From positions 1-64,000 of the forward strand of contig CAIXXM010000130.1 in assembly GCA_903923395.1 (NCBI GenBank): a stretch of 64,000 nucleotides of DNA. Reading direction: 5' to 3'. The notes beneath the pieces were generated by a model, which saw only the letters and a program-made list of their open reading frames with translations, did no database searches and was not told the origin of the DNA. The position numbers were made by a program, and so were the translations under genes. The DNA is from an uncultured Acidobacteriia bacterium. Lineage in GTDB: Bacteria; Acidobacteriota; Terriglobia; Bryobacterales; Bryobacteraceae. Below are positions 1 through 64,000 of this stretch, piece after piece. Numbering within the stretch: the first letter of the stretch is position 1; each line of letters opens with the position of its first letter.

Positions 1-17
1 AAGGAGCTTATCGATAA

Positions 18-470
18 ATGTCTGACAATCAGCGCATCCGGGGTCTCGGCGGCATAAAGCCGAGCAAGATGCCGCCCTCGGCATCCCGGGGCATCTCGGT
101 GGACGAAGCAGAACAGCGGCTGGGGATTGCGGCAGTTGCGGTGGAAATACCTGCAACAAGCACACCCGCCAGTACTCTAGCCAGCAATACAGAAAGCTTT
201 CATGCCAGCAATACAGCGAGCACGCTCGCCGCACCTGCACCGGAGTACCAAACCCTGCCCGAAAGCCTGCTCAGCCGCAAGCCCAGGCTCATCACGGTCT
301 CCCGCACCTTCCGGCTCCCTCTGGAACTGATAAACGAACTGGAGGAGGTGGCCGAAATTCACGACATCCCCATGGTCACCATTCTTGCCGAGGCACTGAA
401 ACTGCACCTGGCCCGCTTCCCACGGCAACCGGCGGCAGCAACCCAGGCTCCAGGCTTCTCTTCGAAGTAA
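18..470 (+). CDS. Small protein with C-terminal ribbon-helix-helix-like domain, possible partition partner
   Basis: A 150-residue protein whose first ~90 residues are low-complexity and rich in Ala, Ser, Thr and Pro, so probably disordered. Residues ~91-134 read as a short strand (SRTFRLP) followed by two amphipathic helices (LELINELEEVAEIHD and PMVTILAEALKLHLARF), the layout of a ribbon-helix-helix DNA-binding domain. The ATG directly follows a TAA (15-17) in another frame, and AAGGAG at 1-6 is a good ribosome binding site, so it is probably the second gene of an operon that begins left of the window. A small RHH protein tightly behind another gene is typical of ParA-linked centromere-binding proteins, and the window also holds a plasmid-type rep gene, but the upstream gene cannot be seen. 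Function is inferred; it could equally be a transcriptional regulator or antitoxin. Confidence 0.55.
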   Translation: MSDNQRIRGLGGIKPSKMPPSASRGISVDEAEQRLGIAAVAVEIPATSTPASTLASNTESFHASNTASTLAAPAPEYQTLPESLLSRKPRLITVSRTFRLPLELINELEEVAEIHDIPMVTILAEALKLHLARFPRQPAAATQAPGFSSK

Positions 471-490
471 GACTCCCGCTTGAAGTAAGA

Positions 491-1693
491 CTATGCCTCA
501 GCCGGCGGTTCGGACGCATCCCTCTTGGAACGCAAACTTGCCGCCGCTAATGCCCCGGCCATAACGAACCAGAAGATGCCTATGACGGAGTCACGCGTGG
601 GGTAGTCCACCCAGCTGTGCAAACCAAGGCTGAGGACGCCGAGGCTCCACGGGTGCCGCAGCACCTTGCGGGCGGACAAGACCAGCATGCCGGCAAAGCT
701 GCCAGCGTAAACCACGCCGCCTTCGGCCATCCACTCCAACCAGTCGTTATGCGCGATATTGGCCCAGCGGCCGTTATCGAACAAAGCATACTGCGGATAC
801 ACGAAAGACCATGTCCCCAGACCGTAGCCTGACCACGGCGCTTTCCCGATCATCGCTACAGTGGCTTTCATAAGCTCTTTCCGGATGGCATCCAAATGGA
901 CATCCTGGTAGTGGGTGACAGCAACTTCGTTCACGGAGATGTAAGCGACACCGGCCAAAAGCAGGGCTAACCCGGGCAGAGCAATCAACAATGCGGACAA
1001 ACGGATTTTGCCCGCACGCCAGGCCAGCAACAACAGGAGCACAGTCTCTGCCGTAACGAGACCGGCGGCCGCCCGTGAAGAACAGGCCACAGCTCCGGCA
1101 AACAGAGCCAAAAAGACGGACAGGCCGGTCCAGAAGCGGTCCGTCTTGAACAACATGACGTAGAGAGCTGCCGGTACGGCAAGCTCCAGCATCGCGCCGA
1201 ATTGATTCTTATAGGAAAATGTCCCGAAATAGGCCCCTTCCATCGGCCAGTACCAGAGCACCGTGCCGGGAGCACTGTATAACTGCAGCACGCCCAACAG
1301 GGAAAACGCAGCACAAACCCAAACCATGGAAGTCAGGAACAAACTGCGGGCCGCGCTCCCGCGCAACACCTGGGAGGCGAGCAGAAAGCCCAGTGCGGCG
1401 AAACTCCACTGCAAGGCGTCTCTCCGCGTCACATAATTCGCAACACTCCCGGAGCAGACCATCTGCAGCCAGCCCCACACGCCTATCAGGACAGGGAAGA
1501 CAGAGACAACCGGGAAGTACCAGGAGCGTGCCGCAAATAACCAGACAACGGCAATTGCCAGGAGGCAGCCCTGCACAATGCCAAGTCCCCAGTACCCTGG
1601 CACCCAGGCCACCGCAATACCCGCAGCAAGCGAGCCGACAAGCGCCACCGAAAGCATCATGGAGATCGTAATCCGTACTGGAGAATGGCTCAT
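491..1693 (-). CDS. O-antigen ligase/polymerase-like membrane protein (Wzy_C family)
   Basis: A 400-residue polytopic inner-membrane protein with about ten hydrophobic segments. Near residue 312-325 it has the HNDWLEW/AEGG motif in a periplasmic loop, and a further His at ~359 (LHSWVDYP), the usual signature of the O-antigen ligase and Wzy polymerase superfamily. Such enzymes join lipid-linked glycans to lipid A core, protein or another repeat unit at the periplasmic face. It starts with ATG and is divergent from the TPR protein at 1723 with only 29 bases between start codons. Which acceptor it uses cannot be read from the sequence; ligase and polymerase are not separable here. Confidence 0.8.
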   Translation of the reverse strand: MSHSPVRITISMMLSVALVGSLAAGIAVAWVPGYWGLGIVQGCLLAIAVVWLFAARSWYFPVVSVFPVLIGVWGWLQMVCSGSVANYVTRRDALQWSFAALGFLLASQVLRGSAARSLFLTSMVWVCAAFSLLGVLQLYSAPGTVLWYWPMEGAYFGTFSYKNQFGAMLELAVPAALYVMLFKTDRFWTGLSVFLALFAGAVACSSRAAAGLVTAETVLLLLLAWRAGKIRLSALLIALPGLALLLAGVAYISVNEVAVTHYQDVHLDAIRKELMKATVAMIGKAPWSGYGLGTWSFVYPQYALFDNGRWANIAHNDWLEWMAEGGVVYAGSFAGMLVLSARKVLRHPWSLGVLSLGLHSWVDYPTRDSVIGIFWFVMAGALAAASLRSKRDASEPPAEA

Positions 1694-1705
1694 CGTCTGA
1701 AGGAC

Positions 1706-1715
1706 AAGTATACTT
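1706..1715. promoter_or_regulatory. Palindromic AAGTATACTT, candidate shared -10 of a bidirectional promoter
   Basis: The 29-base gap between two divergent start codons contains a perfect 10-bp palindrome that presents TATACT, a good -10 hexamer, on both strands. On the + strand the hexamer ends 8 bases before the GTG at 1723, so a transcript from it would be nearly leaderless. No convincing -35 was seen. Inferred only. Confidence 0.3.
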
Positions 1716-1722
1716 TCTGGGA

Positions 1723-2994
1723 GTGACCCCCAAGAACGGCAACCCCGTGGCCATATGGACCGCCCGCGCAGCGGCCCTTGCTGTTCTGGCTATACTCGCC
1801 AGTCTTTGCTGGAAGACTGCCTGGTCAGACTGGCTCTCCCAGACCGGGAATCTGGATGCACTACGGCAGGCCGTCGCGATGGAACCGGACAATGCCAGGT
1901 ACAAGATCCGTTTGTCGCAGCAGCTCGACTTCACCAACCCGTCCGAGGCCGTGCGGCAATGGGTTGAGGCCAACCGCCTGAATCCCCGGCTCCCCGATTC
2001 CTGGCTCGCACTCGGCTTATACGCCGAAGCGCAGGGACAACGGGAGGAAGCAGAAAGACTCCTGCAAAAAGCCGTGGATATCGATCACCAGTTCAAACCC
2101 ATCTGGACCTTGATCAACTTTTACATGCGCACCGGGCAAAAAGAAAAGATGTGGCCCAATATCGCGAAGGCTATCGACGTCATCACCCAACCCGACCTTG
2201 GCTATTTCGATCTCAGGCCAATTTTCGACATTTGCCGGGCTGCCGGAGCCGATAACGCTCGAATGCTTTCCCTGCTGCCGCACCGCGACTATGTGCAGAA
2301 ATACTATTTCTTTTACCTGGTAGAGAACAATCAGCCGGTCGAAGCCCTGCCGATGTTCGACACAGCACTGCGGACCGCGGAGACCGCCTCATTGAACGAA
2401 CAACGCCAGTTTGTTCACTTCGACGAAATCATGTTCGCCAACGGCAGGCAGGCCGAGGCCGCTGGAATCTGGAACAAGCTGGTGGAACACAAACTGGTCG
2501 CCTCCACTGCCATGCACCCCGAAAAGGGAGACGGCATTGCCAACCCGAATTTCACCCTGCCCTTTGAACCCCAGCCCTTCGGCTGGCAACTGCCAGAGCG
2601 CAATGTAACGGCCACAACCTACTCGCCAGGGTCTGTTTGGTTCGAATTCACTGGCCAACAGCCGGAGTCAAGCGAGCTGCTGGTCAAGAATTTGGCGGTG
2701 CTGCCGGACAAAACCTATTTCGTGACCTGGAACGCCACGACCGAAGGCCTGTCGATCAATCCCGAACATGACGGCCTCATGCTGCTTTTTCTGGCTGACG
2801 GCAAACAACTGGAGGCTAAGTGTACGCCGTTCCTCGCGAAGCAGGACCGGGGATGCACATTCCATTCGCCCCGGAATACCGCGGCGGTGCGCATGATTGT
2901 CGCCTATGAGAGGCAACCCGGCACTGTGCGTCTGCGGGGTGGTCTGCGGTTGAACAGCTTCTCCATGACCTTTGCACCCGCGGGCAATTCCTAA
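1723..2994 (+). CDS. Membrane-anchored TPR protein of the polysaccharide locus
   Basis: A 423-residue protein starting with GTG. Residues ~10-32 are a hydrophobic N-terminal anchor, so the rest is probably periplasmic. Residues ~45-140 contain tetratricopeptide-like helical pairs (for example WLALGLYAEAQGQREEAERL). The C-terminal ~150 residues are beta-rich with many aromatic residues and look like a carbohydrate-binding-type sandwich, although no family was recognised. TPR proteins next to Wzy/ligase proteins often act as scaffolds or chain-length partners, and this gene is divergently paired with the ligase-like gene. Its last four bases overlap the end of the convergent wecB. The role is inferred from context. 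Confidence 0.7.
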   Translation: MTPKNGNPVAIWTARAAALAVLAILASLCWKTAWSDWLSQTGNLDALRQAVAMEPDNARYKIRLSQQLDFTNPSEAVRQWVEANRLNPRLPDSWLALGLYAEAQGQREEAERLLQKAVDIDHQFKPIWTLINFYMRTGQKEKMWPNIAKAIDVITQPDLGYFDLRPIFDICRAAGADNARMLSLLPHRDYVQKYYFFYLVENNQPVEALPMFDTALRTAETASLNEQRQFVHFDEIMFANGRQAEAAGIWNKLVEHKLVASTAMHPEKGDGIANPNFTLPFEPQPFGWQLPERNVTATTYSPGSVWFEFTGQQPESSELLVKNLAVLPDKTYFVTWNATTEGLSINPEHDGLMLLFLADGKQLEAKCTPFLAKQDRGCTFHSPRNTAAVRMIVAYERQPGTVRLRGGLRLNSFSMTFAPAGNS

Positions 2995-4085
2995 GAAAGT
3001 GCTTCTGCCAGTACGGCAGCGATGCGGGCGGCCGCATAGCCATCTCCAAAAGGACTGCCCGCCTGTGACATGACCTGCCTGGCAAGAGGATCCCGCAGCA
3101 GCCGGGACGCTTCTCCAACAATCCGGTCCTCTTCAGTACCGACCAGCTTGGCCGCGCCTGCCGCAACGGCTTCCGGGCGCTCCGTCGTGTCGCGCATCAC
3201 CAGCACCGGAACACGGAGAAACGGCGCTTCTTCCTGTATCCCGCCGGAATCAGTAAGAATCAGGCTGGCCCGCTTCATCCAATGGACGAACTGTTCGTAC
3301 CGCTGGGGTTCGGTCAAATGAATGCGCGGATGACCCCCGAGAATGCGCAGTACAGGCTCGCGGACATTGGGATTCAGATGAACGGGATACACCAGCACGG
3401 CATCCGGGTTTTCGTCAGCCAGGCGGCGCAGGGCCCGGCAGATACTTTCGAGCGGGCCTCCGAAACTCTCCCGGCGGTGGGCAGTAATCAAAACGAGCGG
3501 CCCTTCAGGCAGCTCCACAGCGGCTTCGACTTCACGCAGTGCCGTCATGCGAAGTGCATCAATCACCGTATTGCCCGTCACATGGATCCATGCCGGGGGA
3601 ATGCCTTCGTTCCGCAGGGCCGTGGCGGCCTGCTCGGTGGGCGCAAAATGAAAACGTGTTGCCGCGGAGATGACGCGGCGGTTAATTTCTTCCGGGAACG
3701 GGTTGAAGAACTCGCCCGTGCGCAGGCCGGCCTCCACATGCGCCACGGGAATTTTTTGATATGCGGCCGCCAGTGCTGCCATCATGGCCGTCGTCGTATC
3801 GCCCTGCACCACCACACAGTCAGGCTTCTGTTCCGCGAAGACGGCAGAGAGCCCGGAAAGTGCTTTGGCGGCGAAGCCAGACAGAGTTTGACCCGGCTCC
3901 ATGAGGCTCAGGTCTATATCCGGAACAAGACCGAACCATTCATGGACCTGATCAAGCATTTGCCTGTGCTGCGCTGTCACACAGTAGAGAGAGCGCAGGG
4001 CAGGGAATTGGCGGAACCCGGCAAGAAGAGGGGCGACCTTGATGGCCTCAGGCCTGGTCCCGGCAACGGTGATTACGGTTGGCAT
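2991..4085 (-). CDS. wecB: UDP-N-acetylglucosamine 2-epimerase (non-hydrolysing)
   Basis: A 364-residue cytoplasmic enzyme interconverting UDP-GlcNAc and UDP-ManNAc. It has the family hallmarks GTRPEAIK (residues 9-16), QGDTTTAM with Asp96, HVEAGLRTG with Glu118, PEEINRR (131-137), TAHRRESFG with His203, and DSGGIQEE near 280. These include the acidic and His residues that carry out the elimination/addition in the WecB/MnaA family, and the length is normal. It could feed UDP-ManNAc to the truncated nucleotide-sugar dehydrogenase at the right edge of the window to make UDP-ManNAcA. It converges on the TPR gene with a 4-base overlap. Confidence 0.93.
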   Translation of the reverse strand: MPTVITVAGTRPEAIKVAPLLAGFRQFPALRSLYCVTAQHRQMLDQVHEWFGLVPDIDLSLMEPGQTLSGFAAKALSGLSAVFAEQKPDCVVVQGDTTTAMMAALAAAYQKIPVAHVEAGLRTGEFFNPFPEEINRRVISAATRFHFAPTEQAATALRNEGIPPAWIHVTGNTVIDALRMTALREVEAAVELPEGPLVLITAHRRESFGGPLESICRALRRLADENPDAVLVYPVHLNPNVREPVLRILGGHPRIHLTEPQRYEQFVHWMKRASLILTDSGGIQEEAPFLRVPVLVMRDTTERPEAVAAGAAKLVGTEEDRIVGEASRLLRDPLARQVMSQAGSPFGDGYAAARIAAVLAEALS

Positions 4086-4149
4086 CTGGAAACACAGTGG
4101 CGGGAGGGGAGGCTTTTTCTCACTGTTTTCGCTCCTGCAGCAGCGCCGG

Positions 4150-4704
4150 TCAGTCTTGTTCCATAAAGTAATACCCGATCATGTGACACATGATCATGTG
4201 CGCGTCTTCAATTCTGCCCATATGCTGTGAATCAATCACGATGCTGAGATCCACCAGGGAAGCGAGCTTGCCACCGCCACGGCCGGTAAAGCCGATCGTG
4301 GTGCATCCGGTGGACTTGGCATACTCCACGGCCCGCAGCACATTCGGAGAATTGCCAGAGCCGCTGATTGCCAGCAGCACATCGCCAGATTCCGCAAAGT
4401 TCTTCAACTGCTCCACAAAAACGGCCTCATAGCCGACATCGTTGGCATAAGCACTGATCGCCGGCATCTGGTCAGTGAGTGCCATGATCTTGAAGCGGCG
4501 GTCACGTCCGTAGCTTGCGCCCTTAACCATGTCACAGACAAAATGCGATGCGGATGAGGCACTGCCTCCATTACCGCAGGTAAAGATTCTGTGGCCGGTA
4601 TCGCGCGCGCTGCGCATGACCTCGATCACCTGTTCGACCCGTGCGGCGTCAATGGCCTCGAGGGTCTTCGTCAGTTCTTTGCGGTACAGATCAGGGAAGC
4701 TCAA
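4150..4704 (-). CDS. gmhA: SIS-domain phosphoheptose isomerase
   Basis: Isomerises sedoheptulose 7-phosphate to D-glycero-D-manno-heptose 7-phosphate, the first committed step to nucleotide-activated heptose. Counting from the TTG at 4704, the 184 residues include CGNGGSASSASHF (43-55), SGSGNSPN (114-121) and a C-terminal HMGRIEDAH (161-169), as in GmhA. The frame is open to a GTG/ATG-like start at 4866, but those extra 54 residues are Cys/Pro/Arg-rich and unlike the family, so the TTG start is preferred although no good Shine-Dalgarno was found. Where E. coli GmhA has the catalytic FAEELTG, this protein has FVCDMVKG, as in some capsule-type GmhA-like proteins, so a related sugar phosphate is possible. 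The other heptose genes at 19.6-25.5 kb support the assignment. Confidence 0.8.
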   Translation of the reverse strand: MSFPDLYRKELTKTLEAIDAARVEQVIEVMRSARDTGHRIFTCGNGGSASSASHFVCDMVKGASYGRDRRFKIMALTDQMPAISAYANDVGYEAVFVEQLKNFAESGDVLLAISGSGNSPNVLRAVEYAKSTGCTTIGFTGRGGGKLASLVDLSIVIDSQHMGRIEDAHMIMCHMIGYYFMEQD

Positions 4705-4890
4705 GGTTCTATTATCCAATATGCGGCAGGGGGGCTGGCAGGTCCGGCAGGGGGCTGGTTGAAACTTGACCCTCTGGGAAGCCCGTGGCACACTGAGGGT
4801 CTCGGTGAACACTAACCAACCAGCACAGGCTCCCCTCTCTTTGCACATTCCTCCTGCCAGCACCATTCGTTCAACGACACGGTCCGCTGC

Positions 4891-6168
4891 GTGAATTCGA
4901 CCTCTCCCGTGAAGACCCGGACCTCCATCCTTGGCAACGTCGTGTACCTATACGGCGCACAGATTGTCATTTACGCCCTGCCGATCGTTATCATCCGCTT
5001 TGTCAGCACCATGATGGGGCCTTCCGGCTGGGGAATGATCGCTCTGGCGCAAGCCGTGGGGCAGTACGTCAATATGCTGATCGAGTATGGATTCGGCCTC
5101 TCCGCCATGCGTGAGGTTGCGCGCAACCGGGACAACCCTGCCGTACTGGGAGGAATCGTCGCAGGGGTCACCGGAGCCAAGGTCATACTGACCGCAGTGG
5201 CCGTGCCGGCGGTCTTCGCGTTGCAGTTCTTCTACACTCCACTGGCACACCACGAATCGCTGCTCTGGGCGGCATTCGTTTGGGGAGCTATACAAGGCTT
5301 CAGCTTCATGTGGTTCTTCCAGGGAATGGAGACGGTGAAATCGATGGCGGTTTGGGAAATGTCCTCCCGGGTCGTTGCCGCCGCGGGTGTTCTTTTGTTC
5401 GTCCGCAACACCGGGGATGCCCCACTGGTACTGCTGTTTCAGGCACTGGCGGCGTTGATACCCGTGGTCGCGGGGTACCTTATGGTTCGGCGTCACATCA
5501 CCATACCAGCGGCTTGGGCCAGCCACATCATCCCCAGCTTCCGCATGGGTTGGAGCATGTTCATTTATTTCGGATCCGTTTCACTTTACACCTCGGCCAA
5601 CAGCCTGATTCTGGGACTTTACGCCACTCCGGCACAGGTTGGGCTCTACAGTGGGGCTGAGCGTCTGGTGCGGGCAGTGCAGAACTTGCTTTCTCCGCTC
5701 GCCAAAGTTTTTTTCGCAAGGCAATCGAATCTCGCCAGCAAGTCACACGAGGAGTTCGTTCACATGGCACAGAAGCTGCTGGTGATTATGGCAGGCGCAG
5801 GCCTTTGTCTCACCCTCGGAACCATGATTGGCGCACCACTCTGGATCAAGATGTTGCTGGGCAGCGGCTTTAGCGATTCCTTACCGATGATGCGGGTACT
5901 TTCGCTGCTTCCCTTTCTCATCGCCACAGGTATCGGATTCGGTAACCAATGGTTGCTGCCAAGAGGGAACGATAAGTTGTTCAACCGTGTGGTTCTAGTA
6001 GCCGGAGCGTTAAATATTCTCCTGGCTGTACTTTTCGTGAGGCGCTATTCCGGAATGGGAATGTGCATCGCGGTTGTGCTGGCGGAATCTTTCATCGCTG
6101 TGGCATTTGCCGTCATCGCATTCCGCACAGGACTATTTCCCAAAGCCTTGGAACGCTTTGGGAGATAG
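4891..6168 (+). CDS. Wzx-type polysaccharide flippase (MOP superfamily)
   Basis: A 425-residue integral membrane protein with about 12-14 hydrophobic segments that would move undecaprenyl-diphosphate-linked repeat units across the inner membrane. It begins with GTG. The N-terminal half includes the YGAQ/ALPI first helix and the charged FQGME loop near residue 150 that are typical of PST/Wzx exporters, and the length is normal. It is divergent from gmhA (about 190 bases between starts) and converges on ugd with a 24-base gap. A second Wzx lies at 38135-39394, so the window may serve two polymers, or one of them may move a side-branch precursor. Confidence 0.88.
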   Translation: MNSTSPVKTRTSILGNVVYLYGAQIVIYALPIVIIRFVSTMMGPSGWGMIALAQAVGQYVNMLIEYGFGLSAMREVARNRDNPAVLGGIVAGVTGAKVILTAVAVPAVFALQFFYTPLAHHESLLWAAFVWGAIQGFSFMWFFQGMETVKSMAVWEMSSRVVAAAGVLLFVRNTGDAPLVLLFQALAALIPVVAGYLMVRRHITIPAAWASHIIPSFRMGWSMFIYFGSVSLYTSANSLILGLYATPAQVGLYSGAERLVRAVQNLLSPLAKVFFARQSNLASKSHEEFVHMAQKLLVIMAGAGLCLTLGTMIGAPLWIKMLLGSGFSDSLPMMRVLSLLPFLIATGIGFGNQWLLPRGNDKLFNRVVLVAGALNILLAVLFVRRYSGMGMCIAVVLAESFIAVAFAVIAFRTGLFPKALERFGR

Positions 6169-6192
6169 TCCAGGACAGCAACGTTCAGCGGA

Positions 6193-7608
6193 TCAGCCGA
6201 CGGGAACTTGCACACGGGCGCGGCCTGCGGAACGGCCGATGCCGGTATAGTCAAAGCCTGCTGCCGCAGCCGCCGCAGGCTGGAACAGGTTACGGCCATC
6301 AATCAGCACCGGTCTGGTCATACGTCCGGCAAGGGCCGCCAGATCCAGCCCCGCAAACTCCGCCCACTCGGTCACAACCACGACCGCATCAGCGTTTTCG
6401 GCAACGGAAAGTGCCGACTGACAGTAAGTTACACGGAGATCTGGATTTTGCACCTTGCAGCCAGGCATGGCAATTGGATCGTAAACCCGGACACGGGCAC
6501 CCATCTTGAGCAACCTCTCGGCAATCTGAAGCGCAGGTGCATCCCGAAGATCATCGGTATCGGGTTTAAAAGCGAGGCCCAGCAGACCAATGGTCCTGCC
6601 CTTCAGAATAAAGAGCTTTTCCTGCAATTTCTGAATCACCAGCAAGCGCTGCATCTGGTTGACAGCAATGGAGGCTTCAAGGATGCGGGCATGGTAACCA
6701 TACTCGTTTGCGGTGTGGTGAAGACTGAGAACATCTTTCCCGAAACAGCTGCCACCCCAGCCAATCCCGGCATTCAAGAAGCGGGAACCAATCCGCTTGT
6801 CGAGACCAATGCCCGTCGTCACTTCCACCACGTCGGCACCGACCCGCTCACATATATTTGCGATTTCGTTGGCAAACCCGATCTTCAATGCCAGAAACGC
6901 ATTCGCGGAATACTTAATCATCTCCGCACTGGTCAGCGTTGTGGTAACCACACTGACCGGCTGGAGCGATTCGGGACGGGGACAGAACGCTGGAGCAGGG
7001 AACTCCTGGGTGACCAGTGGGCGGTACAGTTCCCGCATAACTTCGAGAGTGCGTTCATCTTCCGAACCAACAACAATACGGTCCGGATAGAGCGAATCAA
7101 GAATAGCGGAACCCTCCCGCAGAAATTCAGGATTGCTGGCTACACCGAATTGAATCGAGTTTGCCGATACGTTGCCGGAGTCATGAATCCCCTCGCGAAC
7201 GAGGGTTTCGACAAGATTGCCACAGCCTACCGGAACGGTCGATTTGTTCACGACCACGGCATAACGGGAGCCATCAATTGCCGAGCCGATACTGCGCGCA
7301 GCTGATTCGAGATAGACGAGATTAGCCTCGCCGGAAGGCAGCGGGGGAGTTCCAACGGCAATGAAAATGACATCGCTCGAGGGCACACAGGTGGACACAT
7401 CAGTGGAAAAGGCAAGGCCGCCGCGTGCCTTGGCCAATTGCATGAGTTCTTCAAGGCCGGGCTCAAAAATGGGCGACTGGCCGGCACGCAACTTTTCAAT
7501 CTTCGATGCATCGGTATCCACACAGGTGACGCTGTGTCCCAAATAGGCGAGACAGGCCCCGGTCACCGTTCCGACATACCCTGTTCCAATTACTGTGACA
7601 TTCATCAT
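6193..7608 (-). CDS. ugd: UDP-glucose 6-dehydrogenase
   Basis: Oxidises UDP-glucose to UDP-glucuronate with two NAD. The 471-residue protein has the Rossmann motif GTGYVG (8-13), NPEFLREG (159-166), the catalytic region IKYSANAF (Lys232, Asn236), Cys288 in GGSCFGKD, and the C-terminal KPDTDDLRDAP motif. It lies 33 bases downstream of the UDP-xylose synthase gene on the same strand, with a GGAGAG ribosome binding site, so the pair forms an operon making UDP-GlcA and then UDP-Xyl. A separate GDP-mannose-dehydrogenase-like paralogue is at 27664. Confidence 0.94.
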   Translation of the reverse strand: MMNVTVIGTGYVGTVTGACLAYLGHSVTCVDTDASKIEKLRAGQSPIFEPGLEELMQLAKARGGLAFSTDVSTCVPSSDVIFIAVGTPPLPSGEANLVYLESAARSIGSAIDGSRYAVVVNKSTVPVGCGNLVETLVREGIHDSGNVSANSIQFGVASNPEFLREGSAILDSLYPDRIVVGSEDERTLEVMRELYRPLVTQEFPAPAFCPRPESLQPVSVVTTTLTSAEMIKYSANAFLALKIGFANEIANICERVGADVVEVTTGIGLDKRIGSRFLNAGIGWGGSCFGKDVLSLHHTANEYGYHARILEASIAVNQMQRLLVIQKLQEKLFILKGRTIGLLGLAFKPDTDDLRDAPALQIAERLLKMGARVRVYDPIAMPGCKVQNPDLRVTYCQSALSVAENADAVVVVTEWAEFAGLDLAALAGRMTRPVLIDGRNLFQPAAAAAAGFDYTGIGRSAGRARVQVPVG

Positions 7609-7641
7609 TAACTCTCCAATAATTCACTTGCCGGGAAGCGC

Positions 7642-8595
7642 TCAGCGCGACGGAACGGCGTCTTCAAGCGATTGAAAGTACTCAACGGTCTTGCGGAGCC
7701 CCTCCTCAAGGCCAACAACCGGCTGCCACCCAAGCAGACGCCCGGCTTTGGTGATGTCCGGCTTTCTCTGCCTGGGATCATCCTCCGGAAGCGGTTCGTA
7801 GGAAATTGAGACAGTCGAACCCGTAAGCGCTATGATCCGTTCGGCGAACTCGCGAATGGTCAACTCCAGCGGATTACCAAGATTGACAGGGTAGATTTCA
7901 TCTGAAAGCAAAAGGCGGAACAACCCGTCTACCAGATCTGAAACGTAGCAGAAACTCCGCGTCTGCGAACCGTTGCCGAAGATCGTAATCGGCTTGCCAT
8001 GCAGTGCTTGATCAAGAAACGCAGGTACAACGCGTCCATCATTCAGCTTGATACGCGGACCGTACGTATTGAAAATGCGGGCAATACTGGTTCGAACACC
8101 ATATTTCCGGTGGAAGGCCATGGTCATTGCCTCCGCGAAGCGCTTCGCTTCGTCGTAACAGGAGCGCGGCCCGACTGGATTCACATTTCCCCAGTATGTT
8201 TCCACCTGTGGATGGACCACGGGATCTCCATACGTTTCAGAAGTAGAGGTCACCAGGAACTTAGCTTCATTGCGATGGGCAATCTGCAGCATGTTGCGTG
8301 TTCCGGCGGACCCGACTTCCAGAGTTTCCAAAGGAAACTCAAGATAATCTCTGGGACTTGCAGGAGAGGCCATATGCAGAACGTGGCTGAAGGAGCCGGG
8401 AACACTGAAGGATTCGCTCACGTTCTGTTCCACAAAATCAAAACGCGGTTCGCCGGCTAGATGCGACAGATTTCGCGCGGTGCCCGTTAGCATATTGTCC
8501 ACACCCACGACATTGAAGCCTTCGGCAAGCAGACGGTCACACATATGTGAGCCGATGAATCCGGCTGCACCGGAAACAAGAGCAGTCTTCTGCAA
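7642..8595 (-). CDS. uxs: UDP-glucuronate decarboxylase (UDP-xylose synthase)
   Basis: A short-chain dehydrogenase/reductase-type enzyme that oxidises and decarboxylates UDP-GlcA to UDP-xylose. From the TTG at 8595 the protein is 317 residues, the normal length, with GAAGFIGSH (9-17), the UXS-typical [11 protein letters not shown] near 74-84, the catalytic Tyr147/Lys151 (YDEAK), and [10 protein letters not shown]. The TTG has GGAGG 10 bases upstream; the frame is open further but the extension is not family-like. Adjacent ugd supplies the substrate. It is divergent from galE; the 256-base gap between them must hold both promoters. Confidence 0.9.
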
Positions 8596-8851
8596 CGTAT
8601 TTATTCCTCCAGAATAGTAAACACTTCTATTGTGGCATCGAGCCCGCTTCGACAGTATTGAACCGCGGCACTGGTGGCTATAGTTGCGCGCCAGTGGAAA
8701 AGCTGCCCAAGCGTTCGAGTTGCCGGATCGCTTGACCCCTCCCGGACTGCATGGGACAATTGCAGGAGCGGACAGACAAGGCCCTTTCAACGGAAAAACA
8801 CGGGTTTTTCCAAGACAGATCACAGTCTGCCTCCCACGCAAAACCTTTCCC
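8596..8851. other. Divergent intergenic region between uxs and galE
   Basis: A 256-base gap that must hold promoters in both directions. I see no convincing -35/-10 pair (TTGAAC and TATAGT around 8670 are only 15 bases apart) and no repeats or terminator. Confidence 0.4.
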
Positions 8852-9820
8852 ATGAATGTACTTGTTACCGGCGGTGCAGGTTATATCGGCAGCCACACTG
8901 CGAAGGCATTAGCAGCTTCGGGACATCTCCCGGTGGTCTACGACAACCTCAGCAGAGGCCACGAAGACGCAGTCAAGTGGGGTCCGCTGGTCAAAGCTGA
9001 TCTCTCCGACCCGGCGCAACTGGTGGCTGCTCTGCGCGAACACCGCATTGACGCAATCATGCATTTTGCGGCGTACGCCTATGTAGGCGAATCGATGCGC
9101 GAGCCGCATCTATATTTCGAAAATAATACAGTCAACACTCTGCGGTTGCTCGAAGCAGCACGCTCGGCAGGTGTCAGCAAGCTTGTATTCTCATCCACCT
9201 GTGCCACCTATGGTGATCCCGTAAGGCTTCCTATAGATGAAACCCATCCGCAGCGGCCGGTCAATCCTTACGGCGAATCCAAACTGTTCGTCGAGAAAAT
9301 GCTTCGCTGGTACGGTGAGATCAACGGTCTCAACTGGGTTGCACTGCGCTACTTCAACGCGGCTGGTTGTGATCCTGATGGCGAAATCGGCGAGCGCCAT
9401 GCCCCCGAGACCCATCTGATCCCGCTCGTGTTGCAGGCCGCCCTGCAACCAGACAAGCCAATATCCATTTTTGGCACCGACTACGAAACAGCTGACGGAA
9501 CAGCCGTCCGTGACTACATTCACGTCGCGGATCTCGCCAGCGCACACTTGCGTGCTCTCGACTACCTGAGTGCCGGTGGTACAAGCCGGGCCTTCAACCT
9601 CGGCACCGGGCAGGGCCACAGCGTGCAGGAAGTCGTGGATTGTGTTCACCGCGTAACCGGCATGGCTCCGGCAGTCCGCCGCGAAGGGCGCAGGGCAGGG
9701 GACCCAGCTGTTCTGGTTGCAGATGCATCGCAGGCACGCGACATTCTGGGGTGGACTCCCGTGCATTCCAGTCTGCCTTCACTCATCGAGACTGCTTACC
9801 GGTTTATGCGCACCCTATGA
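8852..9820 (+). CDS. galE: UDP-glucose 4-epimerase
   Basis: Interconverts UDP-Glc and UDP-Gal (and possibly the GlcNAc forms). The 322-residue protein starts [15 protein letters not shown] and has SSTCATYG (114-121), catalytic Tyr140/Lys144 (NPYGESK), RYFNAAG and RDYIHVADL, all standard GalE motifs. An in-frame opening to 8684 adds 56 residues not found in the family, so the ATG at 8852 is used. The stop codon overlaps the ATG of the next glycosyltransferase (ATGA at 9817-9820), showing translational coupling. Confidence 0.93.
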
Positions 9821-11040
9821 AAATTCTGTTCCTGGCTTCGATGTTTCCACCCTTTCTGAAGGGCGGCGCTGAGATCTGCGCACATCAAGCTGCATTGTGG
9901 CTTTCTAAAAATGGCCATGAGGTTGGCGTGCTCACCATCTCCAAAGACAGAGAGGATGAACTCAACGGCAGCCTGGTGGAAGGTCTTCGTATCTGGCGCC
10001 TACCCTGGCCCCGGGCTTACACTCCACATAACAGCAACGAGCAGGGTGGCCTGAAAAAGATCCTTTGGCATATACAGGACCACCTTGACCCCCGGAACGA
10101 AACAATTGTGGAGCGTGTCGTCCGTGAATTCCAGCCGGACGTGGTTTACATCCACCTGTTTGTTGGCATCGGAAGCAACGCACTCTCTGTCTTTAAGAAG
10201 CTCCGTATCCCGGTCTGTTATCACCTGCATGATCTCGCTTTAGCGTGTCTGCGCTGCTCCATGTTCAAGAATGGAGACAGCTGCACGGAGCAATGCCGCG
10301 AGTGTAAGCTCTCTTCCGCTGTCCGCACCGGGCAATTCAAGTCACTGCCTGCACCGGTCCAATTCACTTCTCCTTCGGTCAATACCTGGAACACGCTGCG
10401 GTCAACTGTAGATTTGGCGGGTTATGAAGCAGTTATTCTTCCCGACATCGATCTCGATATACCTGTTCCAAGAGTGCCGCGGGCTTCCCGGAAAGATCCC
10501 GTCCGCATCCTTTACGTCGGAAGAGTGCATGAGACCAAAGGCGTCACCTTTCTTCTCGAAGTACTGGCCGGTATCGCAGCATCTGGACGGCAGTTTCAGT
10601 TCCTGATTGTTGGCTCTGGTCCCGATCTGAGTCTGCTGCGGGAACGGTATAGCGGGCAATCCTGGGTTACCTTTACCGGGCAGGTGCCTCCTGCCGAGGT
10701 CCCTGGTTACATGAGCAACTCCGATGTTCTCTGCACGCCTTCTCTGTGGCGGGAGAATCACCCTGGAGTGGTACGCAAAGCGATTCGGGCCGGCATTCCT
10801 GCATTAGTCTCCGAGGTTGGTGGAATACCGGAAATGGTGGAGGACCGTTCTTCCGGAATGGTTCTGCCCCCGGGAGATAAGACGGCTTGGACGAGAGCAA
10901 TCGAGGATATTCTCGATAACGAAGATTTCCTCGATCAGTTGCAGCAGGGAGCAGCGGATCAAGGGGCCAGGTATTCCGCAGACCTGCTGGGCGAGCGTCT
11001 GGTGAAGACACTGCAAGCGGCCATTACAGCGGCAGGCTGA
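9817..11040 (+). CDS. Glycosyltransferase family 4
   Basis: A 407-residue GT-B fold transferase. The N-terminal domain starts [12 protein letters not shown] with a glycine-rich loop (KGGAE), and the C-terminal domain has ILYVGRVHETKG, a nucleotide-sugar binding region PSLWRENHPGVV where many GT4 enzymes have EGFG-type residues, and a GIPALVSEVGGIPE loop. Residues ~145-165 have a Cys cluster (CLRCSMF, CTEQCRECK), which resembles a small metal-binding knuckle and is seen in a subset of GT4 proteins. It is coupled to galE, suggesting but not proving a galactosyltransferase. Donor and acceptor are unknown. Confidence 0.87.
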   Translation: MKILFLASMFPPFLKGGAEICAHQAALWLSKNGHEVGVLTISKDREDELNGSLVEGLRIWRLPWPRAYTPHNSNEQGGLKKILWHIQDHLDPRNETIVERVVREFQPDVVYIHLFVGIGSNALSVFKKLRIPVCYHLHDLALACLRCSMFKNGDSCTEQCRECKLSSAVRTGQFKSLPAPVQFTSPSVNTWNTLRSTVDLAGYEAVILPDIDLDIPVPRVPRASRKDPVRILYVGRVHETKGVTFLLEVLAGIAASGRQFQFLIVGSGPDLSLLRERYSGQSWVTFTGQVPPAEVPGYMSNSDVLCTPSLWRENHPGVVRKAIRAGIPALVSEVGGIPEMVEDRSSGMVLPPGDKTAWTRAIEDILDNEDFLDQLQQGAADQGARYSADLLGERLVKTLQAAITAAG

Positions 11041-11054
11041 ACTGCCTGCAGATA

Positions 11055-12452
11055 TCAGATGCTGTTCACAGGAGCAGGCGCTGCTGTTGACTCTTGTACG
11101 CTCTCAAACAACTGCCAGGCCGGTTCCCGCCTGACCACCTTTCTTGCAGGCAAGGGCGCGACACAAAGCGCCACCATTGCACCAAAAGCAAAGACCGGCA
11201 GAATCGACTCAATCACGCAGGTGAGCGTCCCCAGGCCCAACACCGCAGTCACAGTTGCAAGGTAAAACACAGGGGGCATTCCCTGCGACGTCTTGGGGAA
11301 TCTATCCATCGCCCTTTTATGTCCAAGCAGCAGCGCGGCATAAAACAGCGATGAAAACATGCCAAAGGTGATGTAGAGAAATACGTGCATGTTGTCACCG
11401 CTGTTGATGATATCCATTTCGGTGAACTTCTGCCCTACACCAATACCACTCAAGCCACGCCCCAGCACATGCGCTACCGGACCATCCACATCCAGTAGTC
11501 TGAACGCATTGGGCCACATATTTTCTACCCGGTCCGCGAATGACTCCATCCGCAAAAACGGGAAGATGTCATCGTAAGGAAGATGTATCCGGCCGCCGCC
11601 TTTGTTGATTTCGCCCATCAATGGCAGGCCAATCATAATGGCAAGAATCACCGCCACCACTCCGTAAGAATATACGCGCGCCCACTTCCCGGTTCTCGAC
11701 AGAAGTGTGTATCCAAGCAACAGAGGCGGGGCAGCTGCAATCACAATCAAGGGAGTCTTGGAAGTGGTCAGCAGAATTGCGTAGCCGGCGGCTCCCCAGA
11801 GAACTGCCTTCCAAAATACAGACATGCGCGTGCACAACAGCCACAAAGCGAAAACAGTCAGGTGGTTTGCAGCGGTATAGCTCGCACGGGAAAACCCGGG
11901 CAGCCGGGAAACACCAAAAGCATCCCAGTTGCGGGTGATTTCCACTTCCACACCACCGATCGAGTAACCCTCACCGCCCATCCACGGCACCGTTGTCAAA
12001 GCGGTCACAAATACACCCGCCAGCGCCAATACCGTCAGCAATGGCACATGTTTCATGATCCTGGGAAAGAGATCGAACCTGACAGCCATCATCCCCAAAA
12101 AGAAAGGTCCCCACGTATAGAGCGCGAAGAATACACCTTCCGGTGCCCGGCCCATGAATAAGCCAATCACCGCAAAGGAGAAGATAAACAAAATGACCAT
12201 CGTGATCCTGGCGTCATAAACGGTGCGGAAACCGCTGTAAGCCAGGTAGAGTATCGTGACAGCCGACACTGTGATCATTGGAATGTAGGTCAGGAATTCG
12301 ACGCCAATCGAGTGCCAAACATAGCGTATGACCCCGCTGAATACATCTGAGTAGAACAACATGATAGCGGCAATCAGAATCACTTGCCGAAGACCGACGA
12401 ATGCGAAGCGTGACTCCGTACCTTTATTTTTCCAGCTCACAGGAAACCCCAC
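11055..12452 (-). CDS. O-antigen polymerase-like membrane protein
   Basis: A 465-residue protein with about 11-12 hydrophobic segments and a long periplasmic loop around residues 290-345 (containing SFADRVENMW and LGRGLSGIG). The topology and the G-x-GLSGIG loop followed by an HVF segment resemble Wzy polymerases that join repeat units at the periplasmic face. Sequence conservation in this family is low, so the call rests mainly on topology and context. It is followed by the hexapeptide acyltransferase upstream on the same strand (8-base gap at 12453-12460), so the two are likely co-transcribed. Confidence 0.7.
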   Translation of the reverse strand: MGFPVSWKNKGTESRFAFVGLRQVILIAAIMLFYSDVFSGVIRYVWHSIGVEFLTYIPMITVSAVTILYLAYSGFRTVYDARITMVILFIFSFAVIGLFMGRAPEGVFFALYTWGPFFLGMMAVRFDLFPRIMKHVPLLTVLALAGVFVTALTTVPWMGGEGYSIGGVEVEITRNWDAFGVSRLPGFSRASYTAANHLTVFALWLLCTRMSVFWKAVLWGAAGYAILLTTSKTPLIVIAAAPPLLLGYTLLSRTGKWARVYSYGVVAVILAIMIGLPLMGEINKGGGRIHLPYDDIFPFLRMESFADRVENMWPNAFRLLDVDGPVAHVLGRGLSGIGVGQKFTEMDIINSGDNMHVFLYITFGMFSSLFYAALLLGHKRAMDRFPKTSQGMPPVFYLATVTAVLGLGTLTCVIESILPVFAFGAMVALCVAPLPARKVVRREPAWQLFESVQESTAAPAPVNSI

Positions 12453-12460
12453 ACTCCAGC

Positions 12461-13030
12461 TTACAGCGGTTTGTCTGACTTTCTGGAACGCGGCTCAATC
12501 ATACGTGCAGGCACCCCCACGGCCACGAAACCCGGAGGAACATCTTGCAGCACTACAGCATTGGCCCCGACAACAGCGCCAGATCCAATAGAAACATTCC
12601 CGATCACTTTTGCACCCGCGGTTAAAACAGCACCATCCCCCACCGTGGAACGGGTAACAGGTTCTTCATGACCCCGGCCCAGCGTTACCCCCTGCAGGAT
12701 CGATACATTAGCACCAATATCCCATTCGCCGCCAATGACGATCCCCGTAGGATGGGGGAAATGGATACCGGGGCCAATCGTGGCATGAGGATCAATATCG
12801 CACCCAAACCACATCGTCGTGAAATACCAGGCGACGCGTCTCAAGAAAAACCCGGCCTTGGGGACCCGCCCAACCGCCTCCTGAAAACGGAGACAAAGGG
12901 CAAGTTGAAAGCCCGGGCAAAGAAAGATCAGACGGGTGTAGGCACCAAGCCCTGAAGTTCTTTCCCAGTGAGAAAACTGACGCTTTGCATCGGCGCGGAT
13001 TGCAGAAACAAGATCATTCCTTATTGGCAT
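12461..13030 (-). CDS. Serine acetyltransferase-like hexapeptide acyltransferase
   Basis: A 189-residue left-handed beta-helix protein. Residues ~75-165 show hexapeptide repeats (IGPGIHFPHPTGIVIGG, IGANVSILQGVTLG, VIGNVSIGSGAVVGANAVV) and HPTGIVIGG, as in CysE-like proteins; it lacks the long N-terminal helical domain of true CysE. In polysaccharide loci such proteins usually O-acetylate sugars using acetyl-CoA in the cytoplasm. It lies 8 bases upstream of the Wzy-like gene on the same strand and is divergent from the GT4 gene at 13078. Confidence 0.82.
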   Translation of the reverse strand: MPIRNDLVSAIRADAKRQFSHWERTSGLGAYTRLIFLCPGFQLALCLRFQEAVGRVPKAGFFLRRVAWYFTTMWFGCDIDPHATIGPGIHFPHPTGIVIGGEWDIGANVSILQGVTLGRGHEEPVTRSTVGDGAVLTAGAKVIGNVSIGSGAVVGANAVVLQDVPPGFVAVGVPARMIEPRSRKSDKPL

Positions 13031-13077
13031 TTACCACCGGATTGTAGCAATAACATGCTGCGTTACCATAAAGATAC

Positions 13078-14136
13078 ATGTCCCAGGCCACCAATCATGT
13101 TCCAGATCAGTACAACTTGCAGAAGTACGGGAATCTGAAGGTCCTGGCGGATTACAGGTGGTGCGGCATGCATGGGATCGGCCGCTTCGCCATAGAGGTA
13201 TTGAAAAGGATTCCCAATGTCACTCCATTGCAGACCAACACGCCGATACTCCATCCGCTGGACCCGGTCATCCTCTCCTCTCAACTGCGAAAAGTTCCCC
13301 AGCAGGTCTATTTCTCCCCCGGTTTCAACCCTCCTCTAAGAAGCTCGATTCCGTTCTCGTTCGTCCTGCATGACTTGGTGCACCTGAACTTCCCGCAGTA
13401 CAGAACGTGGAAAACCTCGCTCTTCTACAACGTCTTCGTACGCTCCACGCTGAAACATGCCGGAGCAGTCATGACAGTCTCTCAGTTTTCCAAGATGCAA
13501 CTGCTCGAATGGGGAAAACTACGAGACGAACAGGTTGTAGTGGTTGGAAACGGAGTTAGTCCAGACTTCCAACCCAATGGTTCGACCTATCAACCCGGTT
13601 ACCCGTATTTTCTCTACGTGGGCAATCACAAACCACACAAGAATGTACCTGGCATGCTGACAGGGTATGCGCGTTCAGGGGTTGCCGATCAGGTCAGGTT
13701 GATCATGACAGGAAGCCCATCGGCCAACCTGCTGGAACTATTGAAAACACTGGGAATCCAAGACAAAGTTCATTTTCTGGAAGCCATCCCTGACGCAGAA
13801 CTTCCCGGCGTCTATCGTGGGGCTACAGCCTTGATCTATCCAGCCTATTATGAGGGCTTTGGACTTCCTGCGGCAGAAGCCATGGCCTCTGGACTTCCGG
13901 TCCTGACCTCTAGCAACACGGCCGTGGAAGAAGTCACCGCAGGCAGCGCTGTCCTGGTGGACCCGCACCAGCCGGATTCTATCGCCGAGGGGATCAAGCG
14001 CATTCTTTTCGATACTGATTTGCGTGCCTCGATGCGCGTCCAAGGGTTGATTGCGTCCAAGCGCTACCAATGGGATCAAGTTGCTGCAGACGTATTGGAA
14101 ACGTTGAAAGGAGTTGTTGAGCGCCGGTATAGCTGA
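13078..14136 (+). CDS. Glycosyltransferase family 4
   Basis: A 352-residue GT4 enzyme resembling mannosyl/rhamnosyl transferases of O-antigen loci. It has the FVLHDLVHLNFP segment near 100, YFLYVGNHKPHKN near 180, and the donor-binding PAYYEGFGLPAAEAMASG near 260 with the conserved E-x7-E spacing, plus TSSNTAVEEV. Transfer of a sugar from an activated donor to the lipid-linked oligosaccharide at the cytoplasmic face is expected; donor unknown. It is followed after 48 bases by a strong hairpin and converges on a PEP-CTERM gene. Confidence 0.9.
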   Translation: MSQATNHVPDQYNLQKYGNLKVLADYRWCGMHGIGRFAIEVLKRIPNVTPLQTNTPILHPLDPVILSSQLRKVPQQVYFSPGFNPPLRSSIPFSFVLHDLVHLNFPQYRTWKTSLFYNVFVRSTLKHAGAVMTVSQFSKMQLLEWGKLRDEQVVVVGNGVSPDFQPNGSTYQPGYPYFLYVGNHKPHKNVPGMLTGYARSGVADQVRLIMTGSPSANLLELLKTLGIQDKVHFLEAIPDAELPGVYRGATALIYPAYYEGFGLPAAEAMASGLPVLTSSNTAVEEVTAGSAVLVDPHQPDSIAEGIKRILFDTDLRASMRVQGLIASKRYQWDQVAADVLETLKGVVERRYS

Positions 14137-14184
14137 GGGTTCAGGATAGGTAGGAGACTTGGAGCAGAAGGCGGGGCATGTAAA

Positions 14185-14218
14185 AAAATGGCCCCTGTCT
14201 TTCGACAGAGGCCATTTT
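14185..14218 (-). terminator. Intrinsic terminator, 15-bp stem
   Basis: Arms 14185-14199 and 14204-14218 pair over 15 positions with one mismatch and a 4-base loop (TTTC). On the minus strand the stem is followed by a run of seven T, so it is a good Rho-independent terminator for the PEP-CTERM gene; on the plus strand the stem ends in four T within the arm, so it may also act on the GT4 transcript. It is the only clear terminator I see in the window. Confidence 0.75.
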
Positions 14219-14246
14219 CGGAGGCGAACAAAACTGACGTTGCAGG

Positions 14247-14978
14247 TTACCGGCGTGCTTTGCTGCGGCGAATTCCAGCGATGCAGAAGCCACTACCGAT
14301 GAGAAAAAGGCTCCAAGAAGCGGGTTCAGGAGTCGCAACAGAGGCCGTCGTCACAGTGCCGTCGAAAGCCGTGTAAGCGTTGTAGTCGTAGTAAGCGGGG
14401 GAGCCGCCGCCCGGCGCGGGTACAATCGGAAGACCGAGAACAAAGTCAATCGTCTGTCCAGCCGTTACGTTCGTGGTGAAGGAATAGGGAGTCGAACTCG
14501 TTGTTCCCGGCACCAGATTGGCAGAATAAACCTGAGTATCTCCAATGTAGACAGTCGGGGCAACCGTGGGGATGTAAGAACCCGTAGTGCCTTCTACCTT
14601 GTAATAGAAACCAGAAATCGTTACGGAACCCGTGTAGCCAGAATCGGTCCAGCGTGCGACCGGAATGGTGACCGTCGTTGCATCCGCTGTCGGGCTGTCA
14701 CCAGCCTGAGGCGCGAAGTACGTCGTGGAGCCATCGTTGAAAATTTGGAAGTTGGTCTCACCGGCAGTCAAGATGTAGTGCCAGGTGGAGGTGATGTTGC
14801 TTGTGCTGAAGGTGCTGGGGGTGAAAGGGGTGGTGTACACGCCGTAGGTCCAACCGGCGGTGCCCTGCGTTAACGAAAAGTCCGTATCCAGATCCGCGAG
14901 AGTAACGGGACCAGCGAGAGTAGTAGCTGCCGAGGCAATCAAGATTGCCATCGTGTAGAGTATTGACCTGTTTACCAT
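14247..14978 (-). CDS. PEP-CTERM sorted exported protein
   Basis: A 243-residue secreted protein. Residues 1-23 are a signal peptide (MVNRSILYTMAILIASAATTLA), the middle is Thr/Ser/Gly-rich beta structure, and the last ~28 residues are the exosortase signal: PEPASW, a hydrophobic helix and a basic end (RRSKARR). Exosortase family proteins cut at PEP and move such proteins to the surface, usually together with exopolysaccharide. The ATG at 14978 is chosen because GGAGGAG lies 12 bases upstream; the frame opens 16 codons earlier. No exosortase gene is in the window. The substrate or structural role is unknown. Confidence 0.88.
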   Translation of the reverse strand: MVNRSILYTMAILIASAATTLAGPVTLADLDTDFSLTQGTAGWTYGVYTTPFTPSTFSTSNITSTWHYILTAGETNFQIFNDGSTTYFAPQAGDSPTADATTVTIPVARWTDSGYTGSVTISGFYYKVEGTTGSYIPTVAPTVYIGDTQVYSANLVPGTTSSTPYSFTTNVTAGQTIDFVLGLPIVPAPGGGSPAYYDYNAYTAFDGTVTTASVATPEPASWSLFLIGSGFCIAGIRRSKARR

Positions 14979-15006
14979 GTTTTTTTGTTTCTCCTCCGAG
15001 GTACAG

Positions 15007-15032
15007 AGCTGACCTATTAATATCAATCAGCT
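15007..15032. promoter_or_regulatory. Inverted repeat in the leader of the PEP-CTERM gene
   Basis: AGCTGA at 15007-15012 and TCAGCT at 15027-15032 form a 6-bp inverted repeat around an AT-rich 14-base centre, 28-54 bases upstream of the start codon. TAGTAT/TATTAT-like -10 elements lie just beyond it (around 15036-15046), so it would sit near the transcript start and could be an operator. Weak evidence. Confidence 0.25.
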
Positions 15033-15115
15033 AGGATAATACTACACCGTCCAGAGCAGCAAAGTAAACAAGTTTTTGCAAAAAGTGGCAACTCCAGTGC
15101 TGCTCAATAGTGGAT

Positions 15116-16723
15116 TCACCGTACTGGTACGCGTTCTGTTGGGAAGCGCGACGCTTGCCCCTCTATCCATGCAGCTATGGCTTTTGGATCAGACAGCGTT
15201 CTGTTGGCGATTGTATTGACAAGATCGTGCAGCAACAGGGCGCTGAACGGGGTCGTATTGAGGGTGCCCGCCATTTGCCCTGGCAGCTTCAGCAGGCAAA
15301 CGGTGCGGGCATCCTCCTTGCCGCGGGTCGCGTCGATGACCCGGCGCGTCATCTGGTCTGACCATAAATCGAGGCGGAGATGATGGTCTCCTGTGACCAG
15401 CAAGGCCGTTTCCGACCACGCATGGTCCGATTCGAGAATGCTTCGCACCTGGCCAAGGAGCCCATCGGCCAGTTCCAGATTGTCGTAGTAGTCTCCTCCC
15501 GGCGCTCCATTCTTGAGAGCAACTCCGGGGGGGTGCGGAACAGAAAAATGGATCAGAGTGAAATCATACTTGCCTTGTAGACAGGTCTTGGTCTGGAGCC
15601 ACAGCAGTTCATAGAGCGCACGTTCCCGAAAACGGTCCTGGGAACCCGCGGGCAGGTGCCGGCGGAGGGCACGGGCCAGCGGGACGTTTCGCAAGACTTC
15701 CTTGAAATTCCATTGCAGCCTCACAGGCCAGGGCGGGACCGGAATTTGCAGATATGGCTCGATCGTCAAGGATTCACCAACCGCCGTAAGGCAGTTGTCC
15801 ACCGAAGAGCCAAGAACAAAACAGTAGGGATGGTGCCAACCCAACACCGCGGTTGTCAGGCCCTTCTCATGAAATTCCGAAAATAGATTGGGCACACCGC
15901 CCCATGTGCGGCCCGCTTCCGTAGCCGCGGCTATGGAGAGCGGGTGTCCCGTCAGCATGGAAGGAACAGCGGCCAGTGTGCGGTAGTGGCTGGGCACCAT
16001 TGCCGACATCTGCATACTTTCGGCAGCCAGGCGCTGAAAGTTCGGGAGGGCTGGCCTGAACCGGTCCCGGGCGGCCTCCACGGAAGGAAACGTCCGGTTT
16101 TGGTCCAACTCGTCAAAGATGATCCACACAATCCGCACCCTTCCGCCCGAAGCACCTTCTCTGGAAGTTCGGGGTTTGCGGGAGGGCGGGGAGTTGCTGG
16201 AGTGTTGCAGGTAAAGGCCATGGCTCTGCTCAACACCGTAGACCGGTAATTTCCAACTCGCCTGCCAGACACGGCAAGCAGCAGCCACGCAGAGCAGCGC
16301 GAGGATGATCGTCGTATTTTCGACCATCTGACGCAGCAGGGTCCACCGGAACCATATTGCCGCGGCTGCTGCGCAGACCAGTACAACAGCAACCATGAAA
16401 CTCCCGTCGCCACGGTTCATGGTCACCGGGGACACGGCAGAAGCAACACTCCACAGAGCGACCGAAACACAGAAAAGGGCAACCGAGTCACGAACATACC
16501 CGCGCGTGAGCCCGCACAGAAGATACAGGAGCGCACTGCCCAGAGCCAGAGCTGCGAAGTTGTCAGCCAAGTGCACCCGGAGGGCGCGGCCATCCGGAAA
16601 GAAGTACGTGTGTACCGGTCCTGTGAGTATTAACCAAACAGGAAGGTAGAGGCAGTTGCAGAGACCCAGCGGGAGAAGCAAACCCTTCCACCCGGTGGCG
16701 TCGAAACGCCTGAAGCCGTTCAA
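15116..16723 (-). CDS. Membrane-anchored sulfatase/alkaline phosphatase-fold protein
   Basis: A 535-residue protein with about five N-terminal membrane segments (residues ~10-150) and a large soluble domain likely outside the membrane. The soluble domain has IIFDELDQN (~200), MVPSHYRTLAAVPSMLTG (~240), and TGDHHLRLD (~455), which match the metal-binding and nucleophile regions of the alkaline phosphatase/sulfatase superfamily. No sulfatase Cys-x-Pro-x-Arg motif is present, so if active it may be a phosphotransferase or use Thr/Ser. It could remove or transfer an anionic group on the polysaccharide. Convergent with nothing close; it is divergent from the 907-residue secreted protein. Confidence 0.7.
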   Translation of the reverse strand: MNGFRRFDATGWKGLLLPLGLCNCLYLPVWLILTGPVHTYFFPDGRALRVHLADNFAALALGSALLYLLCGLTRGYVRDSVALFCVSVALWSVASAVSPVTMNRGDGSFMVAVVLVCAAAAAIWFRWTLLRQMVENTTIILALLCVAAACRVWQASWKLPVYGVEQSHGLYLQHSSNSPPSRKPRTSREGASGGRVRIVWIIFDELDQNRTFPSVEAARDRFRPALPNFQRLAAESMQMSAMVPSHYRTLAAVPSMLTGHPLSIAAATEAGRTWGGVPNLFSEFHEKGLTTAVLGWHHPYCFVLGSSVDNCLTAVGESLTIEPYLQIPVPPWPVRLQWNFKEVLRNVPLARALRRHLPAGSQDRFRERALYELLWLQTKTCLQGKYDFTLIHFSVPHPPGVALKNGAPGGDYYDNLELADGLLGQVRSILESDHAWSETALLVTGDHHLRLDLWSDQMTRRVIDATRGKEDARTVCLLKLPGQMAGTLNTTPFSALLLHDLVNTIANRTLSDPKAIAAWIEGQASRFPTERVPVR

Positions 16724-16853
16724 GCCTCAATTATGCCACGCATACCGGCCACACACTGGAAGACCGCCCCGGAGCCGGAAACTAAAGTTCCATCAGTACC
16801 GTGCCGATAGATAACTGCACGCAATACATAACTACTCCGCAAGAGATCAGGCA

Positions 16854-19577
16854 ATGAACAGCTATCGATATCAAACGTACCGGACCGTACTCATCATGAG
16901 CCGGCAGGCAGCTTCCGCGGCTGCTCAATGCGGCTTCTTCACTATCTTCCTGTTGAATGCATTTCTGTTGCCCGCCGGACTCCGGGCGGCAACGCCGGGA
17001 CAACTGACACAGACATCTTACGGGGCTTCTATTGTCTACTCCGGCGCGGATGGAAACGTCGAATATGACTGGTTTCCGCCAAAAGCGGGGAGCATGAATT
17101 CCCTCGGAACGGTTGCAGTCAAATCCAACTTCCTCAAAACAGGACCCTCTGAACTCGATTTCAATCCAGCAGTAGTCCCGTCCCATTCCGATCTTGTGTT
17201 TCAAGGCGCGGCATGGGTTCCCGGACCCTCCGGCGCACAGTGGGCCTTTACATACACCACAAATGGAGGCATCATGCAGATCCTGGTGATCCCTTCGCTT
17301 TCAGGAAAGGCTCTGCGGGCTACGTTTTATGCCAGCAGCCCGGTCATCTCGGCGCTAAAGGCAGGTCCTCCGCCCGTCAATCAGACCATGCAGACTGTTC
17401 CCGTCCCCTATTATTCCGGCTATATCAGTTACGCCCAGCCCTCCAATCTGTTTGTTAACACCTACTTTGACTGGAACAGCTCAAACGGAACGTGGATTGA
17501 CCCAGCCAGCAATACCGTTCAGTATTCCCTGCTGACCAATGGCACTTACAACTATTTGCAGGAGACCCTTGTGATCTCGGTATCGCCGGTTCTTTCAGAA
17601 GTCTTTCCTGCTCTGAATAACCCAAAGTCCCCATATATGTCCAAGATAGCCGGACAGGTGGTGATGGATATCTGGGAAGGGTCATTCCGCGAGATAGCCG
17701 ACCGGTTCCGGTCACTGCAGAGCTTTGGAATCGGCAGCTGCATCGCCCTGCTCCACCGCTGGCAGAGGAGCGGTTATGACAATGCACTGCCCGCACATCT
17801 TCCGGCGAATGCCGCCCTTGGAGGAGATACAGAACTCAGAGGAGTTACCAGTGCGGCCGCGGCGGGGGGGCACCTTCTGGGACTGCATGAAAACTATGTG
17901 GATTACTATCCTGATTACGATTACTACAACCCGTCAAGCGTCATGCTGATGTGGAATGGAATGCCATTTCCGACCACTTTCAATCCTGACACCGGACTGC
18001 AGTCTTATGGGACCAAGCCAACCCGCTTTATTCCAAATGCCCAGACACAATCCCCGCTGATTCACAATTCCTACAACACCAAGGCATCTTACATCGATGT
18101 CAATTCCGCCATCATGCCATTCTCACGGGCGGATGTCGACTCACGCGAGGCTGGGTCCGGCACGCACCGGGCTTATGCCGCGGCCAGCCAGGCACTGTGG
18201 AGTTTTGCGCGCGCCACTCATTCCGGCCCGGTCTTCGGGGAGGGAAGAAATCACTGGTTCTGGAGCGGCCTTCTCGATGGCGTCCAGGCACAGACCGGTA
18301 CCGGTGCAATCGCCCAAAACGCAGGAACTCATATGCCAACCATGGTCGATTTTGACCTCAATGTTATCCACCCACTTCAGGTGAATCACGGTATGGGCCT
18401 CTATGAACGCTGGACTGGACCAGGGGAAGATATCACTCATACAGATATACAAGATGCTTACCGGATGCAGGAAGTGATCTTCGGACACGCTCCGTATCTG
18501 GGCAGTTACAACGGAAATGACTTCTGGAGTGTCGTTCCCAAAATCCTGGTGGAACAAAATCTCGTAGGAACGGTTGCACGGCGCTATGGAACGCAAACAG
18601 CGGCCTCGATCCAATACCAGTTCAAAGGCAACTGGCTTGACGGAACCAGTGCGGCCAAAGCCGGAGATTGGTCCCGGCCGATGGTGAAATATTCCAACGG
18701 CGACACCATCGTGGCAAACGGGCAGCTTTCCCCGCTTGTCTGGCAGGGCTATACGCTGCCTCAATATGGCTGGCTTGCCCAGGGAACCAATCTCCTCGCG
18801 TATACCGCACTCCGGAACGGCAACATTGTGGATTATGCCGAGACCCCTTCGCTGATCTTCGCAAACGCGAGAAACCAGGCCGATTTGACGGCGGCTCCTG
18901 CCTTCGCACAACCATCGGTCCAGAAATACTCTCACTCTGGAAACACTTTCTCTTTCCAGTTACAGTGGAAACTATTCGACTACAACATGACGGACAACTA
19001 TTCGAACTTCGTTCATGTAGTCAAGCAAGGGGTGCCGCAACAACTGCTTTATCAGTGTGATCACGCACCGGGAACTCCGGTGGCTTCCTGGAAGCCCGGA
19101 CAAACCGTCGTTGACCCCTTCAGCTGTACTTTTCCAGGCACACTGCCTGCGGGAACTTACCAACTGCTCACAGGACTTGTCTCAATTGCCTATGATTCGC
19201 GACTGCAGATGCTTGGAGTAGATCCTTACGGAGACCGCCGCTACCTTATCGGCACGCTGAACGTAACAGGAGGTGTCATCACATTCGTGCCTGCAGCACC
19301 GCTGTACAACCCGCCCGATGCAAGACTTAACGCAGCAGGTACGGTAGTTGACTTCGACACCGTTCGGACCGATGGAATACTAGTCATCGCACAGGATGGC
19401 GGCGGCTGGACACTGCGCACATATCCCAAATACCGTGATGTGACGGTCCAAATCAAATCTTTGCGCCTCCCGCAGCCGGCTTCTATTGCCTGCGATGGAG
19501 CAGCCAAGGTCAGTGCCATCAGTGGCGGATACTGGCAAATTGCACTGAATGGCTCTTCGTCATGCCGGTGGAATTAA
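16854..19577 (+). CDS. Large secreted protein, glycoside-hydrolase-like (possible TIM barrel)
   Basis: A 907-residue exported protein; a signal peptide runs to about residue 46 (FFTIFLLNAFLLPAGLRAA), with ATG at 16854 or 16896 as start. The N-terminal ~270 residues are beta-rich. Residues ~285-600 have features of a TIM-barrel hydrolase: IALLHRWQRSGYDNALP, a LHENYVDYYPDYDYYN segment, HWFWSGLLDG, and FDLNVIHPLQVNHGMG. This layout resembles GH101/DUF5696-like proteins but I cannot confirm it. The C-terminal ~250 residues are beta-sandwich-like. It sits among polysaccharide genes, so trimming or turnover of the polymer is an attractive but inferred role. Confidence 0.5.
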   Translation: MNSYRYQTYRTVLIMSRQAASAAAQCGFFTIFLLNAFLLPAGLRAATPGQLTQTSYGASIVYSGADGNVEYDWFPPKAGSMNSLGTVAVKSNFLKTGPSELDFNPAVVPSHSDLVFQGAAWVPGPSGAQWAFTYTTNGGIMQILVIPSLSGKALRATFYASSPVISALKAGPPPVNQTMQTVPVPYYSGYISYAQPSNLFVNTYFDWNSSNGTWIDPASNTVQYSLLTNGTYNYLQETLVISVSPVLSEVFPALNNPKSPYMSKIAGQVVMDIWEGSFREIADRFRSLQSFGIGSCIALLHRWQRSGYDNALPAHLPANAALGGDTELRGVTSAAAAGGHLLGLHENYVDYYPDYDYYNPSSVMLMWNGMPFPTTFNPDTGLQSYGTKPTRFIPNAQTQSPLIHNSYNTKASYIDVNSAIMPFSRADVDSREAGSGTHRAYAAASQALWSFARATHSGPVFGEGRNHWFWSGLLDGVQAQTGTGAIAQNAGTHMPTMVDFDLNVIHPLQVNHGMGLYERWTGPGEDITHTDIQDAYRMQEVIFGHAPYLGSYNGNDFWSVVPKILVEQNLVGTVARRYGTQTAASIQYQFKGNWLDGTSAAKAGDWSRPMVKYSNGDTIVANGQLSPLVWQGYTLPQYGWLAQGTNLLAYTALRNGNIVDYAETPSLIFANARNQADLTAAPAFAQPSVQKYSHSGNTFSFQLQWKLFDYNMTDNYSNFVHVVKQGVPQQLLYQCDHAPGTPVASWKPGQTVVDPFSCTFPGTLPAGTYQLLTGLVSIAYDSRLQMLGVDPYGDRRYLIGTLNVTGGVITFVPAAPLYNPPDARLNAAGTVVDFDTVRTDGILVIAQDGGGWTLRTYPKYRDVTVQIKSLRLPQPASIACDGAAKVSAISGGYWQIALNGSSSCRWN

Positions 19578-19583
19578 AGGCCC

Positions 19584-20579
19584 TCAAAAACATGGTTCTA
19601 TCAATTCTGCCGGTGTCACAGTCGCTGTACCCTGCTTTCCCACAACTGCCCCGGCAGCGAGATTCGCGAGTTGCATTGCCCGGGGCAGAGGAAGACCCGC
19701 TCCCATGGACATGGCGAGGACTGCCACAGCAGTATCCCCGGCTCCGACAACATCGAAAACGCGCCGGGCTACGGTAGGAACAGTGACCGGTTCCTCAGCT
19801 TGACGGAAAAGAGTCATGCCATCCGCTCCACGAGTCACAAGAACACTGGTTCCCGGCAGCAGGCCGAGCAGGTATTCTCCAGCCCTCAGCAGGGACCGCT
19901 CGGAATCAATCGTGATGCCCGATGCGGCAGCTGCCTCTGCCTGGTTCGGCGTGATTACACTGCTGCCCCTGTATTTTCCAAAGTCTTTTCCCTTGGGATC
20001 GACCACGACTGGCAGGTTCAAACGCCTGCCCTCTTCTATTAACACTTGAGAAACTTTATTGGACAGCAGCCCTTTCCCATAATCGGAAAGAACAGCTACT
20101 TGCGCACCAGCGATCGCGGCCCGTGCGTACCCAAGTACTGCAGCCGTGAGTTCTTCAGAAAACACGTCCCGGCTTTCCTGATCCAGCCGCACTATCTGTT
20201 GCTGCCCTGCAACGATTCTCGTTTTTGAGGTTGTGCAACGGCTTCCGCTATCCACCAGATGGTCTGGAGAGATGCCGGCTTTGACGAAGAGCTGCCTGAG
20301 CTCTTCCCCGGCTTTGTCCGTTGCGGTTGCTCCCACAACAATCGGAATACCGCCCAACGCAGCAATATTGGCAGCTACATTCGCGGACCCGCCAAGTGTG
20401 CATTTGCGGGATTGCACGTCGAGCACCGGAACAGGAGCCTCGGGTGAAATCCTTGCCACAGACCCGATTAAGTACTCGTCCAGCATCACGTCGCCGATTA
20501 CCGCAACCCGCAATCCCCGGAATATGGCTGCAAGATCACCTGTCGTCACGGCGGCGGCTCTTTCTGTGCGGAGGCTCAT
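19584..20579 (-). CDS. rfaE1: D-glycero-beta-D-manno-heptose-7-phosphate kinase
   Basis: A 331-residue PfkB/ribokinase-fold enzyme adding phosphate to C1 of heptose 7-phosphate. It has VIGDVMLDEYLIG (27-39), the sugar-binding GGSANVAANIAALG (63-76), VVDPKGKDFGKY, TPNQAEA, and the C-terminal ATP/anion-hole motif VVGAGDT followed by AVAVLAMSMGAG. These match the N-terminal domain of HldE; here it is a separate gene. Its ATG overlaps the stop of the adenylyltransferase gene by four bases (ATGA), so the two halves of HldE are translationally coupled. It converges on the secreted protein gene with a 6-base gap. Confidence 0.93.
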   Translation of the reverse strand: MSLRTERAAAVTTGDLAAIFRGLRVAVIGDVMLDEYLIGSVARISPEAPVPVLDVQSRKCTLGGSANVAANIAALGGIPIVVGATATDKAGEELRQLFVKAGISPDHLVDSGSRCTTSKTRIVAGQQQIVRLDQESRDVFSEELTAAVLGYARAAIAGAQVAVLSDYGKGLLSNKVSQVLIEEGRRLNLPVVVDPKGKDFGKYRGSSVITPNQAEAAAASGITIDSERSLLRAGEYLLGLLPGTSVLVTRGADGMTLFRQAEEPVTVPTVARRVFDVVGAGDTAVAVLAMSMGAGLPLPRAMQLANLAAGAVVGKQGTATVTPAELIEPCF

Positions 20580-21070
20580 GCCTCATTGCGGATTCTCTCG
20601 ATCAAGCCAGTGGTCGAATACCCGTGATGAAGTTTAAGGAAGCAGATCATTCCCCCATAGCGTTCGATGACGGCCCTCTCTTCCATCGGTTTGCGTCCGT
20701 CGGCATAATCCGAGCCTTTGCAGTGGATGTCAGGACGGATCATTTCCAGGGCTCCAATCGGAGTCGGCTCGTCGAAAATAGCAACGAAATCCACGCAACC
20801 CAAAGCAGCAACCATTTCGGCCCTTTCGAGTTCGTTTTGCACGGGCCTCGATGGCCCCTTGTTGCTTTTGACACTCCGGTCGCTGTTGACGCCAACAATC
20901 AGGATGTCCCCTTGCTTGCGGGCCTCCTGAAGATTCCTCACGTGACCATTGTGCAGGAGATCAAAACACCCATTCGTCCAAACCACTTTCTTTCCAGCAG
21001 CGGACCACTGCTGGCGCATCCCGGCTAGCACCTCGACCGGTTTCAGCTTGACTGCCAAAGCCGGGGACAT
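20576..21070 (-). CDS. rfaE2: D-glycero-beta-D-manno-heptose 1-phosphate adenylyltransferase
   Basis: A 164-residue cytidylyltransferase-fold enzyme that transfers a nucleotide to heptose 1-phosphate. It contains VVWTNGCFDLLHNGHV with the HxGH-type site (HNGH), GVNSDRSVK, RPVQNELERAEMV, and HCKGSDYADG. These are diagnostic of the HldE C-terminal domain. The ATG at 21070 is chosen because the longer frame would run 119 bases into the epimerase gene with unrelated residues. It lies 37 bases after the epimerase gene, then couples to rfaE1. Whether ATP (ADP-heptose) or GTP is used cannot be decided from the sequence. Confidence 0.92.
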   Translation of the reverse strand: MSPALAVKLKPVEVLAGMRQQWSAAGKKVVWTNGCFDLLHNGHVRNLQEARKQGDILIVGVNSDRSVKSNKGPSRPVQNELERAEMVAALGCVDFVAIFDEPTPIGALEMIRPDIHCKGSDYADGRKPMEERAVIERYGGMICFLKLHHGYSTTGLIERIRNEA

Positions 21071-21107
21071 GTCTTGAAGCGCAGCATTCGTGAAAGAGGG
21101 CTGAATA

Positions 21108-22046
21108 TTACTGTCCGCTGATGGCTGCCGCCAATTCATCAATGGCCTCCTGCAACGAGTGCAGCCTCTTCCAGCCATACTTTTCATGCAGTTTCGAAAC
21201 CGCGGCACACAGATGCGGCCGGTCATTCTTCCGCATTCTCGCAGGATCGCTTTCGATCACGATTTTCCGCCCCAGAGCATTGCCGAACAGGTCAACGAGT
21301 TCTCCCACCGAATACTCTTCCCCGCTGCCCAGGTTCACAGTGTCGAGATTCTCCGTGTTGGGGTGATTGACGAGAGTAAAGGAAGCATCGGCGAGATCCG
21401 CCGCATGGATGTAGTCGCGCTTGGGGCTCACATTACCGAGCTTCAGCGGTCCAGAAGGATTGGCTTTCAGCTGGTCGACAATCTCAGGCAGGATGTGGGG
21501 ATTGGTTTCCCGGTTGCCAACTGCATTGAAATAACGCCCGATCCGAACCTTCAAAGAAGACCCTCGTGTGGCGAAATGCATGATCTTTTCGCCCGCTGCC
21601 TTTGTAACACCGTAGATGTCGAGCGGATTCGGCATCTCAGTTTCCTGATGGGGAGAGTCGGAAATGCCATAAACGGCAGCTGTCGAGGCAAAGAAGACTG
21701 TATCCACGCCGTATGCGACACAGGCATCTGCAATGTTCTGTGTCCCCGTGACGTTGGTTTCTATTGCTTCCACCGGGTGCTGGTTGCAGTAAGGAATGAA
21801 GTGGTGCGCCGCCAGGTGGTACACGTGATGGGGCCGGAAGCTTTCAAACAGCGCATTGACCGCGCCGCGGTCCCTGATATCGGTCTTGCTCAGCGCAGCC
21901 TTGCCTTCCAAGTGTGCGATGTTGCGGTAGTTGTCATGAAATAAGATGTCGGCGGTCATTGTTTCAAAACCGCGTTCGACCAAAATATCCAACAGATGCG
22001 AACCGATGAAGCCGCATCCCCCTGTGACCAGTGCTCTCTGTTTCAA
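21108..22046 (-). CDS. NAD-dependent nucleotide-sugar epimerase/dehydratase
   Basis: A 312-residue extended SDR protein: TGGCGFIGSH near the N-terminus, STAAVYG, catalytic YGVTK, RYFNAVGNRETNPH and KRDYIHAADLADA. TTG at 22046 is the start because AAGGGA lies 7 bases upstream and the protein then begins MKQRALVTGG; the open frame goes on to 22124. The sequence reads like a UDP-glucose 4-epimerase relative rather than a classic HldD, but it is the first gene of the epimerase-rfaE2-rfaE1 operon, so it may be the C6 (or C4/C3) epimerase acting on a nucleotide-heptose. Function beyond the family is inferred. Confidence 0.8.
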   Translation of the reverse strand: MKQRALVTGGCGFIGSHLLDILVERGFETMTADILFHDNYRNIAHLEGKAALSKTDIRDRGAVNALFESFRPHHVYHLAAHHFIPYCNQHPVEAIETNVTGTQNIADACVAYGVDTVFFASTAAVYGISDSPHQETEMPNPLDIYGVTKAAGEKIMHFATRGSSLKVRIGRYFNAVGNRETNPHILPEIVDQLKANPSGPLKLGNVSPKRDYIHAADLADASFTLVNHPNTENLDTVNLGSGEEYSVGELVDLFGNALGRKIVIESDPARMRKNDRPHLCAAVSKLHEKYGWKRLHSLQEAIDELAAAISGQ

Positions 22047-22078
22047 TGCGTAAATCCCTTCAGTTCGATTCGTTAGTA

Positions 22079-23155
22079 CTATGCAAACAAGTGAGTTACA
22101 AGCTTCTCGTAAACCTGCTGCCAATCCAGTTCCGGGCTGCGGCGCAGTCCAGACTCCTTGTAGAAATTCAATTCTTCCGGAGAATTCACCAAACGGAGTA
22201 TGCCTGCAGCAACGGCTTCCGGGCCAGGTTCCACCACAATACCAGCCGAATACTGATTGACGACTCCGACTGTTCCGTTATCCGGGTGGTTGGTGGTGAT
22301 AGTTGGTGTGCCTGAAGCCATGGCTTCGGCAACAGTGCGTGGAAAGCCTTCGCGGATACTGGGCAAAACATGGAGTTTGTGAGTCGCAAGCAAAGAGATC
22401 TTTTCCTCGTCTGAGACACGGCCTAATATCTTTATGTATTCCAGGTGACCGTACTTCGCTTTCAACTCACCAAGCAGCGGCCCGCCGCCTGCGACAGTCA
22501 AGTGTTCTTTATAGCCGGCATCTCTGGCGAGCATCATGGCCTGAATGGCTTCTTCGGGGCGCTTGTGGAGAGAGAGACGGCCAAAAAAGAGCACGCCAGA
22601 TTTCTCTGCAGGACAGTAATAATCTTTCGTAAAGATGCCGCTGGGGATACACTCGATATCCTTGATGGAGTATTGAGAGCGCAACACATCCTTGAGGCTT
22701 TCGCTCACGGAAATATGTTTATTCATCGAGCGCGCCTGCAGGATGTTCATTGCTTTCCAGAACATACCGCTGCGGTGCTCACACCAATCCACAACGGAAA
22801 CAGAACCCTTTGGATTCCCGCACAGCACCTGCGGAAGCAGTGGCCAGATGTTGTAAACAACCGCGTCGTAATGATGGGCGGAGAGATGATTCCTGACCGC
22901 AAAGGCAAATTTCATGATCGCCCCCGGGTCGCGCCTCATCTTGGCATCGGGCCGTTTATAGCTATCCGTCCTGACAAGACGCTGTACGGTCATCCCGTTT
23001 ACGACTTCCCGTTCGGGCGATTCGTCAAAGCCGATCGTCAAAACATCGACGGTCCATCCATTCTGGACGAAGAGTCCGCCTAGTTCGAGGTACCGAACTT
23101 CCTGCCCACCCATGCTCGGATGGAACAATTCTGTAACGATCAGTAATTGCTTCAT
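22079..23155 (-). CDS. Glycosyltransferase family 4
   Basis: A 358-residue GT-B enzyme: MKQLLIVTELFHPSMGGQE at the N-terminus, GVLFFGRLSLHKRPEEA near 205, and the donor-binding PSIREGFPRTVAEAMASGTP near 275 with conserved Glu residues. It lies 32 bases upstream of the nucleotide-sugar epimerase operon on the same strand, so a heptosyl-type donor is conceivable. Start could be this ATG or one eight codons earlier. Donor unknown. Confidence 0.88.
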   Translation of the reverse strand: MKQLLIVTELFHPSMGGQEVRYLELGGLFVQNGWTVDVLTIGFDESPEREVVNGMTVQRLVRTDSYKRPDAKMRRDPGAIMKFAFAVRNHLSAHHYDAVVYNIWPLLPQVLCGNPKGSVSVVDWCEHRSGMFWKAMNILQARSMNKHISVSESLKDVLRSQYSIKDIECIPSGIFTKDYYCPAEKSGVLFFGRLSLHKRPEEAIQAMMLARDAGYKEHLTVAGGGPLLGELKAKYGHLEYIKILGRVSDEEKISLLATHKLHVLPSIREGFPRTVAEAMASGTPTITTNHPDNGTVGVVNQYSAGIVVEPGPEAVAAGILRLVNSPEELNFYKESGLRRSPELDWQQVYEKLVTHLFA

Positions 23156-23397
23156 TAGTTTCTTAAGAGGAATACCCAAAGTCTCAGCGGCCTGTAATCG
23201 CCTTGTTCAGGCAGAGTGGCATACGTGTGCCGGACTCAGCTGCGGGGTGTCGTCTTGCTGGAACTTCCGTCGTGATGACCGATGATCCTATGCTCGTACG
23301 CAGGGTCCCCCGGCGTCAAGACAGTTCCGGACGCTTGTGAATTTGATTTGGGCTCCTCATACTGTCCTGCATACTTCCTCGCAGGAATGCTGAGCAG

Positions 23398-24963
23398 TTG
23401 GTACAGCAGAGCCTTTGGTCCCGAAATGCCGATATGTGTACGATAGAGGAAGTATTTTTTAGTTTGTCTGCCGCCGTGACTACCCCAACCAACAGATCCG
23501 AAACGGTTCTCCAGCCAGAGTTGCTGTCTTGCGGTAGTGCAGACACAATTCCAAACTTCCGCAACAACAGGCTGCTGACCTATCTGACCATCATGCTGTC
23601 GGATGTAGTTGCTCTCGCTATCTCAGCACTCCTGGCTGTTTTTCTCAGACATGCTTATGGAGCTCAACTTGCGTTTTGGGATTATGCGCCGCTGGCAGCA
23701 CTGCTTCCTCTGTTCCTGCTGATCTTCGGTATCGCCGGACTTTACCCTGGTGTTGCGCTCAATCCGGTGGATGAACTGCGGCGCATTTTCCACGCCACCA
23801 CGGCCAGCTACCTCATTTTGATCGCGGGAACTTTTCTTGTGAAGTCCGGCCCGAACTACTCCCGACTTGTCTTTGTCGGAGCCTGGCTTTCGAGCATTCT
23901 GGCCGTCATTCTGGCCCGTAACGTCACCCGCAGCAAGCTCTCCCGCTTTTCCTGGTGGGGAATACCGATCGTGATCTTTGGAGCCGGAAAAACCGGCACC
24001 ATGTTGCTCAACACGCTGCAGAGACATCCTCACCACGGCTTCAAACCGGCAGTTGTGCTGGATGATGATCCCACCAAACACCGTCCTGGCAACGCGAATG
24101 GACTGCCGCCGGTTCTAGGCGGCCTCGATCTCGCTCCCTGGGTTTCGCGGCGTTTCAACCTGCATTATGCTCTGGTTGCAATGCCCAGTGTTCCGAGCAG
24201 ACAGCTTTCCCGGCTCCTGCATAAACATGCCCATCAGTTCCCGCACTTCCTCCTGATTCCGGATCTGTTCGGCCTTACCAGTCTTTGGGTAACAGCCAAA
24301 GACTTTGGCGGTGTTCTTGGTCTGGAGATTCAACAGAATTTGATCCGGCGCACGCCACAGCTCATGAAGCGCACCATGGACCTCATCCTGGTGACCTGTG
24401 GAGGCCTGTGTCTCTTACCCCTTCTGGCAATCCTCGCTCTGTCCGTGAAATTCACCTCAAAAGGCCCCATTTTTTACTCCCAGAAGCGGATCGGCAAGAG
24501 AGGAAGACAGTTTCATGCCTGGAAGTTCCGCTCCATGATTCCCAACGCCGATCAGGTTCTGCAGGACTATCTCGCTAAACATCCCGAATTGCGTGAGGAA
24601 TGGGACAAAGATCATAAGCTCCGCCAGGACCCCCGTATTACCGGGATCGGCCGCATTCTGCGGAAAACAAGTCTCGATGAACTGCCTCAGCTTTGGAACG
24701 TCTTTCTCGGTGAGATGAGCCTTGTTGGTCCACGCCCCATCGTTGAAAAAGAGATCCCGAAATATGGGGATGGAATCGACCTGTATTTCAAGGTTCAGCC
24801 AGGCATCACAGGGCTGTGGCAAGTCTCTGGCCGGAACAATACGAGCTATGAAGCACGTGTGGACTTCGATGAATACTATGTCCGCAATTGGTCGGTATGG
24901 CTGGACCTTTACATTCTGGGCCGTACAATCAAAACCGTTCTTCGGGCTGAAGGGGCCTATTAG
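23398..24963 (+). CDS. wbaP: Undecaprenyl-phosphate sugar phosphotransferase (WbaP/PssY type)
   Basis: The priming enzyme that puts the first sugar-1-phosphate on undecaprenyl phosphate. A 521-residue protein with four N-terminal membrane helices (residues ~55-160), a Rossmann-like CoA-binding-type domain ([12 protein letters not shown], ~195), a fifth membrane helix ([10 protein letters not shown], ~328), and the C-terminal bacterial sugar transferase domain with [31 protein letters not shown] and [13 protein letters not shown]. Start is uncertain: TTG at 23398, ATG at 23434 and TTG at 23464 (GAGGAA 12 bases upstream) are all possible, without effect on the domains. It overlaps the end of gmhB by 4 bases, convergently. 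The sugar is probably galactose or glucose by family precedent. Confidence 0.92.
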
Positions 24964-25499
24964 CGCAAGATCCTGGCGGCAGCGGCGCTGAGATCTTCGG
25001 CAACATAGTCAGCCACCACCCCGGCTGCCTCGGTCTTCCTGCCATAGCCTGTCCGCACCAACACCGCCCTTGTCCCTGCATTCCGCGCCAGATCCACGTC
25101 TGCGGACTTGTCTCCGATCATCCAGGCCTGCTGCAAATCAAACCCCAACTCCGCCGCCGCATCGATTGCCAGTTTTGGTTTCGGCTTCCGGCACTCGCAA
25201 TCCTGCTCCGGAGCATGAGGACAAATATAGATTCCTTCCAGCCGGATTCCTGCTTCAGCCAGCATCTGCTCCAGCCGCTGGTTCACCCTCCCCAGATCCT
25301 CCAGAGTGAAGTAGCCTCTCCCGACCCCGGACTGGTTCGTAATCAGCACCAACCCGTAACCCGCAGCAAGCAGCAAGCGCAATCCCTCCACCGCCCCGGG
25401 CAGCAGTTCGACGCCGTCTGGATCCGCCAGATAATTCTTCTCCACAATCACCGTGCCATCACGGTCGAGCAGCACGTAAGGCTTCGATGGTCGTTCCAT
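24960..25499 (-). CDS. gmhB: D-glycero-D-manno-heptose 1,7-bisphosphate 7-phosphatase
   Basis: A HAD-superfamily phosphatase of 179 residues removing the 7-phosphate of heptose bisphosphate. It has the DxDGT nucleophile motif (LLDRDGTVI, ~10-18), VLITNQSGVGRG, the GmhB zinc site CPHAPEQDCECRKPKP, and MIGDKSADVDLA. The ATG at 25499 lies 9 bases after the rep stop codon on the same strand and has no Shine-Dalgarno, so expression may depend on rep transcription and coupling. An exact 15-bp copy of an origin iteron covers positions 25492-25506, including the start codon. Being attached to a replication gene is odd for a sugar-pathway enzyme. Confidence 0.92.
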   Translation of the reverse strand: MERPSKPYVLLDRDGTVIVEKNYLADPDGVELLPGAVEGLRLLLAAGYGLVLITNQSGVGRGYFTLEDLGRVNQRLEQMLAEAGIRLEGIYICPHAPEQDCECRKPKPKLAIDAAAELGFDLQQAWMIGDKSADVDLARNAGTRAVLVRTGYGRKTEAAGVVADYVAEDLSAAAARILR

Positions 25500-25506
25500 C
25501 ACGTAA
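25492..25506 (-). repeat. Isolated iteron copy over the gmhB start codon
   Basis: On the minus strand the 15 bases read TTACGTGATGGAACG, identical to the origin iteron at 27459-27473. The identity extends to 18 bases (25491-25508 against 27457-27474, TTTTACGTGATGGAACGA), making a perfect inverted repeat about 2 kb apart that flanks rep and the main iterons. A weaker match (CTACGCGACGGAACG, 13 of 15 to TTACGCGATGGAACG) is at 25560-25574, inside the 3' end of rep. Confidence 0.8.
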
Positions 25507-25508
25507 AA

Positions 25509-27077
25509 CTAGAACATCTCCCGCTGGGCTGTCGCGGTGTAATCTTCGAAGCTCTCTATCGTTCCGTCGCGTAGAACTTCCTCCTGCAACTCCTGCAGCG
25601 CATGGTGTTCCAGTGCCGGATGCCAGCCCGCGGCCTTGCCGTAGAGATCGGGATGCCTGCTTTGCAGTTCCTTCTTGATGGTTTTCAGTTTCCGCGTCAG
25701 GGCATCGCCGCTATAAAGCTCCGCAATCCGCTTCCTGGCCGCTGCTTCCCGGTACTTTCGATACTCTTCCTGCTGCTCAATGGTGTTGATTTGGCGTTGA
25801 ATATTCGAAACCGCTTCCATGTCCGTGCTGGAGGCCTGCTTGCGGCTTTCGAGCAGCGCTCTCTTCCGCGAAGTCTCGAAATCGGCCGGGATCGCCCAGC
25901 CTTCCTTCACCATCGTGAACAGAAAACCCGGTGGATTCTGCATGTTGGCACCCATGCGGTGCTTCAGGTCGTCGAACCAGTCCACCTGGTCGATCACGAA
26001 TTCCACATCCGCAACATCCAGCAGGAGCCGCCGGGCGTCGGTCTCGTTGATCCCGCGTTCCATCAGCGCGGCCACGGCTGCACGGATTTTCGGATCGCCA
26101 ATATCGTCCCCTTGCGTAACACCCAGCCTCGGACGCAGCACTGAAACCAGCCGCTCCCCGGGCCGCATCACGAGCTTGAAGTCTTCCCCGTCCGCCGACT
26201 TCACCACATCCCAGGCTTCCAGATACCCAATGCTCACCAGTTCCTCAAGCGAAGGCGTCAAGATCTGCCGGATCTTCGACAGATGCTTCCACTTCTGAAT
26301 GTCCAGCAACTGGCAGAGTTCCGAATAACGCCGCTCCACAGGCCGGCAGCGCGAGGCGTAAAACCAGACGTGCAGATGCCCGAACAGCGCCTTGGCGATA
26401 TCGCGGTTCAAGGTCACATACGCATTGAAGTCCATGCGCAGCAGGTAGTTGGTGTTGATGTTCTCCAGCTGCCACTGGCTCAGGTAAACGTAATTGCACT
26501 GCGCCACCGTGCCATCCGGCAATTCCTGCCCCACCAGTACGGCCCGGTCGAAGACGTGAAAAATATCCCGCTGGTACCGCTTCGTCTTGTTCGAGAAGAT
26601 CGCGTTCTCGCTCTTGATCGTCGTCGCGGTCATGCGTTCCAGGAACTGCGTGACCTCCTCGTAGTTCTTCCCGCCCGTATTGTGGCCAAGGTGCCGCAAC
26701 AGGTCATAGGTGGTGAACATCACCGGGTTCTGGATCTCGCCATCCCGGGCCTTCACATCGGTCACGATCTTCATCAGCGCCATGTACTTGTCACGGTCCG
26801 CCGTGGTGGGAAGACCGTGTTCCGGCGACGGTATGATCGTCGCGCTCTGGCGCACCACCTGACCATTGATCTGCCGCGACGGGAAGGTGATGGTTCTGAC
26901 CCGGCTGCGCTCCTCTTTGGTGGGACGCCCCTTCTTGGCCGGGATGAAGAAACCCAGCGAATTCAGGTTTCTCTCGACCTTGATCAGGTCTTGCACAGGG
27001 TTTGCCGTACCTGCCGGCACTGCGACGGGGATCAAAGAGGGTTGAAGTGAGGTATCTTCTGCTGGTTTCCGTGCCAT
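25509..27077 (-). CDS. Plasmid-type replication initiator (RepA/RPA family)
   Basis: A 522-residue protein that probably binds the iterons upstream of its own gene and opens the origin. Residues ~50-110 (SLGFFIPAKKGRPTKEERSR then a strand-rich stretch, and IIPSPEHGLPTTADRDKYMALM) and ~115-300 match the general layout of RPA/TrfA-like initiators with two winged-helix domains: MFTTYDLLRHLGHNTGG with the first recognition helix, NYVYLSQWQLENINTNYLLRMD, and LFGHLHVWFYASRCRPVERRYSELCQLLDI. Residues ~390-480 are charged and helical, probably coiled coil. Start ATG at 27077. It lies 9 bases upstream of gmhB. The family assignment is from motif memory and layout; the iteron array next to it is strong independent support. 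Confidence 0.85.
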   Translation of the reverse strand: MARKPAEDTSLQPSLIPVAVPAGTANPVQDLIKVERNLNSLGFFIPAKKGRPTKEERSRVRTITFPSRQINGQVVRQSATIIPSPEHGLPTTADRDKYMALMKIVTDVKARDGEIQNPVMFTTYDLLRHLGHNTGGKNYEEVTQFLERMTATTIKSENAIFSNKTKRYQRDIFHVFDRAVLVGQELPDGTVAQCNYVYLSQWQLENINTNYLLRMDFNAYVTLNRDIAKALFGHLHVWFYASRCRPVERRYSELCQLLDIQKWKHLSKIRQILTPSLEELVSIGYLEAWDVVKSADGEDFKLVMRPGERLVSVLRPRLGVTQGDDIGDPKIRAAVAALMERGINETDARRLLLDVADVEFVIDQVDWFDDLKHRMGANMQNPPGFLFTMVKEGWAIPADFETSRKRALLESRKQASSTDMEAVSNIQRQINTIEQQEEYRKYREAAARKRIAELYSGDALTRKLKTIKKELQSRHPDLYGKAAGWHPALEHHALQELQEEVLRDGTIESFEDYTATAQREMF

Positions 27078-27140
27078 AGCAGTCCAATCGACCGGCTTTG
27101 GGTCATCGTCTCATGCGAAGCGAACAATCAGCAACAGATT

Positions 27141-27200
27141 TGTTTTGTTGTTGTAGTAAACATCTTTAAACCCTTATAAAACAAGTTTGATAAATTTCAT
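27141..27200. other. AT-rich stretch, candidate DNA unwinding element
   Basis: Only 14 of these 60 bases are G or C, in a window that is otherwise clearly GC-rich. It lies between rep and the iterons, where the unwinding element of iteron origins is often found; it must also contain at least part of the rep promoter. Confidence 0.6.
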
Positions 27201-27201
27201 A

Positions 27202-27217
27202 CCATTGAAAGCAATGG
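27202..27217. promoter_or_regulatory. Inverted repeat sharing the iteron core, candidate rep operator
   Basis: CCATTG-AAAG-CAATGG is a perfect 6-bp inverted repeat. Its arms, and the neighbouring base, read GCAATGGA, the same as the centre of iterons such as 27301-27315. In several iteron plasmids a Rep dimer represses its own promoter through an inverted repeat that resembles the iteron. It is 125 bases upstream of the rep start codon. Confidence 0.5.
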
Positions 27218-27234
27218 ACTTAGACCCGTTTTCG

Positions 27235-27495
27235 TTACGCTATGGAACGTCTCTTTTTACGCTGTGGAACGATGTTTTTTACGCTATGGAACGAACTGCC
27301 TTACGCAATGGAACGAGCCTTTTACGCGAACCAACGGTGATCCTTACGCAATGGAACGGCATTCCTTTACGCGATGGTCCGACAATGCGAAAACCAGCCA
27401 GCCAACCGCCTCCACAGTCAGCCGCAGAACCGGCCGGGAGCCCTGGAAAGCCTGTATTTTACGTGATGGAACGATAGTTTTTACGCAATAGAACG
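27235..27495 (+). repeat. Nine direct iterons, consensus TTACGCNATGGAACG, 22-bp period
   Basis: Copies start at 27235, 27257, 27279, 27301, 27322, 27344, 27367, 27459 and 27481. Steps are 22, 22, 22, 21, 22, 23, 92 (about four periods) and 22 bases, so all sites face the same side of the helix. Copies 1, 3, 4 and 6 match the consensus fully; 2 (TTACGCTGTGGAACG), 8 and 9 differ at one position; 5 (TTACGCGAACCAACG) and 7 (TTACGCGATGGTCCG) are degenerate. The missing positions between 27382 and 27458 hold unrelated GC-rich sequence. Confidence 0.92.
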
Positions 27496-27515
27496 AGGTC
27501 CAGGCCGGGGATTGT

Positions 27516-27559
27516 CGTACTTCCGCGTAATAGAACCAGACTATCGTTCTGCCGCGTAA
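27516..27559 (-). repeat. Two inverted iteron-like copies
   Basis: On the minus strand 27545-27559 reads TTACGCGGCAGAACG and 27516-27530 reads TTACGCGGAAGTACG. Both keep TTACGC and the ACG end of the iteron but face the opposite way, 29 bases apart. A lone TTACGC half-site is at 27624-27629 on the plus strand. They may mark the far edge of the origin. Confidence 0.55.
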
Positions 27560-27663
27560 ATATGTATTGCTTTATAGCAAGCTTGCCAGCATGCCTGATG
27601 TATTGCACCTCAGTGGTGCATCTTTACGCCTGTCTGTCGCGCCGGGCGCTATCATGAAACTTC

Positions 27664-28950
27664 ATGCTCCAAGCCCAGCAATCTTCAACAACCGTTGCCG
27701 TGTTCGGCCTCGGTTACGTCGGCTCTGTCACAGCCGCCTGCCTTGCCAGTATTGGACACCGTGTCATCGGTATCGATAATGATCTGCACAAGGTACAGAG
27801 CCTGAATGCCGGCAAAGCTCCCTTCTTTGAGCCCGGCCTTGAGGAGATTATCGCGGAGGCGGTGGAGTCAAAGCGTCTTTCCGCGAGCCAGTCCGTGGCG
27901 GGGGTGCTCGATGAGGCCGATGTGGCTCTGCTTTGTGTCGGCACACCTTCTGAGCGCAATGGAAATCTTGGTCTCGATCAGCTTCGTAGAGTTTGTGAGG
28001 GCATCGCCGCTGTTTCTGCCAACCGCGCGAAGCCGCTGATCATTGCAGTCCGGAGCACAGTGTTTCCCGGAACCTGCGACGACGTTGTGATTCCCATCGT
28101 TGGCGGTCTGCCGGGTGTCACGGTGGTCTCGAACCCGGAATTCCTCCGGGAAGGCGTAGCCGTGAATGATTTCCTCTATCCTTCCCTGCTTGTGGTTGGC
28201 GGGCATGATGCGGACGCGGTCGCAAAGGTGGCCGGGTTGTATGCCGCTCTGCCGGTCGAAGCCTGTCTGGTGACCCTGCGGACGGCCGAGATGATCAAGT
28301 ACGCCTGCAACGCGTTCCATGCCGTGAAGATTGCCTTCGCCAATGAAATCGGAGCACTGAGCACTGAACTTGGGGTGAACGGTATCGAAGTGATGGATAC
28401 GCTTTGCCGCGACAACAAGCTGAACACTTCGAAAGCCTATTTGAAGCCGGGTTTTGCTTTCGGCGGTTCCTGTCTGCCGAAGGATCTCCGTGCTCTGACC
28501 TACCGGGCGAACCGTCTCGATGTGAAGATTCCGCTGCTCGATGCTGCGCTGCCAAGCAATCATGAACAACTCGCCCGGGCCATTCAGAGAGTCATGGAAT
28601 ACAAGGGCAGGAAGATTGGCATCGTGGGTCTGGCCTTCAAAGAGAACACGGATGATCTGCGGGAAAGCCCTGTTGTGACTCTGGTGGAGCATCTCATCGG
28701 CAAAGGTGTTGACCTGCGCGTCTTTGACCCCCATATCAGTCTCGAGAGTATCTACGGCAGCAACCGCAATTTCCTTTTGAATGCGATCCCGCACATTGGC
28801 CGGCTGTTGCAGAGCAGTCTTGAAGACGTGACAGGCTGGGCGGAATGCCTGGTCCTGACCCAGAAGCCCTCTGCCGCGGCCCTCGAAAGTGTACTCGCCA
28901 CCGGACTGCCTGTCATCGATCTGGTCGGTCTCGGCCTTGAGGCTGCATGA
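27664..28950 (+). CDS. algD: GDP-mannose 6-dehydrogenase-like enzyme
   Basis: A 428-residue NAD-dependent nucleotide-sugar dehydrogenase. It has GLGYVG (15-20), NPEFLREGVAVNDF (157-170), IKYACNAFHAVKIAFANEIG with Lys212, and the region CRDNKLNTSKAYLKPGFAFGGSCLPKD with catalytic Cys270. CRDxKLN and KPGFAFGGSCLPKD are characteristic of AlgD-type GDP-mannose dehydrogenases rather than UDP-glucose dehydrogenases, so the product is probably GDP-mannuronate. Start ATG at 27664. It is the first gene after the origin and its stop overlaps the next ATG by four bases. No alginate polymerase (alg8/alg44) is in the window, so the uronate likely goes into a heteropolysaccharide. Confidence 0.85.
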   Translation: MLQAQQSSTTVAVFGLGYVGSVTAACLASIGHRVIGIDNDLHKVQSLNAGKAPFFEPGLEEIIAEAVESKRLSASQSVAGVLDEADVALLCVGTPSERNGNLGLDQLRRVCEGIAAVSANRAKPLIIAVRSTVFPGTCDDVVIPIVGGLPGVTVVSNPEFLREGVAVNDFLYPSLLVVGGHDADAVAKVAGLYAALPVEACLVTLRTAEMIKYACNAFHAVKIAFANEIGALSTELGVNGIEVMDTLCRDNKLNTSKAYLKPGFAFGGSCLPKDLRALTYRANRLDVKIPLLDAALPSNHEQLARAIQRVMEYKGRKIGIVGLAFKENTDDLRESPVVTLVEHLIGKGVDLRVFDPHISLESIYGSNRNFLLNAIPHIGRLLQSSLEDVTGWAECLVLTQKPSAAALESVLATGLPVIDLVGLGLEAA

Positions 28951-30302
28951 GACATCTGGCTGCCATTACGGGAATATTCTTCTGGGTTGCAGCCCCGGCA
29001 GGAGCCTCTTTAATTGTCAACAGCAGCGGCCTCAGCGTTTCCACTCTGGCTGCCGGCTTGTCATTTCCCTATTCCATGCAGACGATGCCGGACGGCTCGC
29101 TTCTGGTGGGCGTGAGTACGCCAAGTTCTGGCGGAGATTACCTCTACTCATCGGGCGGATTAGTGAATATCACTCCCGGTGGTACGGAGACAACGGTTTT
29201 CAGTGGTCTGCCGTATCCCGTCCAGAGTGTCCGCAAGATTACTGACAACCTCTATGCCGTGGCACAGGCAGGCACGGGAGGTACCCAGATCAACTTTCTC
29301 CAGCCGGGTGCCGGTGCCGGCGATGCTTTTACGAATCTCGGTTCCATTAACTTCTCGCCCTCCAACGCCGGGGAGCTTTTCAATATGACCCTTGCCACGC
29401 GGCCCACGCCGGGGCAAAGTGGCAGCTATGATCTTTTCTTCTCCATGAACGGGGATACGGACCATACGCAGTCCACCGGGTCGGCCACGCTGAGCGGTCT
29501 GGTGAGCGGGTCACTTGAATACAACTCCATCGCGAAGGTGACCGTGACTCCTTCAGGCAGCGGAGCACCCAGTGTCTCGGGGTTGCAGGAGATTGCCAAC
29601 GGTGTCCGCAACACCGCGGGCATGTTGTTTGATGCGTCCGGCAACCTTTACCTGGATGACAATGGCTGGGATATTCCCGGCACCACCACACCGCAGAGCG
29701 CCGATGAGCTGGATTTCATTGCTGCTTCCGATATCGGCAGCGGCATTGTGAACTTCGGCTTTCCGGACAGCTACATACAGTACGGCACCGGCACATTTGA
29801 AGGCGGCACGGGTACGGCACCACTGGCGGCCTTCCAGCCACTCAACGGAGCCCCAAGCCTTGGCATCGCCGAAATGGCGCTGGCGCCGGTGAACTTTCCG
29901 ACAGGCCTCAACAACGGCCTTTTTCTTTCGTTTTACGGCAAGTGGGAACAGAGTGGAGCCAACAACACCACCGGGCCTCTACTTTACTATGATTTTTCCA
30001 CCGGCCAATATACCCAATTCATCGCGGCTGGCCAGGATGGTATCGGGCATCTCACGTCTTTGACCAGCACGGCTGATGCTTTGTACATCGGGGACATGAA
30101 TTCTTACGGTACGATTCGCAAGGGACCCGTGGACGGTGTGGTGTATGCCATCACTGTACAGACGCCGGAACCGGCTGTTTTCGGCCCTGTTTTGCTGCTG
30201 CTTGCAGGGCTCGCTCTGGTGAAACTGCGTTTAGCGGAGCCGGTGTTCTTCAAGAATGGCTTCGAACCGGCGCGCAATCCGGTCCCACCCGAAGTTGTCT
30301 GA
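28947..30302 (+). CDS. PEP-CTERM exported beta-propeller-like protein
   Basis: A 451-residue secreted protein with a signal peptide (residues 1-20, AAITGIFFWVAAPAGAS) and repeats of beta-strand blocks such as PYSMQTMPDGSLLVGV, GMLFDASGNLYLDDNGW and GLNNGLFLSFYGKW, reminiscent of a sorbosone/glucose dehydrogenase or ScyD-like propeller. The C-terminus has TPEPAVFGPVLLLLAGLALVKLR, a PEP-CTERM signal, but then runs on 20 more residues beyond the basic end, into the region that overlaps the convergent glycosyltransferase gene by 72 bases. It is translationally coupled to algD (ATGA). Enzyme activity is not established. Confidence 0.78.
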   Translation: MRHLAAITGIFFWVAAPAGASLIVNSSGLSVSTLAAGLSFPYSMQTMPDGSLLVGVSTPSSGGDYLYSSGGLVNITPGGTETTVFSGLPYPVQSVRKITDNLYAVAQAGTGGTQINFLQPGAGAGDAFTNLGSINFSPSNAGELFNMTLATRPTPGQSGSYDLFFSMNGDTDHTQSTGSATLSGLVSGSLEYNSIAKVTVTPSGSGAPSVSGLQEIANGVRNTAGMLFDASGNLYLDDNGWDIPGTTTPQSADELDFIAASDIGSGIVNFGFPDSYIQYGTGTFEGGTGTAPLAAFQPLNGAPSLGIAEMALAPVNFPTGLNNGLFLSFYGKWEQSGANNTTGPLLYYDFSTGQYTQFIAAGQDGIGHLTSLTSTADALYIGDMNSYGTIRKGPVDGVVYAITVQTPEPAVFGPVLLLLAGLALVKLRLAEPVFFKNGFEPARNPVPPEVV

Positions 30303-31424
30303 CACCAACTGCCAGGCGGCTTCGGCTTGCTGTTGCTGCAGGCTGGCGTTCTTGAGCAGTTCAATGCACTGTGCCGCGAAACCGGCCGGGTCATCGGCGA
30401 TCCGGCAATCGGACGGTGGCGTAATGGCCAGGCCCTCTGCGCCGATCGTTGTGGAGACCACCGGCACTTTCGCCGCCATGGCTTCATAAATCTTCATGCG
30501 GGTGCCGCCGCCGATCCGCAGGGGAACAATGGAAACTGCCGCGTTCCAGAGATACGGCTTCACATCATCCACCGTGCCGGTAACCTCAATCAGCGGATCC
30601 CGTTCGGCGAAGGCTTTGATTTCCCTGGTCGGCAAGCGCCCTACGATGCTCACTTTGCTGTCTGGAAGTTCGCGGCGGATCAGCGGCAGAATCTCCTCAC
30701 AGAACCAGCGCATGCCGTCGATATTCGGCAGCCAGTCCATGGACCCGACAAAGACCATGCCGCCGCGGGTTGTTTCGGTGCGTGGCGTAAACGTCTCCAC
30801 GTCGACACCGGTCGGGATATCAGAGACAGCCGGCAAACCGAACATCTCTTCCATTTGCCGCGCATCTTCCTTCGAAACCGCGATCACGTGGCGGGCGTCC
30901 CGGCAGACCTCTTTCTCATACCGGAGCATCCGTTCGGCCTGCAGTTGAAGATAGAACTTCTCCAGGGCCCCGCGGGCGTTTTCGGCATGCCTTCGCCAGA
31001 TCATGGTCTCCACGTTGTGCTGAAAGACCACACAGCGGGAAAGGTCGGGAAGGTTGGGCGCCGGGGTGATGAAGTCGCAGACAATGCTGTCGAAGTTTTC
31101 CTTTTCGATCAGTTCCGCCAGCAGCCGCGACATTGCTTCGGACTGGTAGCGGAAGATGGCGACCGGGAGCTTGGAAAACAGCCCTTTGAGCAACTGCGCG
31201 GCGAAGGCTGGCGAGGTGCGGGGCGGGGTCAGATGCGGCAGATGATAGAGCTTGCTGCAGTATTCCCCGCTGCGCCGGGGGCCTTCCCCGCCGGGATTGT
31301 TTTCATAGCCGGCGTAGTGAATCTCATGCCGCTGGTGCATGCGCTTGAGCATTTCCAGCGTCCGGATGTGCCCGCCCTTTGTCGTCGGGTGGAGCAGGTC
31401 GGATTTCACCCAGAGAATTTTCAT
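30231..31424 (-). CDS. Glycosyltransferase family 4
   Basis: A 397-residue GT-B enzyme beginning MKILWVKSDLLHP, with HVIAVSKEDARQM near 175, MVFVGSMDWLPNIDGM near 222, and a donor site VSIVPLRIGGGTRMKIYEAMAAKVP near 305, the arrangement of the sugar transferases linked to PEP-CTERM/exosortase loci. The start at 31424 overlaps the asparagine-synthase stop (ATGA), and the open frame upstream (to 31658) lies inside that gene, so it is not used. Its 3' end overlaps the convergent PEP-CTERM gene by 72 bases. Confidence 0.88.
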   Translation of the reverse strand: MKILWVKSDLLHPTTKGGHIRTLEMLKRMHQRHEIHYAGYENNPGGEGPRRSGEYCSKLYHLPHLTPPRTSPAFAAQLLKGLFSKLPVAIFRYQSEAMSRLLAELIEKENFDSIVCDFITPAPNLPDLSRCVVFQHNVETMIWRRHAENARGALEKFYLQLQAERMLRYEKEVCRDARHVIAVSKEDARQMEEMFGLPAVSDIPTGVDVETFTPRTETTRGGMVFVGSMDWLPNIDGMRWFCEEILPLIRRELPDSKVSIVGRLPTREIKAFAERDPLIEVTGTVDDVKPYLWNAAVSIVPLRIGGGTRMKIYEAMAAKVPVVSTTIGAEGLAITPPSDCRIADDPAGFAAQCIELLKNASLQQQQAEAAWQLVSDNFGWDRIARRFEAILEEHRLR

Positions 31425-33358
31425 ACCTGCCGGAGCACGCTCTCCTCTTCCCAGCGGCTGCGTCTGCCGGTGAGGAAGGTATCGCCCCAGATTTGGAGAT
31501 TCAGCAGATTCCAGATGCGGTCGGTGCCGTCGTGGGAACCTGCCCGGTGCTGGTCGATGAGCTGCTTTACGGCATCCATGTTGCAGTAGCCCGCAATCAG
31601 CCCGTCGGCGTCGAGCAGGGAGTTGAGCAGGGGCAGCGCCCGCGGTTCGGTCAGCCACTGGCGCAGGGGTGTGGGGAAACCCATCTTGGTGCGGTGCACA
31701 ATGCTGGCGGGCAGAAGATCGGAGACGGCCTCTTTGAAGACGTATTTCTGTACTTTGCCGCGGATCTTCATATTGTCCGGCATGCGCATGGCGAATTCCA
31801 CGAAGGTGTGATCCAGAAACGGAACGCGGCTTTCAATCGAAGAGGCCATGCTCATCTGGTCCTGCTTCATGAGCAGCTCCAGCAGATAGGTCTTCTGGTC
31901 GGCATAGAGCATGCGGTCAACCAGCGGCACGTTGGGGCGGGAGTTCCAATAGGCGAGGAAATGATCGTATTCCCCGCTGGCCGGCTGCCGCAGCAGAGCC
32001 TTCCGGTTGGCTGCGGAAAACGGCGAATAAAAGTTATCGACAAACAGCGACTCAATCGATTCTTCGCGCCCGAGAAAGCTGTGTCCGAGTTTGCGGCGCA
32101 GACTGCCGGAAAGCAGGCTGGAGTGGGCGATCTGACCACGCATGGCACGGCGCAGCGGAGAGGGTACAAGCTTGCGGTAGACCGAGAGCAACTGCAGATT
32201 CAAACGCGTCCAGCTGTAACGGCTGTAGCCGGCGAAGAGTTCATCACTGCCTTCTCCTGTGAGAACGACCTTCACATGTTTGGCGGCGAGTTCAGAAACA
32301 AAGTGCAAAGAAACACTGGAGGGCCAGCTGATGGGCTCGTCTTCATGCCAGATCAGCCGCGGCAGAGCGCCAAAGAAATCCTCCATGCCGAGCGTGACTT
32401 CGTGGTGGTCCGTGCCAATTGCACGGGCTACTTCCGCGGCATAACCCAGCTCACTGTAGGCCGCTTCGGAGTAGCCGACCGAGAAGGTCTTCACCGGCGA
32501 AGAGGTCATCTTCTTGATGAGCGCGGCGATGGCACTGGAATCGACGCCGCCGGAGAGAAACATGCCGAGCGGCACGTCACTCATCAGGCGCATGCGGACG
32601 GTCTCTTCGAGCCTGCGCCTGGTTTCAAGGATCCATTCCTGGTCAGAGCGCTGTTCCGGTTGTTCGGGCGGCAGGGGAACATCCCAGTAGCGTTCGATTT
32701 TGAGACCGGGCACAGCCGCCTTGCAATCGAGCGTCAGGGTATGACCGGGCATCAGTTTGCGGATGCCCTGGAACATGGTCTCTTCGCCGCTGCCATAGCC
32801 GAACGTCAAATACTCAGGCAGTGCTGCTTCCCGCAGTTTCGCGGAGACAGACGGGTGTTCCAGCAGGGCTTTGATTTCCGAGGCAAAGACAAAAACTTCG
32901 CCGTTCCAGAAATAGTAAAAGGGCTTGATTCCCAGACGGTCGCGGGCACAGAACAGGCGGCGTGATGCGGGGTCCCAGATCGCGAAGCTGAACATGCCGC
33001 GGAAGCGCTGAATGCAATCCGGGCCGTACTCTTCATACGAGTGAAGAATGGTTTCGGTATCGCAGTGGGAGCGGTAGCGGTGACCGGCTTGTTCAAGAGC
33101 GGGCCGCAGGTCACCGTGGTTGAAGATCTCTCCGTTGTAGATGATCCAGAGATCATTGGTTTCGTTCGGCATGGGCTGGTGCCCGGCGGAAGAAACGTCG
33201 ATGATGCTGAGCCGGCGCTGGCCCAGGGAGGCGTGGGCATCGTGCCATACGCCTGTATCATCGGGGCCGCGGTGAGCGATCACACCGGTCATGCGGCGCA
33301 GAACTGTATCGTTGTTGTTGCCGGGTATTAAATTGACAAAACCGGCTATGCCGCACAT
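31421..33358 (-). CDS. asnB: Asparagine synthase-type amidotransferase
   Basis: A 645-residue glutamine-dependent amidotransferase. The start ATG at 33358 is fixed by the required N-terminal Cys2 (MCGIAGF). The glutaminase domain has AHRGPDD, NGEIFN and RDRLGIKPFYY; the synthetase domain has the pyrophosphatase loop SGGVDSS (269-275), VLTGEGSDELFAGY and SSIESRVPFLD. Close relatives sit in exosortase/PEP-CTERM exopolysaccharide loci, where they are thought to amidate a sugar acid; that would suit the uronates predicted here. Coupled to the downstream GT4 gene. Confidence 0.92.
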   Translation of the reverse strand: MCGIAGFVNLIPGNNNDTVLRRMTGVIAHRGPDDTGVWHDAHASLGQRRLSIIDVSSAGHQPMPNETNDLWIIYNGEIFNHGDLRPALEQAGHRYRSHCDTETILHSYEEYGPDCIQRFRGMFSFAIWDPASRRLFCARDRLGIKPFYYFWNGEVFVFASEIKALLEHPSVSAKLREAALPEYLTFGYGSGEETMFQGIRKLMPGHTLTLDCKAAVPGLKIERYWDVPLPPEQPEQRSDQEWILETRRRLEETVRMRLMSDVPLGMFLSGGVDSSAIAALIKKMTSSPVKTFSVGYSEAAYSELGYAAEVARAIGTDHHEVTLGMEDFFGALPRLIWHEDEPISWPSSVSLHFVSELAAKHVKVVLTGEGSDELFAGYSRYSWTRLNLQLLSVYRKLVPSPLRRAMRGQIAHSSLLSGSLRRKLGHSFLGREESIESLFVDNFYSPFSAANRKALLRQPASGEYDHFLAYWNSRPNVPLVDRMLYADQKTYLLELLMKQDQMSMASSIESRVPFLDHTFVEFAMRMPDNMKIRGKVQKYVFKEAVSDLLPASIVHRTKMGFPTPLRQWLTEPRALPLLNSLLDADGLIAGYCNMDAVKQLIDQHRAGSHDGTDRIWNLLNLQIWGDTFLTGRRSRWEEESVLRQV

Positions 33359-33404
33359 ACCCATTAGTGTAGATGGCAGAGTGCGGTTGAGATAATCGCC
33401 TACG

Positions 33405-35189
33405 GTGCGCAGCCCCAAAGAGATCCGGTTCCGGCTTAGCCAGGAACTGGCCAACATACGCCTTTTGCTCTCGCCTCCCCGCCTGCCGGAGAAGGTGGCG
33501 CATGGCTTTCCGCAAAATCTTCCTCCGGTGAACCTGCCAGTGGAGGGTGCGGCACTGATTGCCCTCGCTGACCAGTTACTGCAGCACCGGTTTCCTTTGC
33601 TGGGCCATGAGCTTGAAACCGGACCGGAGATCCGCTGGCGCCGCGACTATGTGCAGGGCATCGAAGGCGGCCTCGAATACTTCCGCCGCGTGCCTTACCT
33701 CGATGCCGCCAAGGCCGGCGATCACAAGATCATCTGGGAACTCAACCGGCATCAGCATCTGGTGGTTCTCGCGCGGGCCTGGCAGGTCACCGGGCGGCGG
33801 GAATACCTGGAAGAAATTGCTGCCCAACTGCGCAGCTGGCTCGAACAGAACCCCTGCATGCGCGGCATCAACTGGGCAAGCGCGCTCGAAGTCGCTTTCC
33901 GGGCTCTTTCCTGGCTGCGTTTGCTGCAACTGGCAGGGGAAGAACTGCCCGCGGACCTCCGCCGCACCCTGCTTACGGAACTCTTCCGCCACGGCGTCTA
34001 TCTCCGCCACAACCTGTCTGTCTATTTCTCTCCCAACACCCACTTACTCGGGGAAGCGGTTGTGCTGCATGCGCTGGGTGTGGCCTTTCCGGAGTGGCCG
34101 CAGTCGGCGGCCTGGCGTGCCCTGGGGGCCCGTGTGGTGAACGAAGAGATGGAGAATCAGGTCCGCTCTGACGGCAGCCACTTTGAGCAGTCGAGCGCGT
34201 ATCACGTGTACACCGTGGATATGTTCGCGCTGCACGCGCAGTTAGCTGGCAAAGTTGCCGCGGCTTACCGGGACAAACTCCAACGCATGGTGCGGTATCT
34301 GGCGGCCCTGACTCCGGAAGACGGCTATCTTCCTCTGCTGGGCGATGATGACGGCGGCAGTCTTGTGTACCCCTATGGCCCGCAACGCACCTTTGGCCGC
34401 ACGGCGCTCGCAGGCAGCGGGCCGGGCGAAGCTCCGGTGCTTTTTCCAGATGCCGGCGTGGCGGTGCTCTCCCGCAGCCCCGCCCACATTGTGGTGGATA
34501 CCAAAGCCTTCGGCTATGCCGGTGCAGGCCACAGCCACGCGCATGCCCTCTCGGTTGTGTGCCGTTATCAGGGCTGTGACGTGCTGGCCGACCCGGGGAC
34601 TTACACCTATGTCGGCGAGCCGGAATGGCGCACCAAATTCCGCGGCACGGCATTTCATAACACGCTCCGCATAGACGGTCTCGACCAGGCGGCGGGCTCC
34701 GGACCCTTCCGCTGGATGGAGAAGCCGGAAACAGGCGTGCTCTGCTGGCTGCCGCAGGAAGAGTTCGTCTATCTTCATGCTGAGTGCCGGTACAGGGGAT
34801 TGCGTCATGAGCGCCACTTTCTCTGGCTCAAGGCGGACGAAGCATTGGCCGTTGTGGATGTTGTGTCCGGGGATTCCGGCGTTCATCTGCTCGAACAGTT
34901 CTGGCACGTGAGCGACCCCTCTGTTCTGGTGCTGCCGGAGGGAACACAGGCTCAACAGGAACAGGACTGGCGTTCGGAAACACCGGGTGCAAAGTTCCCC
35001 GGGATTGTGATCCGTGTGCCGCTCGAAACCAAACTGCCTGCCGTGCTGGGTGCGATGATCCACCCGGGCGGCGGGGCGGGCTGCAAAATCCGGATCGAGG
35101 TTGAGGGCGATGCCATTTTGCTGCATCGCAATGGCGGGCATTTTTTGCGTTTCCCCATGACCGCGAACGGCTTGCGCCCGGCGGGCTAG
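33405..35189 (+). CDS. Heparinase II/III-like protein
   Basis: A 594-residue protein. The N-terminal ~330 residues form an alpha-helical (alpha/alpha)-barrel-like region with WELNRHQHLVVLARAW, GINWASALEVAFRALSW, FSPNTHLLGEAVVLHALG and GSHFEQSSAYHVYTVDMF; the C-terminal part has the heparinase II/III signature GHSHAHALSVV, ADPGTYTYVG, and FRGTAFHNTLRIDG followed by beta-sheet. The conserved Asn/His/Tyr layout fits lyases acting on uronate-containing polymers. No clear signal peptide, so it may be cytoplasmic or membrane-associated, as reported for such proteins in exosortase loci. Start GTG at 33405, 46 bases from the divergent asnB start. Confidence 0.87.
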   Translation: MRSPKEIRFRLSQELANIRLLLSPPRLPEKVAHGFPQNLPPVNLPVEGAALIALADQLLQHRFPLLGHELETGPEIRWRRDYVQGIEGGLEYFRRVPYLDAAKAGDHKIIWELNRHQHLVVLARAWQVTGRREYLEEIAAQLRSWLEQNPCMRGINWASALEVAFRALSWLRLLQLAGEELPADLRRTLLTELFRHGVYLRHNLSVYFSPNTHLLGEAVVLHALGVAFPEWPQSAAWRALGARVVNEEMENQVRSDGSHFEQSSAYHVYTVDMFALHAQLAGKVAAAYRDKLQRMVRYLAALTPEDGYLPLLGDDDGGSLVYPYGPQRTFGRTALAGSGPGEAPVLFPDAGVAVLSRSPAHIVVDTKAFGYAGAGHSHAHALSVVCRYQGCDVLADPGTYTYVGEPEWRTKFRGTAFHNTLRIDGLDQAAGSGPFRWMEKPETGVLCWLPQEEFVYLHAECRYRGLRHERHFLWLKADEALAVVDVVSGDSGVHLLEQFWHVSDPSVLVLPEGTQAQQEQDWRSETPGAKFPGIVIRVPLETKLPAVLGAMIHPGGGAGCKIRIEVEGDAILLHRNGGHFLRFPMTANGLRPAG

Positions 35190-35199
35190 AATTAGCGTA

Positions 35200-36408
35200 T
35201 TGCGCATCGCTTACCTAGTCAGCCGCTATCCGGCGGTGAATCACACGTTCATCCTGCGCGAAATTGTCACATTGCGCGCTCTGGGCTTTGACATACAGAC
35301 CATCGCTATCCGTGGTGCGGACCGCCCGCTCGAGCAGATGACAGCGCTCGAGTGTGAAGAAGCCGCCAGAACGCTGACCGTGCTGCCTGCTGGTGCTCCT
35401 CTGTTCGCCGCACAGTGGAAGACTTTGCTGCAGCGGCCGGGGGCCTACTTTGCCGGGTTGCTGCTGGCGCTGCGTCTGGCCGGTGCTGACCCGAAGACGG
35501 CCTTGTTCCATGTCTTCTACTTTCTCGAAGCCGTGACAGCGGGCCGCATGGCCGTGGACCGCGGTTACAGCCATCTGCATACCCACTTTTCCTCCACCGT
35601 CGCGCTCATCGCGGCGCGTGTCTTCGGCCTCGGCCTGTCGGTCACCATCCATGGTCCTGATGAGTTCCGGGAAACCGGTTTCCGCATGCGGCAGAAGGTT
35701 GCTGCTTCGCGTTTCATCTCAACCATCAGCCATTACGCGCGCAGCCAGATCATGCAGGCCTCCAGCCCCGCCGATTGGCCCAAGATTGAAATCAACCGGC
35801 TGGGTGTCGACCCGGAAATCTTTCAACCGGGGCCGCCCCGGACTGAAAATCCCGGGCTTTTCCACCTCATCTGCGTCGGACGTCTCGCCGGTGTGAAGGC
35901 GCAGCGGATACTGCTGGGTGCCTGCGCGAGGCTGCTTGCGGAAGGTTCGAAGCTCTGCCTGCATCTGGTGGGCAGCGGCCCGGACCGCCAGGCGCTGGAA
36001 GACTTCACCGCGGCGCTGGGCATCAAAGAGCATGTCATTTTCGAAGGCCCGCGCAATCAGGAAGAAGTCATTGCGCTTTACCGCCAGGCGGACATCTTTG
36101 CACTGGCGAGTTTTGCCGAGGGCGTGCCCGTGGTGCTCATGGAGGCCATGGCCATGGAGTTGCCGTGCGTCGCGACCTGGGTCAATGGAGTGCCGGAACT
36201 GATCAGTCAGAACAGCGAAGGTCTCCTGGTGGCACCTTCCGATTTCGAGGGCCTGGCGGAGGCCCTGCGGCTTCTCATGCAGGACCCGGCATTGCGGATC
36301 CGGCTGGGCCGTGCAGGCCGTCAAAGGGTGCTTGAAGAGTACAATCTCCGCCGCAATGTGGAAGGGCTGGCCGAAGTCTTCCGCCAAAGGCTATCTGATC
36401 ACGCTTGA
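35200..36408 (+). CDS. Glycosyltransferase family 4 (WcaL/exosortase-locus type)
   Basis: A 402-residue GT-B enzyme starting with TTG. It has MRIAYLVSRYPAVNHTFILREI at the N-terminus, HLHTHFSSTVALIA near 127, SVTIHGPDEF near 147, FHLICVGRLAGVKAQ near 221, and the donor-binding ASFAEGVPVVLMEAMAMELP near 305. This N-terminus and the HxHF motif are typical of colanic-acid-type WcaL and PEP-CTERM-locus transferases. It follows the heparinase-like gene by 10 bases and overlaps the convergent lipoprotein gene by 18 bases. Confidence 0.9.
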   Translation: MRIAYLVSRYPAVNHTFILREIVTLRALGFDIQTIAIRGADRPLEQMTALECEEAARTLTVLPAGAPLFAAQWKTLLQRPGAYFAGLLLALRLAGADPKTALFHVFYFLEAVTAGRMAVDRGYSHLHTHFSSTVALIAARVFGLGLSVTIHGPDEFRETGFRMRQKVAASRFISTISHYARSQIMQASSPADWPKIEINRLGVDPEIFQPGPPRTENPGLFHLICVGRLAGVKAQRILLGACARLLAEGSKLCLHLVGSGPDRQALEDFTAALGIKEHVIFEGPRNQEEVIALYRQADIFALASFAEGVPVVLMEAMAMELPCVATWVNGVPELISQNSEGLLVAPSDFEGLAEALRLLMQDPALRIRLGRAGRQRVLEEYNLRRNVEGLAEVFRQRLSDHA

Positions 36409-38124
36409 GCGGTATCCGCGCCAGCCCTGGCGGGCTGCTTCGGCGAAGCTTTCGAGCTGTGTATAGTCGTTCTCCCAGGTGGTGTACATCAGGCCGTCAA
36501 TGCCGGGAATGCCCTGGGCGTCCTGCAATTCCCTGGTGGCGGCAGCTGCTCCGTTATGGGTGTCGTAATAACCCGCGATGATCTGTCTGTGCGCCACCGG
36601 CTGCCTCCGGTCCCCGCCGGCAAACCACTGCAATGATTCCCTGGGATGTTCCAGATTCCAGTTCATGATGATGACTTCCGCGGGAAGACCTTCCACTGAG
36701 CCCGCCAGAGTTCCTTCGACGAAATAGTAGTTGTCTACTGCATTGGCATAGGGGTCGAACATATCGTTCCAGACGTAGAAGGCCCTCTGCTGTCCCGGTT
36801 GCAGTCTGCGGTAGCGCTCCATCGATTCCCGTGTGTGCCAGGCCAGCAATTGCCCTGCAGTCATATTCTTGTCGCGGCAGCTCTTGCAGGAGTTCATCTG
36901 GCGCATCTCGTCGTATTGCAAAAAGATTCCGGTGTCCGGCGGAATGATCGAGAGGATCTTGCGGGCATTGTTCTCCAGCCACTCTGCGACGGCGGGATCT
37001 GTCAGACAGACGCCGAGGCGGCGGTTGATGGAATCCACCGGCTGCGCGGCATAATAGTCGGCGGCCACCATCTGGCCGGGGCGCAGAGAAGAACCGGCGG
37101 GCACTGTGATGACGGGTGGTGTGTGATAGTCATCCTGCGGGTTGGAAGTCAGGCCCGGGTCATGGATTTCGTCAAAGTCTTTGCCCTCCTGCAGCGCCGC
37201 GCCTGTGGCGGGGTCATAGAGCCGCAGGGGAGCGCCCTGCCGGCGGATGAGGCCGGTCAGACCGGTTTCCTCCACGCTGACATCATCCAGCCACAAAGTA
37301 CCCCGCGCCCGTCCCCAAACACCGAAGTAAAGCCATACGGAGGTGCTGTCCTGACTGTTGAAGACTGCATCGAGCCGGGTCCAGTCCCGGGAACCGGAAA
37401 TTTGGGTTTGCTGGTAAAAGCGGATCTTCTTCTGACTCGCGGAGTCAAAAGCTTCCACGGTCACGGGCGGGCCGGCATAGTTTGAGGCTTTCACGAAGAG
37501 GCGCACGTGATACTGCCGCCACGGGGTGACGTCGAGCTTTTGCGAAAAACGGGCGTTGCCGGGAGGGTTCCGGATGGTGCCGGAAGCGAAGCCGGAGTGG
37601 CTCACGGCGGGGTCGGTCTCCACACCCCGGTCGTTCATGTGCCAGTCAGCGGGATCCTCTTCAAAGCCTCCGTTGCGGAGTCCGGAAAAGCTGTTGCGTT
37701 GCAGCAGCTTCCGGCCGGAGGCATCCACCTGGAAACGGGTTCCGGAAACATGAAAGCCCTCAGCCCAGTTGGGGTTGAAGGAGAGCAAGTCATTCGAATA
37801 ACCAAAAGGCGGCCCCAGGGTAAGAGTTTTCATGCCGATTGCGGTGGCGTGCTCCATCGCTTTGCGGAGGAAGCGGCCTTCGGGATCGGGCCAGGCGGCG
37901 GAGGTGAGATAGACGAAGCTGACGTCCCAGAAAGCGATACCGGTGTAGCCCGCAGCGTGGAGGCGCTCAATTTGCTCGAGCGTGGTTTGCAGCGAGCCCT
38001 GGTCCATGACCTGGGAATGCATCAGGCACCAGAGTTGAGGCGTTTCCGGCGGTGGCTGCAGTGTGGTCCTGTGCCCGCAGGCAGTCATCATCATCAGCAG
38101 GAGTGCGGGCAGCAAGGGTTTCAT
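36391..38124 (-). CDS. Secreted lipoprotein with barrel-like and carbohydrate-binding-like domains
   Basis: A 577-residue protein with a lipoprotein signal (hydrophobic segment then MTAC, Cys16), so membrane-anchored and probably periplasmic or surface exposed. Residues ~35-140 (LWCLMHSQVMDQG, GYTGIAFWDVSFVY, MKTLTLGPPFGYS) read like the first strands of a TIM barrel; residues ~150-285 look like an inserted carbohydrate-binding-type sandwich (NGGFEEDPADWHMND, WLYFGVWGRARGTLWLDD). The rest (IFLQYDEMRQMNSCKSCRDK, AFYVWNDMFDPYANAVDNYY) completes the barrel. I do not recognise the family; a sugar-active role is inferred from the genes around it. Confidence 0.6.
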   Translation of the reverse strand: MKPLLPALLLMMMTACGHRTTLQPPPETPQLWCLMHSQVMDQGSLQTTLEQIERLHAAGYTGIAFWDVSFVYLTSAAWPDPEGRFLRKAMEHATAIGMKTLTLGPPFGYSNDLLSFNPNWAEGFHVSGTRFQVDASGRKLLQRNSFSGLRNGGFEEDPADWHMNDRGVETDPAVSHSGFASGTIRNPPGNARFSQKLDVTPWRQYHVRLFVKASNYAGPPVTVEAFDSASQKKIRFYQQTQISGSRDWTRLDAVFNSQDSTSVWLYFGVWGRARGTLWLDDVSVEETGLTGLIRRQGAPLRLYDPATGAALQEGKDFDEIHDPGLTSNPQDDYHTPPVITVPAGSSLRPGQMVAADYYAAQPVDSINRRLGVCLTDPAVAEWLENNARKILSIIPPDTGIFLQYDEMRQMNSCKSCRDKNMTAGQLLAWHTRESMERYRRLQPGQQRAFYVWNDMFDPYANAVDNYYFVEGTLAGSVEGLPAEVIIMNWNLEHPRESLQWFAGGDRRQPVAHRQIIAGYYDTHNGAAAATRELQDAQGIPGIDGLMYTTWENDYTQLESFAEAARQGWRGYRSSVIR

Positions 38125-38134
38125 GCCGGATGGG

Positions 38135-39394
38135 TTACTCCGTGAATGAGCGGATTGTCTTCCGGTAGAACAAGTAGCAGGAGGTGCAGGAGAAGATATC
38201 CATCAGCGTGCTGGTCAGCGCAATGGCCCGGACAGGGCTGAGCACCAGCATGAGCAGACCAATGCAGACGAAGTTCAGCACCATCATGCGGGTGATGATC
38301 TTCGACCATTGCTTCTCATAGCCGAATGCCAGCATGAAGTACGTGCCGAAACACATACTCAGGGCGTGGACCACCGGGGTGAGGGACATCAACTGCAGCA
38401 GAACACCCGTTTCCGCGTACTTCGTGCCGTAGAGCAAATGGACGGCAAAGGGCGCGAAGAAGAGCAGGCCGCCGCTGATGGCCAGAAAAGGAGTGGCGGT
38501 CCAGAGCACCTGTTTCTTCAGGAACCGCAATGCCTCAGGCCGGGAGTTGGCGGCCATCCGGCTCATGTGGGGATAGACTGCCGAGGTTACGGGGTTGGTG
38601 AGCGCCCGCATGGCAATCATGAGTCTCTGTGCGGCATTCAGATACCCGACTTCGGTGGGCGAAGACACGAAGCCGAGAATCATGGTGTTGGTGGAGGAAA
38701 CCGCGATCATGCTGGCCGTGGAGAGGAATACCGGCCAGCCGCCCAGCATGGCTTCGCGCATATCCTGCAGATGCGGTTTGACCAGAGGAATGCGCAGTTT
38801 GAAGAACACCAGCCAAAGCCCGATCAAAGCGGAAATTAGAAAGCCGCCGGCTTGAAATGCGGCGACAAGAAGATAGTCCCCGGCTTTGTGGACGAAACCG
38901 AAGATACAGAGTACGGAGACAATCTTTGCGCCGTAATCAGAGTACGCAATGTAGCGCATCCGCTGCATGCCCTGCAGAAACCAGTTCGGAGAGAAACAGG
39001 AACCCGTCACCTGCAGGAAGCTCACCATGTAGAGCGGCCAGTACATGCGGAAGCGGGGAATGGTGGCCAGCAAACCAAGCAAGATCACAAAACAAAACAG
39101 CATCAGGCAGAGCTTGCAAAGCATGACGGTGCTGTAGATCCGGGCAATTTTCGCCGAATCGTCTTGTGCCATGGCAATCTGGCGTGTTCCGGTCACCGCG
39201 AAGCCGAACTCGGTGATCACGACGAAGTACAGAACCAGTGCGCCGCCTAAAGCAATGAGGCCGAAATTTGCCGGGCCGAGAACTCTTGTCAGATAAGGCA
39301 GAGTCACCAGAGGCAGCACGTAGCCGCTGACCTGCACGCCGAAAAGAATGATGGTGTCTTTTACAAGACGGTGTTTGGCAAGGTTCTTGAGCAT
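38135..39394 (-). CDS. Wzx-type polysaccharide flippase
   Basis: A 419-residue polytopic membrane protein of the RfbX/MOP type with about 12 hydrophobic segments. The N-terminus has KDTIILFGVQVSGYVLPLVTLPYL, and an FLQGMQRM loop at ~145, both typical of Wzx. Predicted to flip undecaprenyl-diphosphate-linked units. It precedes the lipoprotein gene on the same strand (10-base gap) and follows the GT-A-like gene (18-base gap), so the three probably share a transcript. It is only distantly similar to the flippase at 4891. Confidence 0.9.
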   Translation of the reverse strand: MLKNLAKHRLVKDTIILFGVQVSGYVLPLVTLPYLTRVLGPANFGLIALGGALVLYFVVITEFGFAVTGTRQIAMAQDDSAKIARIYSTVMLCKLCLMLFCFVILLGLLATIPRFRMYWPLYMVSFLQVTGSCFSPNWFLQGMQRMRYIAYSDYGAKIVSVLCIFGFVHKAGDYLLVAAFQAGGFLISALIGLWLVFFKLRIPLVKPHLQDMREAMLGGWPVFLSTASMIAVSSTNTMILGFVSSPTEVGYLNAAQRLMIAMRALTNPVTSAVYPHMSRMAANSRPEALRFLKKQVLWTATPFLAISGGLLFFAPFAVHLLYGTKYAETGVLLQLMSLTPVVHALSMCFGTYFMLAFGYEKQWSKIITRMMVLNFVCIGLLMLVLSPVRAIALTSTLMDIFSCTSCYLFYRKTIRSFTE

Positions 39395-39412
39395 CCTGGC
39401 GGGCCGGGAACG

Positions 39413-40321
39413 TTACTTCACACCCAGCATGGCATCGATTTCACGATTTGCATAGTTGACCAGGACATCATCGTCAAACCGGCAGTAACCGAGAAAGTGC
39501 ATGAGAGAGATATCCGGTGGAATCCGGTGGTGTTCCCAGGTCATATACCGCGGCCAGGGCAGGCCGAAGCTGTCTGGTGAATTGGCGATACAGAAGTTGG
39601 AGCTGATCTGTTCGGTGCCCCACTCCTTCCAGCGCGGTCCCATCAGCTGCAGGGCTTTGCCGTAGAAGTCCTGGACAAAGGCCCGGTCTATTGCGCCCCG
39701 GGCAAACCCGGCGAAGCCTGAGGAGCCACGGAGATACAGAATCTTGTCAGAATCCGGATATTGCGGACCCTGCATTTCAAAGTCGATGACGATATTGTCG
39801 GATTTCTTGGCGTAAGCGTCCGCCACCCAGCTGTTGAGCGGCTTCTTGGGAATTCCCTCGGCGAGGGTAAATGCGCGGTTGGCTTGGACAGCGTCGAGCA
39901 CTTCCTGCATGGGGCCGACGCAGAGAACGTCAGCGTCCAGTTGAATCACAAAATGCGTGGCTGAGCGGTCAATGCAGAACAGGAGTCTTTCCCAGGTGCC
40001 GCCCCGCTGTATGCTGCCGGTGTCGATGGTCTCGACAGGAACGATTTCGATGCCGGGAATATGCTTTTCGAGCAGAGCTTTGCCTTCGGCCGAAACGCCG
40101 TCGGTGATGGCAGTGATTCTTCCGTGCCCGATCCTGCGGTAGAAAGCCTTGATGGCGAGGATGTAGAGTTTCACATCATAGCCGGCCACCATGCTGACGA
40201 TATTCAGGGGGGAATCCTGCTGGTGTGCATCTTGAATGATCAAGGGCGGCGTATCCAGCAATCGCTGGATACGTTTGTGGAACTTGAAGTATTTGAGGTT
40301 CCGGCGAAGGCGGTAGAACAT
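39413..40321 (-). CDS. Putative GT-A fold glycosyltransferase-like protein
   Basis: A 302-residue protein, probably cytoplasmic. Residues ~40-160 form a nucleotide-sugar-transferase-like Rossmann region, with GGTWERLLFCIDRSATHFVIQ followed by LDADVLC, a possible DxD donor/metal-binding motif, near residue 128. The rest is helical and ends in a MTWEHHRIPPD segment. No family name was recognised beyond a GT-A-like fold; it could be a family 8-type or DUF-type glycosyltransferase. Its place between two acyltransferase genes and a flippase supports a sugar-transfer role. Confidence 0.55.
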   Translation of the reverse strand: MFYRLRRNLKYFKFHKRIQRLLDTPPLIIQDAHQQDSPLNIVSMVAGYDVKLYILAIKAFYRRIGHGRITAITDGVSAEGKALLEKHIPGIEIVPVETIDTGSIQRGGTWERLLFCIDRSATHFVIQLDADVLCVGPMQEVLDAVQANRAFTLAEGIPKKPLNSWVADAYAKKSDNIVIDFEMQGPQYPDSDKILYLRGSSGFAGFARGAIDRAFVQDFYGKALQLMGPRWKEWGTEQISSNFCIANSPDSFGLPWPRYMTWEHHRIPPDISLMHFLGYCRFDDDVLVNYANREIDAMLGVK

Positions 40322-40369
40322 CTGCGGTCTCAGAATAGCATTGCGGCAAAAAGGAGGCTGTAGGCCCGC

Positions 40370-41473
40370 TCAGGCAAAGAGCATACGGGCCGCCAGTTTC
40401 CGGCCAATTCCACGGGCCGGTTTTTCAATATATTTCCAGGTCAGGAGCGGTATCACTGTCAGAGCTGCCACAAGCAACAGCGCGGTGATGATCCTCCACA
40501 TAACTTCAGGGGAGTACCTGTTGACGGCATATTCCACCATGTGCAACACAATCGAATGCGTCAAATAAAGAGAGAAGGAGACCTCGCCGGAGAATACGAC
40601 CACAGGATTGCTGAGGAATTTTCCTGCGAAGCTGTCAGAATCTGCAACGGTCAGGATCAGCCAGCCGAATGGCACGATGCAGAGTGGTGTCCATGCCGGG
40701 TTCAGCAAACCGGCAAGAATCAAGGCGAATGCGGCGAGTGTTGCCAATCGACTGCCAGAGGGCTTGCTGTCCCCGGAAGCATAGGCCCGCTGCAGCAGGC
40801 AGCCGGCGGTGAATTCGCAGGCCAGACGGAGGAAGCCGGCTTTGAGGCCGGAGACATCCATGCTGCGCCCTGTTTTCAGGAATACGGCAGTGAGCAGGCC
40901 AAGGCTGAGGCCGGCACAAAGTAAAGCTGTCGTGCGGCGCTGTACGTTGCGGCAGATCATCAATAGTGCGGGAAAGCAGAGATAGGCCAGAAACTCAGCG
41001 CTCAGAGTCCAAGCCGGGCCGTTCCAGATTACGGGGTTGTGCAGAAAGTTCTGCAGCAGCAGTGCGGAGAATACAAAGTTGTGCCGCGAAAAATAGTCGG
41101 GAGCGTAGTTGGCGGTAAAACCAGGCAGCACAAAGACAATGAGGGCAAAGACACAGAGTGCGAAGAGGTGAAGCGGATAGATGCGGGCAAGCCGGATGAG
41201 AAGGAAATAGAAATACTCCCGGTAGTTCCACTTTTGAAAGGATGTGGCGTACACGTGACTCAATATGAAGCCACTGAGGATGAAGAAGATATCGACGCCC
41301 AGGTAGCCATCCCGCAGGAAGGGCAGTTTTTGCAAATCTTCCACACCGGCCAGGTGCCCCAGAGCATGGCTGGTATGAGAAAAGACAACCCAGGCTGCCG
41401 CCACTCCCCGTATTCCGGTGAGTGCGGGCAGTGATTTCACCTGGCCAGTGTTGCTGGTGGTACGCGCTGGCAT
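40370..41473 (-). CDS. Acyltransferase 3 family membrane protein
   Basis: A 367-residue integral membrane protein of about 10 helices. The N-terminus has LTGIRGVAAAWVVFSH, and FLRDGYLGVDIFFILSGFILSHVY follows, the catalytic-His and glycine-rich motifs of OafA/YrhL O-acyltransferases that acetylate surface sugars across the membrane. Start ATG at 41473. A paralogue is at 41609-42799 upstream on the same strand, but with a 135-base gap that may contain its own promoter. Confidence 0.9.
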   Translation of the reverse strand: MPARTTSNTGQVKSLPALTGIRGVAAAWVVFSHTSHALGHLAGVEDLQKLPFLRDGYLGVDIFFILSGFILSHVYATSFQKWNYREYFYFLLIRLARIYPLHLFALCVFALIVFVLPGFTANYAPDYFSRHNFVFSALLLQNFLHNPVIWNGPAWTLSAEFLAYLCFPALLMICRNVQRRTTALLCAGLSLGLLTAVFLKTGRSMDVSGLKAGFLRLACEFTAGCLLQRAYASGDSKPSGSRLATLAAFALILAGLLNPAWTPLCIVPFGWLILTVADSDSFAGKFLSNPVVVFSGEVSFSLYLTHSIVLHMVEYAVNRYSPEVMWRIITALLLVAALTVIPLLTWKYIEKPARGIGRKLAARMLFA

Positions 41474-41549
41474 TCGAGCTTCATCAGTGTGGCCGGAAAT
41501 GGGAGGATCCTATTGCGGAATCTACAGTAATGCGAGGTTCCGCAGGGAG

Positions 41550-41558
41550 ATAATAGCA
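41550..41558 (-). promoter_or_regulatory. Candidate extended -10 promoter for the downstream acyltransferase
   Basis: The minus strand reads TGCTATTAT, an extended -10, about 75 bases upstream of the ATG at 41473. The -35 is poor. A perfect 7-bp inverted repeat (TGCGGAA at 41514-41520, TTCCGCA at 41538-41544) would lie in the leader just after the start site and could form a regulatory hairpin. Confidence 0.3.
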
Positions 41559-41608
41559 CAAAATTCTTTATGATAACAGTATGTTGTGATGCGGCTGTAA
41601 AGCGGATC

Positions 41609-42799
41609 TCAGGCTGTTGCTCTGTTCCTGAACTTCTGCTTCAGATACTGGTGAGCAGGTTCTTCAACAAACTTGTAAAAGACACAAGAGACAGCCGTCA
41701 CGCCAGTCAGGTATGCCAGAAACCAGGGCAGACCAGTTGCGTCCGCGTGAAATAGATGAACAAAAGCCGACTTCAGGTAAGCCGAAAGCGGCGCGTGCAG
41801 GATATACATCGAGTAACTTGCATTACCGAGGAATACGAACATGGGACTCGAAAGCAGTTTCCCCGGCAGACCGCCCTCAAAGGCCAGGCCGAGGATCAGA
41901 GCACAGCCGGCGGGTGCCAGCAGTCCGTTATGAACCGGAGGGTACGGAATGCGGTAGCCGTTCATGAGCAGGAAGAGCGCTGCCGCGATGGCGGGCAGGT
42001 AGAGGAAATAGCCGCGGTTCCTGAGCCAATGTTCCGGTGGCGTGATTCTGTACACGCGGGCGAGCAGAATTCCGATGCAGAACTCCGGCAGCCGGAGAAG
42101 CGGATTGTAACGCGCGAAACCTGGCCAGAGACCGTTGTCATCCGGGAAGTCCGATGCGGTTGCCGGCACGTCTCCAAAGCCGTGGATGCCAGCGAAGACG
42201 GTGTAGAGAGGGACAGCGAGAGCACAGAGCCAGAACAGGGTTGCGGCCAGGCTGAAGCGAAGCGCACTGAAAGAGACTTTTCCAGGAAGGCACCAGATCG
42301 CATAACCCACAAAAGGCAGCAACGCGTAGAAAAAGGCTTCGTTTGACAAAGACCAGCCCGGGTAGTTCCAGGTTAGTGCTGTCTGGGGAATCCAGGCCTG
42401 CAGCAGTACGAGATTGAGAAGGAGGCTGGACAGGTTTCCGGAATCCAGCGAGAGGCCGGCATACAGGCGGTAGGCGGTGAACGGAAAAAGCAGCAGGGTT
42501 CCGGTCAGATAGGCAGGATAGATTCTTGCGAAACGCGCTGCGGCGAATCTTTTGAGATTTTCCCTCCGGCTGAGGTTTCCGAGGTCATAGTTATAAGCGA
42601 GCACAAAGCCGGAGAGAATGAAGAAAGCTCCGACGGCGGCATAGCCGGTGTGCAGAACAGAGTAGAGCGCAAGCCGCCAGAAGGAGGCGGGCTGGAAGAA
42701 GGAATCGACAGAAGCTTCCTGATGATACGCAACCACCCACAGGGCAAGAAAGAACCGCATGCCGGTCAGGGCTGGAAGAATACGCCTGCTGCTGTCCAT
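41609..42799 (-). CDS. Acyltransferase 3 family membrane protein
   Basis: A 396-residue OafA-like multi-helix membrane O-acyltransferase: LPALTGMRFFLALWVVAYH with the conserved His, FFILSGFVLAYNY, and a RFAAARFARIYPAYL cytoplasmic segment. Start ATG 42799 is used; upstream extension falls inside the preceding Wzy-like gene. It is 10 bases after that gene, so it is probably co-transcribed with it. Acyl donor and target sugar are unknown. Confidence 0.9.
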   Translation of the reverse strand: MDSSRRILPALTGMRFFLALWVVAYHQEASVDSFFQPASFWRLALYSVLHTGYAAVGAFFILSGFVLAYNYDLGNLSRRENLKRFAAARFARIYPAYLTGTLLLFPFTAYRLYAGLSLDSGNLSSLLLNLVLLQAWIPQTALTWNYPGWSLSNEAFFYALLPFVGYAIWCLPGKVSFSALRFSLAATLFWLCALAVPLYTVFAGIHGFGDVPATASDFPDDNGLWPGFARYNPLLRLPEFCIGILLARVYRITPPEHWLRNRGYFLYLPAIAAALFLLMNGYRIPYPPVHNGLLAPAGCALILGLAFEGGLPGKLLSSPMFVFLGNASYSMYILHAPLSAYLKSAFVHLFHADATGLPWFLAYLTGVTAVSCVFYKFVEEPAHQYLKQKFRNRATA

Positions 42800-42809
42800 T
42801 TGTGAGGGG

Positions 42810-44279
42810 TTAGCCCCTGCCTGCGGGGTAAGAGGGTTGTAGTGGACGCGGGAAAGCGCCTCCCGGCCTCTTGGCTGGAGCTGCTGCGGGCGGTTCAGCA
42901 GAAGCAGGCATGGCATTCCGGGCGGCGGCAAGTTCCGCCTCTTTCAGGATGTTCTCAAGGGCTATCGCCATGGCGGCCAGGACAAACTGTTGCGGATGTC
43001 TGTCGCATGTCATGAACAGTGCGCAGATGACGAAGTAGCCAAGTGCAGCTTCCATACACAGCAGCAGGTTGGCAATCAGTTTCCAGTCCGGGTGGTGCTT
43101 CGCCAAATTCAGTTTTCGTAGTCTTACGGTGGCGGAATAGATGGAAAACAGGAAGTAGAGATAGATCAGAAGTCCGACAATGCCGGATTCCCCTGCCACT
43201 TGCAGGAAGGTATTGTGCGAGGGAAGGTAGGGTTTCAGGGAACCATCCGGATTCGGCATCCGGTTCCTCCGGTAGTCGACAAACGTACCGGGGCCAACGC
43301 CAAAGACGGGATTTCCCAGTGCCATTTGGATGGCATCCTGCACCAATTGCTTGCGTTCGAGCAAGGATTCATCGGCTTCACTCAAAACTGTTGACCGGGC
43401 CTGGCTGGCCACGTCGGAAAGCTTGAATGAATTGCCGAGGCTGGCGAATCTCTCCAGAGTGCTCTTGGGGAGCACTGCAACCGCGCCAATGATTCCGAAG
43501 ATGCTGAAGGCCACGAGCAGTACTTTTTGCGCGCCCTTGGCGCGGACGAAATAGATGCCGATCATCACTGCCAGCGCGGGAATCGCCGCTCTGGTTGCCG
43601 TACGGCCCGTGGAGAGAAGCAGGTAGCAAACACCGCCGATAAATACCGTGTACTTCAAAAAGGAATTTTTCAGCCAGCTGGCTGTCAGCACAGTGAAAGG
43701 AATGGCAAAGCCGGCCAGCAGTGCCACGTCATCAGAGTTGCCGAAGGTGGTGCCTTTCAACTCCAGGCGTCCGTTTGCATCGGAACTGCCACTGACAAGC
43801 AGGTGAAAGATGCACGAGAAAGATACCACCGCACACATTTTGGCTATATCATTCGGCGCTTTAGGTGTCACGGCCGTGAGCAGCATGAGAATGATCCAAA
43901 ACTGCAGATAGCCCATCACAAACTCCACACTGCCGGAACGCCAGTAACTGAAAGGAGCCGAGATACACATCCAGGTCAGCAGGAATGACATGCCAAGGCC
44001 AACCTTGGAGCCCATCAGTTTGATCGAGCCGCTGACCAGCACGAGCAAAATACAGATTGAGCAGATCACTGCAGGAATCCGGAGGCCCGTCAGCACGATC
44101 TCGAAAGGTCTGCCGAAGTAGTTGAAGATCAGCAGCAGGCTGAAGAACATCATGAGTCCGGATGCCTTGGGTTGCGCAGCCTGTTGCAGCTGACCGAAGG
44201 TTTGCGGCTGTGTCCGGTTGTCACGGCCGGCGCGGAAGGCATTGGACTGTACGAAACCTGTCTTCGCTGCTGGACTCAT
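42810..44279 (-). CDS. O-antigen ligase/Wzy polymerase-like membrane protein
   Basis: A 489-residue protein with about 10-12 membrane helices. The long loop contains GNPVFGVGPGTFVDYRRNR and SHNTFLQVAGESGIVGLLIYL, the Wzy_C/O-antigen ligase signature with a conserved His. ATG at 44279 is chosen because GGAG lies just upstream; a longer opening to 44363 exists. The hydrophilic last ~45 residues are Ala/Pro-rich. With the other two Wzy-like proteins in the window this suggests separate polymerase and ligase roles, or two polymers. Confidence 0.85.
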   Translation of the reverse strand: MSPAAKTGFVQSNAFRAGRDNRTQPQTFGQLQQAAQPKASGLMMFFSLLLIFNYFGRPFEIVLTGLRIPAVICSICILLVLVSGSIKLMGSKVGLGMSFLLTWMCISAPFSYWRSGSVEFVMGYLQFWIILMLLTAVTPKAPNDIAKMCAVVSFSCIFHLLVSGSSDANGRLELKGTTFGNSDDVALLAGFAIPFTVLTASWLKNSFLKYTVFIGGVCYLLLSTGRTATRAAIPALAVMIGIYFVRAKGAQKVLLVAFSIFGIIGAVAVLPKSTLERFASLGNSFKLSDVASQARSTVLSEADESLLERKQLVQDAIQMALGNPVFGVGPGTFVDYRRNRMPNPDGSLKPYLPSHNTFLQVAGESGIVGLLIYLYFLFSIYSATVRLRKLNLAKHHPDWKLIANLLLCMEAALGYFVICALFMTCDRHPQQFVLAAMAIALENILKEAELAAARNAMPASAEPPAAAPAKRPGGAFPRPLQPSYPAGRG

Positions 44280-44439
44280 GGATCTCCAGAACTCATTGTA
44301 ACGGTTATCTACGGGGAAACGAAGTCCCGCTATCGCCTTATGAGGGGGATGGAACACACCCAAATGAGCGGTTGGCCTTTGCCCCTCCGTTCACTATCGG
44401 CAGAGCGGATTTTCTGGTATCTTGGGCGGGCGTTCTGTG

Positions 44440-45201
44440 ATGAATCATTCCCTTTTTGAAATGTCCGGCAAAACAGTGCTCGTGACCGGTGCGTCCTCCG
44501 GTATTGGCCGGGAGACTGCCATTTTGCTGAGCATAATGGGCGCGACTGTGGTTCTGACCGGCAGAGACACGGGCCGTCTGGAAGAAACCCTGTCGCGGAT
44601 GGCGGGTGACGGCCACAAGGTGGAGCCGTTTGATCTGGGGGATGTAGACGCTATTCCGGCCTGGATCAAGCGGATTGCCTCTCAGACCGGACCGCTGCAT
44701 GGTCTTGTGCACAGTGCGGGAATTCAGCACACGATTCCGTTGCGGGTGCTGTCGGCGGCAAAGCTCGAAGAACAGATGAGGACAAACTTCACCAGCGCCG
44801 TCATGCTGCTGAAGGGCTTCCGCCAAAAGGGATGTGTGGCGCCACGTTCGAGCGTGGTGCTGCTGTCTTCGGTGCTTGGCCTGGCCGGACAGCCGGCCGT
44901 ATCTGTTTACTCAGCCAGCAAAGCTGCTCTGATCGGGTTTGCCAGGTCCGCCGCGGTCGAACTTGCGGGAGAAGGCATCCGGGTGAACTGCGTGGCTCCC
45001 GGCTATGTGGAAACGGAAATGGCCGGGGAAATCCGGACAAAAATGACTCCGGAGCAGTTCGAAGCTATTTCCCGGCTCCATCCTCTGGGCCTTGGTACGC
45101 CGGGGGACATTGCCCATTCCATCGCGTTCCTGTTGTCAGAAGCTGGCCGCTGGATCACGGGAACGACACTGGTCGTCGACGGCGGCTACACCGCCCATTG
45201 A
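44440..45201 (+). CDS. Short-chain dehydrogenase/reductase (FabG-like)
   Basis: A 253-residue NAD(P)-dependent oxidoreductase: TGASSGIG (16-23), HSAGI, catalytic Ser143/Tyr157/Lys161 (VYSASK), and a C-terminus ending in TGTTLVVDGGY. It reads like a 3-oxoacyl-ACP reductase. ATG at 44440. It is followed by an ACP, a hexapeptide acyltransferase and a KASIII gene on the same strand, so its substrate is likely a beta-ketoacyl-ACP made by KASIII. Confidence 0.9.
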   Translation: MNHSLFEMSGKTVLVTGASSGIGRETAILLSIMGATVVLTGRDTGRLEETLSRMAGDGHKVEPFDLGDVDAIPAWIKRIASQTGPLHGLVHSAGIQHTIPLRVLSAAKLEEQMRTNFTSAVMLLKGFRQKGCVAPRSSVVLLSSVLGLAGQPAVSVYSASKAALIGFARSAAVELAGEGIRVNCVAPGYVETEMAGEIRTKMTPEQFEAISRLHPLGLGTPGDIAHSIAFLLSEAGRWITGTTLVVDGGYTAH

Positions 45202-45233
45202 GAATCCGTTCCGCGTGTTATGATCTTCGCAGC

Positions 45234-45455
45234 ATGCAAAAAGAAGAGTTCTTGCAGCATATGAGCGCCATGGTGGACCTTGATGAAGGTACGCTAACCG
45301 GCTTGGAAAAGCTGGAGGATCTTGAAGGGTGGTCCTCAATTTCCATGGTTGCATTCATCGCTTTCGCGGATGAGCATTTCAGCAAGCGCGTCTCACCGAG
45401 AGATATAGCTGGTGCCGAAACAATAGACGATTTGGCTGGCCTGGTCGGTCTCTAG
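45234..45455 (+). CDS. Acyl carrier protein with unusual attachment motif
   Basis: A 73-residue acidic protein with the size and helix pattern of an ACP ([33 protein letters not shown]). The usual GWDSL phosphopantetheine motif is GWSSIS here: Ser35 can still be the attachment site but the preceding Asp is Ser. ATG at 45234 lies 32 bases after the SDR stop; the longer open frame from 44832 overlaps the SDR and is not used. It would carry acyl groups from KASIII through the SDR to the acyltransferase. Confidence 0.85.
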
Positions 45456-45471
45456 TTTCCAAGCGGGATTC

Positions 45472-46266
45472 TTGAAAAGTACCCCCTCTATGGGCTGGAA
45501 TACATTCCTACTGAAGCTGAAGCGGTCTCAGAATCCACAAGCGCTGTTCCTGAAACGCTGTATTCTCTTTCTCCGGACCCCAACTGTTCCCCGCTGGCCG
45601 CACTTGTTCTTCCCTTTACTGCGCTTGCTTTACGAAGCGTGGTTCATCCTGGTCGGGCTTTGGCGGGTTGCTCTCAACAAGTTCCTGTGGGGTGCCCTCT
45701 TTCAGTCCCGCTGCGCCAGTTTCGGCAGTGACGTGGAAATCCACGGGCTTCCCTATGTCAACGGACATGCTGAGATCAATATTGGCAACAAGGTGTTTCT
45801 CGGCGGCAATGTGTCGATGCACAGCGGAAGAATCTTTGACAATCCCCGCTTCGAACTCCGGGACAGATCAGCCGTTGGCTGGAATGTGATTCTCGTTGCG
45901 AACAAAGAAGTGGTGATTGAGGAGGATGTGATTGTCAGCTATGACTGCCGCATCTCTGATTCCGATGGTCATCCGAGAGAAATGGATCTGCGGGCCGAAC
46001 GGCTTCCTCCAAGGCCGGAAGAGGTTCTGCCGGTCCGGATCTGCCGCGGGGCCTTCATTGGCAATGGAACACACATCATGAAGGGCGTGACCATTGGTGA
46101 GGGAGCCGTGGTTTCAGCCAACAGTGTGGTCATCATGGATATCCCCCCCTACTGTATGGCCATGGGAAACCCTGCCGAAGTGTATTTCCGCAACTACGGC
46201 CTGCCCAGCACGCATCCTTCCAGGCAGAAGAAGAACAAAAAGTCTGCACTGGAACCGTCTGCCTGA
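45472..46266 (+). CDS. Hexapeptide-repeat acyltransferase
   Basis: A 264-residue protein whose start is TTG at 45472 or ATG at 45490. A hydrophobic helix is at ~45-62 ([20 protein letters not shown]). Residues ~90-235 carry left-handed beta-helix repeats ([25 protein letters not shown] split over several turns, [40 protein letters not shown]). This matches WcaF/Maa-like O- or N-acyltransferases. Next to an ACP and KASIII it may use acyl-ACP rather than acetyl-CoA. Acceptor unknown. Confidence 0.82.
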
Positions 46267-46284
46267 GAAGCACAAGAAGGAACT

Positions 46285-47301
46285 GTGAAGTCACGAATCG
46301 CAGCAATTGAATACTATCTCCCCGAAAATGTGCTGAGCAGCGCTGATCTTTCCGCGCAATTTCCGGAATGGCCGGTGGAGAAGATCCGCCAGAAGACAGG
46401 CATCGACAACCGGCACATCAGCGCCCCTGGAGAGTGCGCCTCGGATCTGGCCGCGGCAGCCGCGCAGAAACTGTTCGCCTCGGGGGCCGTACTCCCCGGG
46501 GAAATTGATTTTCTGTTGCTGTGCACGCAAAGTCCGGATTACTTTCTGCCAACCACCGCATGCCTTCTGCAGCACCGCCTGGGACTTCCGGTGGGCATTG
46601 GAGCACTGGATTTCAACCTCGGTTGTTCCGGCTTTGTTTATGGGCTCTCCCTTGCCAATGGATTGATCGCCACGGGAGCTGCGAAAAATGTTCTGCTGAT
46701 CACGGCGGAAACTTACAGCAAATTTCTTCACCCCGCTGACAAGAGCGTCAGGACGTTATTCGGCGATGCCGCCGCAGCCTGTCTTGTGACTGCAATACCG
46801 GAAGACGACCCCTCCGGTATCGGGCCTTTTGTCTTCGGAACGGATGGCAGCGGCGGTGAATATCTGATTGTTCCGACAGGCGGTATGCGGGAGCCGAGAA
46901 CCGAAGCCAGCGCCGAAGTGCAAAGCGATTCGAGCGGCAATCTGCGCAGCCGGGACTCGCTCTACATGAATGGCGGCGAAGTCTTCGCTTTCACCATCGC
47001 GAGAGTGCCTGACGCCGTGCGCAGCCTGCTGGCCAAAACCGGTCTCCAGCAGACAGATATCGATCTGTTCGTCTTCCACCAGGCCAACCAGTACATGATG
47101 GAGACGCTGCGGAAGAATTTGAAGATCGAAAAAGAGCGCTTCTTCGTCTACCTGGAGAACTGCGGCAACACGGTTTCTTCCACCATACCGGTCGCCCTCA
47201 AGGCTGCTATGGAACAAGGCCGTTTACAGCCCGGAATGCGGATCATGCTCGTCGGTTTCGGCGTTGGTCTGAGCTGGGCGGCGACCATACTGCACTGGTG
47301 A
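46285..47301 (+). CDS. fabH: 3-oxoacyl-ACP synthase III (KASIII)
   Basis: A 338-residue condensing enzyme. It has the catalytic Cys114 in NLGCSGFVYG, His265 in FHQAN and Asn295 in ENCGNTVSSTIP, the FabH triad, and the KTGIDNRHI N-terminal region. Start GTG at 46285 with AAGGAA upstream. It normally joins acetyl-CoA with malonyl-ACP; here, with the SDR and a dedicated ACP, it could make a short acyl group such as acetoacetyl- or 3-hydroxybutyryl-ACP for a sugar decoration. That use is inferred from the neighbourhood. Confidence 0.92.
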   Translation: MKSRIAAIEYYLPENVLSSADLSAQFPEWPVEKIRQKTGIDNRHISAPGECASDLAAAAAQKLFASGAVLPGEIDFLLLCTQSPDYFLPTTACLLQHRLGLPVGIGALDFNLGCSGFVYGLSLANGLIATGAAKNVLLITAETYSKFLHPADKSVRTLFGDAAAACLVTAIPEDDPSGIGPFVFGTDGSGGEYLIVPTGGMREPRTEASAEVQSDSSGNLRSRDSLYMNGGEVFAFTIARVPDAVRSLLAKTGLQQTDIDLFVFHQANQYMMETLRKNLKIEKERFFVYLENCGNTVSSTIPVALKAAMEQGRLQPGMRIMLVGFGVGLSWAATILHW

Positions 47302-47337
47302 CCGTGCTTTCTTCCATCATGGATAGGATGAATAAGA

Positions 47338-48477
47338 ATGCATATTTGCTTTCTATGTCCGGAGTACCCGCCAGCACCGCATGGCGGCATCGGCAGTTTC
47401 GTGCAGACTCTGGGCCGGGAACTGGTACGCAGCGGCCTGCGTGTCTCTGTCATTGGTATTTACGGGTACGGTCCTGCATTCGAGGGTGAGATCAACGATG
47501 AAGGCGTCCGGGTCATCCGTGTGCCGAGCCGCGGTCCTGCGGGCTTGCGTGTGTTCTGGAATAACTGGCGGCTGCTGCGGGCCTTGCAGCAACTGCACCG
47601 GGAATCCCCCATCGATATTCTCGAGGGAAATGAGATTGCTTTTTGCCGTCTGCCCCGCTCTGCTCCCGGTTTGAAGCTTCTCCGGATGCACGGCGGCGCG
47701 GCCTTCTTCGGGATGACGAACCGGGTGGATTTATGGGGGGAAAAACGGTCGCTTCGGGTTGCTGATGAACTCTGCGGTGTCAGCCAGTGCGTGGCCGATG
47801 GAACCCGAAAATTGCTCGGTCTCGGCACCCGCCACATTGAAGTAATACCTAATCCCGTCGATATCAACCAGTTTTTTCCGGCAGATCCTTCTGTCGAAGA
47901 GGATGGATTGATTGTCTTTACCGGCACGGTCACAGCACGCAAGGGGATCCGCGAGCTGGTTCGGGCCATGCCCCGCATTGTTGCTGCTGTACCTCATGCC
48001 CGGCTGGAAGTTTATGGCGGCGAGAATGTGTTTCCCCCGCCGCCTGTGCCCCTCGCAAAGCAATTGAGTGATTCCCTGCCCCCGGAAATCGCCGCACGCA
48101 TCTCCTGGAAGGGCAGGGTTTCCCGCTCCATTCTGCCGGATGCTCTCCGCCGCGCCTCGGTATGCGTCTATCCTTCGTACATCGAGGCCATGCCCATCGG
48201 ATGGCTGGAAGGTCTCGCCACAGGCAAAGCAGTGGTGGCTTCCCAAACAGGCCCCGGTCCGGAAATCATAGAGGACGGTGTCACCGGGCTTCTCTGCGAT
48301 CCCTATAATCCGGATTCCATCGCTGATAAAGTCATCGGCTTGCTGAAAGACCCTGCTGCGCGGCAGCGGCTCGGGTCAGCCGCGCGGCGCCTATGTGTGG
48401 AGCGTTATACGCTGCCCGCACTGGTGGAAAGAAATATCAACTATTACAGAACATTGCTCGGGCGGAATTCTAAGTAA
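47338..48477 (+). CDS. Glycosyltransferase family 4
   Basis: A 379-residue GT-B enzyme: MHICFLCPEYPPAPHGG and IGSFVQTLGREL at the N-terminus, GLIVFTGTVTARKGIRELV near 205, and the donor-binding VYPSYIEAMPIGWLEGLATGK near 285. Glycine-rich TGPGPEIIEDG follows. Donor unknown. It overlaps the end of the convergent methyltransferase-like gene by 8 bases. Confidence 0.9.
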   Translation: MHICFLCPEYPPAPHGGIGSFVQTLGRELVRSGLRVSVIGIYGYGPAFEGEINDEGVRVIRVPSRGPAGLRVFWNNWRLLRALQQLHRESPIDILEGNEIAFCRLPRSAPGLKLLRMHGGAAFFGMTNRVDLWGEKRSLRVADELCGVSQCVADGTRKLLGLGTRHIEVIPNPVDINQFFPADPSVEEDGLIVFTGTVTARKGIRELVRAMPRIVAAVPHARLEVYGGENVFPPPPVPLAKQLSDSLPPEIAARISWKGRVSRSILPDALRRASVCVYPSYIEAMPIGWLEGLATGKAVVASQTGPGPEIIEDGVTGLLCDPYNPDSIADKVIGLLKDPAARQRLGSAARRLCVERYTLPALVERNINYYRTLLGRNSK

Positions 48478-49330
48478 GCCGCTTCTTCCGGAAATACGGC
48501 AGCCGGAAAGGCTTCAGGCGGCGGTATAGATTGCCGATCCATGCCGGTGCGTGAGTCTTCCAGCTCCGCGGCCGCCCGGTGACAAACTCGCCCGCGGTTC
48601 CCTTGCCCGGAGTTTGTTTCCAGTACATGAACTGATAGTCACTTTGCACTGGCGGCGTCGCGAAGACTTCAACCGCCGCCACCTTGCGGGCGCAGACGAT
48701 CATGTAAGTCGGTTTGCTGTTGGCCAGTTCCACGCGTGACCTCACCTGTTCCGGGTCTGCCACTTCATACCAGACCGAACTCCAGGGCTGTTCATACACA
48801 AGCACTGTTTCCAGTGAAAACCCGTTGTCTTTGGTGAAAACCCGGAAGTAGAGCTCTGGACTGAACTGGTAAAAGCCATGTCCAAGCAGATTGTTCGCCG
48901 GTGTAATCGTGATGAAGTGCCCCCCGATGGCCACTGCATCCAGGCAATTTTTCAACGCCAGAGGGAAATTGAAAACATGTTCGAGCGTACCGGCGTCAAT
49001 CACGACGCTGAACTTCTCCCGCAGGCTTTCCGGCCAGGGGCGGTTCAGATCCTGCAGGATGGTCGCATTCTCATAGTTCGACACATCCATGGAATCAATC
49101 TGCGCTGCCCCAAGGTGCTTCAGAAGCGGCTCACAGTAGCCCCCGGCCTCCTCAAAGATGCGTGTCGCATCCTGCGCGGCAGTCGCAACACCGCTGCGCG
49201 TGAGCACGCCCTGCACCTCGTCCGGCTTCACATAGAGCCACTGCCGGCCCAATGTCAAAACACGATCCAGGGACACCCCGCCCGCCGCGGCGCGTGCCAG
49301 AAACTGAATCGTTGCCAAGTCTAATCCCAA
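48470..49330 (-). CDS. SAM-dependent methyltransferase-like protein
   Basis: A ~286-residue cytoplasmic protein. The central part, FSVVIDAGTLEHVFNF followed by LKNCLDAVAIGGHFITITPANNLLGHG, is the post-I/motif II-III region of class I methyltransferases common in sugar loci; motif I itself is weak (MDVSNYENATI region). TTG at 49330 is the most plausible start after the upstream gene's stop; TTG at 49318 (GGGA 6 bases upstream) is an alternative, and the longer frame overlaps the beta-helix gene. It may O-methylate a sugar. C-terminal 30 residues are basic. Confidence 0.7.
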   Translation of the reverse strand: MGLDLATIQFLARAAAGGVSLDRVLTLGRQWLYVKPDEVQGVLTRSGVATAAQDATRIFEEAGGYCEPLLKHLGAAQIDSMDVSNYENATILQDLNRPWPESLREKFSVVIDAGTLEHVFNFPLALKNCLDAVAIGGHFITITPANNLLGHGFYQFSPELYFRVFTKDNGFSLETVLVYEQPWSSVWYEVADPEQVRSRVELANSKPTYMIVCARKVAAVEVFATPPVQSDYQFMYWKQTPGKGTAGEFVTGRPRSWKTHAPAWIGNLYRRLKPFRLPYFRKKRLT

Positions 49331-49367
49331 GACTTCAGCATAACTGAATGTCCACTGTAGAAGCAGT

Positions 49368-52300
49368 TCAGCGTACGCTGACTGTCTTCGCACTGCCCGT
49401 GGCAACCTGCACATTTGCCGGGTTCAGATAACGGCTGGTTAGCGTATAATCCCCCACCGGCGCTGTGAACGAGCATGGCGACTCCAGGCAGACGTGCGTC
49501 ACCGCGGAACTGCCGTCCAGCGGCTGCAGTTCCACCGCCATCTGTGCTGCTCCCTGGTTCGGCGGCAGCGTGAACTCCAGCAATACTTTTCCGATACCCG
49601 CGCTGGGCGTCCGGAAGCTGCCGCTGGTGTTCTGGTCGCTCTCGTATTCCGTGTACAGAACGCCGTCGTTGGCCTGCTCGTAGTAGCACAGAATTCTATA
49701 CATGTAAGTGGACCCCTGTGTGAGACCCGTGACTCTCAGGGTCCGGGCCTGGCCTCCGCCTCCATCATTGGTGCGCGTCCATGACAGCCCGCCGTCTTTG
49801 CTCATATCCACATAACAGGCTCTTGTGTCTGGAGCCTTGTACTTGAAAAGCGCCGCCGTGGGCGCCACCAGCGGCGTCCTCACTTCCGTAACCATGCCCG
49901 CGTCAGAGAACAGCTGGTTGAAGTCCACACCCTTGCCATCATTCAGCGGACCCCTGCCCGTGATCTCGTAGTTAAAACGGGCAACATCGGTGAAACCAAT
50001 GGCCTTCTCGCGGCCAGCAATCGTTCCTCCGGCAATGTACTGGTCTCCCTGCGGCATTTGCGCAACTATGGCGGCCAGCTGTGACGAAGTCATATTGGTC
50101 ATCTGATTCGCCGCTCCCACATATCCCGCGATGCCCACGTTGTTCTTCCAAACATAGTTGCCCGTCTTCACCGATTGCCCGATATTGACGAAGGTGTTGT
50201 CGAGCATGGTTTTGAAGGGAGGCACGTTGACAAAAGACGAATTGGTCCCCGCCGTATAGGACGTGCCGGGCTTTACATCATGCCCGGTATACCCCGAACT
50301 CGGCCCCGGCCAGTCCCCGATAATGGCCCCCCAGAGAGTTCCCGGACTCCCTTCGGAAGCGCCCATCGACATATAGAGAATATTGTTCTCAAATTCCAAA
50401 TAGTTCCCCAGCATGTCGCCGCCGCCCAAATACAGCCAGGCCGGGATATCACCCTGCATCAGTCCGCCGGTATTATTCTTGATCGTCACGTTTTGACACG
50501 TTGGCCGGAGTTCAAAATAGGCAGACTGGAATCCCGGGCAGTTGGTCGTGTCGCAGTACAGGTATCTGCCCATGTCGTACATGAGATTGTTGGAGATCGT
50601 TATTCTGCTGGTAGGCTGCGGGTCACTGTCCTGCGAGATACCGTCGATCGCCGAGATCGAGCCGCAGCCGATGCCGGTCCGCGAATGGCGTATTATGTTG
50701 CTCTTGATCACCACATCGGAAATGCCGGAACTGAGAGCCTGCGGATTATAGTTTGGTCTGCCGGACAGGAATATGGCTGGTCCGTCATTTTGATAAGACC
50801 ACGCATAAGAGAAAACATTGCCTGAAAGGTTATACCGGTGTCCGCGTTTGCTCTCCCAGTGTTGACGCACATTGAAACGCCAGCCAATCCAATCCGGGTC
50901 CCTGACAAAGTAATTCTTCGGCCAGATATTGTGATTGTGGGTATATGTCAGGTCATCATGGGCATAGCTCGAAGTCTGCGCATCCACATAGAAGCCGAGC
51001 CCAACGCCGTCCATGTAATTGTTATCGAAGGTGTACGGGCCGCCCGGTGCCTGCAGGTCTGAGAACTGAACCCCGAGCGCGGAAAAATATTGGCTCGTGC
51101 ACGTTTCGCAATTTACATTCCAGGAAAGCTTGGAAAAGACTCCGCCGCTGATCGATCCTGTAAACAAAGGATACGCATTGGCGGGCGTTGCGGGCGTCGC
51201 GGTGGCAAGTGCTGTGCATCCCTGGCACTGAATGCCCGCGGTAGTGCCGGTTGTAGCCGTGTACTGTATCTCCAAGTGATCTTTATAAAGATTGCCGACC
51301 ACTGTTCCGGAGTAACTTGGAAGCGCACCTGTCAGCGTGGCCGTGGCCGGTCCTGTCATCCCGAGCATCGGAGTGGAAGCCTGGAACCGGTAAGTGTTCT
51401 GAGGAATGGACAGCGTAGTGCCGGCTGCATCCAGTCCGCCGGCTGTCATCGGCCAGCCACTCATGCGCCAGGTTTGGATATTGGATAGATAGCAACTCAG
51501 CATCGCCTGATAGTTACCTCCCAGCTCAATTGCCGTATACTGCCGGAAGGGTGGCGGCCAGCCATGCATATAGAGGCGGTCCAGCACCAGATAAGTGTTA
51601 TTGGCGCTTTGGTAACTGGAACCAAGCCGGAAGAAATACTGGAAGGCTGTCGGGTCTAATGCATCAGCGGGAGCCGTATAAGAGGGTGAGGGAGCAAACT
51701 CCAGATTCTCGAACCAGAAATGGTGAATACCGGCATCCCCGACTTCGCCGTCAAACACCTGCCCCGTCGCTATATTTTTAGGTGTCGGATTCTGTATGTA
51801 AAACTTGGCCAGCCTGGAGGACCACGCTGGCGTGATCCGTACTCCGTAAGGCGGAAAATCAGCGCTGTTCACGGCCTTCGTCCTCATCACGATGTAACGG
51901 TGGTTCGGCGAGTTCAGGTTTCCGCCAGCTTTCGGATCCAGCGGCTTGTGTGCAAGCCTGTAGCCGCCGAAATAGAGTGGACTGTCGTAGGCAACCACAC
52001 AGGCGGCTCCCTGATCGAACTCAAGCACTGTCCCGTAGCCAACCTTGGACAGTACTGTCCTCATCAGGTCACCGGCGGATACTGACCAGCCGTCTGGACT
52101 CGTTACAGACTGCTTGGCACCGCATTCCCCGGTGGCCGCGTTCTGTACACTCATCGGCACCACCGTGTAACCGCTGGTATCGGGATGCGCGGGCTTCCAG
52201 ACATTCGCCGGTATCGGAGTTTGCAGCGTGCCGGCAGCTGTGGTTACTGTTATTTCCCTGGCGCCGCAGGCAGCGGAGGCGCAAATGTTCGTATCATCGT

Positions 52301-52592
52301 TCGGGTTCGGCCGTGCCGTCGCAAGAATGTAATAAGTGGTGTTCGGTGCCAGGCCCCCCACGGACAGCGCTATGTCCGTGGCCTGCACTGATTTGGTGTT
52401 GTACGGGTACACTCCACTGGAAGTCCCGTACCGCAGCATGAGCCAACTCGAAGGCGATGCGCTCACCAGCACACGGAACGAGGCATTGTCGGTCGCCGCC
52501 GTATCAACTGCAATCTTCGTGATCACCGGCGTTTGCGCCGATGCGGCACAGGCTGCGGCGAACAACAGGAATAACATTCTCATCTTCTTCAT
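49368..52592 (-). CDS. Large secreted right-handed beta-helix protein with Ig/Fn3-like domains
   Basis: A 1,074-residue exported protein; a signal peptide (MKKMRMLFLLFAAACAASA) is followed by an Fn3-like domain (SWLMLRYGTSSGVYPYNTK, GLAPNTTYYILATA). Residues ~280-800 are rich in short strands with Asn ladders (for example VIKSNIIRHSRTGIGCG, ITISNNLMYDMG, VTIKNNTGGLMQG), the mark of a parallel beta-helix as in pectate lyases. A second Fn3-like unit (SKDGGLSWTRTNDGG) and a final sandwich follow. Start ATG 52592 has GAGGA upstream. Polysaccharide binding or cleavage is likely; catalytic residues were not identified. Confidence 0.7.
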   Translation of the reverse strand: MKKMRMLFLLFAAACAASAQTPVITKIAVDTAATDNASFRVLVSASPSSWLMLRYGTSSGVYPYNTKSVQATDIALSVGGLAPNTTYYILATARPNPNDDTNICASAACGAREITVTTAAGTLQTPIPANVWKPAHPDTSGYTVVPMSVQNAATGECGAKQSVTSPDGWSVSAGDLMRTVLSKVGYGTVLEFDQGAACVVAYDSPLYFGGYRLAHKPLDPKAGGNLNSPNHRYIVMRTKAVNSADFPPYGVRITPAWSSRLAKFYIQNPTPKNIATGQVFDGEVGDAGIHHFWFENLEFAPSPSYTAPADALDPTAFQYFFRLGSSYQSANNTYLVLDRLYMHGWPPPFRQYTAIELGGNYQAMLSCYLSNIQTWRMSGWPMTAGGLDAAGTTLSIPQNTYRFQASTPMLGMTGPATATLTGALPSYSGTVVGNLYKDHLEIQYTATTGTTAGIQCQGCTALATATPATPANAYPLFTGSISGGVFSKLSWNVNCETCTSQYFSALGVQFSDLQAPGGPYTFDNNYMDGVGLGFYVDAQTSSYAHDDLTYTHNHNIWPKNYFVRDPDWIGWRFNVRQHWESKRGHRYNLSGNVFSYAWSYQNDGPAIFLSGRPNYNPQALSSGISDVVIKSNIIRHSRTGIGCGSISAIDGISQDSDPQPTSRITISNNLMYDMGRYLYCDTTNCPGFQSAYFELRPTCQNVTIKNNTGGLMQGDIPAWLYLGGGDMLGNYLEFENNILYMSMGASEGSPGTLWGAIIGDWPGPSSGYTGHDVKPGTSYTAGTNSSFVNVPPFKTMLDNTFVNIGQSVKTGNYVWKNNVGIAGYVGAANQMTNMTSSQLAAIVAQMPQGDQYIAGGTIAGREKAIGFTDVARFNYEITGRGPLNDGKGVDFNQLFSDAGMVTEVRTPLVAPTAALFKYKAPDTRACYVDMSKDGGLSWTRTNDGGGGQARTLRVTGLTQGSTYMYRILCYYEQANDGVLYTEYESDQNTSGSFRTPSAGIGKVLLEFTLPPNQGAAQMAVELQPLDGSSAVTHVCLESPCSFTAPVGDYTLTSRYLNPANVQVATGSAKTVSVR

Positions 52593-52642
52593 TCTGTCCT
52601 CTTGTTCCACTGCTACTCAGTTCGTCAAGGCCCGCAAAGGTT

Positions 52643-54448
52643 TCACTGTGCGCTCCATGAAAGCAACGTGCAGCTCACAGGATTGCTTGACGGACCGCCT
52701 GCGGCAAAGACCCATTGGTTGTAGCTTGAGGCCACACCATACCCGCCCAGGGTACGGGAAGCCAGTTGCGTATACACCAGCCCGTTTGGCGAGTACGAAA
52801 GCAGCAATGCGCTGCCGGTCAATTGCAGCCGGAAAAATGCCAGGGAAGAGTTTCCGGCTCCCTGATTGCCTTGAAACAAATTGAGTCCTGCCAGACCGTT
52901 CGCCCAGCTTTCCTCTTCGATCACGTTCGTTGTCGACGAGAATATGGATGAAATCATGAAAGCTGCACTGGTGGACGTGTTCAGCACCCCGACGGAACAG
53001 AAACCGGTCGGACCTGTAACAACCTGTGAAGCGCTGATGACAGCATTTAATGTTGTGCTGGAACCCATGGGCAAATACTGCGCGGCGAGTGACCCGCCAG
53101 ACTGCGTGAAACTCTTGCTTAACAGGTTGAGCGCTCCGCCCAGGCCTGATGTGGTGAACGTGGATCCCGTCATATTCAACCCGGTCCAGCCGGTTGCCGG
53201 CGGTGTTGTCGCATTGAAACCGAAAGGCAGATAACTGCCGCCGGTCGTTACCGTCCCGCCTCCAGAGCTGCCGGCGTTCTGTGTCCAGGTATTCATAGCG
53301 GTACAGGAATACACATTCTGCCCGGCCGTGGCATCGGTTGCGAAATATTGTTCCCCCACGCTGCAGTTCGATGACATGGAACCTTTCAGCCCGGTGGGCA
53401 TGGGGAGAACATGCTGGGCACCTGAGAAATCCTGGGTTCCCGCCGTGTAGGCGTTGCTCTGATTGGTTTGTACCAGAGTTGGAGGCAGCAATACAGTTCC
53501 TCCCGAACCACCTGAACTCCCGTCTAAAACCTCCCAGTAAGGTCCGCCTGCCAATACCGAATTATAAGCCAGCGTAATGTTCTTGTATGGCGTGCCACAG
53601 TCCCCGGAGTCCAGCGACCCACCCCCAGCCTTTCTGATCTGCACTGCCGCCAGGCCGTTGACGGAGAGTGTAGGTGCCCCGGTACAGGCCGCGTCAGGTT
53701 GCCAGTAGAGCCGCATTCCATTGACATATCCAGGGAACGTGGAACTTGTCGAACAGGTATACGCAGTCGGGTTCCCGCCCGAGGAAAAGCAATCCACCGG
53801 TGTGCCTGCCTGAAAATCCGACACGGAAAGGACCACCGCTGTATCAGCCGACAACTGGCGGTTGATGATCTGTACGCCGGCCCCCGGCTGCAGCAGTGTC
53901 CCGCTGGAATAGTAATTCGTGCCATCACTCCACAAAGACAAGCCTTGCAGTGGCGGGAGCAGAATCGATGAGGCACCATCAATGGTGGAAACAGCCGGAG
54001 TCACTGTTACATTTCCTGAGGAACCGTTGAACAGGAAGACCTTCCATGTGGAGTTCATTGAGCTGTTCCCTGCCTGGGGCAGGGACACAGCAACCTGCCC
54101 TGTTCCGGTGTATACGACATTCTTGCCGTTATCACCAGTCTGCAGTGTGTCCGTGCTCCCTGCCGCGGTTCGCACTCCACTCGTTCCTCCGCCGCCGCCT
54201 CCCGCGATTTGGGTCCACACGCCCGTGGCCGTACAGCCATACAGGTTCGAGCCTGGAGTCGCGTTCGTCAGAAAATAGGCCTGTCCGGAGGTGCAACTGG
54301 ACGGCAGGGCACTGCCCGTTTGAAATGGCTTGGTCGGGCCTATCGCTGACATGTCCGCCGATTGTGTCTGGGTGCGGATGTTCAGTTTGGTTTGTGCCGC
54401 GCACGCTCCGGCCAGCAAGAGGATCCACGGAAAAGATCTAAGTTTCAT
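52643..54448 (-). CDS. Secreted Gly/Ser/Thr-rich protein with duplicated module
   Basis: A ~601-residue exported protein; a signal peptide ends near ACAAQ. It has two copies of a module with the pattern YF-x-T/D-AT-x-G-x-N-x-Y-x-CTA followed by TWTQ or VWTQ and a glycine-rich stretch (IAGGGGGG; NAGSSGGG), near residues ~60-90 and ~380-410. Between and after them are threonine-rich beta segments; the C-terminal ~180 residues resemble a concanavalin-like sandwich (FFRLQLTGSALLLSYSPNG). It is 50 bases upstream of the beta-helix gene on the same strand. Possible phage-fibre-like adhesin or polysaccharide-associated surface protein; family not recognised. Confidence 0.6.
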   Translation of the reverse strand: MKLRSFPWILLLAGACAAQTKLNIRTQTQSADMSAIGPTKPFQTGSALPSSCTSGQAYFLTNATPGSNLYGCTATGVWTQIAGGGGGGTSGVRTAAGSTDTLQTGDNGKNVVYTGTGQVAVSLPQAGNSSMNSTWKVFLFNGSSGNVTVTPAVSTIDGASSILLPPLQGLSLWSDGTNYYSSGTLLQPGAGVQIINRQLSADTAVVLSVSDFQAGTPVDCFSSGGNPTAYTCSTSSTFPGYVNGMRLYWQPDAACTGAPTLSVNGLAAVQIRKAGGGSLDSGDCGTPYKNITLAYNSVLAGGPYWEVLDGSSGGSGGTVLLPPTLVQTNQSNAYTAGTQDFSGAQHVLPMPTGLKGSMSSNCSVGEQYFATDATAGQNVYSCTAMNTWTQNAGSSGGGTVTTGGSYLPFGFNATTPPATGWTGLNMTGSTFTTSGLGGALNLLSKSFTQSGGSLAAQYLPMGSSTTLNAVISASQVVTGPTGFCSVGVLNTSTSAAFMISSIFSSTTNVIEEESWANGLAGLNLFQGNQGAGNSSLAFFRLQLTGSALLLSYSPNGLVYTQLASRTLGGYGVASSYNQWVFAAGGPSSNPVSCTLLSWSAQ

Positions 54449-54621
54449 AGTCAAAAGTGTTGTTCCCAACTCCCGGTTTCAAGCTAATGCCCAGTGGCAG
54501 CGCCTGCGGGACAGGAATTATCCAAGTGACTGATAAAACAATGGAAAAAAAACGGAAAACCGTGTGATGATGCTTTCGAAGGAATGGCCCACAGCCGCCA
54601 TTCTTCCCCCCGCCCGGGTTC

Positions 54622-55743
54622 CTAAGCAGTTTTGACGTTCGTGTCACGGGCTCTGTGTTGCCCGATCTGCCAAGTCAGGACAGAAGTGACACTGTAGTTC
54701 CAGACCGAGCTGAGCACGATGCCGGTTATGCCGGCGATAGCCCAGGGAACGCCCTGACTCCTCAATAACGTCGCCACCGCAATGTTACTCAGGCCGCCCA
54801 GAGCACAGGCCGCACAGAAAGCAATCAGCCCTTTGGACACACTGACCCAGCCCCGCAATTTGGTGGTCCGGTGGGTGATGAGGTTGTTCAGCAGGAAATT
54901 GGAAATCATGGACACTGCCGTTGCGATGATCTGCGCCCGCAGAAACGTGGTGTATCCCGTCCGGTACAGCGCCGTCACAATGGCCAGATAAATCAACACC
55001 CCGGTGGCACCCACTATCGAGAAAAGCGCGAAGGTCAGCGGGATGGTGTAGCCAAGCAGTTTGTCCGCCAGCAGCACAAAATACTCGATTCCTACCGTGA
55101 TGCTCAGTTTGCTTTCGCCGTGCACGCGATCCCGGAAAACATATGGAATTTCCCGCACCGAGACTGGGCCCGGGCTCGAAGCAATCAGATCCAGCAGAAT
55201 CTTGAAGCCAATGCCGGAAACCCGGTAAATCACCTTGCTGAGATAGCTCCGCGTAATCACGAAGAACCCGCTCATCGGGTCTGAGAGTTCCTGGGATGTG
55301 ATGATCAGGCTCAGCCGCCGCCCCAGATTACTAAGCTTCACACGCTGTTCGGAAAAGGAGCCCATGCCGCCCTCTACTGCGTTGCGGCTGCCTATGACAA
55401 CGTCCGTACCCGGGACCTGTGCCGCCGCCAGCATTCTGGGCAGAATGGTTTCGTCGTGCTGCAAATCCCCGTCCATCACAGCGAGATAGGGAGCGCAACT
55501 GGCCAGCATGCCTTCGAGACAGGCCGACGCAAGACCCCTGCGCCCGATACGCTGAATGACCCGCACACGGGGATCCGTCAGGCCAAGCGCGCGGCATTCA
55601 TCCGATGTTCCATCCCGCGAATCATCATCCACGAAGATGACTTCCCAGTCGATGCCAGCAAGGCATGCCGACAGCCGCTCCACGATCGGGCGTATATTAT
55701 CCCGTTCGTTCAGCGTCGGAATCACAACAGAGAGTTGAACCAT
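54622..55743 (-). CDS. GT2 polyprenyl-phosphate sugar transferase fused to GtrA domain
   Basis: A 373-residue protein. Residues 1-225 form a dolichol-phosphate mannosyltransferase-like GT2 domain: VVIPTLNERDN, VDDDSRDGT, MDGDLQHD, and GSRNAVEGGMG. Residues ~235-360 are a GtrA-like module with four membrane helices (TFALFSIVGATGVLIYLAIV, ISNFLLNNLITHRT, ALGGLSNIAVATLL, SSVWNYSVTSV). The fusion should load a sugar on undecaprenyl phosphate and flip or hand over the product, feeding the GT-C enzymes next door. Confidence 0.9.
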   Translation of the reverse strand: MVQLSVVIPTLNERDNIRPIVERLSACLAGIDWEVIFVDDDSRDGTSDECRALGLTDPRVRVIQRIGRRGLASACLEGMLASCAPYLAVMDGDLQHDETILPRMLAAAQVPGTDVVIGSRNAVEGGMGSFSEQRVKLSNLGRRLSLIITSQELSDPMSGFFVITRSYLSKVIYRVSGIGFKILLDLIASSPGPVSVREIPYVFRDRVHGESKLSITVGIEYFVLLADKLLGYTIPLTFALFSIVGATGVLIYLAIVTALYRTGYTTFLRAQIIATAVSMISNFLLNNLITHRTTKLRGWVSVSKGLIAFCAACALGGLSNIAVATLLRSQGVPWAIAGITGIVLSSVWNYSVTSVLTWQIGQHRARDTNVKTA

Positions 55744-55998
55744 AAGGTGATTTATCTTACTTCCGGCAGCGTCTCTGACATACTACCGCTGTGCTTGAAA
55801 TCCCCGGCGGGCTGCAGCGCTCCACCGAATTCACATATGAACATCCGGGAAAATCTGACAACAATAGATCACCGGCAACTTCGTTTCACTGCCAAATGGT
55901 TTCATGTGTACGATATTTAACAAATTCAAAGGGCGTCCTTGCAATGACTGTTGACGGGCTTATGAGTGAGCAACAGGTATTCTTAGAGCTAGAGTTAA

Positions 55999-57546
55999 AT
56001 GCAAAAGTCGACAACGGGGCCACTGGGAATTCATACAACACTGCATAAAGCCGGTGTCCGGTTGTCTGCCAGGCAAATTCGCTGGTGTTGCGTTATCCTC
56101 TGCCTGCTGATCTTTTTGACGGCCTCTCTGACCGCTGCCCGCAACCGGCTCCCCTGGAGTGATGAGGGTTGGTTTTCAAGTGCGGCCCACACACTCGCCA
56201 CGCAAGGTTTTATGGGAACTCCGGTACTGGATTCCCGGCTTGAATTGCCGCGTATTCAACAGCGCACTTTCTGGGTGATGCCGCTTTTTCTTTTGGGACA
56301 GGCCGCTTGGTACAAGGTGTTTCCTGACACTATTCTGTCCACCAGAGCTTTCACTATAGTTTCTGCGCTGGGTGCTCTGCTCGCATTTTATTTTTTCCTC
56401 ACAGGACTGCTCCGCGAAAAAAACGTACCACTTCTGGCCGCTTGTCTGCTGTCAGTCAGTTTCATCTTTATCGATAATGCGGGCTTTGCCCGTCCCGACG
56501 TCCTGTGTGGTGCCTTCGGTCTTGCCGGTCTTGCCGTTTTCCTCGCTCTTCGCGAAAGCCGCTGGCTGCTTTCACTTTTCCTGGCCAATACCTTCATTGC
56601 CGCCAGTGGCTTCACTCACCCCAATGGCCTCTTCCACTTTTTTGGCCTGGCTGTTCTGGTCTTGTGGTTTGACCGCCGCCGGCTCAATGTTCCTGCTCTG
56701 GCCATGGCAGCTCTGCCCTATTTGCTCTTCGCCCTCGGCTGGGGGCTTTATATTGCGCAGGATGTCAACGCCTTCACCCTTCAGATGAAATCCAACGGCA
56801 CCAATGACCGCTGGACTTCAACACTCAACCCTTTTTTGATTGTCTGGAATGAGATCTCGCAGCGTTATTTCGTTGCCTTCGGTTTGGTCACCGGAGGGTT
56901 CGGATACCTGAAAGCTCTTGCCCTGGGGGCATATATATCAGGAGTCGCCGGCTGTCTTGCGGATTCCAGCTTGCGCCGCAGACCGGAGGTCCGCCTGCTC
57001 TTCATACTGCTGGCCGTGTATTTCGCCGGCATGTCCGTATTCAATCAGAAGCTGAGCTACTATCTGGTCCACATTCTTCCTTTCTATATCGCCCTGCTGG
57101 CGCTTTGGATTGTGGCGTTGTGGATTCGCAGACCGGGGCTCCGCTTTGTGATTGCCCCCGCCTTGCTTCTGCTCTGCTCTGTGGAAACCACGGGAATTTT
57201 TCTCAAGGCAAGGGCACAGCAGTACATGCTGGAGCAAAGTCCCGCCATGCAATTTGTCGAAGCGAATACTCCCAAAGCCGGATTCATCGCAGGTTCTGCG
57301 TCTCTCCTCTATGAACTTCACTTCGATCCAAGGCTGCATGACGATCCCTATCTTGGTCTTCGCAAAGGCATATTCCCCGACGTGGTGATCATCGATCCCC
57401 TCTATAAAGACCTCTACCAGGAGTGGTCTGCCGGATACCCGTCCCGAATCAAAGACATCCGGCAAAGACTCTCTCTTTACAGACTGGCGTTTCACAACAA
57501 CGACTATGAGATTTATCTCCCGGCCTTCCAGAAACCACCTGTTTGA
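55999..57546 (+). CDS. GT-C fold membrane glycosyltransferase (PMT/GT39-like)
   Basis: A 515-residue protein with about 10-12 hydrophobic segments. Near residue 51, in the first periplasmic loop, is LPWSDEGWFSSAA, which has the acidic DE pair typical of the PMT/ArnT class that uses polyprenyl-phosphate sugars; a hydrophilic C-terminal ~90 residues follows the last helix. It converges with the second GT-C gene (9-base gap). Donor could be the lipid sugar made by the 54622 GT2-GtrA protein. Start ATG 55999; the ~255 bases upstream hold a doubtful small frame and the promoter region. Confidence 0.78.
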   Translation: MQKSTTGPLGIHTTLHKAGVRLSARQIRWCCVILCLLIFLTASLTAARNRLPWSDEGWFSSAAHTLATQGFMGTPVLDSRLELPRIQQRTFWVMPLFLLGQAAWYKVFPDTILSTRAFTIVSALGALLAFYFFLTGLLREKNVPLLAACLLSVSFIFIDNAGFARPDVLCGAFGLAGLAVFLALRESRWLLSLFLANTFIAASGFTHPNGLFHFFGLAVLVLWFDRRRLNVPALAMAALPYLLFALGWGLYIAQDVNAFTLQMKSNGTNDRWTSTLNPFLIVWNEISQRYFVAFGLVTGGFGYLKALALGAYISGVAGCLADSSLRRRPEVRLLFILLAVYFAGMSVFNQKLSYYLVHILPFYIALLALWIVALWIRRPGLRFVIAPALLLLCSVETTGIFLKARAQQYMLEQSPAMQFVEANTPKAGFIAGSASLLYELHFDPRLHDDPYLGLRKGIFPDVVIIDPLYKDLYQEWSAGYPSRIKDIRQRLSLYRLAFHNNDYEIYLPAFQKPPV

Positions 57547-57555
57547 CCGAACCGG

Positions 57556-59358
57556 TTACTCCACAATCGTTGTGAAAATCCCCTCATCAACGCCACCGCG
57601 GGGCCGGAATACCAGGCTTGCCGTTCGTTGACCGGCGTAAACATCGGCCTCCGGGTACCGGGCAATGAGCCGCAGGGACGCCACACCGTCCTGCGGGATA
57701 CTGGCCAGGCGCAGCGTGCGTTCCGCCGTGAGACCCGGCGGGGTAACGATCAGCAATTCCCCGTTTGGCTTGGGCGAATAGCGAATCTTGTGCTTGAGCA
57801 GGTAAAAATCGATACTTGAATCAAACACATCAGCACAAATAAACTGTCCACCCTGGGCGAGTCTTTCCTGCATTCCCATCGCAACTGCTTCAGCGCTTCT
57901 GCCGCCGAAAGCCTCCGGCCCGGAGTGCCGCAGCGACTTGAATCGCAAAACCTCCGCACCCATCCACCCCGACATTCCGGCAGCCAGCAGCACGGCTGCC
58001 AAACTGTACCGGCTCCCGGCCTTTCGCAGCATCGCATCCAGTCCCACTCCCGCTGTGGCCAGGAACAACGGCAACAGAAACAGCCACGTCCTGCGGGGCG
58101 GCACCACACCCTGCACCGGCAACAGGCATGCCGCAAGCAGGAGAGTCAACAGCAGAACCCCGGCAGGACTCCGCAGGAGCGTTTTCCGGCTCATGAAGAC
58201 CAGCAACAGTCCGGCAACAATCAGGCCAGAGGTCACCAGCGGCAAATCAAGATTCCAATACACCCACAGAGATCTCCACTCCTGGATGGACAGCGGCATC
58301 CACTGCTCACGCGGTACCGGTGCGGCCCACTTGTTCCGGACGATTCCCGCGAGTCCAACAGTTACCACTGGTGGTGTGTAGCAGGCTAAAGTCAGGGCAC
58401 CGGCGAGTAACATCGCATAAATGGTTCTCCTGCGGTTGCTGTCCGTGAGCAGCATGTAGCAAAATGCTCCGCCTACCCCATAGAGCATTGTTGGCACGGA
58501 GTAAAGTGCCAGGGCTGCCGCGATTGCGATATAAGGCCAGGTGCTCCGGTGGCCCCTGCGGGTCACCTCGATCATGCAAACCATTACCATCAGAAACATT
58601 GCCCCCAGACCATAGCCGCGGGCATTGAAGGAAAACTCAATTAACGGCGAACTTGCACTGACAAGTGCCATCGCAAGGATGCCGGCGTTTTTCCCTCGTG
58701 ACAGGCGGACCGCTGTATACGTGACCGGCACCATCAAAAGTCCTGTCACAAACACCGGCAGCCGCACCGCCCATTCCGACGTCCCAAACACCAGCCACGA
58801 GATATGCATCAGCAGAGTGTTCAAAAGGTGATTGTTGGCCGTGTAGTAAGCCATGCCAACAAATGCCGGCCGCGAGCCATAGTAGAGAAACGAATAGGCC
58901 TCATCCTTGCGGATCGGTTCCCCGAGAAAGGTATACCGCAGCCAGACCGCCCACAGCAGTATCGCCGCCAGCGCGGCCAGATGCAGCGGGTCACTTTTGA
59001 GCGATCCCAGTGCCCCGCCCAATGCCCGCCATTGTCCTGCCAAATCTTCCTGCAACCACCTCTTCAGCACCCGCCGGATTGCTTCGGCGAATCGAAGCAA
59101 AGCAAGACCCACCAGCACCAGTACAAAGCCAAGTGCCCGCAGAGCCATAACGATCTTGCTATACAGCGCCGGCGTGAAACGGTCCAGGTAGCCGGCAGGA
59201 ATCGACGACCCTGCAACCGCCTTCAGGGTTTCGAATGACATCGTCGAAACACGCATCATATAAACGGCGGCACACAACAGGATGACCGCCATAATCCGCA
59301 CGAACAATACCGTGGCGGAAGTTCGCCGTCCCTGATCATGTGGTAGTAAATCCGGCAT
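57556..59358 (-). CDS. GT-C fold membrane glycosyltransferase (GT39-like)
   Basis: A 600-residue polytopic protein with about 12 hydrophobic segments. A periplasmic loop near residue 150 has FLGEPIRKDEAYSFLYYGS with the KDEA acidic pair, followed by YTANNHLLNTLLMHI, both typical of the PMT-like family. The last ~120 residues are soluble. Probably transfers a sugar from a lipid donor outside the cytoplasm. The gene between 57546 and 59358 has no other features; the gap to the GT2 gene at 59529 is ~170 bases and holds nothing recognised. Confidence 0.8.
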   Translation of the reverse strand: MPDLLPHDQGRRTSATVLFVRIMAVILLCAAVYMMRVSTMSFETLKAVAGSSIPAGYLDRFTPALYSKIVMALRALGFVLVLVGLALLRFAEAIRRVLKRWLQEDLAGQWRALGGALGSLKSDPLHLAALAAILLWAVWLRYTFLGEPIRKDEAYSFLYYGSRPAFVGMAYYTANNHLLNTLLMHISWLVFGTSEWAVRLPVFVTGLLMVPVTYTAVRLSRGKNAGILAMALVSASSPLIEFSFNARGYGLGAMFLMVMVCMIEVTRRGHRSTWPYIAIAAALALYSVPTMLYGVGGAFCYMLLTDSNRRRTIYAMLLAGALTLACYTPPVVTVGLAGIVRNKWAAPVPREQWMPLSIQEWRSLWVYWNLDLPLVTSGLIVAGLLLVFMSRKTLLRSPAGVLLLTLLLAACLLPVQGVVPPRRTWLFLLPLFLATAGVGLDAMLRKAGSRYSLAAVLLAAGMSGWMGAEVLRFKSLRHSGPEAFGGRSAEAVAMGMQERLAQGGQFICADVFDSSIDFYLLKHKIRYSPKPNGELLIVTPPGLTAERTLRLASIPQDGVASLRLIARYPEADVYAGQRTASLVFRPRGGVDEGIFTTIVE

Positions 59359-59528
59359 AGAAAAACGGACCCTCTGGAGCGGAACGCCTCTTTAAACTGA
59401 CAGGCAGAGCTTCAATAGTAATACACAGGAGTGCCGCTGAAAGATCTGGAATTCGTCAGATGAGGTCTTGCGGGTGAGGTCTTGCGGGCGGCTTTGGGCC
59501 GGTTTCTCTGATAAACTCAGGTTTGTTC

Positions 59529-60290
59529 ATGAAGCCGATTTCCCGCCGCTGCCTCACCGTTATTATTCCCGCCTATAACGAAGAGGCAACGATCGAGCAG
59601 GTGATCCGAAAAATTCTCCTGCTGGAAGCTCTCCATGAAGTAATCGTTGTCAACGATTGCTCCAAAGACAGAACCGGCGACATTGTCGCGGAACTCGCCC
59701 GCTCGGAACCGCGCATCCGGCTCCTGCAGCATCCCGTCAACAAAGGCAAAACCGAAGGCCTGAAAACAGGCTTCGCCGCCGCGTCCGGTGAGATTGTCAT
59801 CGTGCAGGATGCCGATCTCGAGTATGATCCCGTTGAGATTCCCGAGGTCATACAGCCCATCCTCGACAACCAGGCCGATGTTGTCTACGGCTCCAGATTC
59901 CTGGTTAGGAAAGCTGCCAGGGTTCTCTATTTCTACCACTACCTCGCCAACAAAGCGCTGACCTTCTTTTCCAATCTGCTGACGAATATCAATCTGACCG
60001 ACGTGGAGACAGGCTACAAAGCTTTCCGCACCGGCATCATCAAGGAAATGACGATCACCTCAAGCGGCTTCGGCTGCGAGATTGAGATGACAGCCAAACT
60101 GGCCAAGCTCGGCTGCGCCATTTATGAGGTTCCCATCAGCTATTACGGGCGCACTTACGAGCAGGGAAAGAAGATCGGCCTCCCCGACGGCATCGCCGCT
60201 CTCTGGTACATCGTGAAGTACAACCTGTTCTGTTCCCTCCAGGCTTCCTACCGGACAGTACCCGACCTCGATAAACTCCGCTCCAACTGA
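59529..60290 (+). CDS. Glycosyltransferase family 2, polyprenyl-phosphate type
   Basis: A ~253-residue GT2 enzyme: VIIPAYNEEATIEQV, VNDCSKDRTGD, QDADLEYDP, YGSRFL, and LTNINLTDVETGYKAFR, the standard DPM1-like layout. Start ATG 59529. No membrane helix, so it needs a separate partner. It is followed by a radical SAM gene (25-base gap), GT4, a VanZ-like protein and a nucleotide-sugar dehydrogenase on the same strand. Confidence 0.92.
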   Translation: MKPISRRCLTVIIPAYNEEATIEQVIRKILLLEALHEVIVVNDCSKDRTGDIVAELARSEPRIRLLQHPVNKGKTEGLKTGFAAASGEIVIVQDADLEYDPVEIPEVIQPILDNQADVVYGSRFLVRKAARVLYFYHYLANKALTFFSNLLTNINLTDVETGYKAFRTGIIKEMTITSSGFGCEIEMTAKLAKLGCAIYEVPISYYGRTYEQGKKIGLPDGIAALWYIVKYNLFCSLQASYRTVPDLDKLRSN

Positions 60291-60315
60291 CCTATACTGC
60301 GAGATAGGTTTCTGT

Positions 60316-61413
60316 TTGACGATTCACCCGGCACTTGCCCACTACTACCGCCGTTTCTACACTGGCATCAACTACCGCTTGCGGGGAGCTGCCGGTGGCC
60401 GCCTCGCTTCGTTCTGCCGCCCCTGTTCCATCGGCCTGTTGCTCACAGAGCGTTGCAATGCCAAATGCGTCCATTGCGACATCTGGAAGAACCGCGGCCA
60501 GGAAGCATCCCCCACGCCCGAACAATGGCAAGCACTGCTCCTCGACTTCTCCCGCTGGCTCGGGCCGGTCCATGTTGTCTTGAGCGGAGGAGAAGCCCTC
60601 TTGCGTCCATGGACCCCACAACTTGTGGCCTATGGCTCTTCGCTGGGCCTCTTCATGGAAGTCCTGACCCACGGCTACTGGCTGGAGCAGAGCCGGATTG
60701 AACAAATGGCTCTGGCCAAACCGTCAAGAGTCACTGTTTCAGTCGACGGCATTGGTGAGACCCACAGCGTGGTCCGCGGCCGTGAGAAGTTCTGGGACTA
60801 TACGCACAATACGCTCAACAACCTCAACCGTCTGCGCCGTGAGCATGGCCTCGGTTATGGAATCCGCCTCAAGACCGTCATCATGGACCAGAACCTTCAT
60901 GATGTGGCCAATGTTGCCCGGTTCGCCGCGGAAAACGGGATGGATGTCTTCTACCAGCCCATCGAGCAGAATTACAACACAGCCGAAGATCCAGAGTGGT
61001 TTACGCATTCCCCCACTTGGCCCCGCGACAAAGATGCTGCTCTGCGCGCCGTGGAAGAACTGATCGGCATGAAAAACGCGGGCTTTCCGATTGCCAACAG
61101 CCTGGCTCAATTGCAAGCGATGATCCCGTACTTCCGTGATCCGGATGCCATGCGGGTCAGCGTCCAGGGACATGCCGGCCACGAACCCCGCCCTTTCTGC
61201 GGTGCCCTGACAACAATCCAGGTGCAATCGAACGGGGATGTGACAACCTGCTGCTCCAGTCCCCCGGTCGGCAATATCAAAGAGGCTGGCATCCGCAGCA
61301 TTTGGGAGAACCGCCCCCGCTGGTGGGAGCAGGGCTGTTGCATGGAGAAACGCTTCTCCAGCGCGGAAAAGGAACGCGCTGAGCGCAGTGGTCTGGTTAC
61401 ACTCGGGCGCTAG
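60316..61413 (+). CDS. Radical SAM/SPASM-like protein
   Basis: A 365-residue enzyme with the cluster motif CNAKCVHC (Cys47, Cys51, Cys54) in LLLTERCNAKCVHCDIWKNR, followed by SGGEALLRPW, and a C-terminal Cys-rich region (Cys295, CC at 312-313, CC at 341-342) of the SPASM type that may bind more iron-sulfur clusters. Start TTG at 60316. Placed between GT2 and GT4 genes it could modify a sugar, lipid carrier or a peptide; nothing in the sequence decides this. Confidence 0.87.
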   Translation: MTIHPALAHYYRRFYTGINYRLRGAAGGRLASFCRPCSIGLLLTERCNAKCVHCDIWKNRGQEASPTPEQWQALLLDFSRWLGPVHVVLSGGEALLRPWTPQLVAYGSSLGLFMEVLTHGYWLEQSRIEQMALAKPSRVTVSVDGIGETHSVVRGREKFWDYTHNTLNNLNRLRREHGLGYGIRLKTVIMDQNLHDVANVARFAAENGMDVFYQPIEQNYNTAEDPEWFTHSPTWPRDKDAALRAVEELIGMKNAGFPIANSLAQLQAMIPYFRDPDAMRVSVQGHAGHEPRPFCGALTTIQVQSNGDVTTCCSSPPVGNIKEAGIRSIWENRPRWWEQGCCMEKRFSSAEKERAERSGLVTLGR

Positions 61414-61425
61414 GCTCTATTCCCG

Positions 61426-62568
61426 ATGAAGCCTTCGGTTCTTTCGATCTTTCACATTCATCCGGTTCGCATTGATGGAACCGCGATGTTTGCACGCGCC
61501 CTCTCCGCCGAACTGAATGCGCGCGGGTTCCGCAGTATTCTCTGCTTCCCTTCCCTGCCCGTTCCCGTGGTTGGTGAATTCCTCGACCTCCCCAATACGG
61601 TGGTCATTTCGGATCCCGGCGTATTTGACAAGAACCCGTTCCAGTCGGGCTGGAGCTTTGCCCGCCTTCTGCGCCACCACCCCTGTTCGATCGTGCATTT
61701 GCATTTCATGGGACTGGTGTCCCCGCTGCCCTGGGTTGCGCGCCTCAGCGGGGTCACGAATCTGTTCTTCACGAATCACGGATCCCAGCCCGAAGCCGGG
61801 CTCAGTGCCTCCCTTCCCCTGTGGAAACGCTGGGCCAAGACCTTGATCCACAACCCGGTCAAACGCTTTATTGCCGTGAGTGAATATGTGCGGCAATCCC
61901 ATATCGCTCCCGGCCAGATTCCAGCCAGCCGTTTCAGCCTGATCTATAACGGGATCGATATCGACCGCGTGGACGCTGCCATGGCACAGCCCGGCGGCCA
62001 TTTCCGGCAGCGCTTCTCCATCCCCGCGGATGCCATGCTGGTCACACAGGTCAGCTGGATGATCGAAGAAAAAGGCGTCCGGGATCTACTGGAGGCCGCG
62101 GCGCTCCTGCTTCCGCATTCCCCGCGTGTTCACTTCTGTATCGTCGGGGAAGGCCCCTGTCTCGATGAGTACATTCACGAAGCAGACCGCCTGGGCATCA
62201 CTCCACACTGCACGTTCACCGGCCAGATCATGGATCCGTTTTTTGAAGAAGTGTTTGTCGCAAGCGATGTTATCTGCCAGCCCTCCCGCTGGCAGGAAGC
62301 TTTCGGCTGGGTGATCGGAGAAGCCATGGCTTTCGGGAAACCTGTGATTGCCACGCGCACCGGCGGCATTCCTGAACTGATTGATGACGGGGTCACAGGC
62401 TTTCTGGTGGAGCGTCGCCACCCCGCGGAACTCGCACAGCGGCTGCAGGATCTCCTGGCGGACCCCGGCCTTCGGATTCGCATGGGCCATGCTGCCAGGA
62501 AATCAGTCTGCGAACACTTCAGCCTGCAACGGAATATCCAGGAGCACCTTGACCTCTACGGAATCTAA
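61426..62568 (+). CDS. Glycosyltransferase family 4
   Basis: A 380-residue GT-B enzyme: MKPSVLSIFHIHPVRIDGTA, VQTSW-like SWMIEEKGVRDLLEA near 207, PSRWQEAFGWVIGEAMAFGKP near 285, and VIATRTGGIPELIDDG. The Trp/Gln variant of the donor-binding loop is common in polysaccharide GT4s. It overlaps the following VanZ-like gene by 20 bases. Confidence 0.9.
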   Translation: MKPSVLSIFHIHPVRIDGTAMFARALSAELNARGFRSILCFPSLPVPVVGEFLDLPNTVVISDPGVFDKNPFQSGWSFARLLRHHPCSIVHLHFMGLVSPLPWVARLSGVTNLFFTNHGSQPEAGLSASLPLWKRWAKTLIHNPVKRFIAVSEYVRQSHIAPGQIPASRFSLIYNGIDIDRVDAAMAQPGGHFRQRFSIPADAMLVTQVSWMIEEKGVRDLLEAAALLLPHSPRVHFCIVGEGPCLDEYIHEADRLGITPHCTFTGQIMDPFFEEVFVASDVICQPSRWQEAFGWVIGEAMAFGKPVIATRTGGIPELIDDGVTGFLVERRHPAELAQRLQDLLADPGLRIRMGHAARKSVCEHFSLQRNIQEHLDLYGI

Positions 62569-63700
62569 GCCGCCTCTGCGCCAGGGCAGCGTGATCCCCC
62601 TCCTCGCTGTTGCCCTGCTCATCACCTACGGGTCGCTCTATCCATTCCGCTTCGCCCTGCCACGGAAAGATCTTCTGACCTGGCAGCTATCGCTCACGCC
62701 CGGCTTCTTCCGCGACATCGTGATCAATCTGTTGATGTACTGCCCGCTGGGGTTTCTCGCGTGCCGTCTTCTGGGGCGGCTGACGGGCCGTGCTGCTTCT
62801 TTCGTGCTGGCCATCCTGATGGGTTTCAGTTTGTCTGCCGCAATCGAATGCCTGCAGGCCTTCGACCTTGGAAGATACTCCAGTGCCGTGGACCTGGTAA
62901 TGAATACCGCGGGGACCTGTCTCGGGGCTGCTGCCGCGCTGGTGCTGCGCCTGGAACTCCGGCCCGTACTGCCCATCCGCCGCAATCCCGCCATCGCTGT
63001 CCTTCTGCTTTGTCTTCTCGGCAGCTGGGTGTTTCCCTTGATTCCGCGGGCACACTTCGCGGAATGGCAGGCCGCCGCTGCATTCTTCCGAACAGCCCCT
63101 TTCCACCCCGCTTTGATCGTCTTTGCCTGCGTGGAATGGACCGTGTTGCGAATCCTGCTCGACAGTCTGCTGCTCCGCCGGGTCCGCACCCTGGAATTCC
63201 TGCTGCTCACCCTGACGATCCCGGCGCGAATCCTGATTTCGAGCCAGGCCCCTGTCTGGACGGAGTTTGCGGGCGCGCTGCTGGCCGTTGCTCTTGCATC
63301 ACGCTGGCGGCCCTCCGCCGCGGCGTTCGCCCCCTGGTTCTGGTTGGATATTGTGGCTCTCGAACTCTTTCCGTTTGGCCGGTTCTCCGCTCCACAGCCC
63401 TTCGGCTGGATGCCCTTTGGCGCTTCCATCATCATCACCGGCCCGTCTGCACTGGCCATCCTGCTCAAGAAAGCGTTTCTGTATGGTGCTGCCATCCTGC
63501 TGCCCGGCCGGAAACTCCAGGTGTTGACCGCGGCTCTTGCCCTGCTCCTGTTCCTCCTCGAATGGCTGCAACGCTTTCAACCCTCCAGAACCGCGGAGAT
63601 TACCGACCCCGTGATGACTGTGTTCATGGGCATATTCCTCTTCTTTGTGCGAAACCGGCCAGCCGCGGAAAAAGAAGGACTTCAACGTTTGAGACTATGA
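62549..63700 (+). CDS. VanZ-like membrane protein
   Basis: A ~383-residue membrane protein with about 10 hydrophobic segments. The N-terminal ~130 residues match the VanZ-family pattern: TYGSLYPFRF, INLLMYCPLGFLACRLLG, and ECLQAFDLGRYSSAVDLVMNTAG. The second half is hydrophobic without a known domain. TTG at 62549 is preferred because GGAG lies just upstream and because a further upstream start would sit deep in the GT4 gene; GTG at 62591 is an alternative. Role unknown; VanZ-like proteins occur often near envelope-polymer genes. Confidence 0.72.
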   Translation: MTSTESKPPLRQGSVIPLLAVALLITYGSLYPFRFALPRKDLLTWQLSLTPGFFRDIVINLLMYCPLGFLACRLLGRLTGRAASFVLAILMGFSLSAAIECLQAFDLGRYSSAVDLVMNTAGTCLGAAAALVLRLELRPVLPIRRNPAIAVLLLCLLGSWVFPLIPRAHFAEWQAAAAFFRTAPFHPALIVFACVEWTVLRILLDSLLLRRVRTLEFLLLTLTIPARILISSQAPVWTEFAGALLAVALASRWRPSAAAFAPWFWLDIVALELFPFGRFSAPQPFGWMPFGASIIITGPSALAILLKKAFLYGAAILLPGRKLQVLTAALALLLFLLEWLQRFQPSRTAEITDPVMTVFMGIFLFFVRNRPAAEKEGLQRLRL

Positions 63701-63707
63701 AGGTTTG

Positions 63708-64000
63708 ATGGATACTCCTCTGAGGAACTTGCGCACAACAGACTCGCTTCCGGCCTCCGCCGCCGCGGCTTGTGCGCTCCCCGTTGACTCATCTGCCACT
63801 GCCCATGCACTGGCGGAAAAGATTCTCGCCAAAACGGCGCGTGTCGGTGTCGTTGGTCTGGGCTATGTCGGACTGCCTTTGGCTGTAGAGTTCGCGCACG
63901 CCGGTTTTTCCGTTACCGGCATTGACCGCATGGAAGCCAAGTGCGCCAAATTGAATGCCGGCGAGTCCTATATTGCCGACATCTCATCCTCGGCCGTCGC
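63708..64000 (+). CDS. Nucleotide-sugar dehydrogenase, 5' part only (cut by window edge)
   Basis: Only the first 97 codons are present. After an Ala/Ser-rich N-terminus of ~38 residues the protein reads ARVGVVGLGYVGLPLAVEFA with the NAD-binding GxGYVG, then GFSVTGID and LNAGESYIADI. The GLPLAVEFA and ESYI stretch is like WecC/WbpA-type UDP-N-acetyl-hexosamine dehydrogenases rather than Ugd or AlgD. ATG at 63708 has GAAGG about 5 bases upstream. With wecB (2991) it could make UDP-ManNAcA. Confidence 0.8.
   Translation, partial: MDTPLRNLRTTDSLPASAAAACALPVDSSATAHALAEKILAKTARVGVVGLGYVGLPLAVEFAHAGFSVTGIDRMEAKCAKLNAGESYIADISSSAV

Follow-up and report, generated by a model that had tools for sequence, protein, structure and literature searches.

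The viosamine island of P. syringae pv. tabaci 6605 comprises vioS, vioR, acp and vioB. In a vioR mutant the modified viosamine on flagellin, with its N-(3-hydroxy-1-oxobutyl) group, is missing, and the route from acetoacetyl to 3-hydroxybutyryl is assigned to these same kinds of gene (PMC3927599). The glycosylation island of P. aeruginosa PAK is a precedent of the same kind, as described in the same source (PMC3927599). In the O-antigen genes wfpC-wfpG of F. psychrophilum, the predicted acyl supply yields a C6 group, 3,5-dihydroxyhexanoyl, and involves two beta-ketoacyl-ACP synthase (KAS) genes (PMC6519341).

We analysed a stretch of 64,000 nucleotides, hereafter the window, which carries on one strand the genes for an SDR, a dedicated acyl carrier protein (ACP), a hexapeptide acyltransferase (AT) and a KASIII, in that order and with gaps of 32, 16 and 18 bases (Table 1). 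The coordinates and order proposed in an earlier sequence-only reading were thus borne out, as was its polysaccharide context, consisting of Wzy_C, Polysacc_synt (Wzx), Bac_transf, a UDP-sugar dehydrogenase, several glycosyltransferases and two Acyl_transf_3 proteins. The host genome is Bryobacterales-like Acidobacteriota and the locus is of the Wzx/Wzy type. Parts of this neighbourhood recur with the cassette genes elsewhere: homologs of the downstream glycosyltransferase and of the Wzy-like protein accompany them in related loci L140 and L158, homologs of the Acyl_transf_3 protein at 41609-42931 adjoin them in the same two loci, and homologs of the Wzx-like flippase accompany them in L158 and L162.

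Table 1. Coordinates of the cassette genes and of neighbouring polysaccharide genes in the window.
Feature	Position	Strand	Start and profile matches
SDR, FabG/VioR-like 3-oxoacyl-ACP reductase, 253 aa	44440..45201	+	ATG start; PF13561, PF00106
Dedicated ACP, 73 aa	45234..45455	+	ATG start; PF00550 (E = 0.0021, below cut-off)
AT, hexapeptide acyltransferase, OatWY/NeuO/WbbJ-like	45472..46266	+	TTG start as listed; PF00132
KASIII (beta-ketoacyl-ACP synthase III), VioS-like, not FabH	46285..47301	+	GTG start; PF08545/PF08541
Glycosyltransferase family 4, directly downstream of KASIII	47338..48477	+	PF00534/PF13439
Wzy/O-antigen ligase-like polymerase	42810..44363	-	PF04932
Acyl_transf_3 membrane acyltransferase, alternative acyl user	41609..42931	-	PF01757
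Second Acyl_transf_3 membrane acyltransferase	40370..41473	-	PF01757
Wzx-like flippase	38135..39394	-	PF01943

In profile searches the SDR matched PF13561 at 184 bits and PF00106 at 155 bits, and scored 156.8 bits against TIGR01830, under the cut-off of 297.75. The ACP scored 18.7 bits against PF00550 (E = 0.0021), below the gathering cut-off of 20.8. Its attachment serine, and the tryptophan two residues ahead, were present in 26/26 aligned ACPs, comprising the window ACP and 25 of 60-100 aa from related loci, a subset of the ACPs found. The AT exceeded the PF00132 gathering cut-off (32.4 bits against 27). No clear ribosome-binding site that might decide its start was found at the 5' end of the gene; because the start methionine of most relatives aligns near Met7 of the window AT (alignment A1), the true start is probably the ATG at 45490, which would make the gap between ACP and AT 34 rather than 16 bases.

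The KASIII scored 292.3 bits against PRK09352, over the cut-off of 249, and 260.7 bits against TIGR00747 (fabH), under the curated cut-off of 292.1, whereas the genome's own FabH, on contig C27, scored 367.2 bits against the same model. The curated cut-offs, together with the separate FabH in the genome, rule out a housekeeping FabH as the identity of the cassette enzyme. The residues C114, H265 and N295 were invariant in the KASIII alignment, the window KASIII included. Its likeness to VioS was gauged by proxy, through the KASIII of B. glumae pBGF3, which belongs to an annotated vioA flagellin island, is 56% identical to the window enzyme and likewise fell under the fabH cut-off (242.6 bits against TIGR00747). 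Queries with the genome's own FabD and PlsX (L189/L190), for which the positive control was the self-match only and from which a very distant FabD could escape, returned zero matches at E ≤ 1e-6 across 131 stretches; the cassette loci therefore do not look like fab operons, and that reading was rejected. Around the C27 FabH itself, no fab gene order was evident among the same-strand ORFs inspected.

We tallied the neighbours of the best 80 of 491 KASIII relatives, in flanks of up to 6 kb (shorter at contig ends), keeping every locus, including those dropped from the KASIII tree (96/139 rows, with 22 Flavobacterium loci, sequences <290 aa and duplicates left out). Within these flanks an ACP was found at 74/80 relatives, an SDR at 70/80, both at 67/80, a second KAS at 38/80 and a Rieske protein at 29/80, and DegT accompanied the NeuD-type gene in 34 of 40 NeuD-bearing loci; these tallies are in-sample, since the 80 loci themselves were the source of the SDR, ACP, DegT, NeuD and Rieske profiles. 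Since 67 of the 80 relatives hold both ACP and SDR, the grouping is not a matter of chance. The cassette is conserved as a unit, distinct from the housekeeping fatty-acid synthesis genes. This supports the proposal of an autonomous unit for acyl supply, equipped with an ACP and a KASIII of its own, within a polysaccharide locus: the KASIII differs from the genome's FabH and retains the three invariant residues, and the module is conserved alongside glycan genes.

The best PDB sequence match of the AT (phmmer) was 3jqy, a polysialic acid O-acetyltransferase, over ~110 residues at 50 bits and with a common SDGHP motif; perosamine N-acetyltransferases were also among the matches, at a lower score (27 bits). 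Against TIGR03570, which covers NeuD/PglB/VioB, the AT scored 42.0 bits under a cut-off of 160.8 and is not a member, while the acyltransferase of the B. glumae island scored 189.9 bits. Nor is it a WbbJ equivalog, because its PRK09677 score of 55.2 bits lies under the cut-off of 243. The presumed catalytic histidine is replaced by tyrosine in one of nine aligned ATs (L040). Both AlphaFold2 models were weak: the first (9 sequences) had a pLDDT of 63.7 and a predicted helical N-terminus, the second (17 sequences, residues 74-248 only) a pLDDT of 69.1, and Foldseek gave zero matches with either at E ≤ 0.001. A second look with VIA on a weak model returned AntD, OatWY and NeuO at Z 14.7-15.0 and rmsd 11.5-12.0, with the N-acyltransferase AntD (15.0) tying with OatWY (14.8) at an rmsd near 12 A, and O- versus N-linkage was not decided from these models.

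Close AT homologs, defined by >250 bits (a line drawn after seeing the data), were found without reference to KASIII. Of their 18 places, 17 had an ACP nearby and 16 a KASIII, the exceptions being L147, without KASIII, and L161, without either, both at contig ends. DegT was near one of the 18 (L150). An SDR was within the fetched flanks at just 9/18; reduction is thus not linked to this AT. At 10/22 loci, more distant AT homologs were accompanied by an FkbH-like HAD protein and by an ACP of another kind; the profiles used for this count (second ACP, 5 proteins; FkbH-like, 3 proteins) derived from the very loci that were tallied. There is, then, a genomic link between the AT family and ACPs. 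In the wider phylum, at least 2 of 396 genomes, the window's own included, held an AT homolog at E ≤ 1e-30, in a search that scored up to six candidates per genome as listed and may miss some; the other AT-bearing genome (G190, locus L137) had no ACP or KAS within 12 kb. A literature search covering journals open without subscription found no ACP-linked hexapeptide O-acyltransferase in polysaccharide loci.

We favour, with somewhat better than even confidence, a polysaccharide acylation cassette in which an ACP-dependent AT attaches a group of the 3-hydroxybutyryl type to the polysaccharide, most likely through an ester bond. Malonyl, supplied by the housekeeping FabD and carried on the dedicated ACP, would be condensed with acetyl-CoA by KASIII to give acetoacetyl-ACP; the SDR would reduce this to 3-hydroxybutyryl-ACP, from which the AT would take the acyl group directly. 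The acceptor could be a sugar of the Wzx/Wzy-type polysaccharide, a lipid-linked repeat unit or a nucleotide sugar. The one KASIII of the window locus fits a single condensation and hence a C4 product; the C6 group of F. psychrophilum goes with two KAS genes. By analogy, this acetoacetyl/3-hydroxybutyryl chemistry is reasonable but not new. O-linkage appears most likely from the 3jqy match with its SDGHP motif, the TIGR03570 score below cut-off and the contig without DegT (0/13 of the genome's DegT matches lie on the window's contig, C130, all being on other contigs). NeuD-type cassettes of four genomes of the same genus (L142, L143, L145 and L146) also have no DegT (0/4 in the fetched flanks, some of them short), so its absence is weak evidence for O-linkage, and we do not take it as proof of O-acylation.

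The AT might instead act in the role of VioB and acylate an amino sugar whose synthesis genes lie elsewhere in the genome. We consider this unlikely, while giving it real weight: wherever relatives of the KASIII, ACP and SDR set have a described role, transfer is by an N-acyltransferase, most NeuD-type loci among the 80 relatives also have DegT, the genome does have DegT genes on other contigs, and AntD ties with OatWY in the weak structural comparison. Such a role is opposed by the position of the AT outside NeuD/PglB/VioB, by the contig without DegT and by an O-acetyltransferase as best solved sequence match. Since the VioB/PglD-type enzyme by which amino sugars are acylated in the known versions is replaced and the contig lacks DegT, placement on an amino sugar is not favoured by sequence. 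It is improbable that the acyl-ACP is used elsewhere, for example by the Acyl_transf_3 membrane proteins, with the AT an ordinary acetyl-CoA O-acetyltransferase: AT homologs lie near two different kinds of ACP in many loci, and among the 18 close-AT loci a homolog of the Acyl_transf_3 protein at 41609-42931 is listed at L158 only, although one such homolog adjoins the cassette genes in L140 as well as L158 and the nearest solved relatives of the AT are acetyltransferases.

In our view it is very improbable that the AT transfers acetoacetyl, or a longer or modified acyl group, the SDR then being dispensable or having another substrate. The close AT homologs with no SDR in their flanks (9/18) and the second KAS genes and Rieske proteins near many KASIII relatives point that way, but an SDR accompanies most of those same relatives, the housekeeping FabG could serve where none lies alongside, and the window locus has one KASIII with an SDR. 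Returning to the ester-forming cassette, we suggest tentatively, and with rather less than even confidence, that the AT belongs to a family, not described until now, of polysaccharide acyltransferases that depend on ACP and draw on interchangeable ACP-loading modules in this acidobacterial order. One such module may be KASIII, with or without the SDR, loading 3-hydroxybutyryl or acetoacetyl; another may be an FkbH-like HAD protein that has an ACP to itself and loads a hydroxy acid, glyceryl-type or other. Comparison yields two predictions: acyl chain length should be set by the number of KAS genes, and a single acyltransferase family should be able to take its acyl groups from either of two kinds of ACP loader. 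If the linkage is indeed an ester, cassettes of this kind would aid in predicting the chemistry of surface polysaccharides from genome sequence alone; if the modular reading is true, surface polysaccharides would be esterified in modular fashion with ACP-made acids.

Set beside known enzymes, the AT resembles OatWY/NeuO (PDB 2wlc/2wlg, 3jqy) in its hexapeptide family and SDGHP motif. These polysialic acid O-acetyltransferases use acetyl-CoA and, to our knowledge, have no ACP partner. Ester-linked 3-hydroxybutyryl exists on exopolysaccharides, that of Rhizobium leguminosarum reportedly carrying O-(3-hydroxybutanoyl) groups, for which we know of no ACP cassette. The P. syringae island matches the window in KASIII length (338 aa in both), in SDR length (253 aa in both) and in having a dedicated acyltransferase, and its ACP has 69 aa against 73 aa here. 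That island serves a flagellin glycan and includes the VioA aminotransferase and VioB, whereas the window has a polysaccharide locus with an OatWY-like AT. The non-housekeeping KASIII of the VioS kind, the dedicated ACP with its serine and the FabG-like SDR are all present in the window; a VioB-type N-acyltransferase and a VioA-type DegT aminotransferase are not. The wfpC-wfpG set of F. psychrophilum, which lies in an O-antigen locus, shares with the window an ACP, a KAS, a reductase and an acyltransferase devoted to the acyl group of a glycan; its transfer enzyme is different, a PglD-like N-acyltransferase acting on Qui2NAc4N, and its gene roles are predictions (PMC6519341). With these precedents in P. 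syringae, P. aeruginosa PAK and F. psychrophilum, and with relatives of the KASIII in at least 12 named phyla (among the best 80 of 491), the idea of a new decoration system is not supported. Judged by sequence, the difference lies in the transfer enzyme, an OatWY/NeuO/WbbJ-like AT instead of NeuD/PglB/VioB. A known kind of acyl-supply module is thus now found in polysaccharide loci of Acidobacteriota, tied to a different class of acyltransferase, one unused by the acyl-supply versions with a described role.

The four-gene cassette singled out by the sequence-only reading is real and well conserved. The ORF check placed all four genes at the coordinates that reading had proposed, on a single strand and separated by 32, 16 and 18 bases, and Pfam searches of the neighbouring glycan genes, further glycosyltransferases among them, confirmed that the cassette lies inside a polysaccharide locus. 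The source genome spans 6.15 Mb in 169 contigs, of which contig C130 (70,539 bases) supplied bases 1-64000. A locus from another genus of the same family, L158, carries the cassette with homologs of the window GT4, Wzy, Acyl_transf_3, the 39413 ORF and Wzx, and is apparently the same polysaccharide cluster. Homologs of the two large window proteins sit together next to an ACP in locus L138 (1524 and 440 bits), and the same pair occurs with ACP, acyltransferase (AT) and KASIII in L172 (668 and 60 bits).

Genes and other features of the polysaccharide region in the window
Feature	Position	Strand
Bac_transf	23398	
Replication initiator protein A match inside the region (PF10134, 55.9 bits)	25509-27077	-
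UDP-sugar dehydrogenase	27664	
Asn-synthase-like amidotransferase	31421	
Wzx-like	38135	
Acyl_transf_3	40370	
Acyl_transf_3	41609	
Wzy_C	42810	
SDR	44440-45201	+
ACP	45234-45455	+
AT	45472-46266	+
KASIII	46285-47301	+
GT4	47338	
Large protein, no clear Pfam domain	49368-52610	-
Large protein, no clear Pfam domain	52643-54469	-

The KASIII passes PRK09352 and fails the TIGR00747 fabH cut-off, which the housekeeping FabH of the same genome (contig C27) exceeds at 367 bits. Cys114, His265 and Asn295, the catalytic residues of the family, are invariant in seven aligned sequences including that FabH. Its best-scoring solved relative is 3gwa (413 bits; runner-up 194), a Burkholderia pseudomallei protein. 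The SDR is adh_short_C2/FabG-like and under the cut-offs of the FabG models listed, and the ACP matches PF00550 weakly, with its Ser and Trp kept in 26/26 aligned ACPs. For the AT, ATG 45490 is a more probable start than TTG 45472, because most relatives in its alignment begin near that position. Elsewhere in the genome (C30:171895-173040), close to a contig end, a second ACP (PF00550) is directly followed by a diverged KASIII-like ORF.

We analysed the best 80 of 491 matched KASIII relatives, counting genes within fetched flanks. ACP was present in 74, SDR in 70 and both in 67; NeuD-type acyltransferases occurred in 40, the aminotransferase DegT in 43 and Rieske proteins in 29. An AT of the window's type (at least 250 bits) was found in seven of these 80 loci, all Acidobacteriota. 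The ten best named relatives in the set are likewise all Acidobacteriota (four titled Bryobacterales or Bryobacteraceae), and on this ground we treat the genome as Bryobacterales-like. FabD and PlsX queries had no match in 131 stretches. The distribution is patchy, as expected of surface-glycan genes: KASIII was found in 7/19 genomes of the genus (E<=1e-70) and ACP in 5/61 genomes searched (E<=0.001), the window's own counted in both. Among plasmids, KASIII matched 3/72,556 records (E<=1e-60). The best of these, Burkholderia glumae pBGF3 (KASIII 56% identical), has an island of flagellin, fliD, vioA, KASIII, ACP, SDR, a Rieske protein and an acetyltransferase scoring above the cut-off for NeuD/PglB/VioB. 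Between its ACP and SDR (L104 9080-10364) lies a KAS-like sequence split over two reading frames, with no entry in the gene table used, which is incomplete.

In a tree of 96 KASIII sequences, 20 rows formed a second KAS paralogue, apart from the 72 rows of the main one; a second KAS was present in 38 of the 80 best-matching loci, and the two-paralogue state could track acyl chain length. Most AT-bearing loci fell in one supported 21-row group. The window KASIII lay outside it, grouping with L026 and L029 on a weakly supported branch, and L151, which also bears the AT, has its KAS among the second paralogues. The AT may therefore have been joined to KASIII genes on more than one occasion.

The AT is the unusual part of the cassette and makes it a variant. 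A search across 257 genomes of the order that made no use of KASIII (E<=1e-25) located AT homologs at 42 places in 38 genomes, and all 41 outside the window were fetched with flanks. Above 250 bits, a line set after the data were seen, were 18 places besides the window, with ACP near 17, KASIII near 16, SDR near 9 and DegT near 1; the two without KASIII (L147, L161) are at contig ends. The other 23 places fell in 22 loci, two with KASIII (L140, L172). Ten instead combined another kind of ACP with an FkbH-like HAD protein (L163, L164, L166, L167, L169, L170, L171, L173, L174, L179), apparently another ACP-fed acylation cassette; L175 had the HAD protein alone, and nine had neither KASIII, HAD protein nor second ACP. 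L166 also has a glyoxalase-family protein nearby. 'FkbH-like' is a weak label: three scanned proteins are below the HAD cut-off (PF00702, E 0.0007-0.0073) and three match no HAD model. A related protein from L147, scoring 141 bits with the FkbH-like profile, passes FkbH_N (43.7 bits). One AT family in two kinds of ACP neighbourhood supports acyl-ACP as its likely donor.

We infer the product, donor and acceptor as follows: KASIII would form acetoacetyl-ACP, the SDR would convert it to 3-hydroxybutyryl-ACP, and the AT would transfer the 3-hydroxybutyryl group to a hydroxyl of the polysaccharide. The AT belongs to PF00132; its top PDB match is the polysialic acid O-acetyltransferase NeuO (3jqy), with which it shares an SDGHP motif, and it scores only 42 bits against the NeuD/PglB/VioB model. 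Related systems whose role has been described are N-acylating, which speaks against an O-linkage. So does the finding that in four genomes of the same genus the NeuD-type cassettes, too, have no DegT nearby (0/4), as does a Tyr in place of the presumed catalytic His in one of nine aligned ATs. AT structural models and fold comparison did not discriminate between the two linkages. We favour the route to an O-linked 3-hydroxybutyryl group.

The suggestion that the cassette may define a new decoration system was not supported, as such acyl cassettes are already known in principle; this one is a variant through its AT. In Pseudomonas syringae pv. tabaci (PMC3927599), vioS (338 aa), vioR (253 aa) and acp (69 aa) accompany vioB, N-(3-hydroxy-1-oxobutyl)viosamine has been assigned as the product, and a vioR mutant has a rhamnose-only glycan; the passages on these genes describe no vioS mutant, and place counterparts of all seven ORFs (12-52% identity) in the P. 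aeruginosa PAK island. In Flavobacterium psychrophilum (PMC6519341), NMR revealed a 3,5-dihydroxyhexanoyl group whose synthesis and transfer are predicted to depend on an ACP (wfpD), KAS (wfpC, wfpE), a reductase (wfpF) and the PglD-like wfpG. An ACP and a 3-oxoacyl-ACP reductase likewise occur in the flagellin islands of Aeromonas group II (PMC7874193). Two Acinetobacter papers list 3-hydroxybutanoylated amino sugars or assign them to acyltransferases, and 'acyl carrier' is absent from the main text of both (PMC3628348, PMC3726653).
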